Source of the DNA: Pocillopora verrucosa
Lineage: Eukaryota > Cnidaria > Anthozoa > Scleractinia > Pocilloporidae
DNA length: 64,000 nt
Assembly (NCBI RefSeq): GCF_036669915.1
Contig: NC_089313.1
Location: 16,941,075-17,005,074 of the forward strand
Reading direction: 5' to 3'
Shown: positions 1 through 64,000 of the stretch, in pieces
Numbering within the stretch: the stretch's first letter is position 1
Layout: each line of letters opens with the position of its first letter
Translations under genes and position numbers: made by a program
Notes under the pieces: generated by a model
What the model saw: only the letters and a program-made list of their open reading frames with translations
What the model was told of the DNA's origin: nothing
The model's database searches: none

Positions 1-1
1 A

Positions 2-208
2 CGACGAGGCTCTGCTTCGGGCACTGCTACAAGAGGTGGCTTTACGTCGACTACGGTGTCCGCTAAGAACTTTAACAGATCGATGCTGCTTAAGAGTTGT
101 TCTTGCCGTCTGAAAGCGATGGAGGTTTGCAGAAAATGCGGAGCATTCTGCCACGATGACTGTATCAGCGCGGCCCAGCTCTGTAACTCGTGCGTCAGTG
201 TTAACTGA
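2..208 (+). CDS. ASXL: ASXL family protein, C-terminal PHD finger exon (partial)
   Basis: This is the last exon of a gene that enters from the left edge. Frame 2 is open from base 2 to a TGA at 206-208 and gives 68 residues. The end carries a Cys-rich PHD-type finger: [12 protein letters not shown], then [12 protein letters not shown], then LCNSCVSVN at the very C-terminus. A PHD finger containing [15 protein letters not shown] at the extreme C-terminus is the hallmark of ASXL/Additional sex combs proteins. These partner the BAP1/Calypso deubiquitinase, which removes ubiquitin from histone H2A, and act in Polycomb-linked chromatin control in the nucleus. The ASXH and other N-terminal domains lie outside the window. 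The family call is firm; nothing can be said about the rest of the protein. Confidence 0.85.
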
Positions 209-2589
209 CCGACGCCACATGCAATATGTTCATATCATTCTGGTCTTAAAAATTAAATTTCACTTGTCCTTAATAGAGATAATCGCGCTTCCGTTGCCAC
301 CAGAAAGTTAACACCTCACGGTTGAGTTTTTGTTCACTATTATTATTATTTCTCTGTTTGCTTTTACCTTTGCTTTTTGAGATCTTTCCAAATGTTAGAC
401 AGATTTCGCTTGATGTGAATGCCTCGTTGGCGTCAAAACCGCGCGATTTTTAGTACTAAATACTTCGCCTCCATGAACAAGACCAGAGGGAAAAGTTTTT
501 ACATCGCTTACCAGTCTATTTTTGATTTTGATTTCAAAAAAGTGTAAACTTAAACAAAAAAAAGCCGTCAAAAACTTTCAGGGTGACTGCGGTAGCGCGA
601 TAATAGCTGTAACATTTAAGGTAGACAAACTTTTAATCATCTTTTTTAAATCTTAAGTCGTATCACGATAACCGTTGAGCCTCAGGCTTTATTGTACAAG
701 ACACTCACTAACACAGATTGGTCACTTCAGGAGCTAAATCACAGTATATACATTTTGAAAAATTGTCCCCTAAGTTTTTAAGTTTGTGTTCTGTTCTATA
801 GTCCAGTCTTCTCCTCCAAGATGCAATTTTCCTTTGAATGCCCAAAGGAATCTGGTATTGTGAAGGCTATCACTGCGCTCTGTGACTGATCCAGAAAACT
901 CGCGCCACTTTTCAACCGATCACAATCTCGCTTGGTCACCAGCGTTTTCCCGCGTCTTTTCCAATTTGTTTGACGCTAGAATTCATTGGCACACGAGAAA
1001 ATTTTACAATTGGTTGCTGTGGTTAGTTTTGTTTTTCGTTTACGACTCTCAATTGAGAAGGGCACAAACGGTACTTATAAACTAATGCAGGTATAGTGTC
1101 AGATTTGGCTAGAAGCGACACAAAATTTCGTGTTCCCTTGACCCTTTGTGACCAAAAGAGAATAACTCCCTACAATACTGATACATTTTCACGATACAAA
1201 GCGACGAGAAAATGGAAAAACATCCAGGGTATATGGTTTGATGAAACTCGAAATTCTCAGAACCAAAATTGTAGTAAAAGTATGGAACATGGTTTCAGAG
1301 AATTGTAAGTTTGAGAGCGAAAGGGTTTTAGTTCGCGATGTTGTGAAAAAACGACCAATCCTATCTGTAAGCTCCATGACATTCTGTTAACTGAAAGTTT
1401 CTTTATTTCTGTCGTAAGTAGAGTACAAGAACAGATAGGACAATTTATGAGAATTATGTTAGAAACATGAGATTATAATATTGTAAATAATGACTTCAAA
1501 TGACCAGGTCAGTCGGATTTAAAAGAGGAAAAAAAATTATTACATTCAGCTGTCCTGGGCCGTTTTTAATAAATAATTGATGTTTTGACATTTTAATGTT
1601 ATAATGAGATGACTGCTACCGTTGTCGTGTGGAAAGCAAAGGGAATCTTGGTGCCTTTTTTCCGAATACCGTGGAAGTTATCGTAGTTATCTTCTGAAAC
1701 TGACGATGAAATTCAGGGATTCAGTGAGAAAACTCTGACCCATTCAGCCTCCAAACCCAAAGTTGTAACCATAAAAGACCGTAACGTCATGTAGCCTGGG
1801 AGTTTCTCCGCCCGTGGGAAAATTTAAAAGCAGTTGGGAGGAGGTTAGCAAGGGATCTGGGACTAATTACAATTGCCAGACCCTTTGCTGTCAGCTCCAG
1901 ACCTCTTGCCGACTAATACAGGGAGTTTAAGATCCACGTTTGTTTCTAAATACGTGCAACCGCAAACGTCTAGGAATTACGTGACCAGACTCCAGTGTTC
2001 ATGTTTGCCGTTTGCTGTCCGCGTTTGAACTTCGGGCAAGGCAATTTCAGGTACTTGAACTCCCTCAACGCTTTTTGTCTTCCTGTTCGAAAGTTCTCAA
2101 GAAAGTCCTATAAATATATGTGAGGTGAAGTCTTTTCTTTATAGCCAATCCGTTTGGGGCGCAAGGAAACCAATCTTTTGGCTACATTTTGTGCGTAAAA
2201 TGAAAGACCCTTATCCTTCGTGTAATTCAAGATGGCGGCGCACATGTTGATTTTTTTTTTCGGTGAAAGCCGACATCGATCTATAAAGCTGAAAGTCTCG
2301 AAACTTCAAACCACAAACTGCTGGCCGCGGTTTGACATTTGCGGTGAACATATCTAAAACTCTCTAATGATGAGGGCTTGCTCGCAGGCTACAAGACAGG
2401 CTCATGAAGATAAATATAGGTCACAGCATGTCCTGCTCACTTTACTCATCGCCAATCACAAAAGAGATGATAAGTAGCTTAGCCAATCAGATTGCAGTAT
2501 TGTGAAAAACACTAACATACTTTTCTTAATATGCGCGAAGAATATAACGACATAATACTTCAACACCGCTCAGAGCCATAACAGACGTT
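209..2589. other. 3' UTR and intergenic DNA, no gene recognised
   Basis: This AT-rich stretch follows the ASXL stop codon. It contains short open frames (for example 882-1085 and 1096-1308) with no family resemblance, no coding-like composition and no convincing splice sites. The first part is probably the ASXL 3' UTR. I see no repeat or RNA gene in it. Confidence 0.5.
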
Positions 2590-2662
2590 AACACATTATT
2601 GTAATGGTGTAGTTTGATCGTCCGGATGAGTGTAGTCCTGAGAAGGACTGTTGTCGGTAGGG

Positions 2663-2709
2663 GTGACTGACGTTTCGACAACCTGAGCGGAAGTCATCAT
2701 CAGAGTCAT
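2663..2709 (-). ncRNA. Hammerhead ribozyme-like motif of Penelope-like element
   Basis: On the minus strand the order is GACU, CUGAUGA, a stem-loop closed by GAC/GUC with an inner CC/GG pair, GAAAC, then GUC and AGUCA. These match the hammerhead core (CUGANGA, GAAA, NUH cleavage triplet). Stem I is UGACU/AGUCA (5 bp), stem II is as above, and stem III is a 2-bp AC/GU. One unpaired base (U) sits between CUGAUGA and stem II, which is not canonical. Penelope-like elements are known to carry minimal hammerheads with very short stem III, so the location beside the RT remnant fits. Activity is unknown. Confidence 0.45.
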
Positions 2710-3549
2710 GTGAATAGTTGTTGTCAGTCGAATGTTCTTAGTCTGGTTTTTATAAACTGATTGGTCAGTTTTGCCATGAAGTGATTGGCTTTAAGACTCA
2801 AGTGGCGTTCTCGATCCGTTAGTGAAGTTAGGTCGTTCTGTTCGGTTCGTTTGCAATGTTAATGTCGTGAATGAGTCGTTTGTATGGTGCCGGTGGTGGT
2901 TGACACCTGTTGAGAGGAGTCTGTTCCAAGTTAGTAAACCAATTGCGCTCGTCGTGTTAGAGTCCTGGTAGTTGTGGCTTTGTGTGATGTCGGGTTGTAG
3001 GATGACTCGTCCAGCAATCTGTCGGTATGTGTCGGTTTCCTGTAAACTGCTGTCCGTAGTGAGTTGTCGTCATGGCCTACCAGGCAGTCTAGAAAAGGTA
3101 GTTTTACCATTTTCTTCGACCTCTCTGGTAAACTGTAAGTCAGTGTTTTGTCTGTTGAGGTGGTGGTGCATCGATTTCGTCGTGTCGTACGGCGGTGAAA
3201 GTATTGTCAACGTAGTGTAACTAAAGTGGTATCGTTTGTCAGAGTCGAACGGGCGCTTTCCTCGATGTTCTGCATCACAATTTCTGCTACAACAACAGAA
3301 ACTGGAGACCCCATAGCTGTACCGTGTAACTTTTTGTACTTTTTACCGTTGTGCCGAAAGTAAGTTGACGTAAGGCAAAGGTTTAGTAGGTCCATAATGT
3401 CTTCTGTAGGTAGCGGTGGAGGGTCGGTGGATTGTAGGATGTCAGTTATTTTCACATCAAATGACACTAGTTCGTAGACGTCAGGTATCTATACAGTCTT
3501 AGTGGCGTTAATGAAGTCCTCGGTGGATTATAGTTCACGTTTGGATTTG

Positions 3550-3623
3550 TCGGTGAGCAGTTGTAGTATTGTTGTCAGGTACTTGAACAAGTACCTGTCG
3601 ACAATACTATAACCGCTCACCGA
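3550..3623. repeat. Inverted repeat (36-bp arms, 2-nt spacer) at Penelope-like element end
   Basis: The left arm starts TCGGTGAGCAGTTGTAG and the right arm ends CTATAACCGCTCACCGA. The arms meet around the perfect core CAGGTACTTGAACAAGTACCTG, with about four or five mismatches over 36 bp. It lies directly upstream of the RT remnant on its strand, where Penelope-like elements often have inverted pseudo-LTR pieces. Confidence 0.7.
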
Positions 3624-3639
3624 GCAGCCACGTAGATTA

Positions 3640-3800
3640 ACTTTCGTAAAAACAAAACCAAAGTAATCACAACAGAAAGGAGCGGCTTTAGAACTCAAAA
3701 TAAAATGAGGCGCGAGAAAACGCGAGTTACCAAGTCACGATTGGTGTAAGATTTGAATCTGACTGGTTGAGAAAGTAAGTGCAAATTTCCTGGACCAAGC
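3640..3800. repeat. Truncated relative of the 61634-61893 inverted-repeat element
   Basis: The stretch GAAAACGCGAG..ACCAAGTCACGATTGGT, then ATTTGAATCTGACTGGTTGAGAAAGT and CTGGACCAA, matches the inside of the element at 61634-61893 in the same order with scattered substitutions. The terminal inverted repeats are not present, so it is an old fragment. Confidence 0.5.
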
Positions 3801-4334
3801 CTTCCCTTTAGGGACTCTGCACTGCTTTGGTGCCTCGTTTATTGACTGAAAGCTTGGTACAGGCTCGAACAATTTTCTATCGAGTGTTTAAGGTAATTCA
3901 CGAGTGCTTTGGTTTTTCTGAGCCGTCTGACCCCTCCAGAAAATTTTTTCACTTTTTCAATTGGTAGGATTTGAACGAAAACTAGTTCAAGCAAAATTTT
4001 CCTAGAGCCTCTGCAATCATTTTTAATCCATCGACTATTTTATTGTTTTATATTGAGTGAAAATTTGTAAAAATATTCTCATGATACTATTTACATACAA
4101 CTGCACTTAAAAAATAATATCTTTGAATCGATACCGCAATAAGAATAGACTATTTGATATCCAATAATATCAAAAGTAACATGATGTCACAATTACAAAA
4201 GGGGAAATATTCTATCACTAAGCTTTCGTCGGGTAAAAATTGGAAACATCATGGCTAATTCATAAAAGACACATGTAACCTATGAGGTACGTGGAAATAT
4301 TCGCTAAGGGTAAATTTAAGAGGGTAAAGGAATT
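3801..4334. other. AT-rich spacer, no gene recognised
   Basis: No open frame of interest and no repeat was recognised. The right part is probably the 3' UTR of the minus-strand ankyrin gene. Confidence 0.4.
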
Positions 4335-5131
4335 TTACAGTTCGTTCGGGCCACTCTCCAGTTTGAGTTTCCTTTGCAGGGTAATAGGAAGTGGTAACCT
4401 GTCAAAGCCACGTATTCCTGAGTATTTCCTTATTCTTTCTCTTATAACAGAAAGACACTCCGGTTCAAGACTTAACATTGTCGTACATTTGGTAGCCAAC
4501 AAGAATTCCTGGATCGCGCTTGATTTACACCTGTCAATCGCAGTCAGGCCACAATAATCCGATTGGTTAATTTTCGCTCCAAAGGACACCATCGCCTTGA
4601 CAGCGTGTTCAAATTGACCAATCACAGCCAAGTGCAGAGGAGTGTACCCACAGTAACTTTCTCTAGCATTCAAATCTGCTCCACAGAGAAATAGCGCCTT
4701 TGCACTGGCTTCGTTGCCGTTCTGCGCTGCAAAGTGTAAAGGTGTGTATCCCGCGAAATTTCGCGCGTGAGCATTTGCGTTAAAGCGAACCAGTAGCTCT
4801 ATGAGAGCATAATTGTTGTGCATTGCAGCAAAATGAAGAGGAGTTTCACCAAAGAAAACGCCGCTACTGTAATTCACATTAGCTCCAAACTCGCATAGAA
4901 GTTCAACAATGTCCAACATATTTTCTGCTCTTGAAGTTGTCAATGCCAAGAGAAGAGGACTGTAATCTAACGAGTCGACACCATTAACGTTCGCACCTCG
5001 TAACAGCAGACTGTGCACGAGTTTTGGTGGCGCGCCGGAGCGCAGCGCAGTCCTGAGTTGGCTGTCTAATAACTCCCGGCTAGTAGAGTGTACTGAATCG
5101 TACTTGAATCTTTTAAAAATACTTCGCAACC
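4335..5131 (-). CDS. Ankyrin-repeat and SOCS-box protein (ASB-like), main exon
   Basis: On the minus strand an open exon of about 264 codons runs from 5131 to a stop at 4335-4337. It begins after a clear 3' splice site (pyrimidine tract ending TTCCAG at 5132-5137), so the first residue is not a start; two leftover bases mean the upstream exon ends in phase 1. Ankyrin repeats follow one another, shown by blocks such as ETPLHFAAMHNNYALIELL, YTPLHFAAQNGNEASAKALF and YTPLHLAVIGQFEHAVKAM. The last 40 residues (SLEPECLSVIRERIRKYSG..FDRLPLPITLQRKL) fit a SOCS box with the terminal LPLP motif. Such proteins are substrate receptors of Cullin-5/Elongin B-C ubiquitin ligases. A weak candidate first exon is 5494-5512 (ATG, phase 1, donor GTTATC). 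Family call strong, individual orthologue unassigned. Confidence 0.85.
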
Positions 5132-5512
5132 CTGGAAGATATAAAAAAAGTACGCAAGTTTACAATATTAAGTGAATGCCAATTAAATCATTTTCCTGTT
5201 ACTGTTATAGCCATGTCTCATTAAAAGACTTTTCCATCTCATCTATGACCTTTCCGTCCTCAGGAAGTTGTATTCTCGTATTTTAGACTTATGGCGATAT
5301 TTACATAAACGATAAAACTACTCGCAAAATATTTGCCTTGCTCCTTTGTACACTTCACCCTAGTTCTTGGCATCGTCAATTTGTTCTTGATCACTGCAAC
5401 TTGAGGAATCCTTCACAATGGCCTGGTTCGATGCACCTGCTCACTTCTTTGCTGCCAAAAGAGATGAAGATATTCCTTCACGTTTGTGATAACCTGTAAG
5501 ACGCTGATTCAT

Positions 5513-7073
5513 CTACAGATTAGTTGATAATTATCCATAACCGATGCAGTCAACATTTTGGAAAGTTTTTCCAAAATTACGACGGTTTATTATTCAATCA
5601 GAGATCACGTCATAAGCTCGTGCAACTCAGGAGTCAAGTCAAAGATACGCGCGCGTCAAATTGCGCATGTCATACCCCCTCCAGACCCTCCCCATCGATC
5701 TGCCATTATAATTATAAGGGTAGGGAGGATGAGGGTGATTCCCGTGACTCTCTCTATAACAGTCTTCCCGAACAGCGACTGGTTATCGAGCCTAAAATAA
5801 GGGTCGACTTGAAAACGAAAATCTTAATAATTAGACCAGGACTGAGACCATGAAAATGCTAAACAGCATAATTTAGCTGTCATGAAAGCAAATTCACACA
5901 TCCGACTCTACAGTAAATAATTTTAACATTATGTGCTCCACTGGTAGAAGGCGTTAAAATTTGGTCTTTTCTTTGTTCGAAGCCCAATGACAAGAAGAAG
6001 AAACATGAATATGGAACCCGGAAAAACCAGGACTTTTGTTCACTAATCGAGTGAAATTCCAGTGAAGGCAACTTAGATAACGTAATGGGTGCAATGAATA
6101 AAGAAATGCCGATTCTCAAATATCAACAACCGACAACTTTTAGACGGAATTTAGAAACTCATTACGTTTTGCGTTTTTAACGAAAACCTCGAAGTTAGCA
6201 CTATTGCGTTTTCGCACTTTTGTGTGTTCAAAATTAACAATTTATTCAAATTTCCTGAGGAACATGGAGTTGAAGCCCTGTACAGAATATGAATGGATTA
6301 AGGGGAAAAGATGTGACAAAATAACTCTCCAGATCATAAAGTGTCGTGATAAAGGTTAACTTTTTTGTCTGTTCTCTCTAGTTGTCATTGGTTCAAAATG
6401 TTGGTGCCACTGAATAATTTACCACCTGGCAAATATCAACAAAGAAAATGTACACCTAAAAAGGTAAATTGCTCAAAGCGGAAGACAACGACGTTGTTTT
6501 TTTCCATATTTTCCGTTGTTTTTGTAATTCATACAGCCATTTTGACCAGGACCCAGTTAGGATATGTCTGTTCGTTGAAAGGGAGCATAATGCAATACAT
6601 ACTGTTCGTGAGTTAAAATGCGCAAAAAGTTCTCGTTTGACTTTCCTTAAATGTGCGTCAGTTCAGCAAGTGCCAAATTAAAATTATTCCGTTCTATAAT
6701 CTAGCAAAGCCTTCGAGAAATATACAGGCAACACAACATTTCTACATCTTCGAGCGAATGGCTCATTGGAGACAATAAACACAAACTTTACCGCGAACTT
6801 GAAAATCGCTCGTAGGTAAGAACAGTAGTGAACAAACCTAAATCAATCAGCTAGATTAGAGAAATAAGCTCTTACTTTTTAAAACTTGTCCCGGATGAAG
6901 CCTTTGTCCTTTCAACATTCGCCACGCGTTCTTCACAAAATTTTATGGATTCTGTTTTCTGTTTTTTCAACGCAAACCGTCTTTGTTGTGACTTTCTTTG
7001 TTTCTGGTTTTTACAAGCGTAGTACTGGGTGCGAACCAATCTACCAGCGGTTCTTTCCTTGAAAATTTTCAAC
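5513..7073. other. Intergenic DNA and EEF1E1 upstream region
   Basis: Short open frames on both strands here (for example 5524-5853, 5880-6119, 6365-6616) resemble no family. The right end should hold the EEF1E1 promoter and 5' UTR; I see no clear TATA box. A minus-strand open frame crosses 6876-7075 (see findings). Confidence 0.4.
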
Positions 7074-9895
7074 ATGGCTGCAGTGCTGGCGGTGAATGGT
7101 TGTGCAGAAGTAGAAAATTTGCTACAATTTTGCAATATTTCGAAAGAAAGGATTCGTGTGGAAGAGCAAAAAGAGTTCACCTCACCTAAGGTAGGGAATT
7201 ATTGAGTTATTGTCTAAGGAAAAATTAATTTTGTTAGGTAGGCAGTATTTTCTTTATTAATATTAAAATTTCATGGCGCGTGATTGAAACTGGGGGCGAT
7301 TTAGCCAGTTGTGGAGTTATTGTTTCTCATCCACTAAGCTTTGTGTTACTTCTATGACTTACAAATATAATAACGAGTAACAAAGATTACAAAACAAGTG
7401 GAGGGGGAGGGAGGGGGTGTGCTGCGACTGAATTGGGCTTGGATTTGAATTAGCTATACCAGCAGTTATATATATTTTTTGAAAATCTGGTATATCCAAT
7501 AGATCTGTCCCATGCGGATGATGAAGGTCAATTCCTCTCAATATAACGAGTGGTAATGGGTCTTTCCGTTGTTACAGTCCAATTCAGTCTGTAGTCATAT
7601 GGGTTATTAACGATATCAGACTAACACAAGGCAGGAGTCTGATTTGATAATTAAAAGTATGATTAGAGACAAAATTGTACAACAAAAAGTTCTTTTACCA
7701 ATTAATCAAAACTATGAAAAAATCTGGGAGATAAACTAGCCATCGGTTACAGTGTAAACATTTTCATGAAAACAACAGGTAACTGGGCAAAATGTTAAAA
7801 ACACTGTCCAATTACAAGCACGATTTGCACACTGTCTCTTTAATGCTCAAATCAGTCTGGTGAACCAATCACATTCAATAATTTTGTTATAGTTTTGAGT
7901 AATTGTCTTATCTCTAATTTGAACATGATTCTTTTCAGATAGCCATAAATCCATATTCATTTTGCACTATTTTTTTAAAATTTCCATTGTTAATTACTTC
8001 ACTTTGGTGTGATTTTCTAGGAGCCAACTTTGACCTTTAGTTCAGGCGAAACAGTAACTGGTGTGCGAACAGTAGGGGCATATCTCTCCAGAATATCAAC
8101 TCAAAAACTTCTTGGAGGGTCAGCTCTGGAGAGAGCTCTAGTAGATCAGTGGATGGAATACTGTCAGTCACATTTGGAATCTTCTCTTCAGGATGGAACT
8201 CTTATCAAAGGGGCATTAAGAGTAAGAGTCTTTCTTTCTAAGTGACACACACTGTTGTTTTCAAGTTGGATTTTTAACCTTTTAACTCCCAGATATGAAA
8301 ATATATCCATACTTTATCGAGTGAAAAGGTAATAAGATTGATCAAACTAATCAGGTAGAAGTTTTTATCTTGATCTAACACCATATTCCTGTAACTAATC
8401 GATACGGAAATGTGTAGCAGCCAGAGGGGAGAATTAACAATCAGATCTTGGGAGTTACAAGCTTAAAGTTTCCTCAATAGTTGACAAATTTCAAGGGTTC
8501 TCAAAAAGATTGGAAGGGGGCAAAAGAAGAAAAAATTCAAAGTGTAATGTGAGTAGAACTTAAATTAAGCTGTTAGAAATCACAAAGCAGTTATTGATCA
8601 ATGGCTAGGTGCCCTCACAAACTGAGAACCCAGTACTTCTGTTAAGTAGTGAACTTTCAATCAAGAATTATTAACCTGTTTGATATTTTTCATTTTTCTC
8701 ATCACTCATCATCTTAATATTGTAAGGCAAAATTTTGTCTTTGTCACTCATGGAGTAAAAGGATTGAGCAAAACCTGAAGGCCAATCAGGGCATAAGAGA
8801 ATTTGTTAGGAGTCAGTAAGAATTGGATAATACCAGTCCTTCAAATTTTTACCTTAAATTAACCAGTTACTTATTTATCTTCTTTCAAAACTTTCCATTT
8901 TTCCTTTCACTTTTCCAATTAATTTATTTCATTTATTATTTTTGTCTTTCGATTGGTAGCATAAAGCCGCTTTTGATTGTGTTGCGACTGTTAACCCTTT
9001 AACTCTCAAGATCTCATTAGTAATTTTCCTTACTGTCTGCCAAATGATTCTCACTATGTTAGTTTGGAGAATTTGGTATTGGATCAATTAGCAATCCCAA
9101 ATTTTTTTTTTTTAAATTCATTACTTGTCTGTGTGATATTGCATAGATATTAAATAGAAAGGAGAAATTCTGTCTTGGTCACTCACGAGGGTTAAAGAGT
9201 TAAGGATGTAGTAATCAAGATCCAACTGCTTATGTCTTAGTTGAACATTTTTCCACAGTATTTGGATAAATCTCTGTCTAGAACAGTATATCTGGTGGGC
9301 TGTCAGTTAACACTAGCTGATATCATGTTGTATTATGCACTTCATCCTCTAATGCTGGAGCTTAGCATCCAAGAAAAGGAACAATTTATTAACCTTTCAA
9401 GATGGTTTAATCAGGTAAATATTGCTTGTAGTTCACTGAATTATCTTACTCCTTGGTCAAGTTCTACTAATTTTTCTTTCTTTCAAACGTAATTTTCTAT
9501 GCCCAATATAAATGAAATAAAGAATTCAAAACTGAGTACGATTTAACCTCAACACATGCAACACACTGATCCCCCCTCCCATGTTCAGGGTATTCATGGC
9601 TTGTCTGTCCAGCATTAATCAAGTGTTACAAACACATGCGTGTGTATCTCCCTTCCATTAATATTAATGCAAAATTAAACACCTACTTGATCATGACATG
9701 AATTTGTCTGTAAACAGAGGTAAAATTTTTCTTTGTCTTGTTCTGGTGTTATTAAGTCTTATCAATTAGTTACATCAGTCCTTCACTTTATCATCATGTA
9801 TCTTTTTTTCATGATTAACACAGGTGCAGTATTACCCTGGAGTCCGACAATATTTGCCTGAAGTATCATTTCTACGCAACATGCTCTACAGTTGA
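7074..9895 (+). CDS. EEF1E1: Eukaryotic translation elongation factor 1 epsilon-1 (AIMP3/p18)
   Basis: Four exons join to 181 residues (human is 174): 7074-7190, 8021-8221, 9259-9414 and 9824-9895. All junctions are GT-AG and phase 0. The start MAAVLAVNG sits in AACATGG. The N-terminal thioredoxin-like half is short and diverged, as in the family. Exon 2 has TGVRTVGAYLSRIS and the helical GST-C-like half begins near LLGGSALERALVDQWMEY. Exon 3 carries VYLVGCQLTLADIMLYYALH and EKEQFINLSRWFNQ; exon 4 has YYPGVRQYL, all in human order. The protein is a non-catalytic scaffold of the multi-aminoacyl-tRNA synthetase complex, linking methionyl-tRNA synthetase, and can act in DNA-damage signalling. 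Introns 2 contains two TTAA miniature elements. No defect is seen. Confidence 0.93.
8274..8466. mobile_element. TTAA miniature element, type 1
   Basis: Starts TTAACCTTTTAACTCCCAG and ends CTTGGGAGTTACAAGCTTAA; lies in EEF1E1 intron 2. The ends are worn compared with the consensus CCCTTTAACTCCC...GGGAGTTAAAGGG. Confidence 0.7.
8991..9203. mobile_element. TTAA miniature element, type 1
   Basis: TTAACCCTTTAACTCTCAAG at the left, GGGTTAAAGAGTTAA at the right, with the shared interior around GTAATTTTCCTTACTGTC. It lies in EEF1E1 intron 2, only 55 bases upstream of exon 3. Confidence 0.8.
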
Positions 9896-9988
9896 CATTG
9901 TGGTACATCATTTGATTATATGAACTAATATGTATTTTACTGCTAAGACGTATGCCCTAATTCCCAAATGTGTTGCCAATTATGACTA

Positions 9989-9994
9989 AATAAA
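9989..9994 (+). terminator. Polyadenylation signal AATAAA of EEF1E1
   Basis: AATAAA occurs 94 bases after the EEF1E1 stop codon, in the right place for the poly(A) signal. The cleavage site cannot be fixed by eye. Confidence 0.55.
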
Positions 9995-9995
9995 T

Positions 9996-10839
9996 TTATT
10001 ACTTATTCTGTCTTTGAATGCAATGCTATTTTGTTTATTACAGTAGAACTGTAGAATGAGTCAAACCCATCAACATTATTTTTTTTGTTTACTTTTATTG
10101 GCATAGTTCTTTGTGTAGTGTTTTTTTTGTCATAAGTTATGAAGAACAAGTTTTGATACTACCACTCTTGCAGGCTGAATAAAATATGTATTTACTTCCA
10201 GACTGGCAAAACAATCTCAAAATTGCAGATGCAGTGTTAAATGCAGACAGTAATAAATTATTTGTTTTCTATGTTAACTTGATGAATATATTGTTCTATT
10301 TGCTACTTTTTTTTTAATAACTTCTGTTAGAGCTAAAATGCCATGCCCATTCCTATCTCTACAAAATTGTACCTTAAAAATAATATGCTACCTAATTAGC
10401 TCAACAATATTCGTTTTTTTTTTAAATTCCCCCTCTGGAATCCTCTTTAATATGAGTCTCTTTATAAGAGTACAAACATTTTTTAAGGATATATATGTTG
10501 TACATAAAATAATCCTTGTACATCACTTGTATGCTTTTAACACCACAATATACAAAATATTTCTCAAAACTACCTGGGCAGAAGTAGGTGCCTTTTAGAT
10601 ACTTGCTGTACACACTTGCAATAAATTAAGCCTTTTCCTTAAAAAATAAAATAAACTGGAATTCTTTTGTTGGTCCTGTGTATGTTATAGCTCAATATGG
10701 CTGATGGGAAATTCAGAGAAATAAACTACGTAGATTTAATGTATATAAACAATGCATAAACCAGCCTGAATAAGACAATTATAGTGGTATAACTTTCTCT
10801 CCCTCCTGCTCTAAATTACTCACTCATAATGGCTCACAC
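9996..10839. other. AT-rich intergenic spacer
   Basis: No gene recognised. The open frames at 10338-10598 (+) and 10422-10613 (-) overlap each other and look like chance frames in AT-rich DNA. Confidence 0.4.
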
Positions 10840-11051
10840 TTAACCCTTAAACTCCCAAGATCTGATTGTCAATTCTCTCCTCCAACTGCAACATGTTTTC
10901 TTGTAAATTGGTTATGAGAATTTAGTGTTAGATCAAAATAACAACTTCTACATGATATGTTAGAGTATTCTCTTGACCTAATTGCTGGATAATGAATGGA
11001 AATTACCAGGAGAAGTTACATGCTTATCACTTATGGGAGTTAAAGGGTTAA
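10840..11051. mobile_element. TTAA miniature element, type 1
   Basis: Starts TTAACCCTTAAACTCCCAAG and ends GGGAGTTAAAGGGTTAA. Its last TTAA is also the first TTAA of the type 2 element that follows. Confidence 0.8.
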
Positions 11052-11363
11052 CATCAGTAAGCATATTCCCCCTGCTGCTGTTCTCTATACATTTCCTAAC
11101 GTGCTTACAAGGAAATTTATTAAACAATCAAGCAGTGGTGGATCCAGACCTTGAGCTTGGGGGGAGGGGGTTGGTGCTTATCCTGCAGGTCTTTCTTCCT
11201 TCTGCAATTCCCTTTTTTTACCCGAAAAAGGGGGAGCTCTATCAAGAGCTTCTTTAATTAGTTAAGGATCATTTCCTTGAGTCCCATGGCTCCAATTTTT
11301 GATTCAGGAGTGATATTGTGAGGATAAATTAGATGCTAGACACTTACAGGGGTAAAAAGACTA
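11048..11363. mobile_element. TTAA miniature element, type 2, interrupted by an insertion
   Basis: The interior matches the type 2 family (ATCAGTAAGCATATTC, CTGTTCTCTATACATTTCC, TGATTCAGGAGTGATATTGT) and ends AGGGGTAAAAAGACTAA. A foreign block at 11133-11240, flanked on both sides by ATCAAG, splits it. Confidence 0.75.
11133..11240. mobile_element. Insertion nested inside a type 2 miniature element
   Basis: This 108-bp block is absent from the other type 2 copies. It is flanked by ATCAAG at 11127-11132 and 11241-11246, which reads as a 6-bp target-site duplication. The body contains CAGTGGTGGATCCAGACC and a G-rich run. The element class is not recognised. Confidence 0.55.
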
Positions 11364-11593
11364 AAGACATTGGCATCACACAGAATATAAACTTGTGCAC
11401 TATATGCACTAAGAAACTCACAATGCTCATTCAAGCACTTAAATATGTAATTTCCCTTTACAGTTGTTCATTAAATCCTTTCTGACAGACTATTTACAGT
11501 TATACCTTAAATACTCTCAGGCCCCACATGGGGAGTTACTTGTATACCAAAACTAAAACTTTTTGTTCCATGAAAAAAAACAATTTTGTCAAA

Positions 11594-14500
11594 CTATAAC
11601 TTCAGGTCAAGTAAGCTAAAAACAGGGTTATATTTTGGATTGATTTTTGCCCATTCCTTTCTTTTGATATTGCTTCTAATGGGTCCATCTTCAGAATCTT
11701 CAGACAAAGGAGTAGCACTGTCATTTTGTGTTACTTCCTCAGGCTCAGCTTTAGCTGGCTGTGGTGTGGGGCCAGAGTTCCCCTGGCCAGGGTTCAAATA
11801 ACCAGGGTTCAAATAACCAGGGCTCCAATAGTCAGGGTACACATTTTGCACTTGTATTGGCGCTACAGCTATTGGCTGGACATTAATCGGCACTACTCTT
11901 GTTCGCCTTACTGTTCTGTCACCAGACTCAATTGCTGCAATCAGCCGACAGGTTCCTCCCAATATCAACATCTTAAAAAGATTTCAATGGATATAAAACA
12001 GTTAACCCTTTTACGCTGTAAAATCAGTATACATCTTCTCCATACTGTTCTCTATAAATTTCCTAAGGTGGTGATAAGGAGAAATTGTTTAACAATCATG
12101 AGCTTCTTTGGTTACTGATCTTTTTTGTTATTCTCATGATCTCAATGAATGATGCAGCAGTATTATTGTATGAAGAAATGAGGTGAATGTTCAACTTTTC
12201 AGGTTTAAAAGGTTATCTACTCTAAATGTTTAAAAATCTGATGTTTTCTGCACTTATCAACCTACAGAAAATTTCAACATTCCTCTTGCATAACAAATAA
12301 CTTGGCTTGTTTTCTAAACTTTGTGGCTTTCTTTATTTTATACTTTAATATTTTGGAAATATTTCGCTTAAGTACCTGCAGAACAGCAACAATAACTGAA
12401 CATGTTGCTAAGATAACATGGTTCCTCTTAATCCAATCCATGAGATTTGTGTAGCAGTCCTGGAGAGATTGCACAAAAATGAATAGGTTTTTTGCCATAT
12501 TTTCTGATAATTATTACCTTACAAAAGCAGTTGGGGATTAAAAAAACTGAATCCTAACATTAATCATTTATCTTTTTGAAATCAAAGAATGAAGTTCGAC
12601 CTCTCAATGTTGTTAAGGCAGCATAATACAATACATATATTCCAACTATTAGAAACACAAAGAAGGAAGGTTTTAGTGTAGCACAGCCATGACCACAAGT
12701 GCCAAAGGCCTTAGCATTTGGGTAGGAGAGGATCTGAATTAATCCCCATCCAAAATCTTAGAACCAAGGCCTCCATCTAAGATGCCATTTCCTATATTTT
12801 GAGATCACAAATATGAATCCCTGAAATTGAAGTAAAGGTAATAAAAGTCCAAGATACCCCCTGGAAAATGATAAAGAATGGTTCTGAAAAGACCAGTAAA
12901 GCAGCGAGAACATTTATCTAAGCTTTCTTTTTTAGGAGAAGCTATAATGGGAGGGTTGGATAACTGACATTAAGAAGAAGCAACAGAATGTTCAGTTTAC
13001 CTTCAATCTTTTGTTTCCTGGATTATCATCAACAAAACAGGATTTGTCGGAACTTGACTTATGGTTGAGGTTTATTGGTGATAGACCGCAGCATTCAAAC
13101 TTGAATTTGAAAAAGTAAATAAAATGAGTAAATAAAAAGAATATAACTAGTTTATTAACCCTCTAAACACCACAACAGACAGAGGCTTGTTTTGGGACCA
13201 GACAGTTAAGTAAATGTGTATATCCTACATAGATAACTCACTAGACCATTACATAAAAGATCTTTGACGAATACAATAAACCAACAGTCCAGTAATCAAG
13301 AATAAATTACAAACATGAATGAGATTAAGATACAATCAAAACTGTGAATGATGTTGGTGGGAGGGAAACTAAAACTTTCTTATTGCTAGAAATAAACTTG
13401 TTGCTTGCTTGTTTGCTCACTAGATTACTAATAAGACGTGCACAGATATCTAAGCAGTAATATACTAATTAGTATGGTGAATAGCCATTGGCTTTACCCA
13501 AGTCTTATGACTTGTATGCTGAACAAATTGCTCAATCTTAAGGAAAGGGAAAATACTAATATGCACCCTGCCTATACCCAGTCCAGGCCTCTTAGCTATC
13601 AATGTCTAGATTCATATTAATAGAGATTGATATTCACTTACACCCTAACATCAGTATGCATATTCTCTATACTGTGCACAACACATTTCTTGCTGTACTG
13701 ACAAGGAGTGTTTGTTTAATAGTGAAGAGCTTCTTAGTTGGTGATCATTTCCTTTTAATTATTCTTTGCATCCTTAATTTTTGCTTCAGGACTGATATTG
13801 TTAAGAGAAATTAGATGCTAGTTACTCTTGGTAGTCAAAGGGTTTAGCTTTATGTGCTCAAAGAATACATAATAGCTTCATGTTTAGTTACTTGGAATGA
13901 GTGCTATGTTAGACTTAAATAATTTATTACCAGTCGATGGTGTCTTTATTTTAGATTTGATTCTGAATAATGGTAAATTGAACAGCATATTCACCTTTTC
14001 TTGAATGAGGATTCTAACTTCATCAGTAGTTTCATCCCAGTTTGTGGCAATATGATCTTGTATCTAAAATATATCATGAATAAAACAAAATTCAAATTGT
14101 AATCTTTTACACCCTAATATCAGTAAGCATATTCTCCGTAATGTTCCCTGAAGTACTGACAGGGAGACTTAAGCTAACAGGCAAAAGCCTGTTTGCTTTA
14201 CTTTCGTTTCGTCAATTCTCTTAACCTTAATGTTTGACTCAGCAATGATACTGAAAGGGGAAATTGGATGCTAATCACTTTTAGGGGTTAAAGGGTTATC
14301 AATGCTAGATTATCTTCCCCTATCAGTAAAAACTGTGATTAAAATCTGTAATTGATGTACACTATTTACATGGGTCCTTGATCTCTGTTTATTGATCACC
14401 GAATAATGACTCCATAATGTAGATGGGTGAATGCAATTTTGAGTCATTGTGATGTAAGTTAACCCTTTACACCCTAACATCAGCATGCATATTCTCCATA

Positions 14501-17500
14501 CTGTTCTCCATACATTTTCAAAGAGGCTGACAAGGAGAATTTGTGTCACAATCAAGACCTCCTTTAGTTGGTGATCATCTCAACTATTCTCATGACTTTC
14601 ATGTTTGATTCAGGGGTGATATTGTAAAGAGAAATTAGATGTTAGTCACTCTTAGGGGCTAAAGGGTTAATAGAACTTTTGATATTTTAAATTTAGAATT
14701 ATCATAACATTTATGGTATTAAATTTCACGTACCTGGTCTTTTTCTACGTAGAGATAAATAGCTACACCAAGTTCAGCCAAGAGTAAAATTAACATAAAT
14801 GCAAAGTACTAAAAAATAAGGGAAAAGAAATGAAATGTAAGGAAATAACTTTAGCTCAGCAGTTGTTGTGTTTTGTTGGACAGCAAATTGCATGTTGGGA
14901 AGTGCTAAGATTATATTCCTTTGTTTAATTCAACCTTGAATGTAGTTTTACAGCAATACCATGTCAGGCTGGAAATTATTTTTTGGGAGATGTAATTGAT
15001 AGCATGTTGAGTATTTATGAGGGGAACTTGAGTGTTTTAACTTGGGTATTTATATTGAATTTGATATTTACCGCTCTTAGTAGGTTGTCTTTCATTAGGA
15101 TAATTCCACATGATCCGATAAATCCTGGTATCAACAAAAGAGAGTACATGCTGATAATGTGAAATTAAAAGTAGGGTTTTACTCTACCAAACTAAATGAA
15201 GACACCTTCACACAGACGAGCACTAAAAATGAAAATGGGGTCATTTGCTGGGCAATCTTTAAGTAAATTCAGTTCTTCAGAGTGTGCTGAATTTCTTAAT
15301 AAATAACTTCAGTAAATCCCACCTTTCCTTTGGTAGGTAAAAAGGACATTTGTAATCAGGGAAATTTTATGTCATGGGATGGTTGGGGACAATGGTTTGA
15401 TAGGGAAGAGTTCATTTCCCATCTCTTATAAGGAGAGAGGGGGAAGAGCATGTTACATTTCTTTTGGTCAATGCACTGAGGATAGAACACTTGTAGGCGT
15501 TTAGGTCACGGTCACACCAAGAATTTAGCTGCAGTCTACCTTCAATTGAAGAAAAACTTGAATGAGGTTTGGCTTCATTTTGAGGTTTGATAAATAGTTT
15601 TGTCCAACAGCCTTGCACATAAAAATTTGCAAGATCTCCCCCTAAAGGCTTTAATTTGCATGCAGTAAGAAGGAGTACATACCAGTGATAAATACAAACG
15701 ATGACAGCACAATATAGCCGATAGTTACGTTCTGTTAAGAGGGAAAAAAAATCATCAGCGTTATGATTTTAAAATAACCATATATTTTGGTTATTTCTTT
15801 TCTTATTTTTTAAATCTGCGTTATGAGGAGAAATCCTCTTTTTCTCAGTGTTGTTAACCAATGTGTTCTCGAATTCTATGTATTGATTAATGTATTCAAG
15901 GAAGACAACATATCCAGCCCTCCCATACCGGAAATTGTACCATTGAGGACTAAACCCTCAAAATGATGTAAAAATCTTTTCTACAGCCCCCCTTAGGTTT
16001 ATCACACCAGTAAGGGAGGGTTATACCTCAAGCCCATTGAAAAGGGGATCACTGGCCAAATCATTCATCACAGAGGGTCTCTATGTCAAAAATGTGATAA
16101 ATGTCATGTAAATTCTTTTTTGTTCATCTTTTAAGCTTCATTTGAGTCTACGAGGACTTATGTTAACTCATTTCCCCTTCCCCATTAATTGCACGTTTCC
16201 CGATCAGGCTCACAGGGGTTCTGATCACTATCAGAGTCCGAGGCACCAGAATCTGTATCGCCTGAAACATCCCTCTCCTGGGCTTCACCTACTTAGTAAT
16301 GTGAAGAAGTGCACCTTTACTTGCATTTTCTTTATCTCATTTAGCTGCCAAAGGAAAACAAACGAAAAACACACCTGATTTCCAGCCAGGTGTTTATACT
16401 CCGTGTCTTGTGTTGTTACCCATATCCCAAGGCCAAGCATCACAGAGCCTCCAAGCTGTAGAGAGAGTAAGACTTCAGTTGAAGGGCTTCTCTTGATTAT
16501 TGTCATGAAAATGCGTATAGGGAGCCGGCCACAAAGGTGTCACAAAATAGTACGCCTAAAAAAGGTGTGGGGTTTGGTGATGGATAATGGCTGTGCCCTC
16601 ATCGGGGTGTATTCCACTCTTGACACCATGTTTAACCAAAACTGAATTTAACCCTTTACACCCCAGCATCAGAATTCGTATTCTCTAAACTATTATCTAC
16701 AAATTTCCTTCGGTACTGACAAGGAGAATCGGTTTAATAATCAAAGCTTCAAAGGATGGCGATCAGTTCCTTTATTCTCGTAATCTTAGATGCTGGTACG
16801 TCACTTATAGGGTTTAAAGGGTTCACGGGAACAACCTAGAGGCGTTTCATGGTAGCCCAAAGAATATATTTTTGTATCCGCCGACTTTTTCCAAATTAAA
16901 ATGTGAAATATTTCGTCATTGGTCAGAGGTTCACATAACAACTATACGAAACATAGGCATAGGTAAGCGACGTAACGATTTGTGTTGCTAAGAACTCTCG
17001 GTCTGAAGGCCTGTTTTTGATAATCATTTTTTGTCGGGTATCCGCTTATTGACTTTACATCTCGATCGTCTACAACCACAACAGAACTTCAATGCCACAT
17101 TGTTTACACTGATAGTATAATTGTAAGGTTTCGTATGAAGAAAAAAGTTGTATAAGGAACTGAACAGAGAAAAAACTCAAAAATTCGTTAAATTGTTTCT
17201 TTTTTTATGTATCACAGTGTCAAAGTTTTAATTGCTCTTCTTTTCAAAAGCTACACCAAAGACCAAGAGATAAACGACAAAAGCGAGGCGACCATTTTTT
17301 TTGGTTTTTTTCGTAAATGTTATCTTTTTCATTTCCTAAGACACCAGTTATTCGTAGATCCAGCGTGAGGTACGTGCGCTACAACTATCTTTCAAATACT
17401 CCAATATGACATTTCTTTTAGTGAAATCCAAAGCGTTATAACCCCCTTAATTACTCCAGCTTAAAGCATGAATGTGAATTCCAAATGAAAAAGGAAACCT

Positions 17501-19793
17501 CTGCTGTGGACTTAATTGAACTAACGACAATCTGTCGTCTTTAAACCTTTGCACAAAAAGGACCCAGAAAACAGTTGACTATACACGTCACTCTGAATGT
17601 TTTCCTATGTAAATAGCTGATGACTACTCCAATTCTTAATATGAAGTTTTAGACGGCTTTAGCAATTTATTAATCTCGTACACTTTTGTTTTTAATGCAC
17701 GAGAGGAAATGACGGAGCCACGATTGCGATTCAAAAAGATTTTTCATTGTATACCTTATAAACCAGGTTTAGCAATAGTTTGGTGATGGAAATTAAAAAA
17801 GAGATTCAAAATGGATTGATTTTTAAAACTGAATGGAATAAATTATAAAGATGACGAGGTCAAACTTCCCGAATTTGTTTTGCTAGTCTAAAGCATGTTT
17901 GGTTTTAGAAATTAAAGTGTTTTTAGAAGACTTAGCGGAGTGTTCCAAAATTCTCCGCCGACGAAAGAATATCTAAAATCATGTATTGTCTGTGAAAAGA
18001 AAATCAAAGATGATCAGATTCAAACTTGAAATCAAAATTTATTGACCCAGTTTATCTAGCAAAACTGAATCAAGTACAATGAACCGAATCTATTCCTTGC
18101 TTGAGTCAAGGTTCATGAGTGCAAGCGAAGCTGATGAACACCGTCACGTCTGTGAAAGCATATGATAAATTATATTTTTCCAGTTTCGACGAAGCAAGTA
18201 GGAAATCTTGTATAAAATTGAAAACTGTCCGGAAACCATCACGAATCTTCAGGAAAAATTATTTGACAACGCAATTAGTAGATTTTACAATCCCATCGAC
18301 GATACGGCAAAAATCAGGAATTTTCTTGCGTCGAAACCCCAAAATCCAACTGAGAATTGTTCATTTACAACACACTGGGTATATAATATCGACATTCATA
18401 TTAAGTCCGTGAATTTTCCTTGTAAGCCCACTTCAAAATGGTTTCTAATAGACGCGTGGGTTTCATCTTTCATGATCAGTTTACCACAAACAATCACGCG
18501 ATGTAAAATCGCTTTCTTTAAACGAAATTCTTTCATCGACTTTGAGCATAGATAGTACTTGATACTGACAGAGTAAAGATCTCTGAAAGTCTTTTAACAC
18601 TAGAGTGAGATAAGTTTAAGCGATAGAAGGGTTTTTGGAAAACGATGCGGGATTGAAATGGTGTTTAGTTATGCTTCATTGGCCAGTGAGAGTAGCTGTG
18701 CGCACTTGGCTATTATGAACTATACAATACTGTCTACGCGAAATTGAAGGATTACCTGTGTGAATTTTTTGTGTCACTGGTAGACACAAAAAGATTTGCT
18801 GCTTTTACAAAAACTTACCCAAACCAGGCAGTTCATAGTGAAGACACTCCAGCGGACACAGACTGAAAAATTATTCATGTGAACCATAATTTCCTAATGT
18901 CTCTAAGGTCGCACTTCTATCTCAAATCAACGAGACCTAGTCTAGAAAGGTGTCTATGTCTGATCATCCGTAAAAATAATGATATTTCTCAAAATTGTAA
19001 TGCGGTAACAATGGCGATATCATTACTGAATTCCCAGTATTTCTGCCATAAAATCTCAGTTAATAGCGTGTTGTCAGACATCACAGAGGTAACGCTTGGA
19101 CGATTTTTTCTTTTGTAATTCAAACCAGGTCAAGGGCAATACGTGTCACTCATGCAAAAAAGCCCCGGAATGGATTTTGAAATACCCCATACTATTTGAA
19201 TTGTGATATGTCAGCCGGAACTCTTTCAAGAGCTGAAACAAACATTCCTTGTTGCATGACAAAATGCAATTAAGTTTCTGTTTAGAGAGTACTTTTCCAT
19301 GGCTTTGTTCCCCGTCTGTCTTCCTCTCAGAAAACCCTCACTGAAACATTCAAATGTTAAGCTCATAATTCAAGTGAGAACCCTCACTGTAACGTTAAAG
19401 TATTACGCTCACTGTAGCCTTTGTCAAGGAAACGGAGTAGAGACTGAAATGAGGCTTTAAAAATTCAGTTTTATGGTTGTATTTGTTTGATCATGTCACG
19501 ATCAAACAAATATGATTTTGGCAGATTGCTTTGGCAATTAAATTTGAACAGCTTAACTGGCATGTTCTGTAAATCGTACTTGCCTACTGGTACACATTAA
19601 ATTAACAAGTAACTGTGAGATCAAGTAATGAAACTACGTTGGCGTTCTCTTTTAAGAGTATTACAGCGCTGTCGCGAAACGAAGAAGTTTGAAACAATTT
19701 GCATAAAGGTAGTAGTGATTTCCTTAATTTTCCAGCACTTACCAAAACAACTGTTGTAAATGTACACAAAGTATATTTCAAACACACGGCCAT
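11594..19793 (-). CDS. Tetraspanin with long Pro/Gln-containing C-terminal tail
   Basis: Nine minus-strand exons join in frame to 312 residues: 19743-19793, 16375-16455, 15683-15731, 15072-15124, 14734-14808, 13995-14063, 13001-13099, 12376-12459 and 11594-11971. All introns are GT-AG. The start MAVCLKYTLCTF leads into TM1, ending LGLGIWV (residues 5-30). TM2 spans about 46-65 (IGYIVLSSFVFITGFIGSC), TM3 about 79-97 and TM4 about 173-200. The large loop has the CCG signature (129-131), Cys147 and Cys161, the minimal four-cysteine set. Tetraspanins organise plasma-membrane microdomains. The tail of about 105 residues is unusually long: it is rich in V/P/Q, has three YLNPG-type repeats and an acidic block, and shows no recognised domain. 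Exon 1 lies 3.3 kb from exon 2, and several miniature elements sit in the introns. The family is certain; the subfamily is not. Confidence 0.9.
11787..11831. repeat. 15-bp tandem repeat, three copies, in tetraspanin tail
   Basis: CCAGGGTTCAAATAA occurs twice exactly and once with three changes. On the coding (minus) strand it encodes repeated YLNPG units, so the copy number can change without breaking the frame. Confidence 0.85.
12002..12215. mobile_element. TTAA miniature element, type 2 (diverged)
   Basis: Starts TTAACCCTTTTACGCTG, with the interior CTTCTCCATACTGTTCTCTAT typical of type 2; the right end (GGTTTAAAAGGTTA) is worn. It lies in the last intron of the tetraspanin gene. Confidence 0.65.
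13634..13846. mobile_element. TTAA miniature element, type 2 (diverged)
   Basis: ACACCCTAACATCAGTATGC at the left and TCAAAGGGTTTA at the right, with the family interior. It lies in a tetraspanin intron. Confidence 0.7.
14102..14298. mobile_element. TTAA miniature element, type 2
   Basis: Left end CTTTTACACCCTAATATCAG, right end TTAGGGGTTAAAGGGTTA. It lies in the tetraspanin intron just upstream of exon 6. Confidence 0.75.
14459..14670. mobile_element. TTAA miniature element, type 2 (good copy)
   Basis: TTAACCCTTTACACCCTAAC at the left and GGGGCTAAAGGGTTAA at the right. TTAA is kept at both ends. It lies in the same tetraspanin intron as the previous copy. Confidence 0.85.
16648..16824. mobile_element. 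TTAA miniature element, type 2
   Basis: Starts TTAACCCTTTACACCCCAGC and ends TTTAAAGGGTTC; shortened internally. It lies in tetraspanin intron 1. Confidence 0.7.
16825..19742. other. Tetraspanin intron 1 remainder
   Basis: This is intron sequence between the first two tetraspanin coding exons. Overlapping open frames at 18119-18412 and 18208-18555 resemble nothing and show no splice context. No repeat or RNA gene was recognised. Confidence 0.5.
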
Positions 19794-20412
19794 TTCATAT
19801 TTCCAGAATCCTTTACACCTGTGCTTTTTCGCTCGCAGAAAGTGATGCTTGGATCATATGGTCACCGAAGCGGAGTGTCTCTCACGGAGTTGTGGAAATT
19901 AATAGACTCAGTCATTGCTATCTAATCAACTACGACAATGCTCATATGACGTCAAACATTCCCTAAATTTCTCTCATTCGCTGCTACTAGTAAACTCGGC
20001 TAATACTTATTCTAAATTTTAGGAACAGGGAAGACCATTGGTCAGATTTCATAAACAATCACAGTGGTGTTTGACGTTAATTTAAGCTAAATTTCGCTCT
20101 ATTTTTAAAACACAATTACTTACTCCAGTGGATATAAAATGATAAAGAATGGAAATTACGAACACCAATGAATCATTTTAAAGATGCTGACAGATTTTCA
20201 ATAGGCCGAGGCACGCATTTACATGCATAAGGCCTTGCTCGTGATGATGCAAATAAACTTTTAGTTCAGCTTTGTAGTTTCCTATTTAACTGTTGGTAAT
20301 TTAATTGCCAGACACATAAACTTAATTGCGAGACATCTTTTAGAAACAAATGAATAAAGGGGTAAGTTTCTAGAGAAACTGTGGTGCTGCGTCGGTGGGA
20401 GAGTATAGCAGG

Positions 20413-20583
20413 TAATTTAGTGTTAACAACTGAGTTGAAAACGTGAATCAGCCACCGTAAAGGGTAAAAAAGCTGACGTTTCGAGCGTTAGCCCTTCGTC
20501 AGAGCTAACGCTCGAAACATCAGCTTTTTTACCCTTCACGGTGGCTAATTTACGTTTTCAACTCAGTTGTTAACACTAAATTA
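20413..20583. repeat. Near-perfect 171-bp palindrome containing a hammerhead-like motif
   Basis: The 80-bp arms (20413-20492 and 20504-20583) differ at about four positions around an 11-nt loop. They carry GTTAACAACTGAGTTGAAAA and GCTGACGTTTCGAGCGTTAG. Pieces of the same sequence recur at 40340-40376 and 61041-61104. It is probably a foldback or pseudo-LTR remnant of a Penelope-like element. As RNA it would form one long hairpin. Confidence 0.85.
20472..20506 (-). ncRNA. Hammerhead ribozyme-like motif
   Basis: On the minus strand: AGCU, CUGACGA, one extra A, stem GGGC/GCUC with loop UAAC, GAAAC, GUC, AGCU. Stem I is AGCU/AGCU (4 bp), stem II 4 bp, stem III AC/GU (2 bp). The core bases are the hammerhead consensus. 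The extra base before stem II is shared with the copies at 2663 and 40340. Confidence 0.4.
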
Positions 20584-21668
20584 TCTTTTAGAAACAGTTT
20601 CCAATGTTTAACGGGGTTTTTGGACTAAAACAAGAAAAACTCTCTTTCCCCCCAGTCCGTCGAGTGCGAGACATGAAGAGCGAAAACTGGGAGGGATTGT
20701 CATGGCGTTATAGGTCTACAATCGTTGCCGACGTGCAGGGAGGACTCGTTTTCCACTTTGTTCAAAGCGTTTAGCACTTATCACCGTTAAAACTAGGAGA
20801 CAATGAAAGCAGCTCTACTTGAAAGTATTTGCCTTTAATACAGGTTTATACACGTGATAATAAAAAACACGAGTTTGCGATGGTGTGTTACTAAAGTTGA
20901 CCCATTAGACGGAAAGCAAGAAAATCAAACGAGGACGACAACATCTGCACTCTTCAAGTGTTCGATCAAATGGTTAAAATTTCAAAGTCTGTATTTCATT
21001 CTTTGTGGGTAGATGGATCTTATGCACGAAATGCAGTTTCAAAATTAAAACAGCAGCTTACACGTTAGCTCTGATGGGGACCTTGACGTCCATAAAAGCT
21101 AAACGATGCCTTGTTCTTTATCACTCAAGGCAGTTTCCGACACAATGCCCAGTAGTCTTGGCCAATATGTAACTGTACTTTAACAACGCTTTTCATAATT
21201 TTTCCAAGCCTATCATCACGTAATCTATACTAGTCCGCATGGTCGTTTACTTTTCAAATTGCTAAAGTATTTCCTGTTAATTTACCTAAGTTTTCCCTGA
21301 TACGCGACAACGCACCTCAACTGCTTCAGGTTTTTTGCTATATCAGCTCTTAGACGTAATACTATAAACAAATAGATGTTTTTGTTCCACATCTCAAGTC
21401 GATAGTCATTCTCCTGCGAAGCCTTGAAGGTTGTAAACCGAGTGAAACTCACAGAAGACAAAACGCAACTGAAGACCAAAATCATTCACAACTCTCAGAC
21501 TATGTAACTTTCCAACTCTATTGACCACCCAAGCAAGAAAATCCCTCTAGTTATTGGAAATCTTCACACCTCAACGTGCTTCCAGCTTATCGTTACTTAG
21601 CCTTCCCATGCAGACCACAACTACCTAATTATGATCGGTTCCTATATCTTGTTGTTGGTCACACCAGT
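20584..21668. other. Intergenic spacer between KAT8 3' end and tetraspanin
   Basis: No gene recognised. The minus-strand open frame 21282-21485 resembles nothing. The right part is probably the KAT8 3' UTR. Confidence 0.4.
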
Positions 21669-29001
<7,333 letters not shown>

Positions 29002-32000
29002 GCTTAGTGAGCTTCTTCCCAGTTTGTGACAGGTTTGTGGCGTTACGTCGCGACTGGCGTTGCGTTACTGGTTTCTATGTAGTCCTTTAGTGATCGGGCT
29101 AACCATGAATTACCCTAAAAATTATCTAAAAATAAGAGAGAACAATATTCGGAACATCATATCACAATAAGACTTCACGTGCCTCAACATATTTTAATCT
29201 GTGGTTTATTTACCGAGCCATATGTCAAAGTGGCTTTCAATCTATGATACTTCATAATTTCATAGCCAGTTTAATTTTCTGTTTCAGAGACAATGAATTT
29301 ACAACTTGTTTGTAAATAAAATTATTTTCATCCGCCCTCTCTTAGAATTTCGGAATCTGATGCTTTTAATTGATGTTTTGAGCTCGCTATATGGACAATT
29401 AAATTTACGAAAGGAAAGGGTGAAGAATTTTGAATATTAAAGAAGCTTGAATCAATTTCTTTAGTTCTAATAATCAAGATCAAATTATCAGAGTAGCTGA
29501 TGCGCATGAGTAAACCGCACTGCAGTTCCGTGATACTCACTCTTTCACTTATCTTTGAAATGATAATGATGATTAGAACGGAGGCAAGATGTACAAATTG
29601 CAAAAAATAGCAACAACAAGCTTAAGAGTTATTACCTACTTTTTAACTTCATTTTCATTTTTTTTTCTCCTTCATTAAAATTGATCACCCACCTAGCGTC
29701 CAAAAGTTAATCAAAATCAAGATATGCCGGAAAAATCACAAGAGCTCTTCTCCCAGTATGTTGGAGAGAAAATTAAATTTAAGGAAAGTGGTCATCGCGC
29801 AGAAATGTACAATATTTTGAAGTTGCATGGAACCACCTGCGCCTGTGGTTACAGCATGTAAAGATACTGGACACATTTTAAAATCAGTCTCCTCCTTTGA
29901 GATTTTAGGGAGCCCGAACTGTGCAGTGCATTAATCACCCCAACTATTGCGGTAAGCGAAAAAAAAAATTGCTAGACTTTTTTTAAGTAGTAAGACGTGA
30001 TATTTCATGCGTGACAAAACTTTGTTGCGTTTTAACCTCGACTAGCTGAAAATCCTGGTAAGTGGCCGCTATAACGATTAATACCATAATTTTGTTTTCC
30101 AAGTCGTTCATCGTATAGTTGATGGATCTTTGTCCTTTGAGTTTGAGAAACCAATCTGTTTTTCGGCGGAAACAATCTTCGCTACCATTTTTGGCGAACT
30201 TCACGCAAGGACACAAGAACTTATGCGTGTAGCCCGCATAAAGTTTCTACGTAGTTTTTCGCGCAGGAAAATGTAACAACTAATATTGATGCGGGTGATT
30301 CACAAGTGTATCATGGAGATGGGATTTGGACATTAATGGATGGTAAGCATCAGAAAAGGGGTTTACATTTTGATTCTCTACGCTAGCTTGTGTGACAATC
30401 CACCGTGTGAAAGTAAATTAAAAAGGTACTTTTTGTCTTTTGTTTGCTCATATGTAAACAAATAGAATACGGAATTAATATATTCACGAAATTTTGCATT
30501 GTGTGTGTTTTTAGAAACAATAGCTCATGAAAATTCTGCTGAGGGCAAAAAAAAATGTAATAGAAACTCGAGTTTTAAGTTGATCCTTCTTCACAGATGT
30601 CGCCTAACTGGAAATTATAACTTATCATCAGACTGCGTCACAATTACGCAGGCCAGCCAGCTCGTTTAAACTCTGAAGGTGTACTGGAAGCTGAATCATT
30701 TTCAATTCGGTGAGTTGCGTCTGTAAAACGATAAATACATTGATATCAAGACATTTAAGGAGGAATTTCTTCGCCAACATGCAAAGTATTAATAACTCCA
30801 TAGAGGCAAACATTTGGCGAGTTACATTCTGAGGGAGCCCCCTGCTACTAATTATTTTATTATCCTCTCTACGATACCAGATAAACCAAATAATTGAGTT
30901 CATTTATGTAAAACATCGGACACCTCTACGATAAAAATACGGTAACAAAAATCAATTTTGGATCATCTCCTGACCTAAAAGAGTGACATCGAAAAAAAAG
31001 TTGACATTCCGTGTGGAGCGATAAGGCTAACCCACAGGGAGACCAATCACCCAGCACAGACTCGGTAAAGTTGTGTTTTTTTTTTCGTTTATAAGTTCCT
31101 AATTGCAATTTTTGCCAAAAATTTGCATAAGATCAAATCGAAGAAGAGATGCGAGTGTTTTTTTTTTCGGTGCAGAAAGGACCAATGGAGCGTCTGTGTA
31201 CCACAACTTTCTGATACTAAGCAGTCAACAGCAAGCGTAGCGGAGCAAGAAAAACAGCGCAATACGTTTTGTGACTGCGTTAGTTTGCATCAAGATTTAG
31301 GCAGGTATACAGCTGTTATTGAAATCCTTGCCGTTATCGAACTATGATAACTTGCTTTTTTTTTTTCGTTTGTGTTTCCAGTGAGAAAGGCGGTGAGATA
31401 TTAGAGGCTATAATCTCAGGTTATGATGTGGCCGTGTGCTTAGTCTGCCGGAGCTTTTAGGACGTGTCACACGTTTAATATAAATTATGGGTCCAAGGCG
31501 AACTTTGAGTCCTCGAAAACAACTGACGTACCATGATTAGTGACCAGTGCATTGCTTCAAAATAAATGCGAGAAGCAAAGTTTTACAAGGGACAACCTAA
31601 AATTTGACGCATTTCAAATTTGGATGCAGCGTGAGTCTGGGAAAATTGATACGGCCAATGATTTTTTTGAAGCACTGCGCGGGATCCTTCCGGGATCTAG
31701 CCGTGATTCCCACCAAGATTCCCAGCAGCGCTCTTATTAAGATTTCTCGAGGATCTCGCAGTGATTGCCACTAGGATCCCCCGGGCATCTTAACTTATAT
31801 CCGCCCGTCATCCCGCCCGGGTTTTTGCGAGGATCCCACCAGAATCTTGCGGGGATTCTCGAGAGATACTGCCTGAAATTCTCGTAGGGTTCGACACGAT
31901 ATTAGCTAAATTCACGTGAGTACCTAGCCTTATCTCGCCTTGCCCCGTTTTTGAACAAATTTACACGATTTAGAGTTACTGGGATAATTCGTTTTCAGGC

Positions 32001-34564
32001 CTTTCTCGACTGTGTGTCGCTTGACAGCTTGTGTAGTGGTGCGTTACTTAGTGTTTGGAGAACGAGCCTCCACAAGAAGCATAAACACCAACAGAACACT
32101 TTTCTATAATCTCCTGTGATTACCAGTTATACTGAGACCTGTCTAGTAACCGATTTAGTCCGAAGAACAGCTGAGGATATTTTGCGTTTTTAGGGAAGCA
32201 AAGCTTCGTTCAAGGAAAATACAATGGGAAGGTCACGCGCCAGAGAAGGAGCGCTTATCACGTCGCTTGCCTCCGCTCGCGCCAGGAAAACGCGACAAAA
32301 GGGTCACCTGTTTTTCAGGTTACCGGTAGGTTACAGGCTGAGGCTCAAGGAGAAGGCTTTACTCGAACCTCTCTGAGTTTAAGGCGAGAAAGGAAGCAAA
32401 AGCTTTAATTAACAATTTGGAAGCTGCTCTAATTAATCGCGTCACGCGTTAAGAGAGACCAATTCGTGAAGATAAAATGATGACCTCAAGACCGTCACAT
32501 CACGCTCTCTGGACTCATTCCGTTCATGTGATTCGTTCAACTGAACAGTCTTGTGGAAGGGGGGAAGCTCTTCTCATAATTTATCGTCGGGGGGTGGTAG
32601 GAGGATTTTTGGGGGGAACGCATGGTTTCAGGGGGGTCAGCTGTCACCAACAGAGTATAAAAGTGGAGACTATAGACAATTTACTGCCAACTAAATACCG
32701 ATGAGGGGCATCCGTAAGAATATTACAGAGACCTGGCCCCTCCCCCCCCCTTCCACAGGCGATAAATCCTGACCCTTCCCTAAATCTCTCAGAATATTTT
32801 AAGAGGGCGTGAAAGAACGGATATAAGGCACGAACTCTCATGTCCTTCAGTGTTTTTCCGTGTATCAGAACCTAGTTTGGGTATCTATAAAAGAAAGCAT
32901 TGTTCGCAAATATTAAACAATAGAGATTGATCGGTTGGTTTCAGCGGTGAGTCCGATAACTGCCTCAGTTTTGTTCTTGTTGACGGGAGATCACATATCT
33001 TGCGGTAAGTTTTTACTGAAAGCACCTTTCACCACAGGGTTTATGTTCACTCGGCATCGACGCTTTAATTTGCGCTTTCGTCACAGTTTTCACAATTTCG
33101 GGAAATTAGCGTAAATTTTCCAGTCCTAATGTGCTTTTTGCAATCAGGGTCAATCTTTTTTATTTTCAACTATCCTTGTTCCCATTTGTTTTTTTCGCCT
33201 TATCCATATATTTCATTGTGACCTTTCCGTTTTCCAAGAATGCATTTTGTAGAACAGACATGGTCCATTCAGCTGACTTTCGTACGCTCTTGCAACAAAA
33301 TTTAGCTAGAAACTAAAAATTGAATTTTCTACTTTAAAGAGTTGTTAACTCTCGCACAGAGCTACGCAAAAAAAAACTTGTAAAGTACAAAACTGGAGCA
33401 AGTTGACGCTAGCTTGGGATTTTATTTAGACTAAAAGCAAACCGCTGACAGCCTCTTTCTCATATTACCGACCCCTCCCCAACCTCACGTGGTTTTAAGC
33501 TACGAGAAAGTACACATCTCTAATAGACTCAAGCTGACAGGTCACGTTTTTCAAAGTTCGCACCCACCGTCCGTGTTTATCGGTTTACACAAAGGCTTTC
33601 CTTACTCTATATCTGGCATCTCCGTTCGTTAACAGCCTCGTAAACAGCTCTTGGCTTTATGATTAGAAAGGAGGTAGCAAAAACAAGCTGATCATTCCGG
33701 CACTTCTTTTGGTACAGATATAGACACTAGATATGGGTTATTAACCTAGTTGAGGTCAAGGTAAATACTAAATGGCTGGTCAAGTTGTTTTTGTTGTTTC
33801 GTACTTTTTAAGGGAACAAAAAGGGCAATCCTGAGCACTTCTGGGGCGGGGGGACATCCTCAGTTGGGTGGCCAAGCAGAGGTGCCTTCCTCTCTCCTTC
33901 CCTTTCGCCTCTAGTGCACTTAGAGAGAAGGGTGTGCCAGAACCATCTCATCAAACCGAAGGGGAGTTCCGGATATCTCAAACTTCCTGACATCTAGCTG
34001 TTAGTCTGCATCTCCGGGGGTAGACTCATATCCGGCGTATTCACTAATCTAATTTTAACCTGAATGCCTTGAGTTTTAAGTATCTCAAATTATCTTGCTG
34101 TTTTTAAAAGCAGGAAAGTTTCTCTGATTTGACAAGCCATTAATTTCACTATGTTTAAATTACGTGAGTTGCGCGAAAACCACCAACCACACGCTGAGGT
34201 TTTGATTGTCAGACAGTCTGGGAAGCAGTAGGGTACAGAGCTAACCGTCCATCAATTAGCATCTATTTATTAACGTATGCGCCAGAATATTTTCATATAA
34301 ATCAGCAATATTTCTTTTCACGTGCTCTGGGGGAACATAGTTCATAGTTCACTTGCAGGTAGTACCTGTTGTGGTTGCGCTAATTGCTCATCAATAGAAA
34401 TCCAACCTATCACCAGCTTCTCAATAAACCAGTTTATAATCCAATGGTAACAAGAGATTTTGAAAATCAAACGACCTAAACCTCACTTCACGCAGCAAAT
34501 TTTTTCCCGTACACAGAGTTCGCAGGGATCTTGGAGCCTTCTCATCCATGTTTCTTTACATAAG
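29002..34564. other. 5.5-kb stretch with no recognised gene
   Basis: This lies between the divergent KAT8 and SLC16-type genes. Many open frames below 95 codons occur on both strands (for example 29328-29603, 29983-30216, 30628-30903, 31540-31740, 32477-32704), but none has family motifs, splice partners or coding-like composition. The left end should hold the KAT8 promoter and the right end the SLC16 promoter. Apart from a degenerate repeat at 31672-31880 I saw no element. Confidence 0.5.
31672..31880. repeat. Degenerate tandem repeat of GGATC(C/T)-type units
   Basis: Phrases such as GCGGGATCCTTCCGGGATC, GAGGATCTCGCAGTGATTG, GCGAGGATCCCACCAGAATC and GCGGGGATTCTCGAGAG recur at roughly 20- to 30-bp spacing with much divergence. 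It looks like an old minisatellite. Confidence 0.45.
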
Positions 34565-37500
34565 ATGACGAATTATTCCAAGGATCTCAACTACGATTCT
34601 AAACGTTCCTGGTTCGTCTGCGCATCTTCGTTCATAGTGCAGTTCACTATCTTTGGGATACACAGTTCCGTGGGGATTTTTTTCATCGCCTTCGACAGGG
34701 AATTTCACCGGAGTGAATCCGCTACAGGTACGAAATATTTCGATCCGCTTTATTCTGAATTTTTTTTATCAGTATAGTTAATAAATTTAGAAATCACTGA
34801 TTCCTGTTATGCATCTAATTTATAGTGTCGGCATGTATCTGTAAGCCAGATGAAATGACATTGCAACACATGTATCTTCTCTTACCGAGAGGTTATCGCT
34901 AAGGACAAAATACGAAACCAAAACATCTGCTGTGATTGGCTGTAGCTTTTTTTGGAATACATCTAAAACAGTAAATAATTTGTCAAGTTTACTTCAACGA
35001 TGAATATTTCATTACCGTTACTCAGTAAACCAGAAGTTAATGAGCTTTGGCTACAGCGGGCCAGATAAACCAGTTTTTGCGCAGTTGTTTTTCACTGTAC
35101 GGATGTTCTGCTTCGTGTGAGATCCAGTTTGGTACGCAAGCACGTTTTCCGGAAACTGGTAATGTTATATAGTTTCCGGAAAGTAACGTTGATCTCTTTT
35201 GAGAGAACAGGGAATGACTAACATGATTAAATCAGTGTTATTTGCCTTCCTGCTTCGACAGATTTCTGATTAAAAAATTTACGTCAAAGTCTAAATTCCC
35301 CATTTCGGAGGGGCTACAGCAATTTCGCAGGGGAGGAGACAAGATGTAAGTAAGTGTTTAAACGGTGGGGGCTGGGGACGTGGAGATTCAATCTGTATTT
35401 AAGAACAATTGGATATTTGACCACTATTTGACGCTAAATCTTTGTAAAACATTAAGGACGGTCTTTTTTGATTGCACTCACTAGTGGAGAGTAACGGAAG
35501 AAAATCTCGTGTTCAAGTTTCAGGAAGGCCTCCCCTGTTCACAATGTCAACACATGGAGTATTTGACATTGATCAGAAAATTAAAATTCCTTGCTTGTCG
35601 ATCGGCTTTCGATAATTCAGTAGTATCAGAGAAGGCGAGATCACGAACACTTATCTCGTCACGAGATCCTACGTCACCTAAGAGAGACCTTGAAGAATGT
35701 GACAGGCCAGGAGCGTGAAATGTTAGTTGTAAAGACACGCATTCTGTGTCTACAAGAGTCGCCCAGAGAATATCTTTTTTTTTTTTTTTTAATTTTTTGT
35801 TAGGTGGCTTGTGAGTGTTTCTCTGAATGAAAGAAAAAAATGGATATCTGTGTAAGAGCTCCATCTGCGGATCCAAAGTTATAGCTAGGGTTCCAGAGTT
35901 ATATATTATTACGAACTTTGGATCCATTGTGGTAGCACTGAATCAAAAGTTATAACTGTGGATCTACAGTTATAATTTTGACTCCAATATCCACCTTTTT
36001 TCTTTTTACTAGAATGGTACCTATGAGCCACCGCACTAATGATGCACGCAACTTCATGTGATTCTGGCCTCTTGGCAACAGATCATTTAAAATTAAAATC
36101 AGTATGGACATGAGGCGGTTTTAACTGGACCAGTGTCAAAGCAGTTCCCTTTTTTTTTCTTTTTTTTTTTGTTGACTTTTCTCAGGGAAAGCAAAAGGTC
36201 ACATCAGCGATCTTGTGGTTTTGCTATATTTGTCCCATTCACTAACGTATTTTTTTTAACCTTCCATTATAGTCACGCAATGTGAAATCCATAAGGACCA
36301 ACCATCAACAAATATCAAATCATCTCCTTTCAGCTACACTGAAAATATTCAAATGTTTCTAGTCTAGGACTAAATTTCATCTCGTTTAGTCGGTTTTAAA
36401 CGATTGACTTGAGTTTCCAATGGCAATAGTTTACGGTTACCTCGGACTGTGAGCAAAAACTGACCCTTTGTTCATATAACTTGTTTATTCAGGGAAAACC
36501 AGAAAACAAACAGGCATACATCTCGTGACTAGCTTGCTTGTCTTATCAGCTACCAAGGCTCGACAAGAGCACGAACTATTTGCTTCACTACGTCATTGAT
36601 ATTATCGACTCAATGTCATCAAAGAACTGGTTAAGCTAGTTTCACAGAATGCTTAGCGCAAATTTCTCTCATCGTAATATCGAAAATGCCAATCTAATGT
36701 CTTCTTTGACTTCGGGCGGACCTCGTCCGTCATTTCCGGTGTTTTTGGCGTTATGCAACAGAAGACCGAAAAAAAAAGATTTCCCCCTAAGGTTTGTGCT
36801 GTAAAGTTTCACTCCTCCTTCATATTCGCCAGTCTTAAGTTGAATTTCAGGTTCAATGAAAACAGCAAAGAGAAAGAAAGGTCGATTTTGGTTTTGTATA
36901 AAAGAAATTACAAGGACGCTTTTGGCACCCGCTCTGCGGGCTGTATGAAATTGTTGATACCCAGGCGAGGCTGGTAAAAGTTTATATTCAGACAGTATGT
37001 TTACACGTTAACCCTTTAGACCCTAAGAATGACTAGCATCTAATTTCTCCTTACAATATCACCCCTTAAGCACACATTAAGGTCAGGAGAATAAAGGAGC
37101 TGATCACGGACTAAAGAAGCTCTTGATTGTTAGGCAAATTCTCCATGTCGGTATCTTAGGGAATGTATAGAGAACAGTATGGAGAATATGCATACTGATG
37201 TTAGGTTGTGAGGGTTGAGCGAATCAAAATACCCACGACAAAAGCGTCTGCATAAGCACCAAAAAAAAGGGACATGTTTTGTTCCCCTTGTGCCTATGGC
37301 GCTCACTTTGACCCAGATCTCTTCAAGAGACTATCTGGTGAAAACCAGCCTCCTCTAATATATGAATCTATTTTCTTACAGCATGGGTAGGCTCATTGGC
37401 ATTTGGACTCATGTTTTTCCTGGGACCTCTGACTACAGTGCTGTGCGAGCACTTCGGATGCCAAGTGGTCACGTGTGTTGGAGGCCTTCTCTCATTCACT

Positions 37501-40189
37501 GGTCTTCTTTCTACGTCATTCGTAACCAGTTTCTCTTTATTGTACTTCACTTATGGCTTTCTATGGGGAGCTGGGACGAGTCTTTGTTACTTCGCCTCTT
37601 TGGTCAGTTTACCATTGCATTTTAGAAATTATTTATCACTGGCTTATGGAATCGCTATCGCTGGGGCTGGCTTCGGTGTTCCGCCGACAACATGGGCCAT
37701 CAATCAACTTATCGGATATTATAACTGGAGGATAACCATGAGAATTCTCGCCGGAATGTCACTTTTGATGAGCGTTTCAAGTGTGACTTACGGTGGCTTT
37801 GCAACTGTGCAAGAACATTGTGTTGAAATGGAGAAGAGCAACGCATCTAGGCATTCAATAAGTGGGACTATCCTAAAGCTTAAATTACGTATTTTGGAAT
37901 TTTTTAAATTAAATCCTTGGAAAAATAAGGCCTTTGCGGTATGGGCCGTTTCCCTAAGCTTCATCGCGTTCGGAAACTTTATACCATTTGTCTTTTTGGT
38001 AAGTACAACTGTGAAAACTTTTACAGTGTTTTTCCAGCGGCCCCTTGCGCTGGCGAAAGGCCTTGGAAAACCTTACCCCTAGTTCCAACAAAGATTTTCT
38101 TAGGCTCTGCACAACGCTTACCCCATATTAGTTTTCGCTTGGTAAATACAACAGTGAAAGGAGAGTTTAGAAGCAAATTACTGCATATTAACTCTAAAAC
38201 AAAACATGTTTTAATTTTATTGCTCCAACAGATCAGCATTGCAAACGAGATTGGAATACCGAGCTCCAAAAGCGCATTACTCATTGGTTACCAGGCCATA
38301 ACGAATACAGCTGCTCGCATCGCGTTTGGAAGGCTTGTTAATAATCCTCGAATGGACAAAATTGTATCGGTTCAAATAATGGGCCTTATGTTAGCTGTTA
38401 ACGCCACACTCTTTCCTTTAGCAAAGACTTACTCTTCTTTAGTTGTATATGTCGTTGTCTTCGGTTGTTTTGATGGAAGTTTAGCTGTTATGTTTGGGAT
38501 GGGTACATTGCATATTGTTGGAGAAAGACTCGCCGGGCGCGCATTTGGAAATCTTTGTTTCGCGGCCGCTATTGGAAATGTACTTGGCCCTCCTGTAGCA
38601 GGTTAGTATCACTGAAGTGATATCAGAATGTCACGTCTATAATTAGGAGTTCGTATCCAAACCCAAAATAAGTTGCATAGAGGATGACGTCATAACTAGC
38701 AATGTGGATCTCTCTTATGAGAGATTATGAACTTTAAGGTGAACTTGTTATTCAATTTTAAACAGTGCATTATACCTGGGGGCCTTTCCGCACTGGCGGA
38801 AAAGTGTCATCACCGACATTTTACAGATGCAAAATTTGACTAAGCGGACAAATCTTCAAATTACGCTCCGCTGACAAAATTTGTCCCGGGTAAAAACTGG
38901 ACAAAATCGACAAAATAAACAAAACCGTGATAAACTTTTCAATCATTCGTCGTAAAAGCTACGACAAGCGTGTAATTGAACTGAAGTCAGTTTACCAGAA
39001 AGGCACAAATGGTGTTTAGTTGCAAAATTCGGGGATTCTAAAATTTTAAAACGACCTAGGATAAGTCCTGTAAATTGGAGGTGGAATCCTTCGGCAACTA
39101 TGCTGGCCGCTCTTATGAACAGATCAGGCGCTGACGGAATTTGACGACTTAAAATTTTAAATGCGGATGCAACAGACGAAACAAAAATTCTTCATGACAA
39201 AATTTGTCCTTTGAATTGGTCGGGACAATTCTAGTTTGGTCCGCTTGTGCAGAAGGCCCCTCAGTGAGATCTTTTAGCACATTAAGAGCGATTAGGGCCT
39301 TTCTACTTCCCTTTGGGGGAATATGCTGGTCCATAAAAGGTTACCCACCTTTCTCAAAGACGCAAAACTAGTTAACAAAGAGTCTCCCACACTTTCTTTT
39401 GAAATATCGCCTTCATCACATTTTTCACTCATCACAGGTTTTATCTTTGATGTCTTCGGAAAATATGACATTGCGTTCTTCCTTTCTGGAGCCTTCATGA
39501 CGTTTGGGGTTTGTCTGTTGTTCCTTGTGCCTCGTTTGATGCCGGAAAAAATAGAAGTATGCGAAGAAAGAGAGGTTCTTTTAAGCGACGATGCCAAGAA
39601 ACAATCAACTAACTACAAGCAGAAGCCCAGAGCAATTTACAGCTTTCCAATAGAGGTTGCTTTCTTCGCACAAACTCGCTGCGATCACGTGCTACAGCAT
39701 AGTGTTTCTATGGGAACGTTAAGAGAGATTGATACGCCACCTTTGATTAAGTCAGCAATGTTCCGCGCATGGTCTGCCGCTGCCCAATTACATTGCACTG
39801 ACTCTCTGAATGGTTCATCGGGTTATGAGAGTGACTTCAATAGACAAAGCTCTTGCACTCAGTTCAGTGAAGTCGTAGATAAGTCACTGGAAAACGAACA
39901 TGGGTCTATAACCTTGGTAACACCGGCTATGAGTTTTGACAATATGGAGGTTTTTGTTCAACAAGAGAAACTTCAACAAGAGGGCTGGGTTGGAGGTGCT
40001 ATGGATTTGTATAGTGTTATGTTTGAATCCTTGTTGGAACGAGTAGAAACTAATCCAAGAACTCCATTTGAAGATTATTCAGGCGATGAAAACGCTTCCA
40101 AGGCTGACACAGAGATGAAAATAATACCCAATTTTTCCCAGTCAGAATTTGGGTGCAAGTTAGATCTTTGTCGAGAAACGATTTTATAA
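34565..40189 (+). CDS. Monocarboxylate transporter-like protein (SLC16/MCT family), gene A
   Basis: Four exons: 34565-34727, 37382-37998, 38232-38601 and 39438-40189, with GT-AG introns in phases 1, 0 and 1, giving 633 residues. The ATG at 34565 is preferred because it sits about 15 residues before TM1, as in the family; an in-frame ATG at 34460 would add 35 unlikely residues. TM1 is FVCASSFIVQFTIFGIHSS. The family motif before TM1 ([DE]GGWGW) is changed to KRSWF, whereas the second signature is clear (HFRNYLSLAYGIAIAGAGFG). Twelve membrane segments can be placed, six before and six after the loop around residues 175-215. The last is AFFLSGAFMTFGVCLLFLVP, followed by a cytoplasmic tail of about 215 residues. 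SLC16 members move monocarboxylates, aromatic amino acids or thyroid hormone; the substrate here is unknown. The missing first motif argues for an orphan type. Confidence 0.88.
35869..35988. repeat. Inverted and tandem GGATCCAAAGTTATA-type repeat
   Basis: GGATCCAAAGTT at 35869-35880 is mirrored by AACTTTGGATCC at 35914-35925, and AAAGTTATAACTGTGGATC plus ACAGTTATAATTTTGACTCC continue the pattern. It lies in intron 1 of SLC16 gene A. Confidence 0.6.
37008..37216. mobile_element. TTAA miniature element, type 2 (reverse orientation)
   Basis: TTAACCCTTTAGACCCTAAG at the left; the right end GATGTTAGGTTGTGAGGGTTG is worn. It is in intron 1 of SLC16 gene A and is the only family copy I saw between 28 and 55 kb. 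Confidence 0.8.
38778..39260. mobile_element. Putative inverted-repeat element in SLC16 gene A intron 3
   Basis: The left end GGGGGCCTTTCCGCACTGGC and the right end GCTTGTGCAGAAGGCCCC are imperfect inverted repeats. Inside, GCGGACAAAT/GACAAAATTTGTCC motifs recur on both sides. Length is about 480 bp with no coding capacity seen. The class is unknown. Confidence 0.5.
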
Positions 40190-41732
40190 AATTACCTTTC
40201 AAACCATTTGATTAGGACTTTTTTATCATTATGTTAAAGGTACTTATTATTGGTTAAAATGGCTGGCCATAACAGTTGATCGATGAAGCGAATTATGTTA
40301 TTCATTAGGACTGCTTTCCGATCAAATTACGTAGTTTAAAAGCTGACGTTTCGAGCGTTGGCCCTTCGTCAGAGCGATTGTTAACAACCGCTAAGTCGGA
40401 AACGAGCCCGCTCTCCTCTCCCACAGGCAGTCTTATCTCGATGAAGAACAAAGATCGGACTCGACAGAGTGTTAGGACGTACTGTCTGAGAGAGACTCAT
40501 AAAAGATTACCATATTGGGAAAAAGGGTGGTTCGTCATTATGGACTAGCGTTTACCGTTATCCAACAATTTCAAAATTAATTTTATGACTAGAGGGTACA
40601 TAAAAACGTTTTAATGATCCTAGTGATACACAGTGTTGTACTGGGGCAACTTCTGACTCAGAAGGAATTATTTGTTATCAAAATAACATCGAATATTTAT
40701 TGGTTTCTAAGAAACGTTTTCCATTCAAGAATTGCAAAGAATATCTGACTTGTCAGCCATTTTTAGGCACTGGTAAGTCAGCACATTTCAATGTTTTGGT
40801 GACTCAAAGTTTCAATACTTTGTATTAATTGCGAATTTTTACGAATTTTTATTTTAATATTTATTAATTTTATATGTATCGAGATCGTTCCTCTGTGAAT
40901 TGTAAGTTTTTTATTCATTATTTTGTTGGTTTTATCGATTTGAATTCGTTCAAAAAGGACATCTTAGGGATGGTTGGTGGAATCTTAGCAAAATAACAAT
41001 GATGTCGTTGTCTCCAAAAAGTTCCAATTCTTAATTTATTAATTAATCGATTTACTGAAAATGATTTAAGTTATACTTAACCTTGCTGGTTTGAGGGATA
41101 TCATGTGGGTTTTTTCTTTAAGGATAATTGTCAAAATATTAATGAACTTTGCCATAAATTAAGGGGCGTGCATCTCATTTTATGTAGAGAAGTAAAAGCG
41201 TTTTTAATCTAAATATGGGAGGTGGTTGAATCCGGAACTAAAGACAATAAAATAACTCTACGCGATGTGTTGAGGTTAAATCGATGATGGTCGCCTGCAA
41301 AGTTTACCTTGCGCCTAAGGTGTGTATCAAATACATCTCCTTGAATAGCTAGTTCGGAATTAAATTAAATAGGCATATGAACCTTCGCATGGTATTATCT
41401 CTTTCAAGTATGCTCATCAGCTGACTTATATTTCAGTTTATTTTCCGGTTAACTAATAAACAGTCCCCTGAAAAATGTCTATGAGGCAGGAGATATATGA
41501 CAAATATTTTCGTACGCACTGCTCTCATTTTTAGCCGTGGGAAGGATGCATACTTTAAATTGGCAAATTGTGTCACTCGTTTATTGCTTGCCTCAGATCA
41601 TCCCCTTTCCTTCTTAGCTTTCCTTATATAAACTATTTGTCTTCTCTTTCAAGCTGATTTTAACATCTGATTTTCACTGTTTACGCTAACCGTTACAGCT
41701 CTGCAATGAGTACGTACGACGACTATTTATCT
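40190..41732. other. Spacer between two convergent SLC16-type genes
   Basis: This is AT-rich DNA holding the 3' UTRs of both genes. A hammerhead-like repeat fragment lies at 40340-40376. No gene recognised. Confidence 0.5.
40340..40376 (-). ncRNA. Hammerhead ribozyme-like motif, isolated copy
   Basis: On the minus strand: GCU, CUGACGA, extra A, GGGC-CAAC-GCUC, GAAAC, GUC, AGC. Stem I is GCU/AGC. It lies 150 bases after the stop codon of SLC16 gene A, antisense to it. Confidence 0.4.
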
Positions 41733-44700
41733 CTATCCTTGGTCCGATGTGTAGCTATCTTCGTGCAATTTGTTGTAAGGCAGTTCATTCTCCGACAGAT
41801 TCGAGCTCGAATCTGTTGAAGTGCTGGAATCATCTGTTGATGAATCAGTGGAAGGGCGTTTCTGAAGAACTTGGGAATCTTGAGGAAGATCGCGTAGATT
41901 CACATATTGGATCTGTCCATCGTTTTTCACCAAAAGAGGCGCGATGTCATCATGGACCGAAGCTTTAGCCAGGTCTTCATCTGCATTAGAATCGTAGTCA
42001 TCTTCGCATTTACATTCTCCGTCCTCATCCTGAATCAGCTCAAATTCTCGACAGATTATACCAGATATTGAATTGCCACTCTGTTTACTCGTTAAGTCTT
42101 CAAGCTTAGATTCAGTTAACAAATCGGATTCAATCTCGCTGACAGAATTTCCAGTCGCTGACAAATCCGCCCCACTTAGGACCGGGTTGGCTTCCACACC
42201 CTGACGTTCATTATTAAAGCACTCCTCGATGTCTCTTTCATGTCTATTATCTATCATTACTTCAGGCTGTACACCGTCTCCCTGGTCAATATTCTTAACA
42301 TCTGCTGTAAATGTGTCCTTCCCCACATATTCTCTGACATCAACCCCAAGTGGGCAAGTATTCTCCTTATTGGTCAAGATGGTGGTGTCTGTTCGCTTTC
42401 TATGGACTTGCTTGGGTGGTGGAGGAAGTTTTAGAGGAAAACCTTGGTCTTTGGCTGCAGTGATAATGTCGACTGCGTCGGAAAAAATCTGAAGAGGAGG
42501 AAATAGATTCTCTTGATCATTAGTTTTGGAATCCTGAGTTTTATTCTTCGCATCTGGGGAAATCTTGGTCGAGGTATTTTCAAACTTCGAACTGCCTTCA
42601 GAGGACGATTCACTTTCAGTGTCCATCTCAAAAATTAAGCACTCTTGGCTTGAATTGAATTTTGTCCACTTGCTCTGAACAGTCAAATGTTGGTATGTAT
42701 CCGTTATATTTCCTGAGGTGAGCGAAGTATGTCCTGCGAGATCAGTTTCTGTAGCCTCCTCCTTCGGATGAGATGTCACAATGTTCTGTTGATGAGGGCC
42801 TTCGTCAGGAGCGACCAAAGTTTCTTTACAATAGGGCTGCTCAACCTGTCGGGGAGAATTATCTGATGTGGGCGAGATGTGTGATAAATTCCTTCTTTCC
42901 GATGAAATCGTGTCCGGTTCTTCGGCTTTAAACTGCTCTCGGTCAATGAGCGTTTCTGTTTGCTGCCAGGAAGGAAGGACCTGTTCTTTTTGTGCTAGAG
43001 ATTCATCATGAAGCTGAAGTAGATTTTGCGACTCTACTGGAATACCTTCAGGAGATGGCTGAAATGGGTTGTTTTCGGAAATCTTCGTGTACGCTATTTT
43101 ATCTGTTTCCAAGAATAAGTTTTCTGCAGTCAAGAATGAGTTTGTAAGTTTTTCCACTGAACTTTGATCAGTAAGAACGCCAGATATTTGCACTTCACCG
43201 GATTCTGTTACAGATTCTGATAGTTCTTGCAATTCGGCTGGGTTTGCGGGATCGGAAAATGTCTCTGGTTGTTGAATTTTTACTGATTCAGGCTGACAGT
43301 AATTATGCTCTTTTCCTGGTTGTATCTCTGTTGTGCTCACTGGATTTTGTTGGTTTAAGTTTGGATCCATCTTGTCAAAGTGCTGGTCAGCTTCCTGTGT
43401 AACCACATCCTGGTAGAGATTCTCTTCTTTTGGCACCACTTCTTCCGAAGATGGAGGGTAATTCGTAGCTGACGTTCGACAAGGGTCGTCTGCTTGGGTG
43501 GTTTGAAGCCTCGTTATATGGAAATGATGATGACATTGACTTTGCCTGGAGGCATCCGTTCCTTGGAAATGCAAATACGGAATTTTTGGTTCACAAATAG
43601 GTGATGGTCCTGGGTGGCCAACTATTATATCCACAGGAGAGTTTGTGTGACCTAGCTGACCTTCATTTGTCATAACACCAACAACCACATCAATAGGTTC
43701 ACTAACATTGTGTAAGTCACTTAATGATCTAGCGCTATTCGAAATAGAAGAGTTGGTCCCGCTTGAAAGTTTGGAGGAGAAAGCTTCCGTGGACTCACGC
43801 ATATTCATAAGACTCAATTCGTTAAGGACAATTTCTTGTCCTACTTCAGAGAAGGAAGAAGATCTGCTGCGATTTCTGCTAGAATATTCTCGAGAAGGTG
43901 TAGGGCTAAAAATTTCATTGATGTCTTTCCAGCTATCTAAATCGTGTTCCCTAGCTTGCCTCGTCTCGCAGATTTTTGAGCTCGATGGATTCGCTACAGA
44001 TACATCATTTGGTGCACAGATTTCTGAAAAGCTCTGGGCTGGCGTACGTGGTGTGTGGATAGGTGTCGGTGCTGTTGTCAGAAAGGCACTTGGAGGTGTT
44101 GGATGCGGAGTTGGCGCAGGAGTGTTGCGAGAGCTTGACCACGCACGAACCGGTGTAAGTGGTACGCTGTGACTTGCAGAATAGAGAGGTGTTAACGGCA
44201 AACTCTGAAGAGCTGGAGAGAAAACAGGCCTTTGGTCGGGTTGATCATCATCCCCATTTTCTTCTTGCTGAGTTTGGCGAGCGGCAACAGCTTCAAGGCG
44301 CTCACTTAACTCGTTAAGCTGATCAATAATGGCAAGATGTAATTTTTCTTTTCTTTGAGCAGGGGGTGAGTCTTTGGGAGAAACATCTTTGATTACTTCT
44401 TCTACAAAGAGTACAGGATCATCGGTATCTGATTTTATGTCAGAAATTGCAGCATTTCTTCCGACCTCGTTTGCCTCAGTTTCCAGAACCAGTAGCTGTC
44501 CTGTGCGTGGAATTGTAGGGGGTGGCGGGATACGAACAAGTTGGAACACCTCTCTACCACCCTCCGACTCAGTTGAACTGTTGCCTTCTAAGGGAGTCCT
44601 TGTACACACTTTAACATACTCTGATGCTACTCCGTCACCAACTGTTCCTTCGATATTTGGTACGAACACAATCTCAATATCATCATCAACCACGCTCGAA

Positions 44701-47700
44701 ATGTTGTCAGTATCATGATGCTCGTCTGTTAGAGAGTCCACGAGGCCAATTCTCCTTTTGCGATTGCTTTCTGGAGGGGGAGGAAGCTTAACTAATTCCA
44801 CATCAATCTCTGCGCTCACATCATTAGAAATCGATGCATCTGGTTGAATTCCCCCCACATTTTCGAGCTCCACTTGCATGGGTTGAATACTCAGAGAAAC
44901 ATTGGTGACATCACTGAGAGGCCTCTCAAGGTCCCCAGCTTCCAAACCAATCTGCATGTTACTAGTTGGGTCAACTGTAGCGTCATGCTTATCGGAAGCC
45001 ACCGAGAGGTTTTCCAGGTCATCGCCCTCTCTCATCATCAAGTCGTCATCTGGTCTTTGAATTCCAGCTTCCTCAGGATTTGGCTTTACGACATTTGCAT
45101 TTACTAGATTAGTAATGGACTCACTTGGCTCTGCTAAATCATTTGTTTCTCCCACAGGAACTTGTGAACCCGAAGTTGAACCAAGATTCCTTGGCATTTC
45201 TGAAAATGATAGCATGGAACCAGATACCACATTGCCTGTTCGTGATTGAGAAGACAAGGTTATTTTTGAGATACCACTTATGTCTGATCTGTTTCGTTGG
45301 TGGGCCGTCACTCCACCTGTGCTCGATAAATTGTCGACAGCTCTTCGATACACATTTTCCATCTCTGTCTTACTTGCCATCTGTCCTTGAAAAGGCTCTA
45401 AAAAAGTCGCTATTGAATCTTCTCGGCGGAAACCATCGAATCTTTGGTACGAATGTATTTCTACAGGATCAAGGTTAGAGAGTGACACACCAGGCTCGGT
45501 AACAAACATCCCACTCAGAGTGTCCACCACACTCGCAGAATGAATGCTAAGCGATGGATCGTACACTTCTCTTCTTCCGTGTTCCTCCTTGTGTGTCAAA
45601 TCTGGACGAAGCTTCTGAACAAAATAGATCAGGCTTACACCAACGAGAACAGAACAAGATGAAACAAAGAATGCGGTTGTAAAGGAATCCGTGGACTTGT
45701 AAAGTTCTCCTGTAAATTTAAAATGCGAGTAAACAAGGGATGTTTAGAGAAAGAGTTTTTCACCATGGTTCCTAACAACGGAATCTTACTCAGAGTTTTC
45801 TTTCCCAAGACGCATATCAGTTATGGTGATCTCCTCATGTAGGTAAAAGAACAAGCACACACATGTGGCAATTGGAAAGTTTTCCCATAGATTGGCACAA
45901 TTAATTTTTAATGATGTGGATTGAAAAATTCCAAGAGTAGTGGGGCCTAGGATCGGGCTGAAATAACGAGAAGAAAAACACATAACACATTTTACATATT
46001 TTTAAGATAAATGATATCATTTGATCGTTCCAAAAAAACAATTAGTGCGCGGTTGTTTGAAAGAGTCGACCAAGTAATAACGATGTGCCTGAAGCACGTA
46101 GTCTCACCTAAAACGGGAGGTCCCAGGGTTAAAGGAAATGCCACCAAGCCGTACTGGATGCCAAGTGCTTTGGCCATTAGTTCCTTTCCAACAATGTCCT
46201 GGGTGATAAGTGGAACCGTCACTACAAAACATCCATCAAAGAATCCAGCAACCAGTGCGTACGCGAGCAAACCGTGATAACTCCGTGCAGCGGTGACACA
46301 CATAGAGGACACACTCAAAACGGTGGCGGAAATGACAAAAATATACAACCGTCTGACGCGCGGGAGATCCGCAAGACGGCCGCATAGGAGTTTACCAAAT
46401 ATTGCTGATATTGAGAGGTAGCCTAGCAAAAGAGCCCCTTGGGAGACAGGGATACCATGTGACAAAGCCATCCGGACCTACGATAAAAACAAGAAAATAT
46501 CGATGTAACTATACATCCGGACGATCGTTTGGGTAACCAGTGCAGATTGGCTACAATTAGCTGCGGTAACTGATAAATCTCTTTACCAGTTTCTGAAAAT
46601 TTTACTGTTCTGTGCAATTGATGAACTTTACTCACCAAGTACGTGTATGGAAAGAAGTAGGCGAACAGAATAAAGGACAATGACACCAACCACATGGGAA
46701 AAGCTCGGTCTCTCCATGGCCGAGGATCAATAAGACCTTTCAACCGGAATGACAGACTTCGTCTTTCGAATGGCAAATACTCGACTGGCGGTGGGATATA
46801 AGCGCACCCGCACAAGAACGTCAAGGCGGAAAATACGCTCAATACACGCATTCCCCCGCGCCAGCCGTACTTTTCGTCAAGTTCCTGCAACATCACGTTG
46901 AAGATAAGCGTTCCAAATCCGGCGCCGGTCATGGTAATCCCATTAGCAAGAGAAACGTTCCTATTAAAGTAAAACCTTAGGACGAGCAGCCCAGAAAAGA
47001 ACAAGAAGCTGCCCCCAGTTCCCCACAAAACGCCAAATGTAAAGTACATGGTGGAGATATTCGATGCAAATGAGGTCACCAGTAAAGAAAAGGTAGTCAA
47101 GACGCTTCCAGCGCACGCCATGACGCGGCATCCAAAATGTTCACAGAGGGCCGTAGTGATGGGTCCAATGACGAAGAGGAATCCATAACCCAAGGAGCCC
47201 ACCCACGCTGTTGACAAATTGGACCAAAAAGATTCTGTTATTATGTTTAGCGAAACAAGGTATAACTTAGGCATCTTTTGGAATAAATGTAGATGGTTTG
47301 GACTTAACATCATTTCTTGTCACCTAGGAAATATTTCAGGATATCCATAGTTGATGTGTAAAGACTTCACGCAGATGCTTACCTAAAAGGTGCATAAATC
47401 GTGTAGACCTTTACACGCGCGAATTTTGTGCACTCGCTACAGGAATTAAAACTTGATTGTTAAACTGTATTATTAAAAATCACGATTGGTTTTTGTTCCT
47501 AGAGAATGTTTTGCTTTAGGAATGCACACGTGTACGACACACACTACTTTAACTTACTTAGTTTTTCTCAGCAAAACAGAATGAAATGACTAAGCTTGTT
47601 AAGACATCCTATAAAGTTAATATTTTTTCAGATTGTTTTCGTGAAAACATATATAGAATGTTGTGGTTTACACGACAAATGCGAGGTGAACTTTTAAAAG

Positions 47701-47936
47701 TTTAATATTGCGCGCAAGGAAAGAAAGTACTTAAATCAGAATTGCTCTTCGCAACACTGCCTACCTGTCGCTGACTCGCCAGATTTAAAATCAGTTAAAA
47801 GTGCAATGAAAAGTGTTCCAAAAGACTGTATAGTCCCGAATATGACGCCTTGGACAAAAAACGAAGCGATACACACGATCCAAGCCCAGCCAGCATCAAC
47901 CTGGTACCGACAAAATCTCCTGGCTGCAGTAAACAT
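41733..47936 (-). CDS. SLC16/MCT-type transporter with giant cytoplasmic tail, gene B
   Basis: Four minus-strand exons: 47765-47936, 46636-47207, 46108-46477 and 41733-45709, phases 1, 0, 1 as in gene A (exon 3 is 370 bp in both), giving 1,696 residues. The start MFTAARRFCRYQVDAGWAWI keeps the MCT motif DAGWAW before TM1. The second signature reads FYFNRNVSLANGITMTGAGFG. TM7-12 follow through exon 3 and the start of exon 4 (FTTAFFVSSCSVLVGVSLIYF). From about residue 405 one uninterrupted exon codes roughly 1,290 residues of Ser/Thr/Glu/Asp-rich, apparently disordered sequence, ending SENELPYNKLHEDSYTSDQG. It contains three proline motifs (KLPPPPESNRKRR, RIPPPPTIPRTG, KLPPPPKQVHRKR) and no recognised folded domain. 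MCT tails are usually far shorter. The open frame of 1,325 codons is itself strong evidence for coding. The substrate is unknown. Confidence 0.9.
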
Positions 47937-49288
47937 ATTATGCTAAGTCACGCTCTGTTTTGCCGCATGAAGTGCCACGATCAGCCGTTCAAAAGCAGCG
48001 ATCATTCCAACAGAAAAGTCCTCTCAACCTATGATTGCTTATTTGCCGGGTAAAGCTTCGAAGATGTTCGTCTTTTATTTGTGTCGTAGGTTCTAATTTG
48101 TAATTCATTCGCTGTTATTACGCGCGTGCGCAATTAATGAATGCGAGTAACAGTCCATCGTGTGGTCTGATCGTCGATGAGGTAGTCCTGAGAAGGGCTG
48201 CTGTGGATCACAATGACAAGCCTTCTTAAATCGTAAAAAGCTCATTGAAATATTATTTCATTTAATTCTAAGTCAGTTTTGTCAAGAAGACAGTAACTGA
48301 ATTAGCGTTGCGCGCGATCAGCGTGCGTGTGCGCGGGCTCAGAGAAATTTTTAATTTGTAAGCTCGTAAACTGAGTGACGCGTACAATTATCGCGAGTGC
48401 GCTTTACGTCTCGGAGAGCCGTATTTTTGAGGAATTTTTACGAAGTTTTAGTATTAGTCGTGTTACCGTGTTGTGGTTGTTTTGGCCGATTGAACGTAGA
48501 TTTGTTTTTCGAGGGTTTTTCCGTAATTGCTTAAGGACAGTATTTACTAACAACAATCCTTTTCAGAACCAAACACCGTTATCGACCGACAATTACACTT
48601 CAAGATCAACAAAATAGAGGGGCATTTTGAACTAATTTCGTTGACTTAAGATACGTTCTATAAACATAAATGTTAAGCAAAGAGGAAATTGTTTACAAAA
48701 AAGAGAATAATCAACAAGAAGAACTTTGGGATACCCTCAACAAGAAACACGTATTGGATTCATCGTGGGCTCAGAGAGGAAATTTATTTCTGAATTCTCC
48801 AATGACTTCACAGTTTCGTCCACAAAAAACCTTTTTTCCAACACCTGATATTTACATAACATTAATTCGTTCAAAGCCTTTCTGTTTTTCTCTACCCTTT
48901 CCTTTCTAGCGGTTTCGATTTGGTCAGAAAAATCCCTTGGATTGCGATGGAACTTTCAACAATCGTTGTAGCGATTTCAGACTAGTAGCTTTCTACCAAC
49001 ATTATCTCAAAATGGCTTTTTTTACGCGAGATGGCAGCAGGGTCAACGACAATACACGGCTAGGCTTTTGTTTCCAATCCATAACTTGTTTTGCCTTCAG
49101 TTCTGTCAGTGTTTAGAGGCACTGGAGCAAGGTGTAAGTGAATTATTTTATTGACCTGTGCTTCAAAAACTGGGTGTGTTGATGTTTTTCACCAACTTGG
49201 CGCTGTTTTTTCTCTTTAAAGGCGGCGTGTGCACTTTGCGGTGACGTTAATGCGCAACTTTTCCCAGCCCTGTGCTCGTTGTTGATAT
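47937..49288. other. Intergenic spacer upstream of SLC16 gene B
   Basis: This should hold the gene B promoter. Open frames at 48375-48617 and 48670-48909 resemble no family. A short Penelope-like fragment lies at 48160-48215. Confidence 0.4.
48160..48215. repeat. Short fragment of a Penelope-like element end
   Basis: TGGTCTGATCGTCGATGAGG then GTAGTCCTGAGAAGGGCTG matches the sequence at 2614-2655 beside the RT remnant, with a few changes. Confidence 0.55.
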
Positions 49289-49462
49289 TAGGCTGATTTA
49301 GCAACAGGACGGGAACGTCAGTTGACGACGGGAAAGCGCGCGGAAAGGACTGAACACGACTTCCGGTGCTAAATTTGCCGCTCTGCCATTGGTCAAGCCA
49401 GTTGTTTGAGTTGCGCACGCCGTCGTCGACTGACGTTCCCGTTCTGTTGCTAAATCAGCCTA
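49289..49462. mobile_element. 174-bp MITE with about 42-bp terminal inverted repeats
   Basis: The left repeat TAGGCTGATTTAGCAACAGG runs on through GACGGGAACGTCAGTTGACG to 49331; the right copy (49420-49462) is its reverse complement with about two mismatches. The middle is unrelated to any coding sequence. Its right end supplies the stop codon of the TIR-SAM gene. Confidence 0.9.
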
Positions 49463-52400
49463 TTTTTGATTTAATCTCTGGTTCCTGGCGATTTGCACGT
49501 GCTCTATCACATGCGTATCACGTGGATTATGGCTCCCCGCGAATTTGCTCAAATGGCTTTCAACAGTACTCAGGTTCCTCTTAAACAAACTGTCATTACT
49601 CATATCAATACATTGAAGTGGTGCCAAAATCCTACGCACACGACCACCCTCGGGTGGCCATGCCAACCACTGAAGCATCACGGGAACGACCGGTTTGTTC
49701 ATTGATTCAGCCAGGCTGAGATCCTTTATGCAGTTTTCGGAGCAAACATACTTGGGTGTCACGCAACACACGACAGCTACAGCAGCCTTGATGTTTCGCT
49801 GAATCTGACTCTGTGAGTTCTCGTGGGTTGGTGATTTGCTCGCGGCGTGACGCTTGTTTGCGTTACTCACGTCCGTCCAGCACTGGAATCCGTGACTCTC
49901 TAAGAACTGGACAAGTACCTGTACTTTATTTTGTACATCCCAGTGGTAACTGAGGAAAAGGTTTGGACGTGGAGATGTGTCTTCCATCTCGACACTGCTC
50001 ATCTCTACGAGGGAAAACAGTTGATGGTCAGTGGCTAAGGTAGCCACGACAATATATTTTGAAGGTTATAGATTCTCCCGTTACTGTTTCCATGAACAAG
50101 ATTGAGCAAAGGGAGCACCATGGGGCTGGTGAATTTATTTTTCATTAAACAACGAATAACAAACTCAGAAAAATTATCCGAACACATTTACCTTTTCAAC
50201 TGGCAAATAATGAAAAAAAAAAGTTGAAAGCACTTTCCATTTTGATTTCTCCTGTCTTAATAACTACATAACTGTGCAACGTTTTCGATTTAAAAAAAAA
50301 CTACATTGTGTTACTCTCTTCGAGTCAATTTTCCTTCTATAACTAACGAGGGATTTTTATGACTTTAGGATGAACGAGAAGGTGTAGGAAGTTTTTATCA
50401 CCCACCAGGGACTGCTGCCATCACTCTTAGGGGTTTAAGACCCTCAAACATTCTATCCAAGAATTCCTGCTCCAAGATCACGGCAGGCATGTTGCGAAAA
50501 GGTTTTAAGCGGTACAACAGTATGGCAACACTATCTTCGTATAGATTATCCTGAAAATTCACTGCTGGGCAGCTTCCCAGGATGGCTTGTAGGTTGGGTC
50601 GAAGTTTATCCCACGAGTTGGCTGTCATAGCAACTAGAAGAGGTTTTCCTAACCAATCAGCAAAGAGGACCTCATTGTAGACAAACAGTGACGTAGCAGC
50701 TGCCGTGGAGAGGAGGACGATCACGTGAGAAGAGGAGGCCAAGTGTGGAGAGTTGACCTGTAGGAATTCTTCCCTGGATTGTCCGAGTCGCTCGTGTTTA
50801 AACACCTGAAAAAAATTATAAAGAAATTCGAGAAGTATTCGACGCATTTTGTCCATCATTCATTGCACTGACTTTGATTTAATGTCATCATAGTCTGCTT
50901 TCTAGGTAATAGCGATCCTCAAGCTATTGATATATGAATAATTTGAACCACTGTCTACCCATATGCTGGGCCCATTGTCTAATACGATAACATGGCTAAA
51001 ATACCAGGCGCGAATCAGTAAATTCGACTCCCCATTGTCAAATAAGCGCCGACGCTGAATAAGCACTGCACCGTGGACGCAAAAAGTTAATAAACGCAGC
51101 GACGATTGTAAGTAAGCTATTCCGAAAAAGTAAAGTTCATTCTTATATTCCACCCCTCCCGCCCCCAATACTACTCTAATACAGCGCAAGTGTGACCGTC
51201 ACGCGGTCACGCGTTCGCGAGAAGTACGAGGCTCCTTCTCATGCGAATCGATAAATGTCTGAATGCAAGATTTGATTTGTGTCATTAATTACATAAGCCA
51301 GTTGACACTTGATGAGAAAAGGTTTAGGTAAAACAACTTCTCTCCCACTGTCTCATCCCTGAGAGTTAGCAAGTGAACGTTAAATTTCGCTTCCGTTGTT
51401 CTGCGTTCGTGCAAAGAGGCATGCAAAGTTAAAATAATTGGCTTTGGTCTAACAGAACAAAAAAATAAATCAGTCTCTCGCTAATGGATAGAAAAACGAT
51501 ATTTGAACCCTCAGTTCAACAATCACAAATCCTTTGACATGTTAATTAACTTAACGTGCAACACAATAGCGTGACTCTTAAATCCGCTAATTGTACATTT
51601 CTAATTTACCTTGAGGTTTTTCTGCACCAAGTCCGCTCGAAGATTATGATAAAACCGAGCATCACTGGGATCGCAAATAACATATACAGAATCTTCTTTG
51701 ACTTTGCTCTTTTTGCACTTCAAATACCAATTTCCTTTGAGTTGATCTTGCTCCTCTTGAATTTTCCTGGCTTCTTGCAAAAGTTTCTTTCGAGCGACTC
51801 GACTGTCAATATTTAAATGGGTTTCCATGTCAGTTTCTTTTATGGAAACCAACAAGAAGCCGTCGATTTCGTTCTCTTCGAAGCTTAGAGCACAATGTGC
51901 TTGCATTTTAAACGAAGCAAGCCAGGCCTGTACATCGTGGATGTTCCACGAAGATACCGGTTTCTTTCGGTCTAATTTCAAAACGTCTGGTTCCCTTGGA
52001 GGAGTTGGAATGCGCAGGCCGAATAAGGGAGCATACTTCTCCAGGGCTTCGCTGAATTTGCCTACCACTACTGACGAAAGTTCAGCCACACTTGAAGCAG
52101 AGTATTTACTTAAATTAAGCGCTCGCTCCGCCAGTTGTTTGTACTCTTGTGGAAGCTTGTCAGACAGATTAATGCAGAATAATTTTACAGGCTTTTCAAC
52201 CTCTTCGTTTCCCTCTTTCTCCTCGTCCCGATTGAGTAATATCCGTCCTTCGTGACAACAAATCAACGAATTCAAGTAGGACTCAGATAAGAAAATAACA
52301 GCTGCACGGCACTTTTCGACAATCTCTAATCTCTGCTGATAGCAAGATGGACTCTCTATGGGCTGGCTGTCGTCTTTATCGAACCAAATATCATCGCAAA

Positions 52401-52887
52401 ATCCGATATTTTTCAGTTCTTTAGTGGTGTAGGAAATAAAGCGTTTTTCTAAGAAACTCGCCTCCGGCGCGTAAGATACAAATATCGCTCTCCTTTTTGC
52501 TCTTCGTGGACTGACTGATTTAGTTGGAGATGTTGCTTCGTTAGATCCCTCAGTCGAACTGGCGTTTTCAGAGATGCTATCCCTGCTATTTTCTTTGTCG
52601 TTAGGCAGCCCTTTAGGGACTTCGAGTTGCTCGTGCGTTGCATCAAGGTCTGTTTGTCCACTATCTATCCCATTGGCACCATTTTTGTTGACTATGTTGC
52701 GATTATTCTTTTCGCCTCTCTCTTCTTCTTCGCCGTTTTCTGCCGAATTTTCAGGGCCGTTCGATTTCAGGTCCTGTAATCCTGGCAGATTACGATTGTC
52801 AACATTACCGTCAGTTTTAACCTCATCAAGTTCGAGTGCTTCTTCACTCTCGTCCGTCGGCTCTCCAGGCGTTTTCTCCTCGTCCAT
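49460..52887 (-). CDS. Multi-TIR protein with architecture TIR-SAM-TIR-TIR
   Basis: Three minus-strand exons, 51610-52887, 50406-50805 and 49460-50004 (GT-AG introns, phases 0 and 1), give 740 residues. The start is a good Kozak ATG at 52887. An acidic disordered head (1-125) is followed by TIR 1 (about 133-290; RAIFVSYAPEASFLEKRF), SAM (about 311-378; VSSWNIHDVQAWLASF), TIR 2 (about 399-530; SVYVICDPSDARFYHNLR, HVIVLLSTAAATSLFVYNE) and TIR 3 (about 573-715; NLFLSYHWDVQNKVQVL, GFQCWTDV). TIR domains either scaffold innate-immune signalling or hydrolyse NAD+, as SARM1 does with its SAM-TIR pair. At the SARM1 catalytic-Glu position I read E213, E471 and D654 in TIR 1, 2 and 3. There is no ARM domain, signal peptide or membrane segment, so it is probably cytosolic. 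The exon 2/3 junction was chosen because only phase 1 joins the frames. Confidence 0.85.
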
Positions 52888-53833
52888 TTTCGTTTATAAG
52901 GTGCGGTTAGCCAGAGTTATAAACACATTGCACCAGGGCAAATCTTTTCTTGTTTTTGATTTTGTCTCTCTCGCCTTCGAACGAGCAAACAAGCCTTTCT
53001 CCAAGTGATAATATATTCAACCAATGCGAGTGAAGCAGAAATTACTAATTAACCATGTTTCCTTGACAACCTCGTGCCCTAACTGAAGCCCTAACTAGAA
53101 CACACCAAAAGGTCACAAAACTTGACAGGCGTGGGATAGACACCTTCAGCAGCTTTCCCCCACCCCCCCCCTCTCTCTCTTAAAATATAGATTATTTATC
53201 TCCCAAATGATATTAAATCAATAATCTGCGGGCATACAAGAATGCCTTCGTTGTTCAACAAAATATTACTGACATCGACAATGTTTACCGTCTATGCAAT
53301 GCGTAACTATACTGAATTCACCTGCCACCTGGTTTTACCATTCATTCCTAGCCTGTTTCCATGCCAGGGGGAAGCTATTTCCTGTATCGAAATAAATTTT
53401 TATGGTCGAAAGGAGAACATCTCATAAGCCAAAGATACAAATAAACGAGGTGGAAAAGGGTTTTCTTTGTGTTGAGGTCCCGATGCGGAAGACGAGGGAA
53501 AGCTATGACGTTCACCAGAGGTCACATGCTGAATTGTTATCTCTTTCCATGACTTCGTTTCTCTCGTCATACCCCTCCCACCTTTCCCTTACCCCTTCTC
53601 AGGTAAACGTTGCTCATCAAAGAACTAGATAAAGGACTTAACAATGCTCAGGACACAGAGTATCAATGTGACCGCTGTCCACGCTAGTTGACACATCGAG
53701 GACACATTTAGTCGGAACTTACCGTATCATAGGTAATTTTATCGGCCATGATGTGGCGCGAATGTAATTGGGCAATGTTGAATTGAGATCCCTCGTTTTC
53801 CCCTTCGTAACTTCATTGAGAAATTCTAACACA
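52888..53833. other. Divergent promoter region between TIR-SAM gene and TFIIS
   Basis: The two genes are head to head, 946 bases apart. Open frames here (53242-53427, 53402-53632) resemble nothing. A C-run with a CT-run lies at about 53157-53180. Confidence 0.5.
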
Positions 53834-56800
53834 ATGAATTGCGAGGAAGAAGTTTTCAAAATTGGAAAGCAGCTGGAGAAGATAGTGGGACAGGAAGGAG
53901 CGGTAAGAAGAACATTTGTGATCATTTTCGCAGCCACCGGCCGGCCTAAGTATATTTTTGCAATAAAGCGTTAGTAAACACCACTAAAAACCCAATCATC
54001 AGCTCTGCTCGTAAGGCAGAGATTTGAAAAATACGTACCAGGTAGCTGAGCTGTCTAAAACGAATGGTTTTATTTTTGATTTGTTGATTTGGTCATCATA
54101 CCGGAAGCGCATGCTGAATTGTTCATGTTCAAAGTTGTACGAACACGCGTTAAGGATCGAATTTCCGGCTGGAAAATCTTACAAGTGCAAGCACACAAAT
54201 CAGCATATTCAGCTCGTGGCTTGAAATTCCGTCATTTGACAATTATTTTTCTTTGAAGAGTTAGCTATGGAGAATTGGTACTTAATGTTTAAAATACTCT
54301 TGCGCTTAGCTAAATATTGAGTTTATTTTGCGCGCTTTTTAGAAAATGAAAGAACACACACTGAAACTTCATTTCACTGAAATAGAATCGGGAATGAAAA
54401 TTTGTCGGACTTTTACGAGTGGTACTTTATCATGTTGGAATTTTAATGTTTGAAATGACAACTGGTGTCTCCATACCCAAAAACACCTTGCATGAGCAGT
54501 ACTGTATTCAGCTCTTCCTTTTAATATCAATATGATAATAATACTTTAACACCTTTCCTAGCAATTTTTCCAACAATAATTTTTATTATTGCTTCTGGTG
54601 CACTTTCAATTAATTTTGAAAGAAAGAAAGTTGTTGCCTGAATTTAAAAGAAAAAAGCAGCCATATTCTTTTTATAAGAAAATAAAGAATTACTGCTTTG
54701 TTGGTGATATGTTAATTTCTTATATTGGTTCACTTGTCATTTTTTTTTTGTCAAATCCAATTGAAAAATTTCAAATGCTGTTTTCTATTTTTTTAGAGTA
54801 GGTGTTACAAATATAGTTGAAAAAGTGGCGTGAAAAGGAATGAGCAATGGTGTTTACCATGCTTTGACATTACTCTCCTAATTTACGAGGAAGTTGCTCT
54901 AAACATCAGTTTTTCACAACTTGCTATGGTGATTTACCGTCCTGTTTTTGCCACCAGATTCAGAACAACAGTTCCTTTGCCAACACCCATAGCAGCAACC
55001 ACACAAGTTCTTTTGTCAACTTTCAAATGAATTAGAAATGCATTCTACTGTGGTTATTTAAGGAATTTTTATTTTTAGGAATTTTTGCATCTCAAGTTTA
55101 AGGAGCACTTTATTCAAGAGTTCTATTCCCAGAAGGATTTATCAATATATTTTTTTTCACTTGATTATTCCAGATGGATTCTGACAGTGCAGTGGATCTC
55201 TTGAAAAGGCTGAAAGACCTCCCCATCACTCTTGAAGTGCTTCAAAAAACTAGAATAGGCATGTCTGTCAATACTCTGAGAAAAAAGAGTGAAAATGCAG
55301 ACCTTCAGACACAGGCAAAGTCACTCATTAAATCCTGGAAAAAGCTTTTACCAGGTTAGGAAAGAATTTATTTATAAAAAAAAAAAAGCAAAACCAGTTT
55401 TAACCCTCTCACTCCCAAGATCTCAATAGAAATTCTCCTCACTGGCTACCATATAGTACTTAAGGTGTTGATGTAGAGAATTTGGTATTGGATCAACTAA
55501 TAATCTCCATTGGATATTTTCTATATTCTCATCACTTGCCTGCTTCATTTTGTATTGATATTGTAAGGAGAAATTCTCTCTTGGTCATTCATGGGAACAG
55601 GGCTAAGAGCAGCTATACTGTTTGCTTAAAACTTACATCAAATAAGTGATTATTGACTGAAAGGATTTCAATCTGTAAATTTATCTGGGCTCAGTTTCTT
55701 GAGCACTACACAAGTGTATCTGTGTATCATGTGTCACATTACTCACAGACTCAGGTATTTCAGTGTTGTTGTATTTATTTGTCTATGTCCTTTTTCAATA
55801 TGTGTTTTTTAACCCTTAAACCCCTGAGTGATTAGCATCTAATTTCTTCCTACAATATCAGCCCTGAATCACACATTAAGGTCACGAGAATAAAGGAAAT
55901 GGTCACCAACTAGAGAAGTTCTAGATTTTGAAACAAATTCTCCTCATCAGCACCTTAGGAAATGTATCAAGAACAGTGTGGATAATATGCATATTGATAT
56001 TAGGGTGTAAAGGGTTGAATGATCTGGATTTTCCAAGTGGTACATGTGATTGCATATAGGAAAATGATGTTGACAACATCTACAAATAAATGGTAGTAAG
56101 AGTTATTGGAGGACCTATCTGTTTTAAATAGATGAACCCTGTAAAGAGAAAGTATGAAGTAGTCAGAAATAGCTCAACTCTTTATTTCACTAAACAGAGA
56201 AATCAGGAGGAAAGAATGAAGAATCCAACACAGATAGAAAAACTCCAAACAGTGAAAAATCAAGTCGAAGCAATTCACCTGCAGAAAAGGCAAAGTCTTC
56301 CACCACACCAACCACCCCTCAAGAAAACAAAGTTGCCACATTCCCGCCCCCAAAAGTCACAAGTGACTCTGTACGGGGAAGGTGTAGAGAAATGATTGCA
56401 AACTCCCTCAAAGTGGAAGAAGGTATTGAACCAAGTAAGTAAAAAACTGATTTATTTCTGAATTCCTTATAGTTTATACCTTTTTCTTTTATGTTACATT
56501 GCAATTGATCCATTTTGCATCCACTTACCAGATCCTTCAGCTCCACCATTTTTGAGGTGAATTCAAAGTTGTCTTTGATGCAGAGTTGCTCATTCCTGGA
56601 TTCAATTTTGTAAAAGTTTGCTTTTTTGTTGTCCCACTGGGGAAGGATAATTTCAACAATCTCGAGATGCCTCTGACTCAGGAGTATAAATGGAGAGGAG
56701 TGAACTGTCAAGGAAATGTCATGAAATTTTGGGAAATGAGATATGGGGGAGGGGGGGTGGGGAAGGGAACCCATAATAGGGTACAGTATCTCATCTTGGG

Positions 56801-59800
56801 GAATTAGCTGTCCTCTGCTCTCAGGACGGCTTGATCCCACATTGACTAAAACATATTTTGCTATCAATTTGTAAAGTGTATTTTGTTGGCAAGTTCTTGT
56901 CTGTCCTACTTGAGTTAGCTCACCTAAGGGCCTGCTACAGAGATCGCTGACCACTTAAATAGTCATTGTTGTGATTGTATATTTGCTTAGTGTACTTATT
57001 TTCAAAAAATACAAAATCTCATCCCTAAATTGTCTCACAACATAAGAAAGTATCATTACTGATATTTGAATTTGTGTTTCTTTTACAGCCACTACGCCTG
57101 AAGACTTTGCTGCAGCTTGTGAGGAATGTATCCTTCATAAAGTATTCATGTATTTCTTATTTCTCCAGGAAAGGTGAAGAAAAATTAAAAATTTTTAATC
57201 GAAACTTACAATATTGGTGAAAGTTCCACAATTATTTGGATATTTGTGGAAAAATGATCATTTAAGGCCTTGCACAAATCTAATAAAATGGCATTTGCAT
57301 CATGGTAACTCAGATGAATACTCGAGCTCAACATCCTTGTGAGAAAAAGGACTATTTATTTTATTAACCCTTTAACTCCCCTGAGTGACCAAGACAGAAT
57401 TTGTCCTTACAATATCAACACAGAATCAAGCACACAAGTGAGGAGAATAAAGAAAAAGAACTAAAATAAGGGACTACAAGTTGATCCAATACCAAATTCT
57501 CCAAATCAAAATCATTAGTGTTTTATGGCAGACTGTAGGGAGAATTACTAAAGAGATCTTGGGAGTTAAAGGGTTAATTATGACTTGTGTCCAAGATATA
57601 TGGAAAGTTTGAGCAGTCCCACCTTTTTGGTGAAGTCCAATGCTTGAGTCAAAATAGAGCTCTATCATTATTTCAGAGTTTACGTTTTAGGAAAGTAAGA
57701 CAGATACTAAGTTAAAATAAATCACCATGTCTTGGCTAACTTTTTACATTCATGTGACAGATTTCACCAAGAAGGAGGAACTGCTCATGGTTTATGTTTA
57801 ACAGAGCTAATGCCATAATTGATTATTATTCATTGTTACAATTTTTCTGTAGAATTTGAATTATTAACTGACAGATTTAATAATTTTTGCACTAGCTTTT
57901 GAGGGATCTGCACCATGACTTTGTTCCTTAACCTTTTTTCAAGGTATATTTCAAGAGTTTAGGGACACAAATATGAAATATAAACAGCGTGTCAGAAGTC
58001 GTGTCAGTAATCTTCGGGATGCAAAAAATCCCCTTCTTAAAGTGAAAGTACTCACTGGTGAGATTTCACCAGGAAGATTTGCAACAATGCCTACAGAGGT
58101 AAATATTGTTCAGTTCATTGTGGCAGAATTTTTCAAAGTAGAGGAAACCACTAGGCTTTAGTTTCCTTTTGTTATAAGTAAACTGGGTTTTTCTGTTGGT
58201 AAATTCAATTTACAGCATCTCATTTTTTTTCTTGAAAGCCAGAGCCAAATGCTCCACTGAGGAGAATTGATGATCAAACTTGTCTGTTGCTATCTTTAAA
58301 CTAGCTTGCTTTTCTTAGCAAGTTTTCTATGGTAGAGGTTATTGAGTGGTCAAGGCAAGTGTTTTGGTGACAAGACTGCCTGTCTCAAGTGGCATGGTAG
58401 CCTACAAACAAATTGACCTGCCAAAAAATAACAACACTGGCTGAAAATAACATTTGCCAAAGGGTATAACTCAACAGGGAAGTGTACTTGTCAATTACAA
58501 TTTGCAGGTGTAATTAAGGTTTCAATAAAGGCCAGCTACTGACAGTCCACTGCCCCCTTGAAGACCTGCTACTGCCATTTGTTTAGCCAGCAAGCAGGCT
58601 CTTGTGTTTGGGTTTTGCCTTAAAGCCCATTTTTTGGGCACAGCCTCCTATGACACCATGGGAAGCTGCTCATTGAAAAAGTTATCAGAACCCCTGGTGT
58701 AATTGTGGCACAGTTAACTACCGGTAGTAAATGATGTGTGCTGTTACCCAAATGAAAAGCTTATCAGTAGTACTACAACTGTTCTGTTACATTGCTCTAC
58801 GTTTGTTACATACTGCACTGTACATACAGTGCACTATACCACAGCCATTAATTTTTTTATCAATTAACCCTTCAACTCCCACCTAAGATGTGATTGTTAA
58901 TTGTCTCCTTTAGCTGTTGCACAGTTCCTTGCAATTCGTTATGAGGATTTGGTGTTTGATCAAGAGAAATAACGTTAACCTGATAAGTTTGAGTATTCTC
59001 ATTACCTGTTTGCTGGAGAATGTATGGATATTATAAGGAGAAGTTACATGTTAATCACACCTGGGAGTTAAAGGGTTAAGGATAATTTTTATGAGAAATT
59101 GGACTGTACATGATATGCACAATCACTTTGGAGATCCAAGGTTTTAACCGGCTGTGTTGAAATTTCCCTGTTAGGAAATGGCAAGTGACGAGATGAAACA
59201 GTTTCGGCAGGAATGTGCCAAAGAGGGTATTCGTGAAGCACAAGTTGCTAAAAACCAAGGTACCGAAACTGCACTGTTTAAATGTGGAAAATGTGGCAAG
59301 CGAAGGACTACCTACACACAACTACAAACACGAAGCGCTGATGAACCCATGACAACTTTCGTTCTGTGTTTAGAGTGTGGAAACCGCTGGAAAGTAAGTA
59401 CATTGCACCATGTTTCAATGATTGATGTGTATGAAAGTATAACCACTTTTCTTGAGGTTTGCTTTGACAACAGCTGCAAAGCAGAAGAGAAATTCAAACA
59501 AACGCCAAGAGGCCAAGTCAAGGGTCTTGTTTTTTATAAAGAGCGAACAATTCTAGCAGATTACAGGATGTTTGTCACATGATCCTGGTTTAAGCAGGTC
59601 CCTCGCGTAAATGGAGGGGGCATAAGTTAGGTATTCAGGGACCTCCACTGTGTTTAGCCTGTGTGTGATAGAATTCTATCACCATAGGTGGCGTACCCCC
59701 CTTAACCCAATGATGAATCCAGGCGGTGACCGACTCTGATTTTAAATTTAATTCCCCTCCGTACCTGATAAAAATCGCCGAATGCATAAATTCCATTCGA

Positions 59801-61443
59801 ATGTAAGCCCTTAACCCTTTAACGCCCAGAAGTGATTCACATGTAACCTCTCCCTACAATATCTGTCCACTATTTAGCAAGCTGGTAATGAGAGTATTCG
59901 AATGTATCAGGTAGAATTTGTTTTCTTTATCTAACACCAAATTCTTGCAACTAATTTACAAGGAAATGTGTAGCAGCTAGAGGGGAGAATTAACAATCAG
60001 ATCTTGGGTGTTAAAGGGTTAAAAGAGTCCTTTGAAAAACTAGGTGTAACCCTTTGTTCTGAATCACCATCTAGCAATCCTCCTCTAGTTTCGTGCGCGA
60101 GAGAGAGACGCTAACGTAGTGTGGTCCCGTCTTCATCGCCTTTCCGGTCTTAAAAGTTTGCAAGGATTTCATTCAGCGCAGGTTACTAGCGGTGTACCTC
60201 CGCCTATAAAACCTCTTACCGCTAACTGTTGAGCCTACGAGCAGGCTCTCTTGTTTGATTTTCTCCTCACGGCCCCCCAGGAGGAAATTGTAAAGTAGCC
60301 GGAGCACTATCTCATCGCGATAACGGCGGCCTTGCGGGGTGGGGTGCTGGAACACGAAAAGTACCCGGCGCAAATGCTTGAAGTAGCCGGTGACTTGCGC
60401 CGGGCGCCGGCTAAATTTGAAAACCCTGCCCCTTTCAAGGCACGGCTACCTGTTACACCGTCGGCAACCGCCTGGGGAAAAAGTTGGTGAAACCCCTGAG
60501 TTTGGTATTCCATCACTTGTTCTGTCTTCGGACCTTGCGTTATCCAGTCCGTCCTCGTGTAGTGATCTTCCTATCTTTTTCTAATGCCGCAAACTGGCAG
60601 CTAATTAAAACTTTCCTTCGCGAGACGCTCTCAATAGGAATACTTTCCGCAATATTAGAGAATTGAAATTTCGATCGGCTGAAAAAAAAATTTTTTTGGT
60701 ATGCATACTCACACTTGATAGAGTTCACAACTCCGTCCAATACGACAGTATATTGTATCTCAGCTTCAACAATGTAAATTGATATTATGGTTTCAGAATC
60801 ACCATTAGTTCATCTGTATTGTGTCTTTAAAAAGAATAACCCACCCAGGATTCTTAATACATTACAGTTTATCTAGTCAAATATTGTTAATGTGCCCTTG
60901 AAGTGGGGTTGAATGAAGTCTGTGTTAATCGTACCATTGTGTTGTCCCCCCTTTCCCCCCCCCCCCCCCCCCCCCCCCATATGATTTTTTTTACCATGTA
61001 CTGTTACGTTCTAGTTGTCCTGGGCCATGTTAGGCCTGTTTGCTCGAAATGTCAGCTTTAGTAACTCTTTACGAAAGCCAGTTTACATCTTCAACTCAGT
61101 TGATAAAACCAAACCGCTGATGTGGTACCAAAGAAACTTACTTCTCTTATTCATTTTAATGGTAACTTAATTCTGTTTTAAAAAAAAGTTATTTTTAGCT
61201 CTAATGTTCTCTACATATTGTGGATAATGTAGGTCAAATTGTTAGTTTGGCAATTTAGCGAACACTCGCTATTAAACTTAATCATCTAAATTTCCGCGAT
61301 AATTGTGTAATCATCACCACGTGTGGTAAATGTGAAATAACATGATTAATTATATGTATTAAGCACCTATAATGTAGAATTATCAGTATTCTAAAATTAA
61401 TCAATTAAAACACTTTTAACTTCTTTTTTTACAGTTTTGTTGA
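53834..61443 (+). CDS. TCEA: Transcription elongation factor TFIIS (TCEA)
   Basis: Seven exons join in frame to 302 residues (human TCEA1 301): 53834-53902, 55174-55354, 56198-56434, 57089-57127, 57944-58098, 59175-59393 and 61435-61443. The N-terminal LW domain spans 1-82 ([32 protein letters not shown]). A Ser/Lys-rich linker follows, then the Pol II-binding central domain (about 138-235; [31 protein letters not shown]). The zinc ribbon uses C264, C267, C292 and C295, with the catalytic RSADE hairpin (D283, E284) that enters the Pol II pore and stimulates cleavage of backtracked RNA. The last exon is only TTT TGT TGA, giving the family C-terminus WKFC. Every junction restores the conserved order, so the model is strong. 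It acts in the nucleus. Confidence 0.94.
55400..55605. mobile_element. TTAA miniature element, type 1
   Basis: TTAACCCTCTCACTCCCAAG at the left; the right end (CATTCATGGGAACAGGGCTAA) is worn. It begins 45 bases after TFIIS exon 2. Confidence 0.75.
55809..56017. mobile_element. TTAA miniature element, type 2 (reverse orientation)
   Basis: TTAACCCTTAAACCCCTGAG at the left and TATTAGGGTGTAAAGGGTTGA at the right, in TFIIS intron 2. Confidence 0.8.
57364..57577. mobile_element. TTAA miniature element, type 1 (good copy)
   Basis: TTAACCCTTTAACTCCCCTG at the left and GGGAGTTAAAGGGTTAA at the right, TTAA at both ends, in TFIIS intron 4. Confidence 0.9.
58864..59079. mobile_element. TTAA miniature element, type 1 (good copy)
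   Basis: TTAACCCTTCAACTCCCACC at the left and GGGAGTTAAAGGGTTAA at the right, ending 95 bases before TFIIS exon 6. Confidence 0.9.
59812..60022. mobile_element. TTAA miniature element, type 1 (good copy)
   Basis: TTAACCCTTTAACGCCCAGA at the left and TTGGGTGTTAAAGGGTTAA at the right, in TFIIS intron 6. Confidence 0.9.
60955..60978. repeat. Poly-C tract
   Basis: Twenty-four uninterrupted C bases. Exact length is doubtful because such runs are error-prone in sequencing. Confidence 0.9.
61041..61104. repeat. Fragment of the 20413-20583 palindrome family
   Basis: GCTCGAAATGTCAGCTTTAG, later CTTCAACTCAGTTGATAA, keeps the order of the palindrome arm with changes. The hammerhead core is lost. Confidence 0.6.
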
Positions 61444-61633
61444 CAAAGCAAAGTTTTGCAGATTTCATCTTTTTCCCGACTGCAGTCCTCAGTAATAATT
61501 TTTGTTCGTCAGCGCATTATTTGGTTCGTATTTAGAGGTTGAATTTACCAAAGACTGCCTGCATTCGAACCATATTTATTTACAACTAGCTAGAAATCTA
61601 GATAGTATCTGTTAGAATTATTCTTAATGCGCT

Positions 61634-61893
61634 TTTCAATTGAGTGTCGTAAATCCAAAACCTACAGCCAATCAGGAGAAATGAAAATACCCTTCAGAGC
61701 CAATGAGAATTCAAAGTAAAAACGATCAAGCTGCCTAAAGCGCGGGAAAACGCGGGCGACCAAGTCGTGATTGGTTTTGGTTTAAAATCTGATTGGCTAA
61801 GAAAGTGGCACCAGTTTTCTGGACCAATCACATAACGAAGTAAAGCAAAACCAAAGTAATCCTGGATTGCTTTTGACACTCAATTGAAAATTG
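61634..61893. mobile_element. About 260-bp inverted-repeat (MITE-like) element
   Basis: The left end TTTTCAATTGAGTGTC and the right end GACACTCAATTGAAAA are perfect inverted repeats. The interior includes a pair of ATTGGTTTTGG/CCAATCA-type segments. A truncated relative lies at 3640-3800. No coding capacity. Confidence 0.8.
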
Positions 61894-63613
61894 CTGTTGT
61901 AGTTACTGTGATTGCATGATAACTTGGATTCCCAAAGTGATGGGAGCTGTGTAAACTATTTGTATTAATCTGTGCCAAAGGTTTGATTAAAGTCATAACA
62001 AATAACAGAATATAATGAATTGGAACTTCCTATTTGAAATCTCTTTTAACGGGCATACTTCTACAGTAAATCAAACCATCTGTCATTTTGCCCTATTTGC
62101 CATTTTCTGAGAGGAAATTATGTGAATGCAAGGTTGTGATGACAAGCTACCGATGGTCAAAACACAATGGTCAAAACTCAGTACCCAATTTTATTTCACA
62201 AGTTTGTACAAATTTCTTGCAAGTTGTGGCTCAGTAAACAGAGGTCATTTTCCACCAGTTCAACCTGTAATCTATTTACAATTTATTTTAATTTACATTT
62301 TATTACATCTAATCATTTGTCTGCGTTTTCTTGCCATCATTTGATCATTTATTCGAATCTCTTTATTACGACAGTGTTATCTTATAAATAAACATTTGAC
62401 CGCAAACTCAAGCAGCTGTACAGATGTGTTGCGAGGACATGTCTCAAGGAAACAAGTTGTTCGTACCACACGTCTATTTACAAAATATCTTAGGTCTCTG
62501 AGGAAACATTTCTAAACTGTTGAATTGTCTGTCTAACTTAAAAGGAAACTCATTGCTCTACTTGATTCACTAACAGTGATAACTGTTCAAAATCTCCATA
62601 GTCTTGAAGAAAGTGACACGCGAGCAAGTTTGTAGGTTATTTAGAAAACGCTAGAAACTTATCAAGACAAAATCGATCCAAAACAGTGCAAAACTTTGAG
62701 GCTTAAGTTTTACAAGTAAGAATGTTTTTTGGCAATGTTTTTTGCTCTAAAAAAGGCCAGGCAGCTGGCCTGTTTAAACTGTTTTACAAAGTGCCCATAG
62801 GCGTTTTTCCTTATAGAAACTTCTCTTATATACTCTGTTTATGGATACCATTAGATGTACCAAGAATTTGTCACAACTACGGTAATCAAATTTAACGGGT
62901 GTCAGTCAGCAGCCTCTTGTCCGCTGGCACTTGATGTGTTATTATATTACATCGTATTTACAGACGAACCTAATATAAACCCACTGTTCCTAAACGAGAA
63001 TGACTTTGTAAGGGTTTTGCTTTTTTTGGTCAAGTTGGGGTAAAAATCAAAATGTCTTTGTTATGCTACTAAGTAATAATTCTTCTGACCTTCAGGCTGG
63101 ATGAGAACTTTACTTACAGTACGACTCAAAAAACTAAAGAACATGCAGGAAGGAAGAACAGACAAAACTCTGTAATCAAATCAATAATTTGAATCGAAAA
63201 CGGATATTTAGGCATAAATGATCTAAGTCACAGTTGGAATTGGAAGGGGAAAGCAACACTTACTTAGTTTGGCGGTTTGGGAATCGAGTATTCTGGTTGG
63301 TTTATTCTTCATCCTGTTCCTGTGTAAGATTTTGTCAATGAATTTTTCATGAGTTGATGAGTACGGAATCATAATTTGAGGCGTAAATTGATACTCAGTA
63401 GATGGTTGTATGCATCGAAATTGGGTGAAATTCTGCTAATATGTACGACGGAGAAATTCATGACCACTTGTACTGTAAATTAACTTCGCACTGTTCTATA
63501 GTAATCCGCATCTTGTGTAAAACATTTCAATGGCTGCGCTTTCCCATGCTTGAACTGAAGAGTTAATTCGTCGCCGTCTTTGTTCAAAAGTCAACGTTGC
63601 GCACCAGCCTGGG
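61894..63613. other. Intergenic spacer between TFIIS and RGS gene
   Basis: AT-rich DNA. Open frames at 62126-62391 and 62855-63043 resemble nothing. An exon-like minus-strand frame at 63264-63435 is discussed in the findings. Confidence 0.4.
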
Positions 63614-63781
63614 TCAATGTTTCTTCAAAAGTTGTTTGTAATGTTTCGATTTGATAAATCTTGGAAAACAGTCATGGTACATTAGCGTAAATATATGATC
63701 TTGTGCGCATTTAAAGGTGTCTTTATCCGGATTGCTCATGCTTTTATCGATTTCTGCTCGTACTTTAGCATCTAGACTAAT
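63614..63781 (-). CDS. Regulator of G-protein signalling (RGS), last coding exon (partial gene)
   Basis: On the minus strand a 3' splice site (CCGTTTACAG, 63782-63791) opens a 55-codon exon in phase 0 that ends with TGA at 63614-63616. It reads ISLDAKVRAEIDKSM, then KCAQDHIFTLMYHDCFPRFI and ends YKQLLKKH. The order SLD..VR..I...M, AQ..I..LM..D..PRF..S..Y..LL is the C-terminal half of the RGS domain, which speeds GTP hydrolysis on G-alpha-i/q subunits. The short C-terminus and the intron position fit small RGS proteins (RGS17/19/20 or RGS4 type). The earlier exons lie beyond the right edge. The frame was too short to be obvious as an isolated ORF but is well supported by motif. Confidence 0.85.
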   Translation of the reverse strand: MSLDAKVRAEIDKSMSNPDKDTFKCAQDHIFTLMYHDCFPRFIKSKHYKQLLKKH

Positions 63782-63838
63782 CTGTAAACGGAAAAGAGAT
63801 ACGAGAACTGAAATAAAGACACAAAGAAACTGGCATGC

Positions 63839-64000
63839 GTGAACCTCTTACAGCATAATATCAGTATGCATATTCTCCATACTGTTCTTTATACATTTCC
63901 CACGGTGCTGACGAGGGGAATTTGTTTAAAAACCAGGAGCTTCTTTAGTTTGTCATCATTTACTTTATTCTCCTGACCCTAATGTTTGATTCAGGTGTGA
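63839..64000. mobile_element. TTAA miniature element, type 2 (cut by window end)
   Basis: Left end CCTCTTACAGCATAATATCAG, then the usual type 2 interior (CATATTCTCCATACTGTTC) to the window edge. It lies in the RGS intron. Confidence 0.75.

Follow-up and report, generated by a model that had tools for sequence, protein, structure and literature searches.

A gene on the minus strand of the coral Pocillopora verrucosa is predicted to place three TIR domains around a single SAM domain in one polypeptide. It lies in a 64,000-nucleotide stretch of genomic DNA (the window), where three open exons, read together, would encode a soluble protein of about 740 residues with the order acidic tail-TIR1-SAM-TIR2-TIR3. 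Tentatively, with a probability of about 0.4, we read this as one three-exon gene for a TIR adaptor clustered through its SAM domain, and we infer an immune role for the predicted protein. This reading draws on the domain matches, on a SAM domain that, among solved structures, is nearest that of SARM1, on the ranks of the splice sites and on the absence of a second copy in the genome searched. It draws also on an Asp in TIR3 where all 32 reference TIRs have Glu, with Glu retained in TIR1 and TIR2, and on relatives of TIR3 that adjoin either Roc-COR-Death or ARM and SAM exons. Against it stand the weakness of TIR2 as a TIR domain, and an AATAAA and a top-scoring donor in intron 2 that a separate gene carrying exon 3 could use.

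Gene model

Features of the predicted gene, in order of transcription (positions in the window)
Feature	Position	Strand	Content	Basis
Exon 1	51610..52887	-	residues 1-426; acidic low-complexity N-terminus (about 1-132), TIR1, SAM, start of TIR2	open frame from ATG
TIR1	52018..52491	-	about residues 133-290	Pfam; profile versus shuffles
SAM domain	51760..51957	-	residues 311-376	Pfam SAM_2
TIR2, exon 1 part	51610..51693	-	residues 399-426	start of the piece with TIR_2 at 0.003
Exon 2	50406..50805	-	residues 427-559 and one base of 560; remainder of TIR2 (to about residue 530, 50494) and linker	
Acceptor and donor in intron 2	50192..50199	-	3rd-ranked acceptor (before 50199) and strong donor (after 50192), 8 nt apart	script
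AATAAA in intron 2	50134..50139	-	possible poly(A) signal; single hexamer, weak	script
Exon 3, including stop	49460..50004	-	TIR3 and C-terminal tail	in frame with exon 2
TIR3	49592..49957	-	Pfam match, residues 576-697	TIR_2 3e-15 alone
AATAAA	49147..49152	-	candidate poly(A) signal, about 308 nt 3' of the stop	script

In the list of open frames, the ATG at 52887 opens a minus-strand frame of 428 codons. An in-frame TAA starts 9 nt 5' of this ATG and no AG lies between the two, so the protein probably starts here; because of the same stop, ARM exons upstream of 52887, which were considered, are not favoured. The gene's stop codon ends at 49460 on the same strand, and the span 49460..52887 given by the original prediction is therefore exact.

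Around the presumed junctions, 36 of the 1350 splice combinations tried left the frame open. The best signals among these 36 belong to 52887-51610 + 50805-50406 + 50004-49460: three open exons, with stop-free stretches of 426, 133 and 180 codons and joins in frame, that translate as 740 codons. Splice sites in 49.4-53.0 kb were scored with approximate animal weights taken from general knowledge. By this measure the exon 1 donor (AAG/GTAAAT) is joint 1st of 200 GTs and the exon 2 acceptor (TTTTTTTCAG/G) is 1st of 258 AGs; the exon 2 donor (CTG/GTGGGT) ranks 3rd of the 200 GTs, and the exon 3 acceptor (CCCTCGTAG/A) 10th of the 258 AGs.

Domain assignments

Over the whole 740-residue model, Pfam finds TIR_2 at 2e-25 in three stretches, together with SAM_2 (1.9e-11 at 311-376), SAM_1 (1.3e-8), TIR (1.3e-7) and ThsB_TIR (2.9e-4). 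Submitted alone, the SAM piece matches at 4.1e-13, and TIR3 clears the TIR_2 cut-off of 28 bits with ease (57.2 bits, 3e-15). TIR1 falls under that cut-off (25.9 bits, 1.5e-5) and lies just over the cut-off of 21.3 for TIR (21.5 bits, 2.2e-4). TIR2 is the weakest, with TIR_2 at 18.5 bits (0.003) against the same cut-off of 28.

A profile built from 32 TIRs (31 from the same genome and one piece of SARM1) ranks the domains alike, giving 51.9 bits to TIR3, 19.1 to TIR1 and 10.3 to TIR2. Among 4000 shuffles (2000 each from TIR1 and TIR2) the highest score on this profile was 10.5 bits, and among TIR2's own 2000 it was 9.8. When seven sequences made up the profile, 5 of 3000 shuffles outscored TIR1 and TIR2; with hhalign, 1 of 100 outscored TIR1, and likewise for TIR2. 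With phmmer and an E limit of 10, none of TIR1, TIR2 and TIR3 matched a TIR among solved structures. A genome-wide TIR_2 search recovers TIR3 (57.4 bits) and, below its cut-off, TIR1 (25.8 bits); TIR2, which is split by an intron, is absent from its matches. By profile, then, TIR1 and TIR3 are TIR domains, and TIR2 probably is one. Matches to bacterial-system profiles (NCBIfam FxsC at 0.0025 for TIR1; PADLOC SAVED_TIR at 1.6e-5 and ThsB at 4.5e-4 for TIR3) are best taken as general TIR likeness.

The order TIR-SAM-TIR-TIR put forward in the original prediction is upheld on the splice model, by three TIR_2 stretches and one SAM, with TIR2 (0.003 alone) as its weak member. Profiles support TIR1 and TIR3 as TIR domains, each of which passes a cut-off; residues 399-530 (TIR2), the third TIR_2 stretch of the whole protein, fall short of one when taken alone. 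Its other architectural statements hold: ARM/HEAT is not matched (Pfam, E up to 10), there is a single SAM stretch, and the three TIRs are different, TIR2 being 15% and TIR3 26% identical to TIR1.

The catalytic-glutamate column and neighbouring motifs

The column was defined by the catalytic glutamate of SARM1, which we take to be Glu642. It holds Glu213 in TIR1 (52249-52251), Glu471 in TIR2 (50671-50673) and Asp654 in TIR3 (49721-49723); each of the 32 references has Glu there. These references comprise L001-L008, L038-L067, six relatives and the SARM1 piece, with identical sequences and two repeats dropped; the tally excludes the remaining TIR_2 places in the genome, and the excluded first TIR of L068 reads Gln by eye.

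The notion that Glu in this column means an NADase was dropped. Glu does not mark NADases, because every reference has it, including four (L001, L003, L005 and L006) whose open frames, at 983-1004 codons, are of receptor-like length. Asp654 might still function in TIR3.

Other motifs vary among the three domains. TIR1 keeps a box 1 FVSY and a W-F-D stretch, both seen by eye; the profile alignment is without those columns. TIR2 has no Ser-Tyr in box 1; this weighs little, because Ser occupies that column in only 16 of the 32 references. In the BB-loop region, TIR3 has residues inserted at the place of the glycines seen in its relatives (7-sequence profile alignment).

Relatives in the same genome

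No second copy of the gene was found in 353,415,432 bases on 52 contigs. At E up to 1, the genome search returned, besides the gene's own three exons, 15 matches, all on TIR3 or SAM. The genome has at least 71 places that match TIR_2, including two within this gene.

The closest matches of TIR3 are two loci on contig C14, at 44% identity over 59 residues (L012/L027) and 40% over 58 (L013/L028). In L028, Pfam places Roc, COR-A (under cut-off) and Death upstream on the same strand as the TIR; L027 resembles it by eye, and the one frame scanned there gave no Pfam match. These loci share with our gene the TIRs closest to TIR3 found. They differ from it in their GTPase and Death domains (Pfam in L028, by eye in L027), in having no nearby SAM found, in keeping Glu, and in an intron within the TIR (L027 4956-6037, L028 4411-5079), whereas TIR3 lies within one exon. 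Since its closest relatives carry that intron, TIR3 may have lost one. Novel Gene 3 of sea anemones (PMC5094078) is comparable to these Roc-COR-Death-TIR loci.

C4 holds further TIR3 relatives, one of which has a Death domain about 3.6 kb away. Others, on C2 and C3, adjoin ARM repeats with a SAM-like part downstream (on C2, Pfam SAM at 0.001 to 0.006, under cut-off; on C3 seen by eye, Pfam giving nothing on the piece scanned). Repeated genes on C2 near 17.99-18.01 Mb (L031 3025-5139 and L037 2522-4633) run ARM, TIR_2 and SAM-like C-terminal part, and L033-L035 (C3, 2.43-2.50 Mb) are probably of the same kind. They have the domain kinds of SARM1 in another order, with a TIR related to TIR3. L031 and L037 resemble the gene under study in combining TIR_2 with SAM, their TIR being 28% identical to TIR3 over 101 residues; they differ in having ARM repeats, one TIR, SAM in last position and a retained Glu.

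At L068 (1112-3070; C14, near 4.552 Mb) one TIR_2 is whole and another is divided between two frames; it is apparently a two-TIR gene, and in the catalytic column its second TIR reads Glu by eye. Frames of about 163-182 codons that encode a TIR form clusters on C13 (4.64-4.74 Mb, L042-L046) and C1 (14.3-14.9 Mb). The five C13 copies give an identical TIR, the mark of either recent expansions or assembly duplicates.

Elsewhere in the window, TIR3-like pieces at 21.7-21.8 kb (E 0.006) and 44.7-45.0 kb (E 0.077) were set aside: scans of the frames at these places returned no TIR, and MOZ_SAS below its cut-off. A 1336-codon open frame on the minus strand (41736-45743), which starts like the end of a transporter, lies downstream of MFS_1 exons and has no Pfam match over cut-off. 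It may be a transporter whose tail is very long, or a gene of its own.

Comparison with known systems

SARM1 (TIR-1) is an NAD+ hydrolase with the order ARM-SAM-SAM-TIR. Its SAM is the best solved relative of the one described here, at 2.7e-7 with the whole query and 3.9e-5 with the SAM stretch alone. Query residues 310-376 align with SARM1 361-426 of structure 6wpk, presumably the first SAM of SARM1. The two proteins are alike in carrying SAM and TIR in one chain. The query differs in having no ARM match, a single SAM, three TIRs that flank the SAM on both sides, and Asp654 in the Glu column of its C-terminal TIR. It is not a SARM1 orthologue, because ARM repeats are absent, SAM is single and TIRs stand on either side of it. 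A 103-residue piece of the SARM1 TIR found no match in the genome at E up to 1, in a search run without a positive control.

Other animals also join these domains. A TIR-SAM hybrid is named in amphioxus (PMC2575513). In sea anemones, PMC5094078 describes genes that carry TIR_2 once or twice, and others with Death and Roc-COR; SAM is among the domains in a figure legend of that paper, and a TIR-SAM gene may be drawn there. The likeness of these amphioxus and sea-anemone genes to ours, taken from text descriptions, is the joining of TIR with SAM. More than one TIR is found in mollusc Tolls with tandem TIRs (PMC4929906), in some cases in Novel Gene 2 of sea anemones, which has one or two TIR_2 (PMC5094078), and apparently in L068. 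Their settings differ: Toll or BTK-motif context for the mollusc Tolls and Novel Gene 2, the latter having TIR_2 followed by a BTK motif that Pfam does not find in our query; and, for L068, 3.5 kb in which no SAM was seen. Corals share "SARM-like" proteins, according to PMC10236652, and the gene under study could be one of them.

The string TIR-SAM-TIR was not found in the open-access literature searched, and an earlier description of a TIR-SAM-TIR-TIR gene may exist. To call the gene an undescribed system, as was originally suggested, overstates the case, because TIR_2 or TIR is combined with other domains in sea anemones (PMC5094078) and with SAM in amphioxus (PMC2575513), and because the same genome has ARM-TIR-SAM genes and an apparent two-TIR gene. 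On its sequence, the gene is an unusual arrangement of familiar domains, TIR-SAM genes being known elsewhere. A prokaryotic or viral origin was considered and rejected on scans by short exact peptides, which are sensitive to close relatives only: viral contigs gave no match, and of 52 stretches in a prokaryote collection that matched a peptide pattern, 0 encoded a relative.

One gene or two

The membership of exon 3 is read from splice signals, by which one gene is more likely than two. The rival model, which we hold to be unlikely, divides the locus into a TIR-SAM-TIR gene that ends just past exon 2 and an adjoining TIR-only gene whose coding sequence is exon 3 (MSSVEMED..., from the ATG at 50002); a non-coding first exon of that gene might lie inside intron 2. 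Several features suit it. A stop in the frame of exon 2 lies 5 nt beyond the donor, and an ATG lies 2 nt past the exon 3 acceptor. Intron 2 holds an AATAAA at 50139, which would favour two genes if weakly, and at 50192 a donor whose score equals the best (joint first) and which could close such a non-coding exon. Moreover, the open frames that hold many of the genome's TIR matches are about 160-185 codons long, and a TIR-only expansion in corals is reported (PMC10236652).

Against it, of the 3683 minus-strand stops in the window, 1.28% have, in the 15 nt before them, a donor whose score equals or exceeds that of exon 2; of 1059 ATGs, 5.38% are preceded within 15 nt by an acceptor that equals or exceeds that of exon 3. 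Allowing one third for frame, both sites would arise by chance at about 2e-4; if the exon 3 acceptor belongs to a separate gene, a use open to the rival, the figure is about 0.4% (1.28% x one third). Both estimates use the same general-knowledge splice weights. The genome matches of TIR3, too, fall outside the TIR-only clusters. As for the acceptor and donor at 50192-50199, the pair may be a micro-exon, the first exon of another transcript, or chance.

Possible functions

For the single-gene adaptor, self-association of SAM would cluster several chains, and clustering would bring their TIR domains into the contacts needed for TIR signalling. TIR3 would serve as a contact domain, being the best conserved of the three yet showing Asp in the Glu column and a changed BB-loop region. 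A structural part would fall to TIR2, which diverges most. TIR1, with FVSY, W-F-D and Glu213, would be the best candidate NADase.

It is also conceivable, if somewhat unlikely, that no TIR is enzymatic and that the chain only assembles or dampens TIR signalling, as a pure scaffold or decoy. The Asp in TIR3, the divergence of TIR1 and TIR2, and a Glu column that is non-diagnostic (32 of 32 references) would all accord with this, whereas TIR1 retains Glu213 and FVSY, and the SAM resembles that of an NADase, SARM1. In a further, improbable reading, the protein might be a SARM1-like effector that lacks ARM, in which SAM forms the oligomer, TIR1 cleaves NAD(P), TIR2 is a spacer and TIR3 a pseudo-enzyme; with Glu changed to Asp, TIR3 might bind nucleotide or recruit other TIRs. 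Were that so, enzyme and pseudo-enzyme would lie within one animal immune protein. A decaying or chance-assembled gene without function is very improbable: two of the three TIRs are divergent and no second copy was found, yet 740 codons run without stop or frameshift, and the intron 1 sites are strong.

If the gene encodes one protein and is conserved, then clustering, catalysis and TIR-TIR contact would reside on separate, individually mutable domains. With such a protein one could test cleanly to what extent TIR signalling needs enforced clustering, in an animal lineage rich in TIR_2 genes without assigned function.
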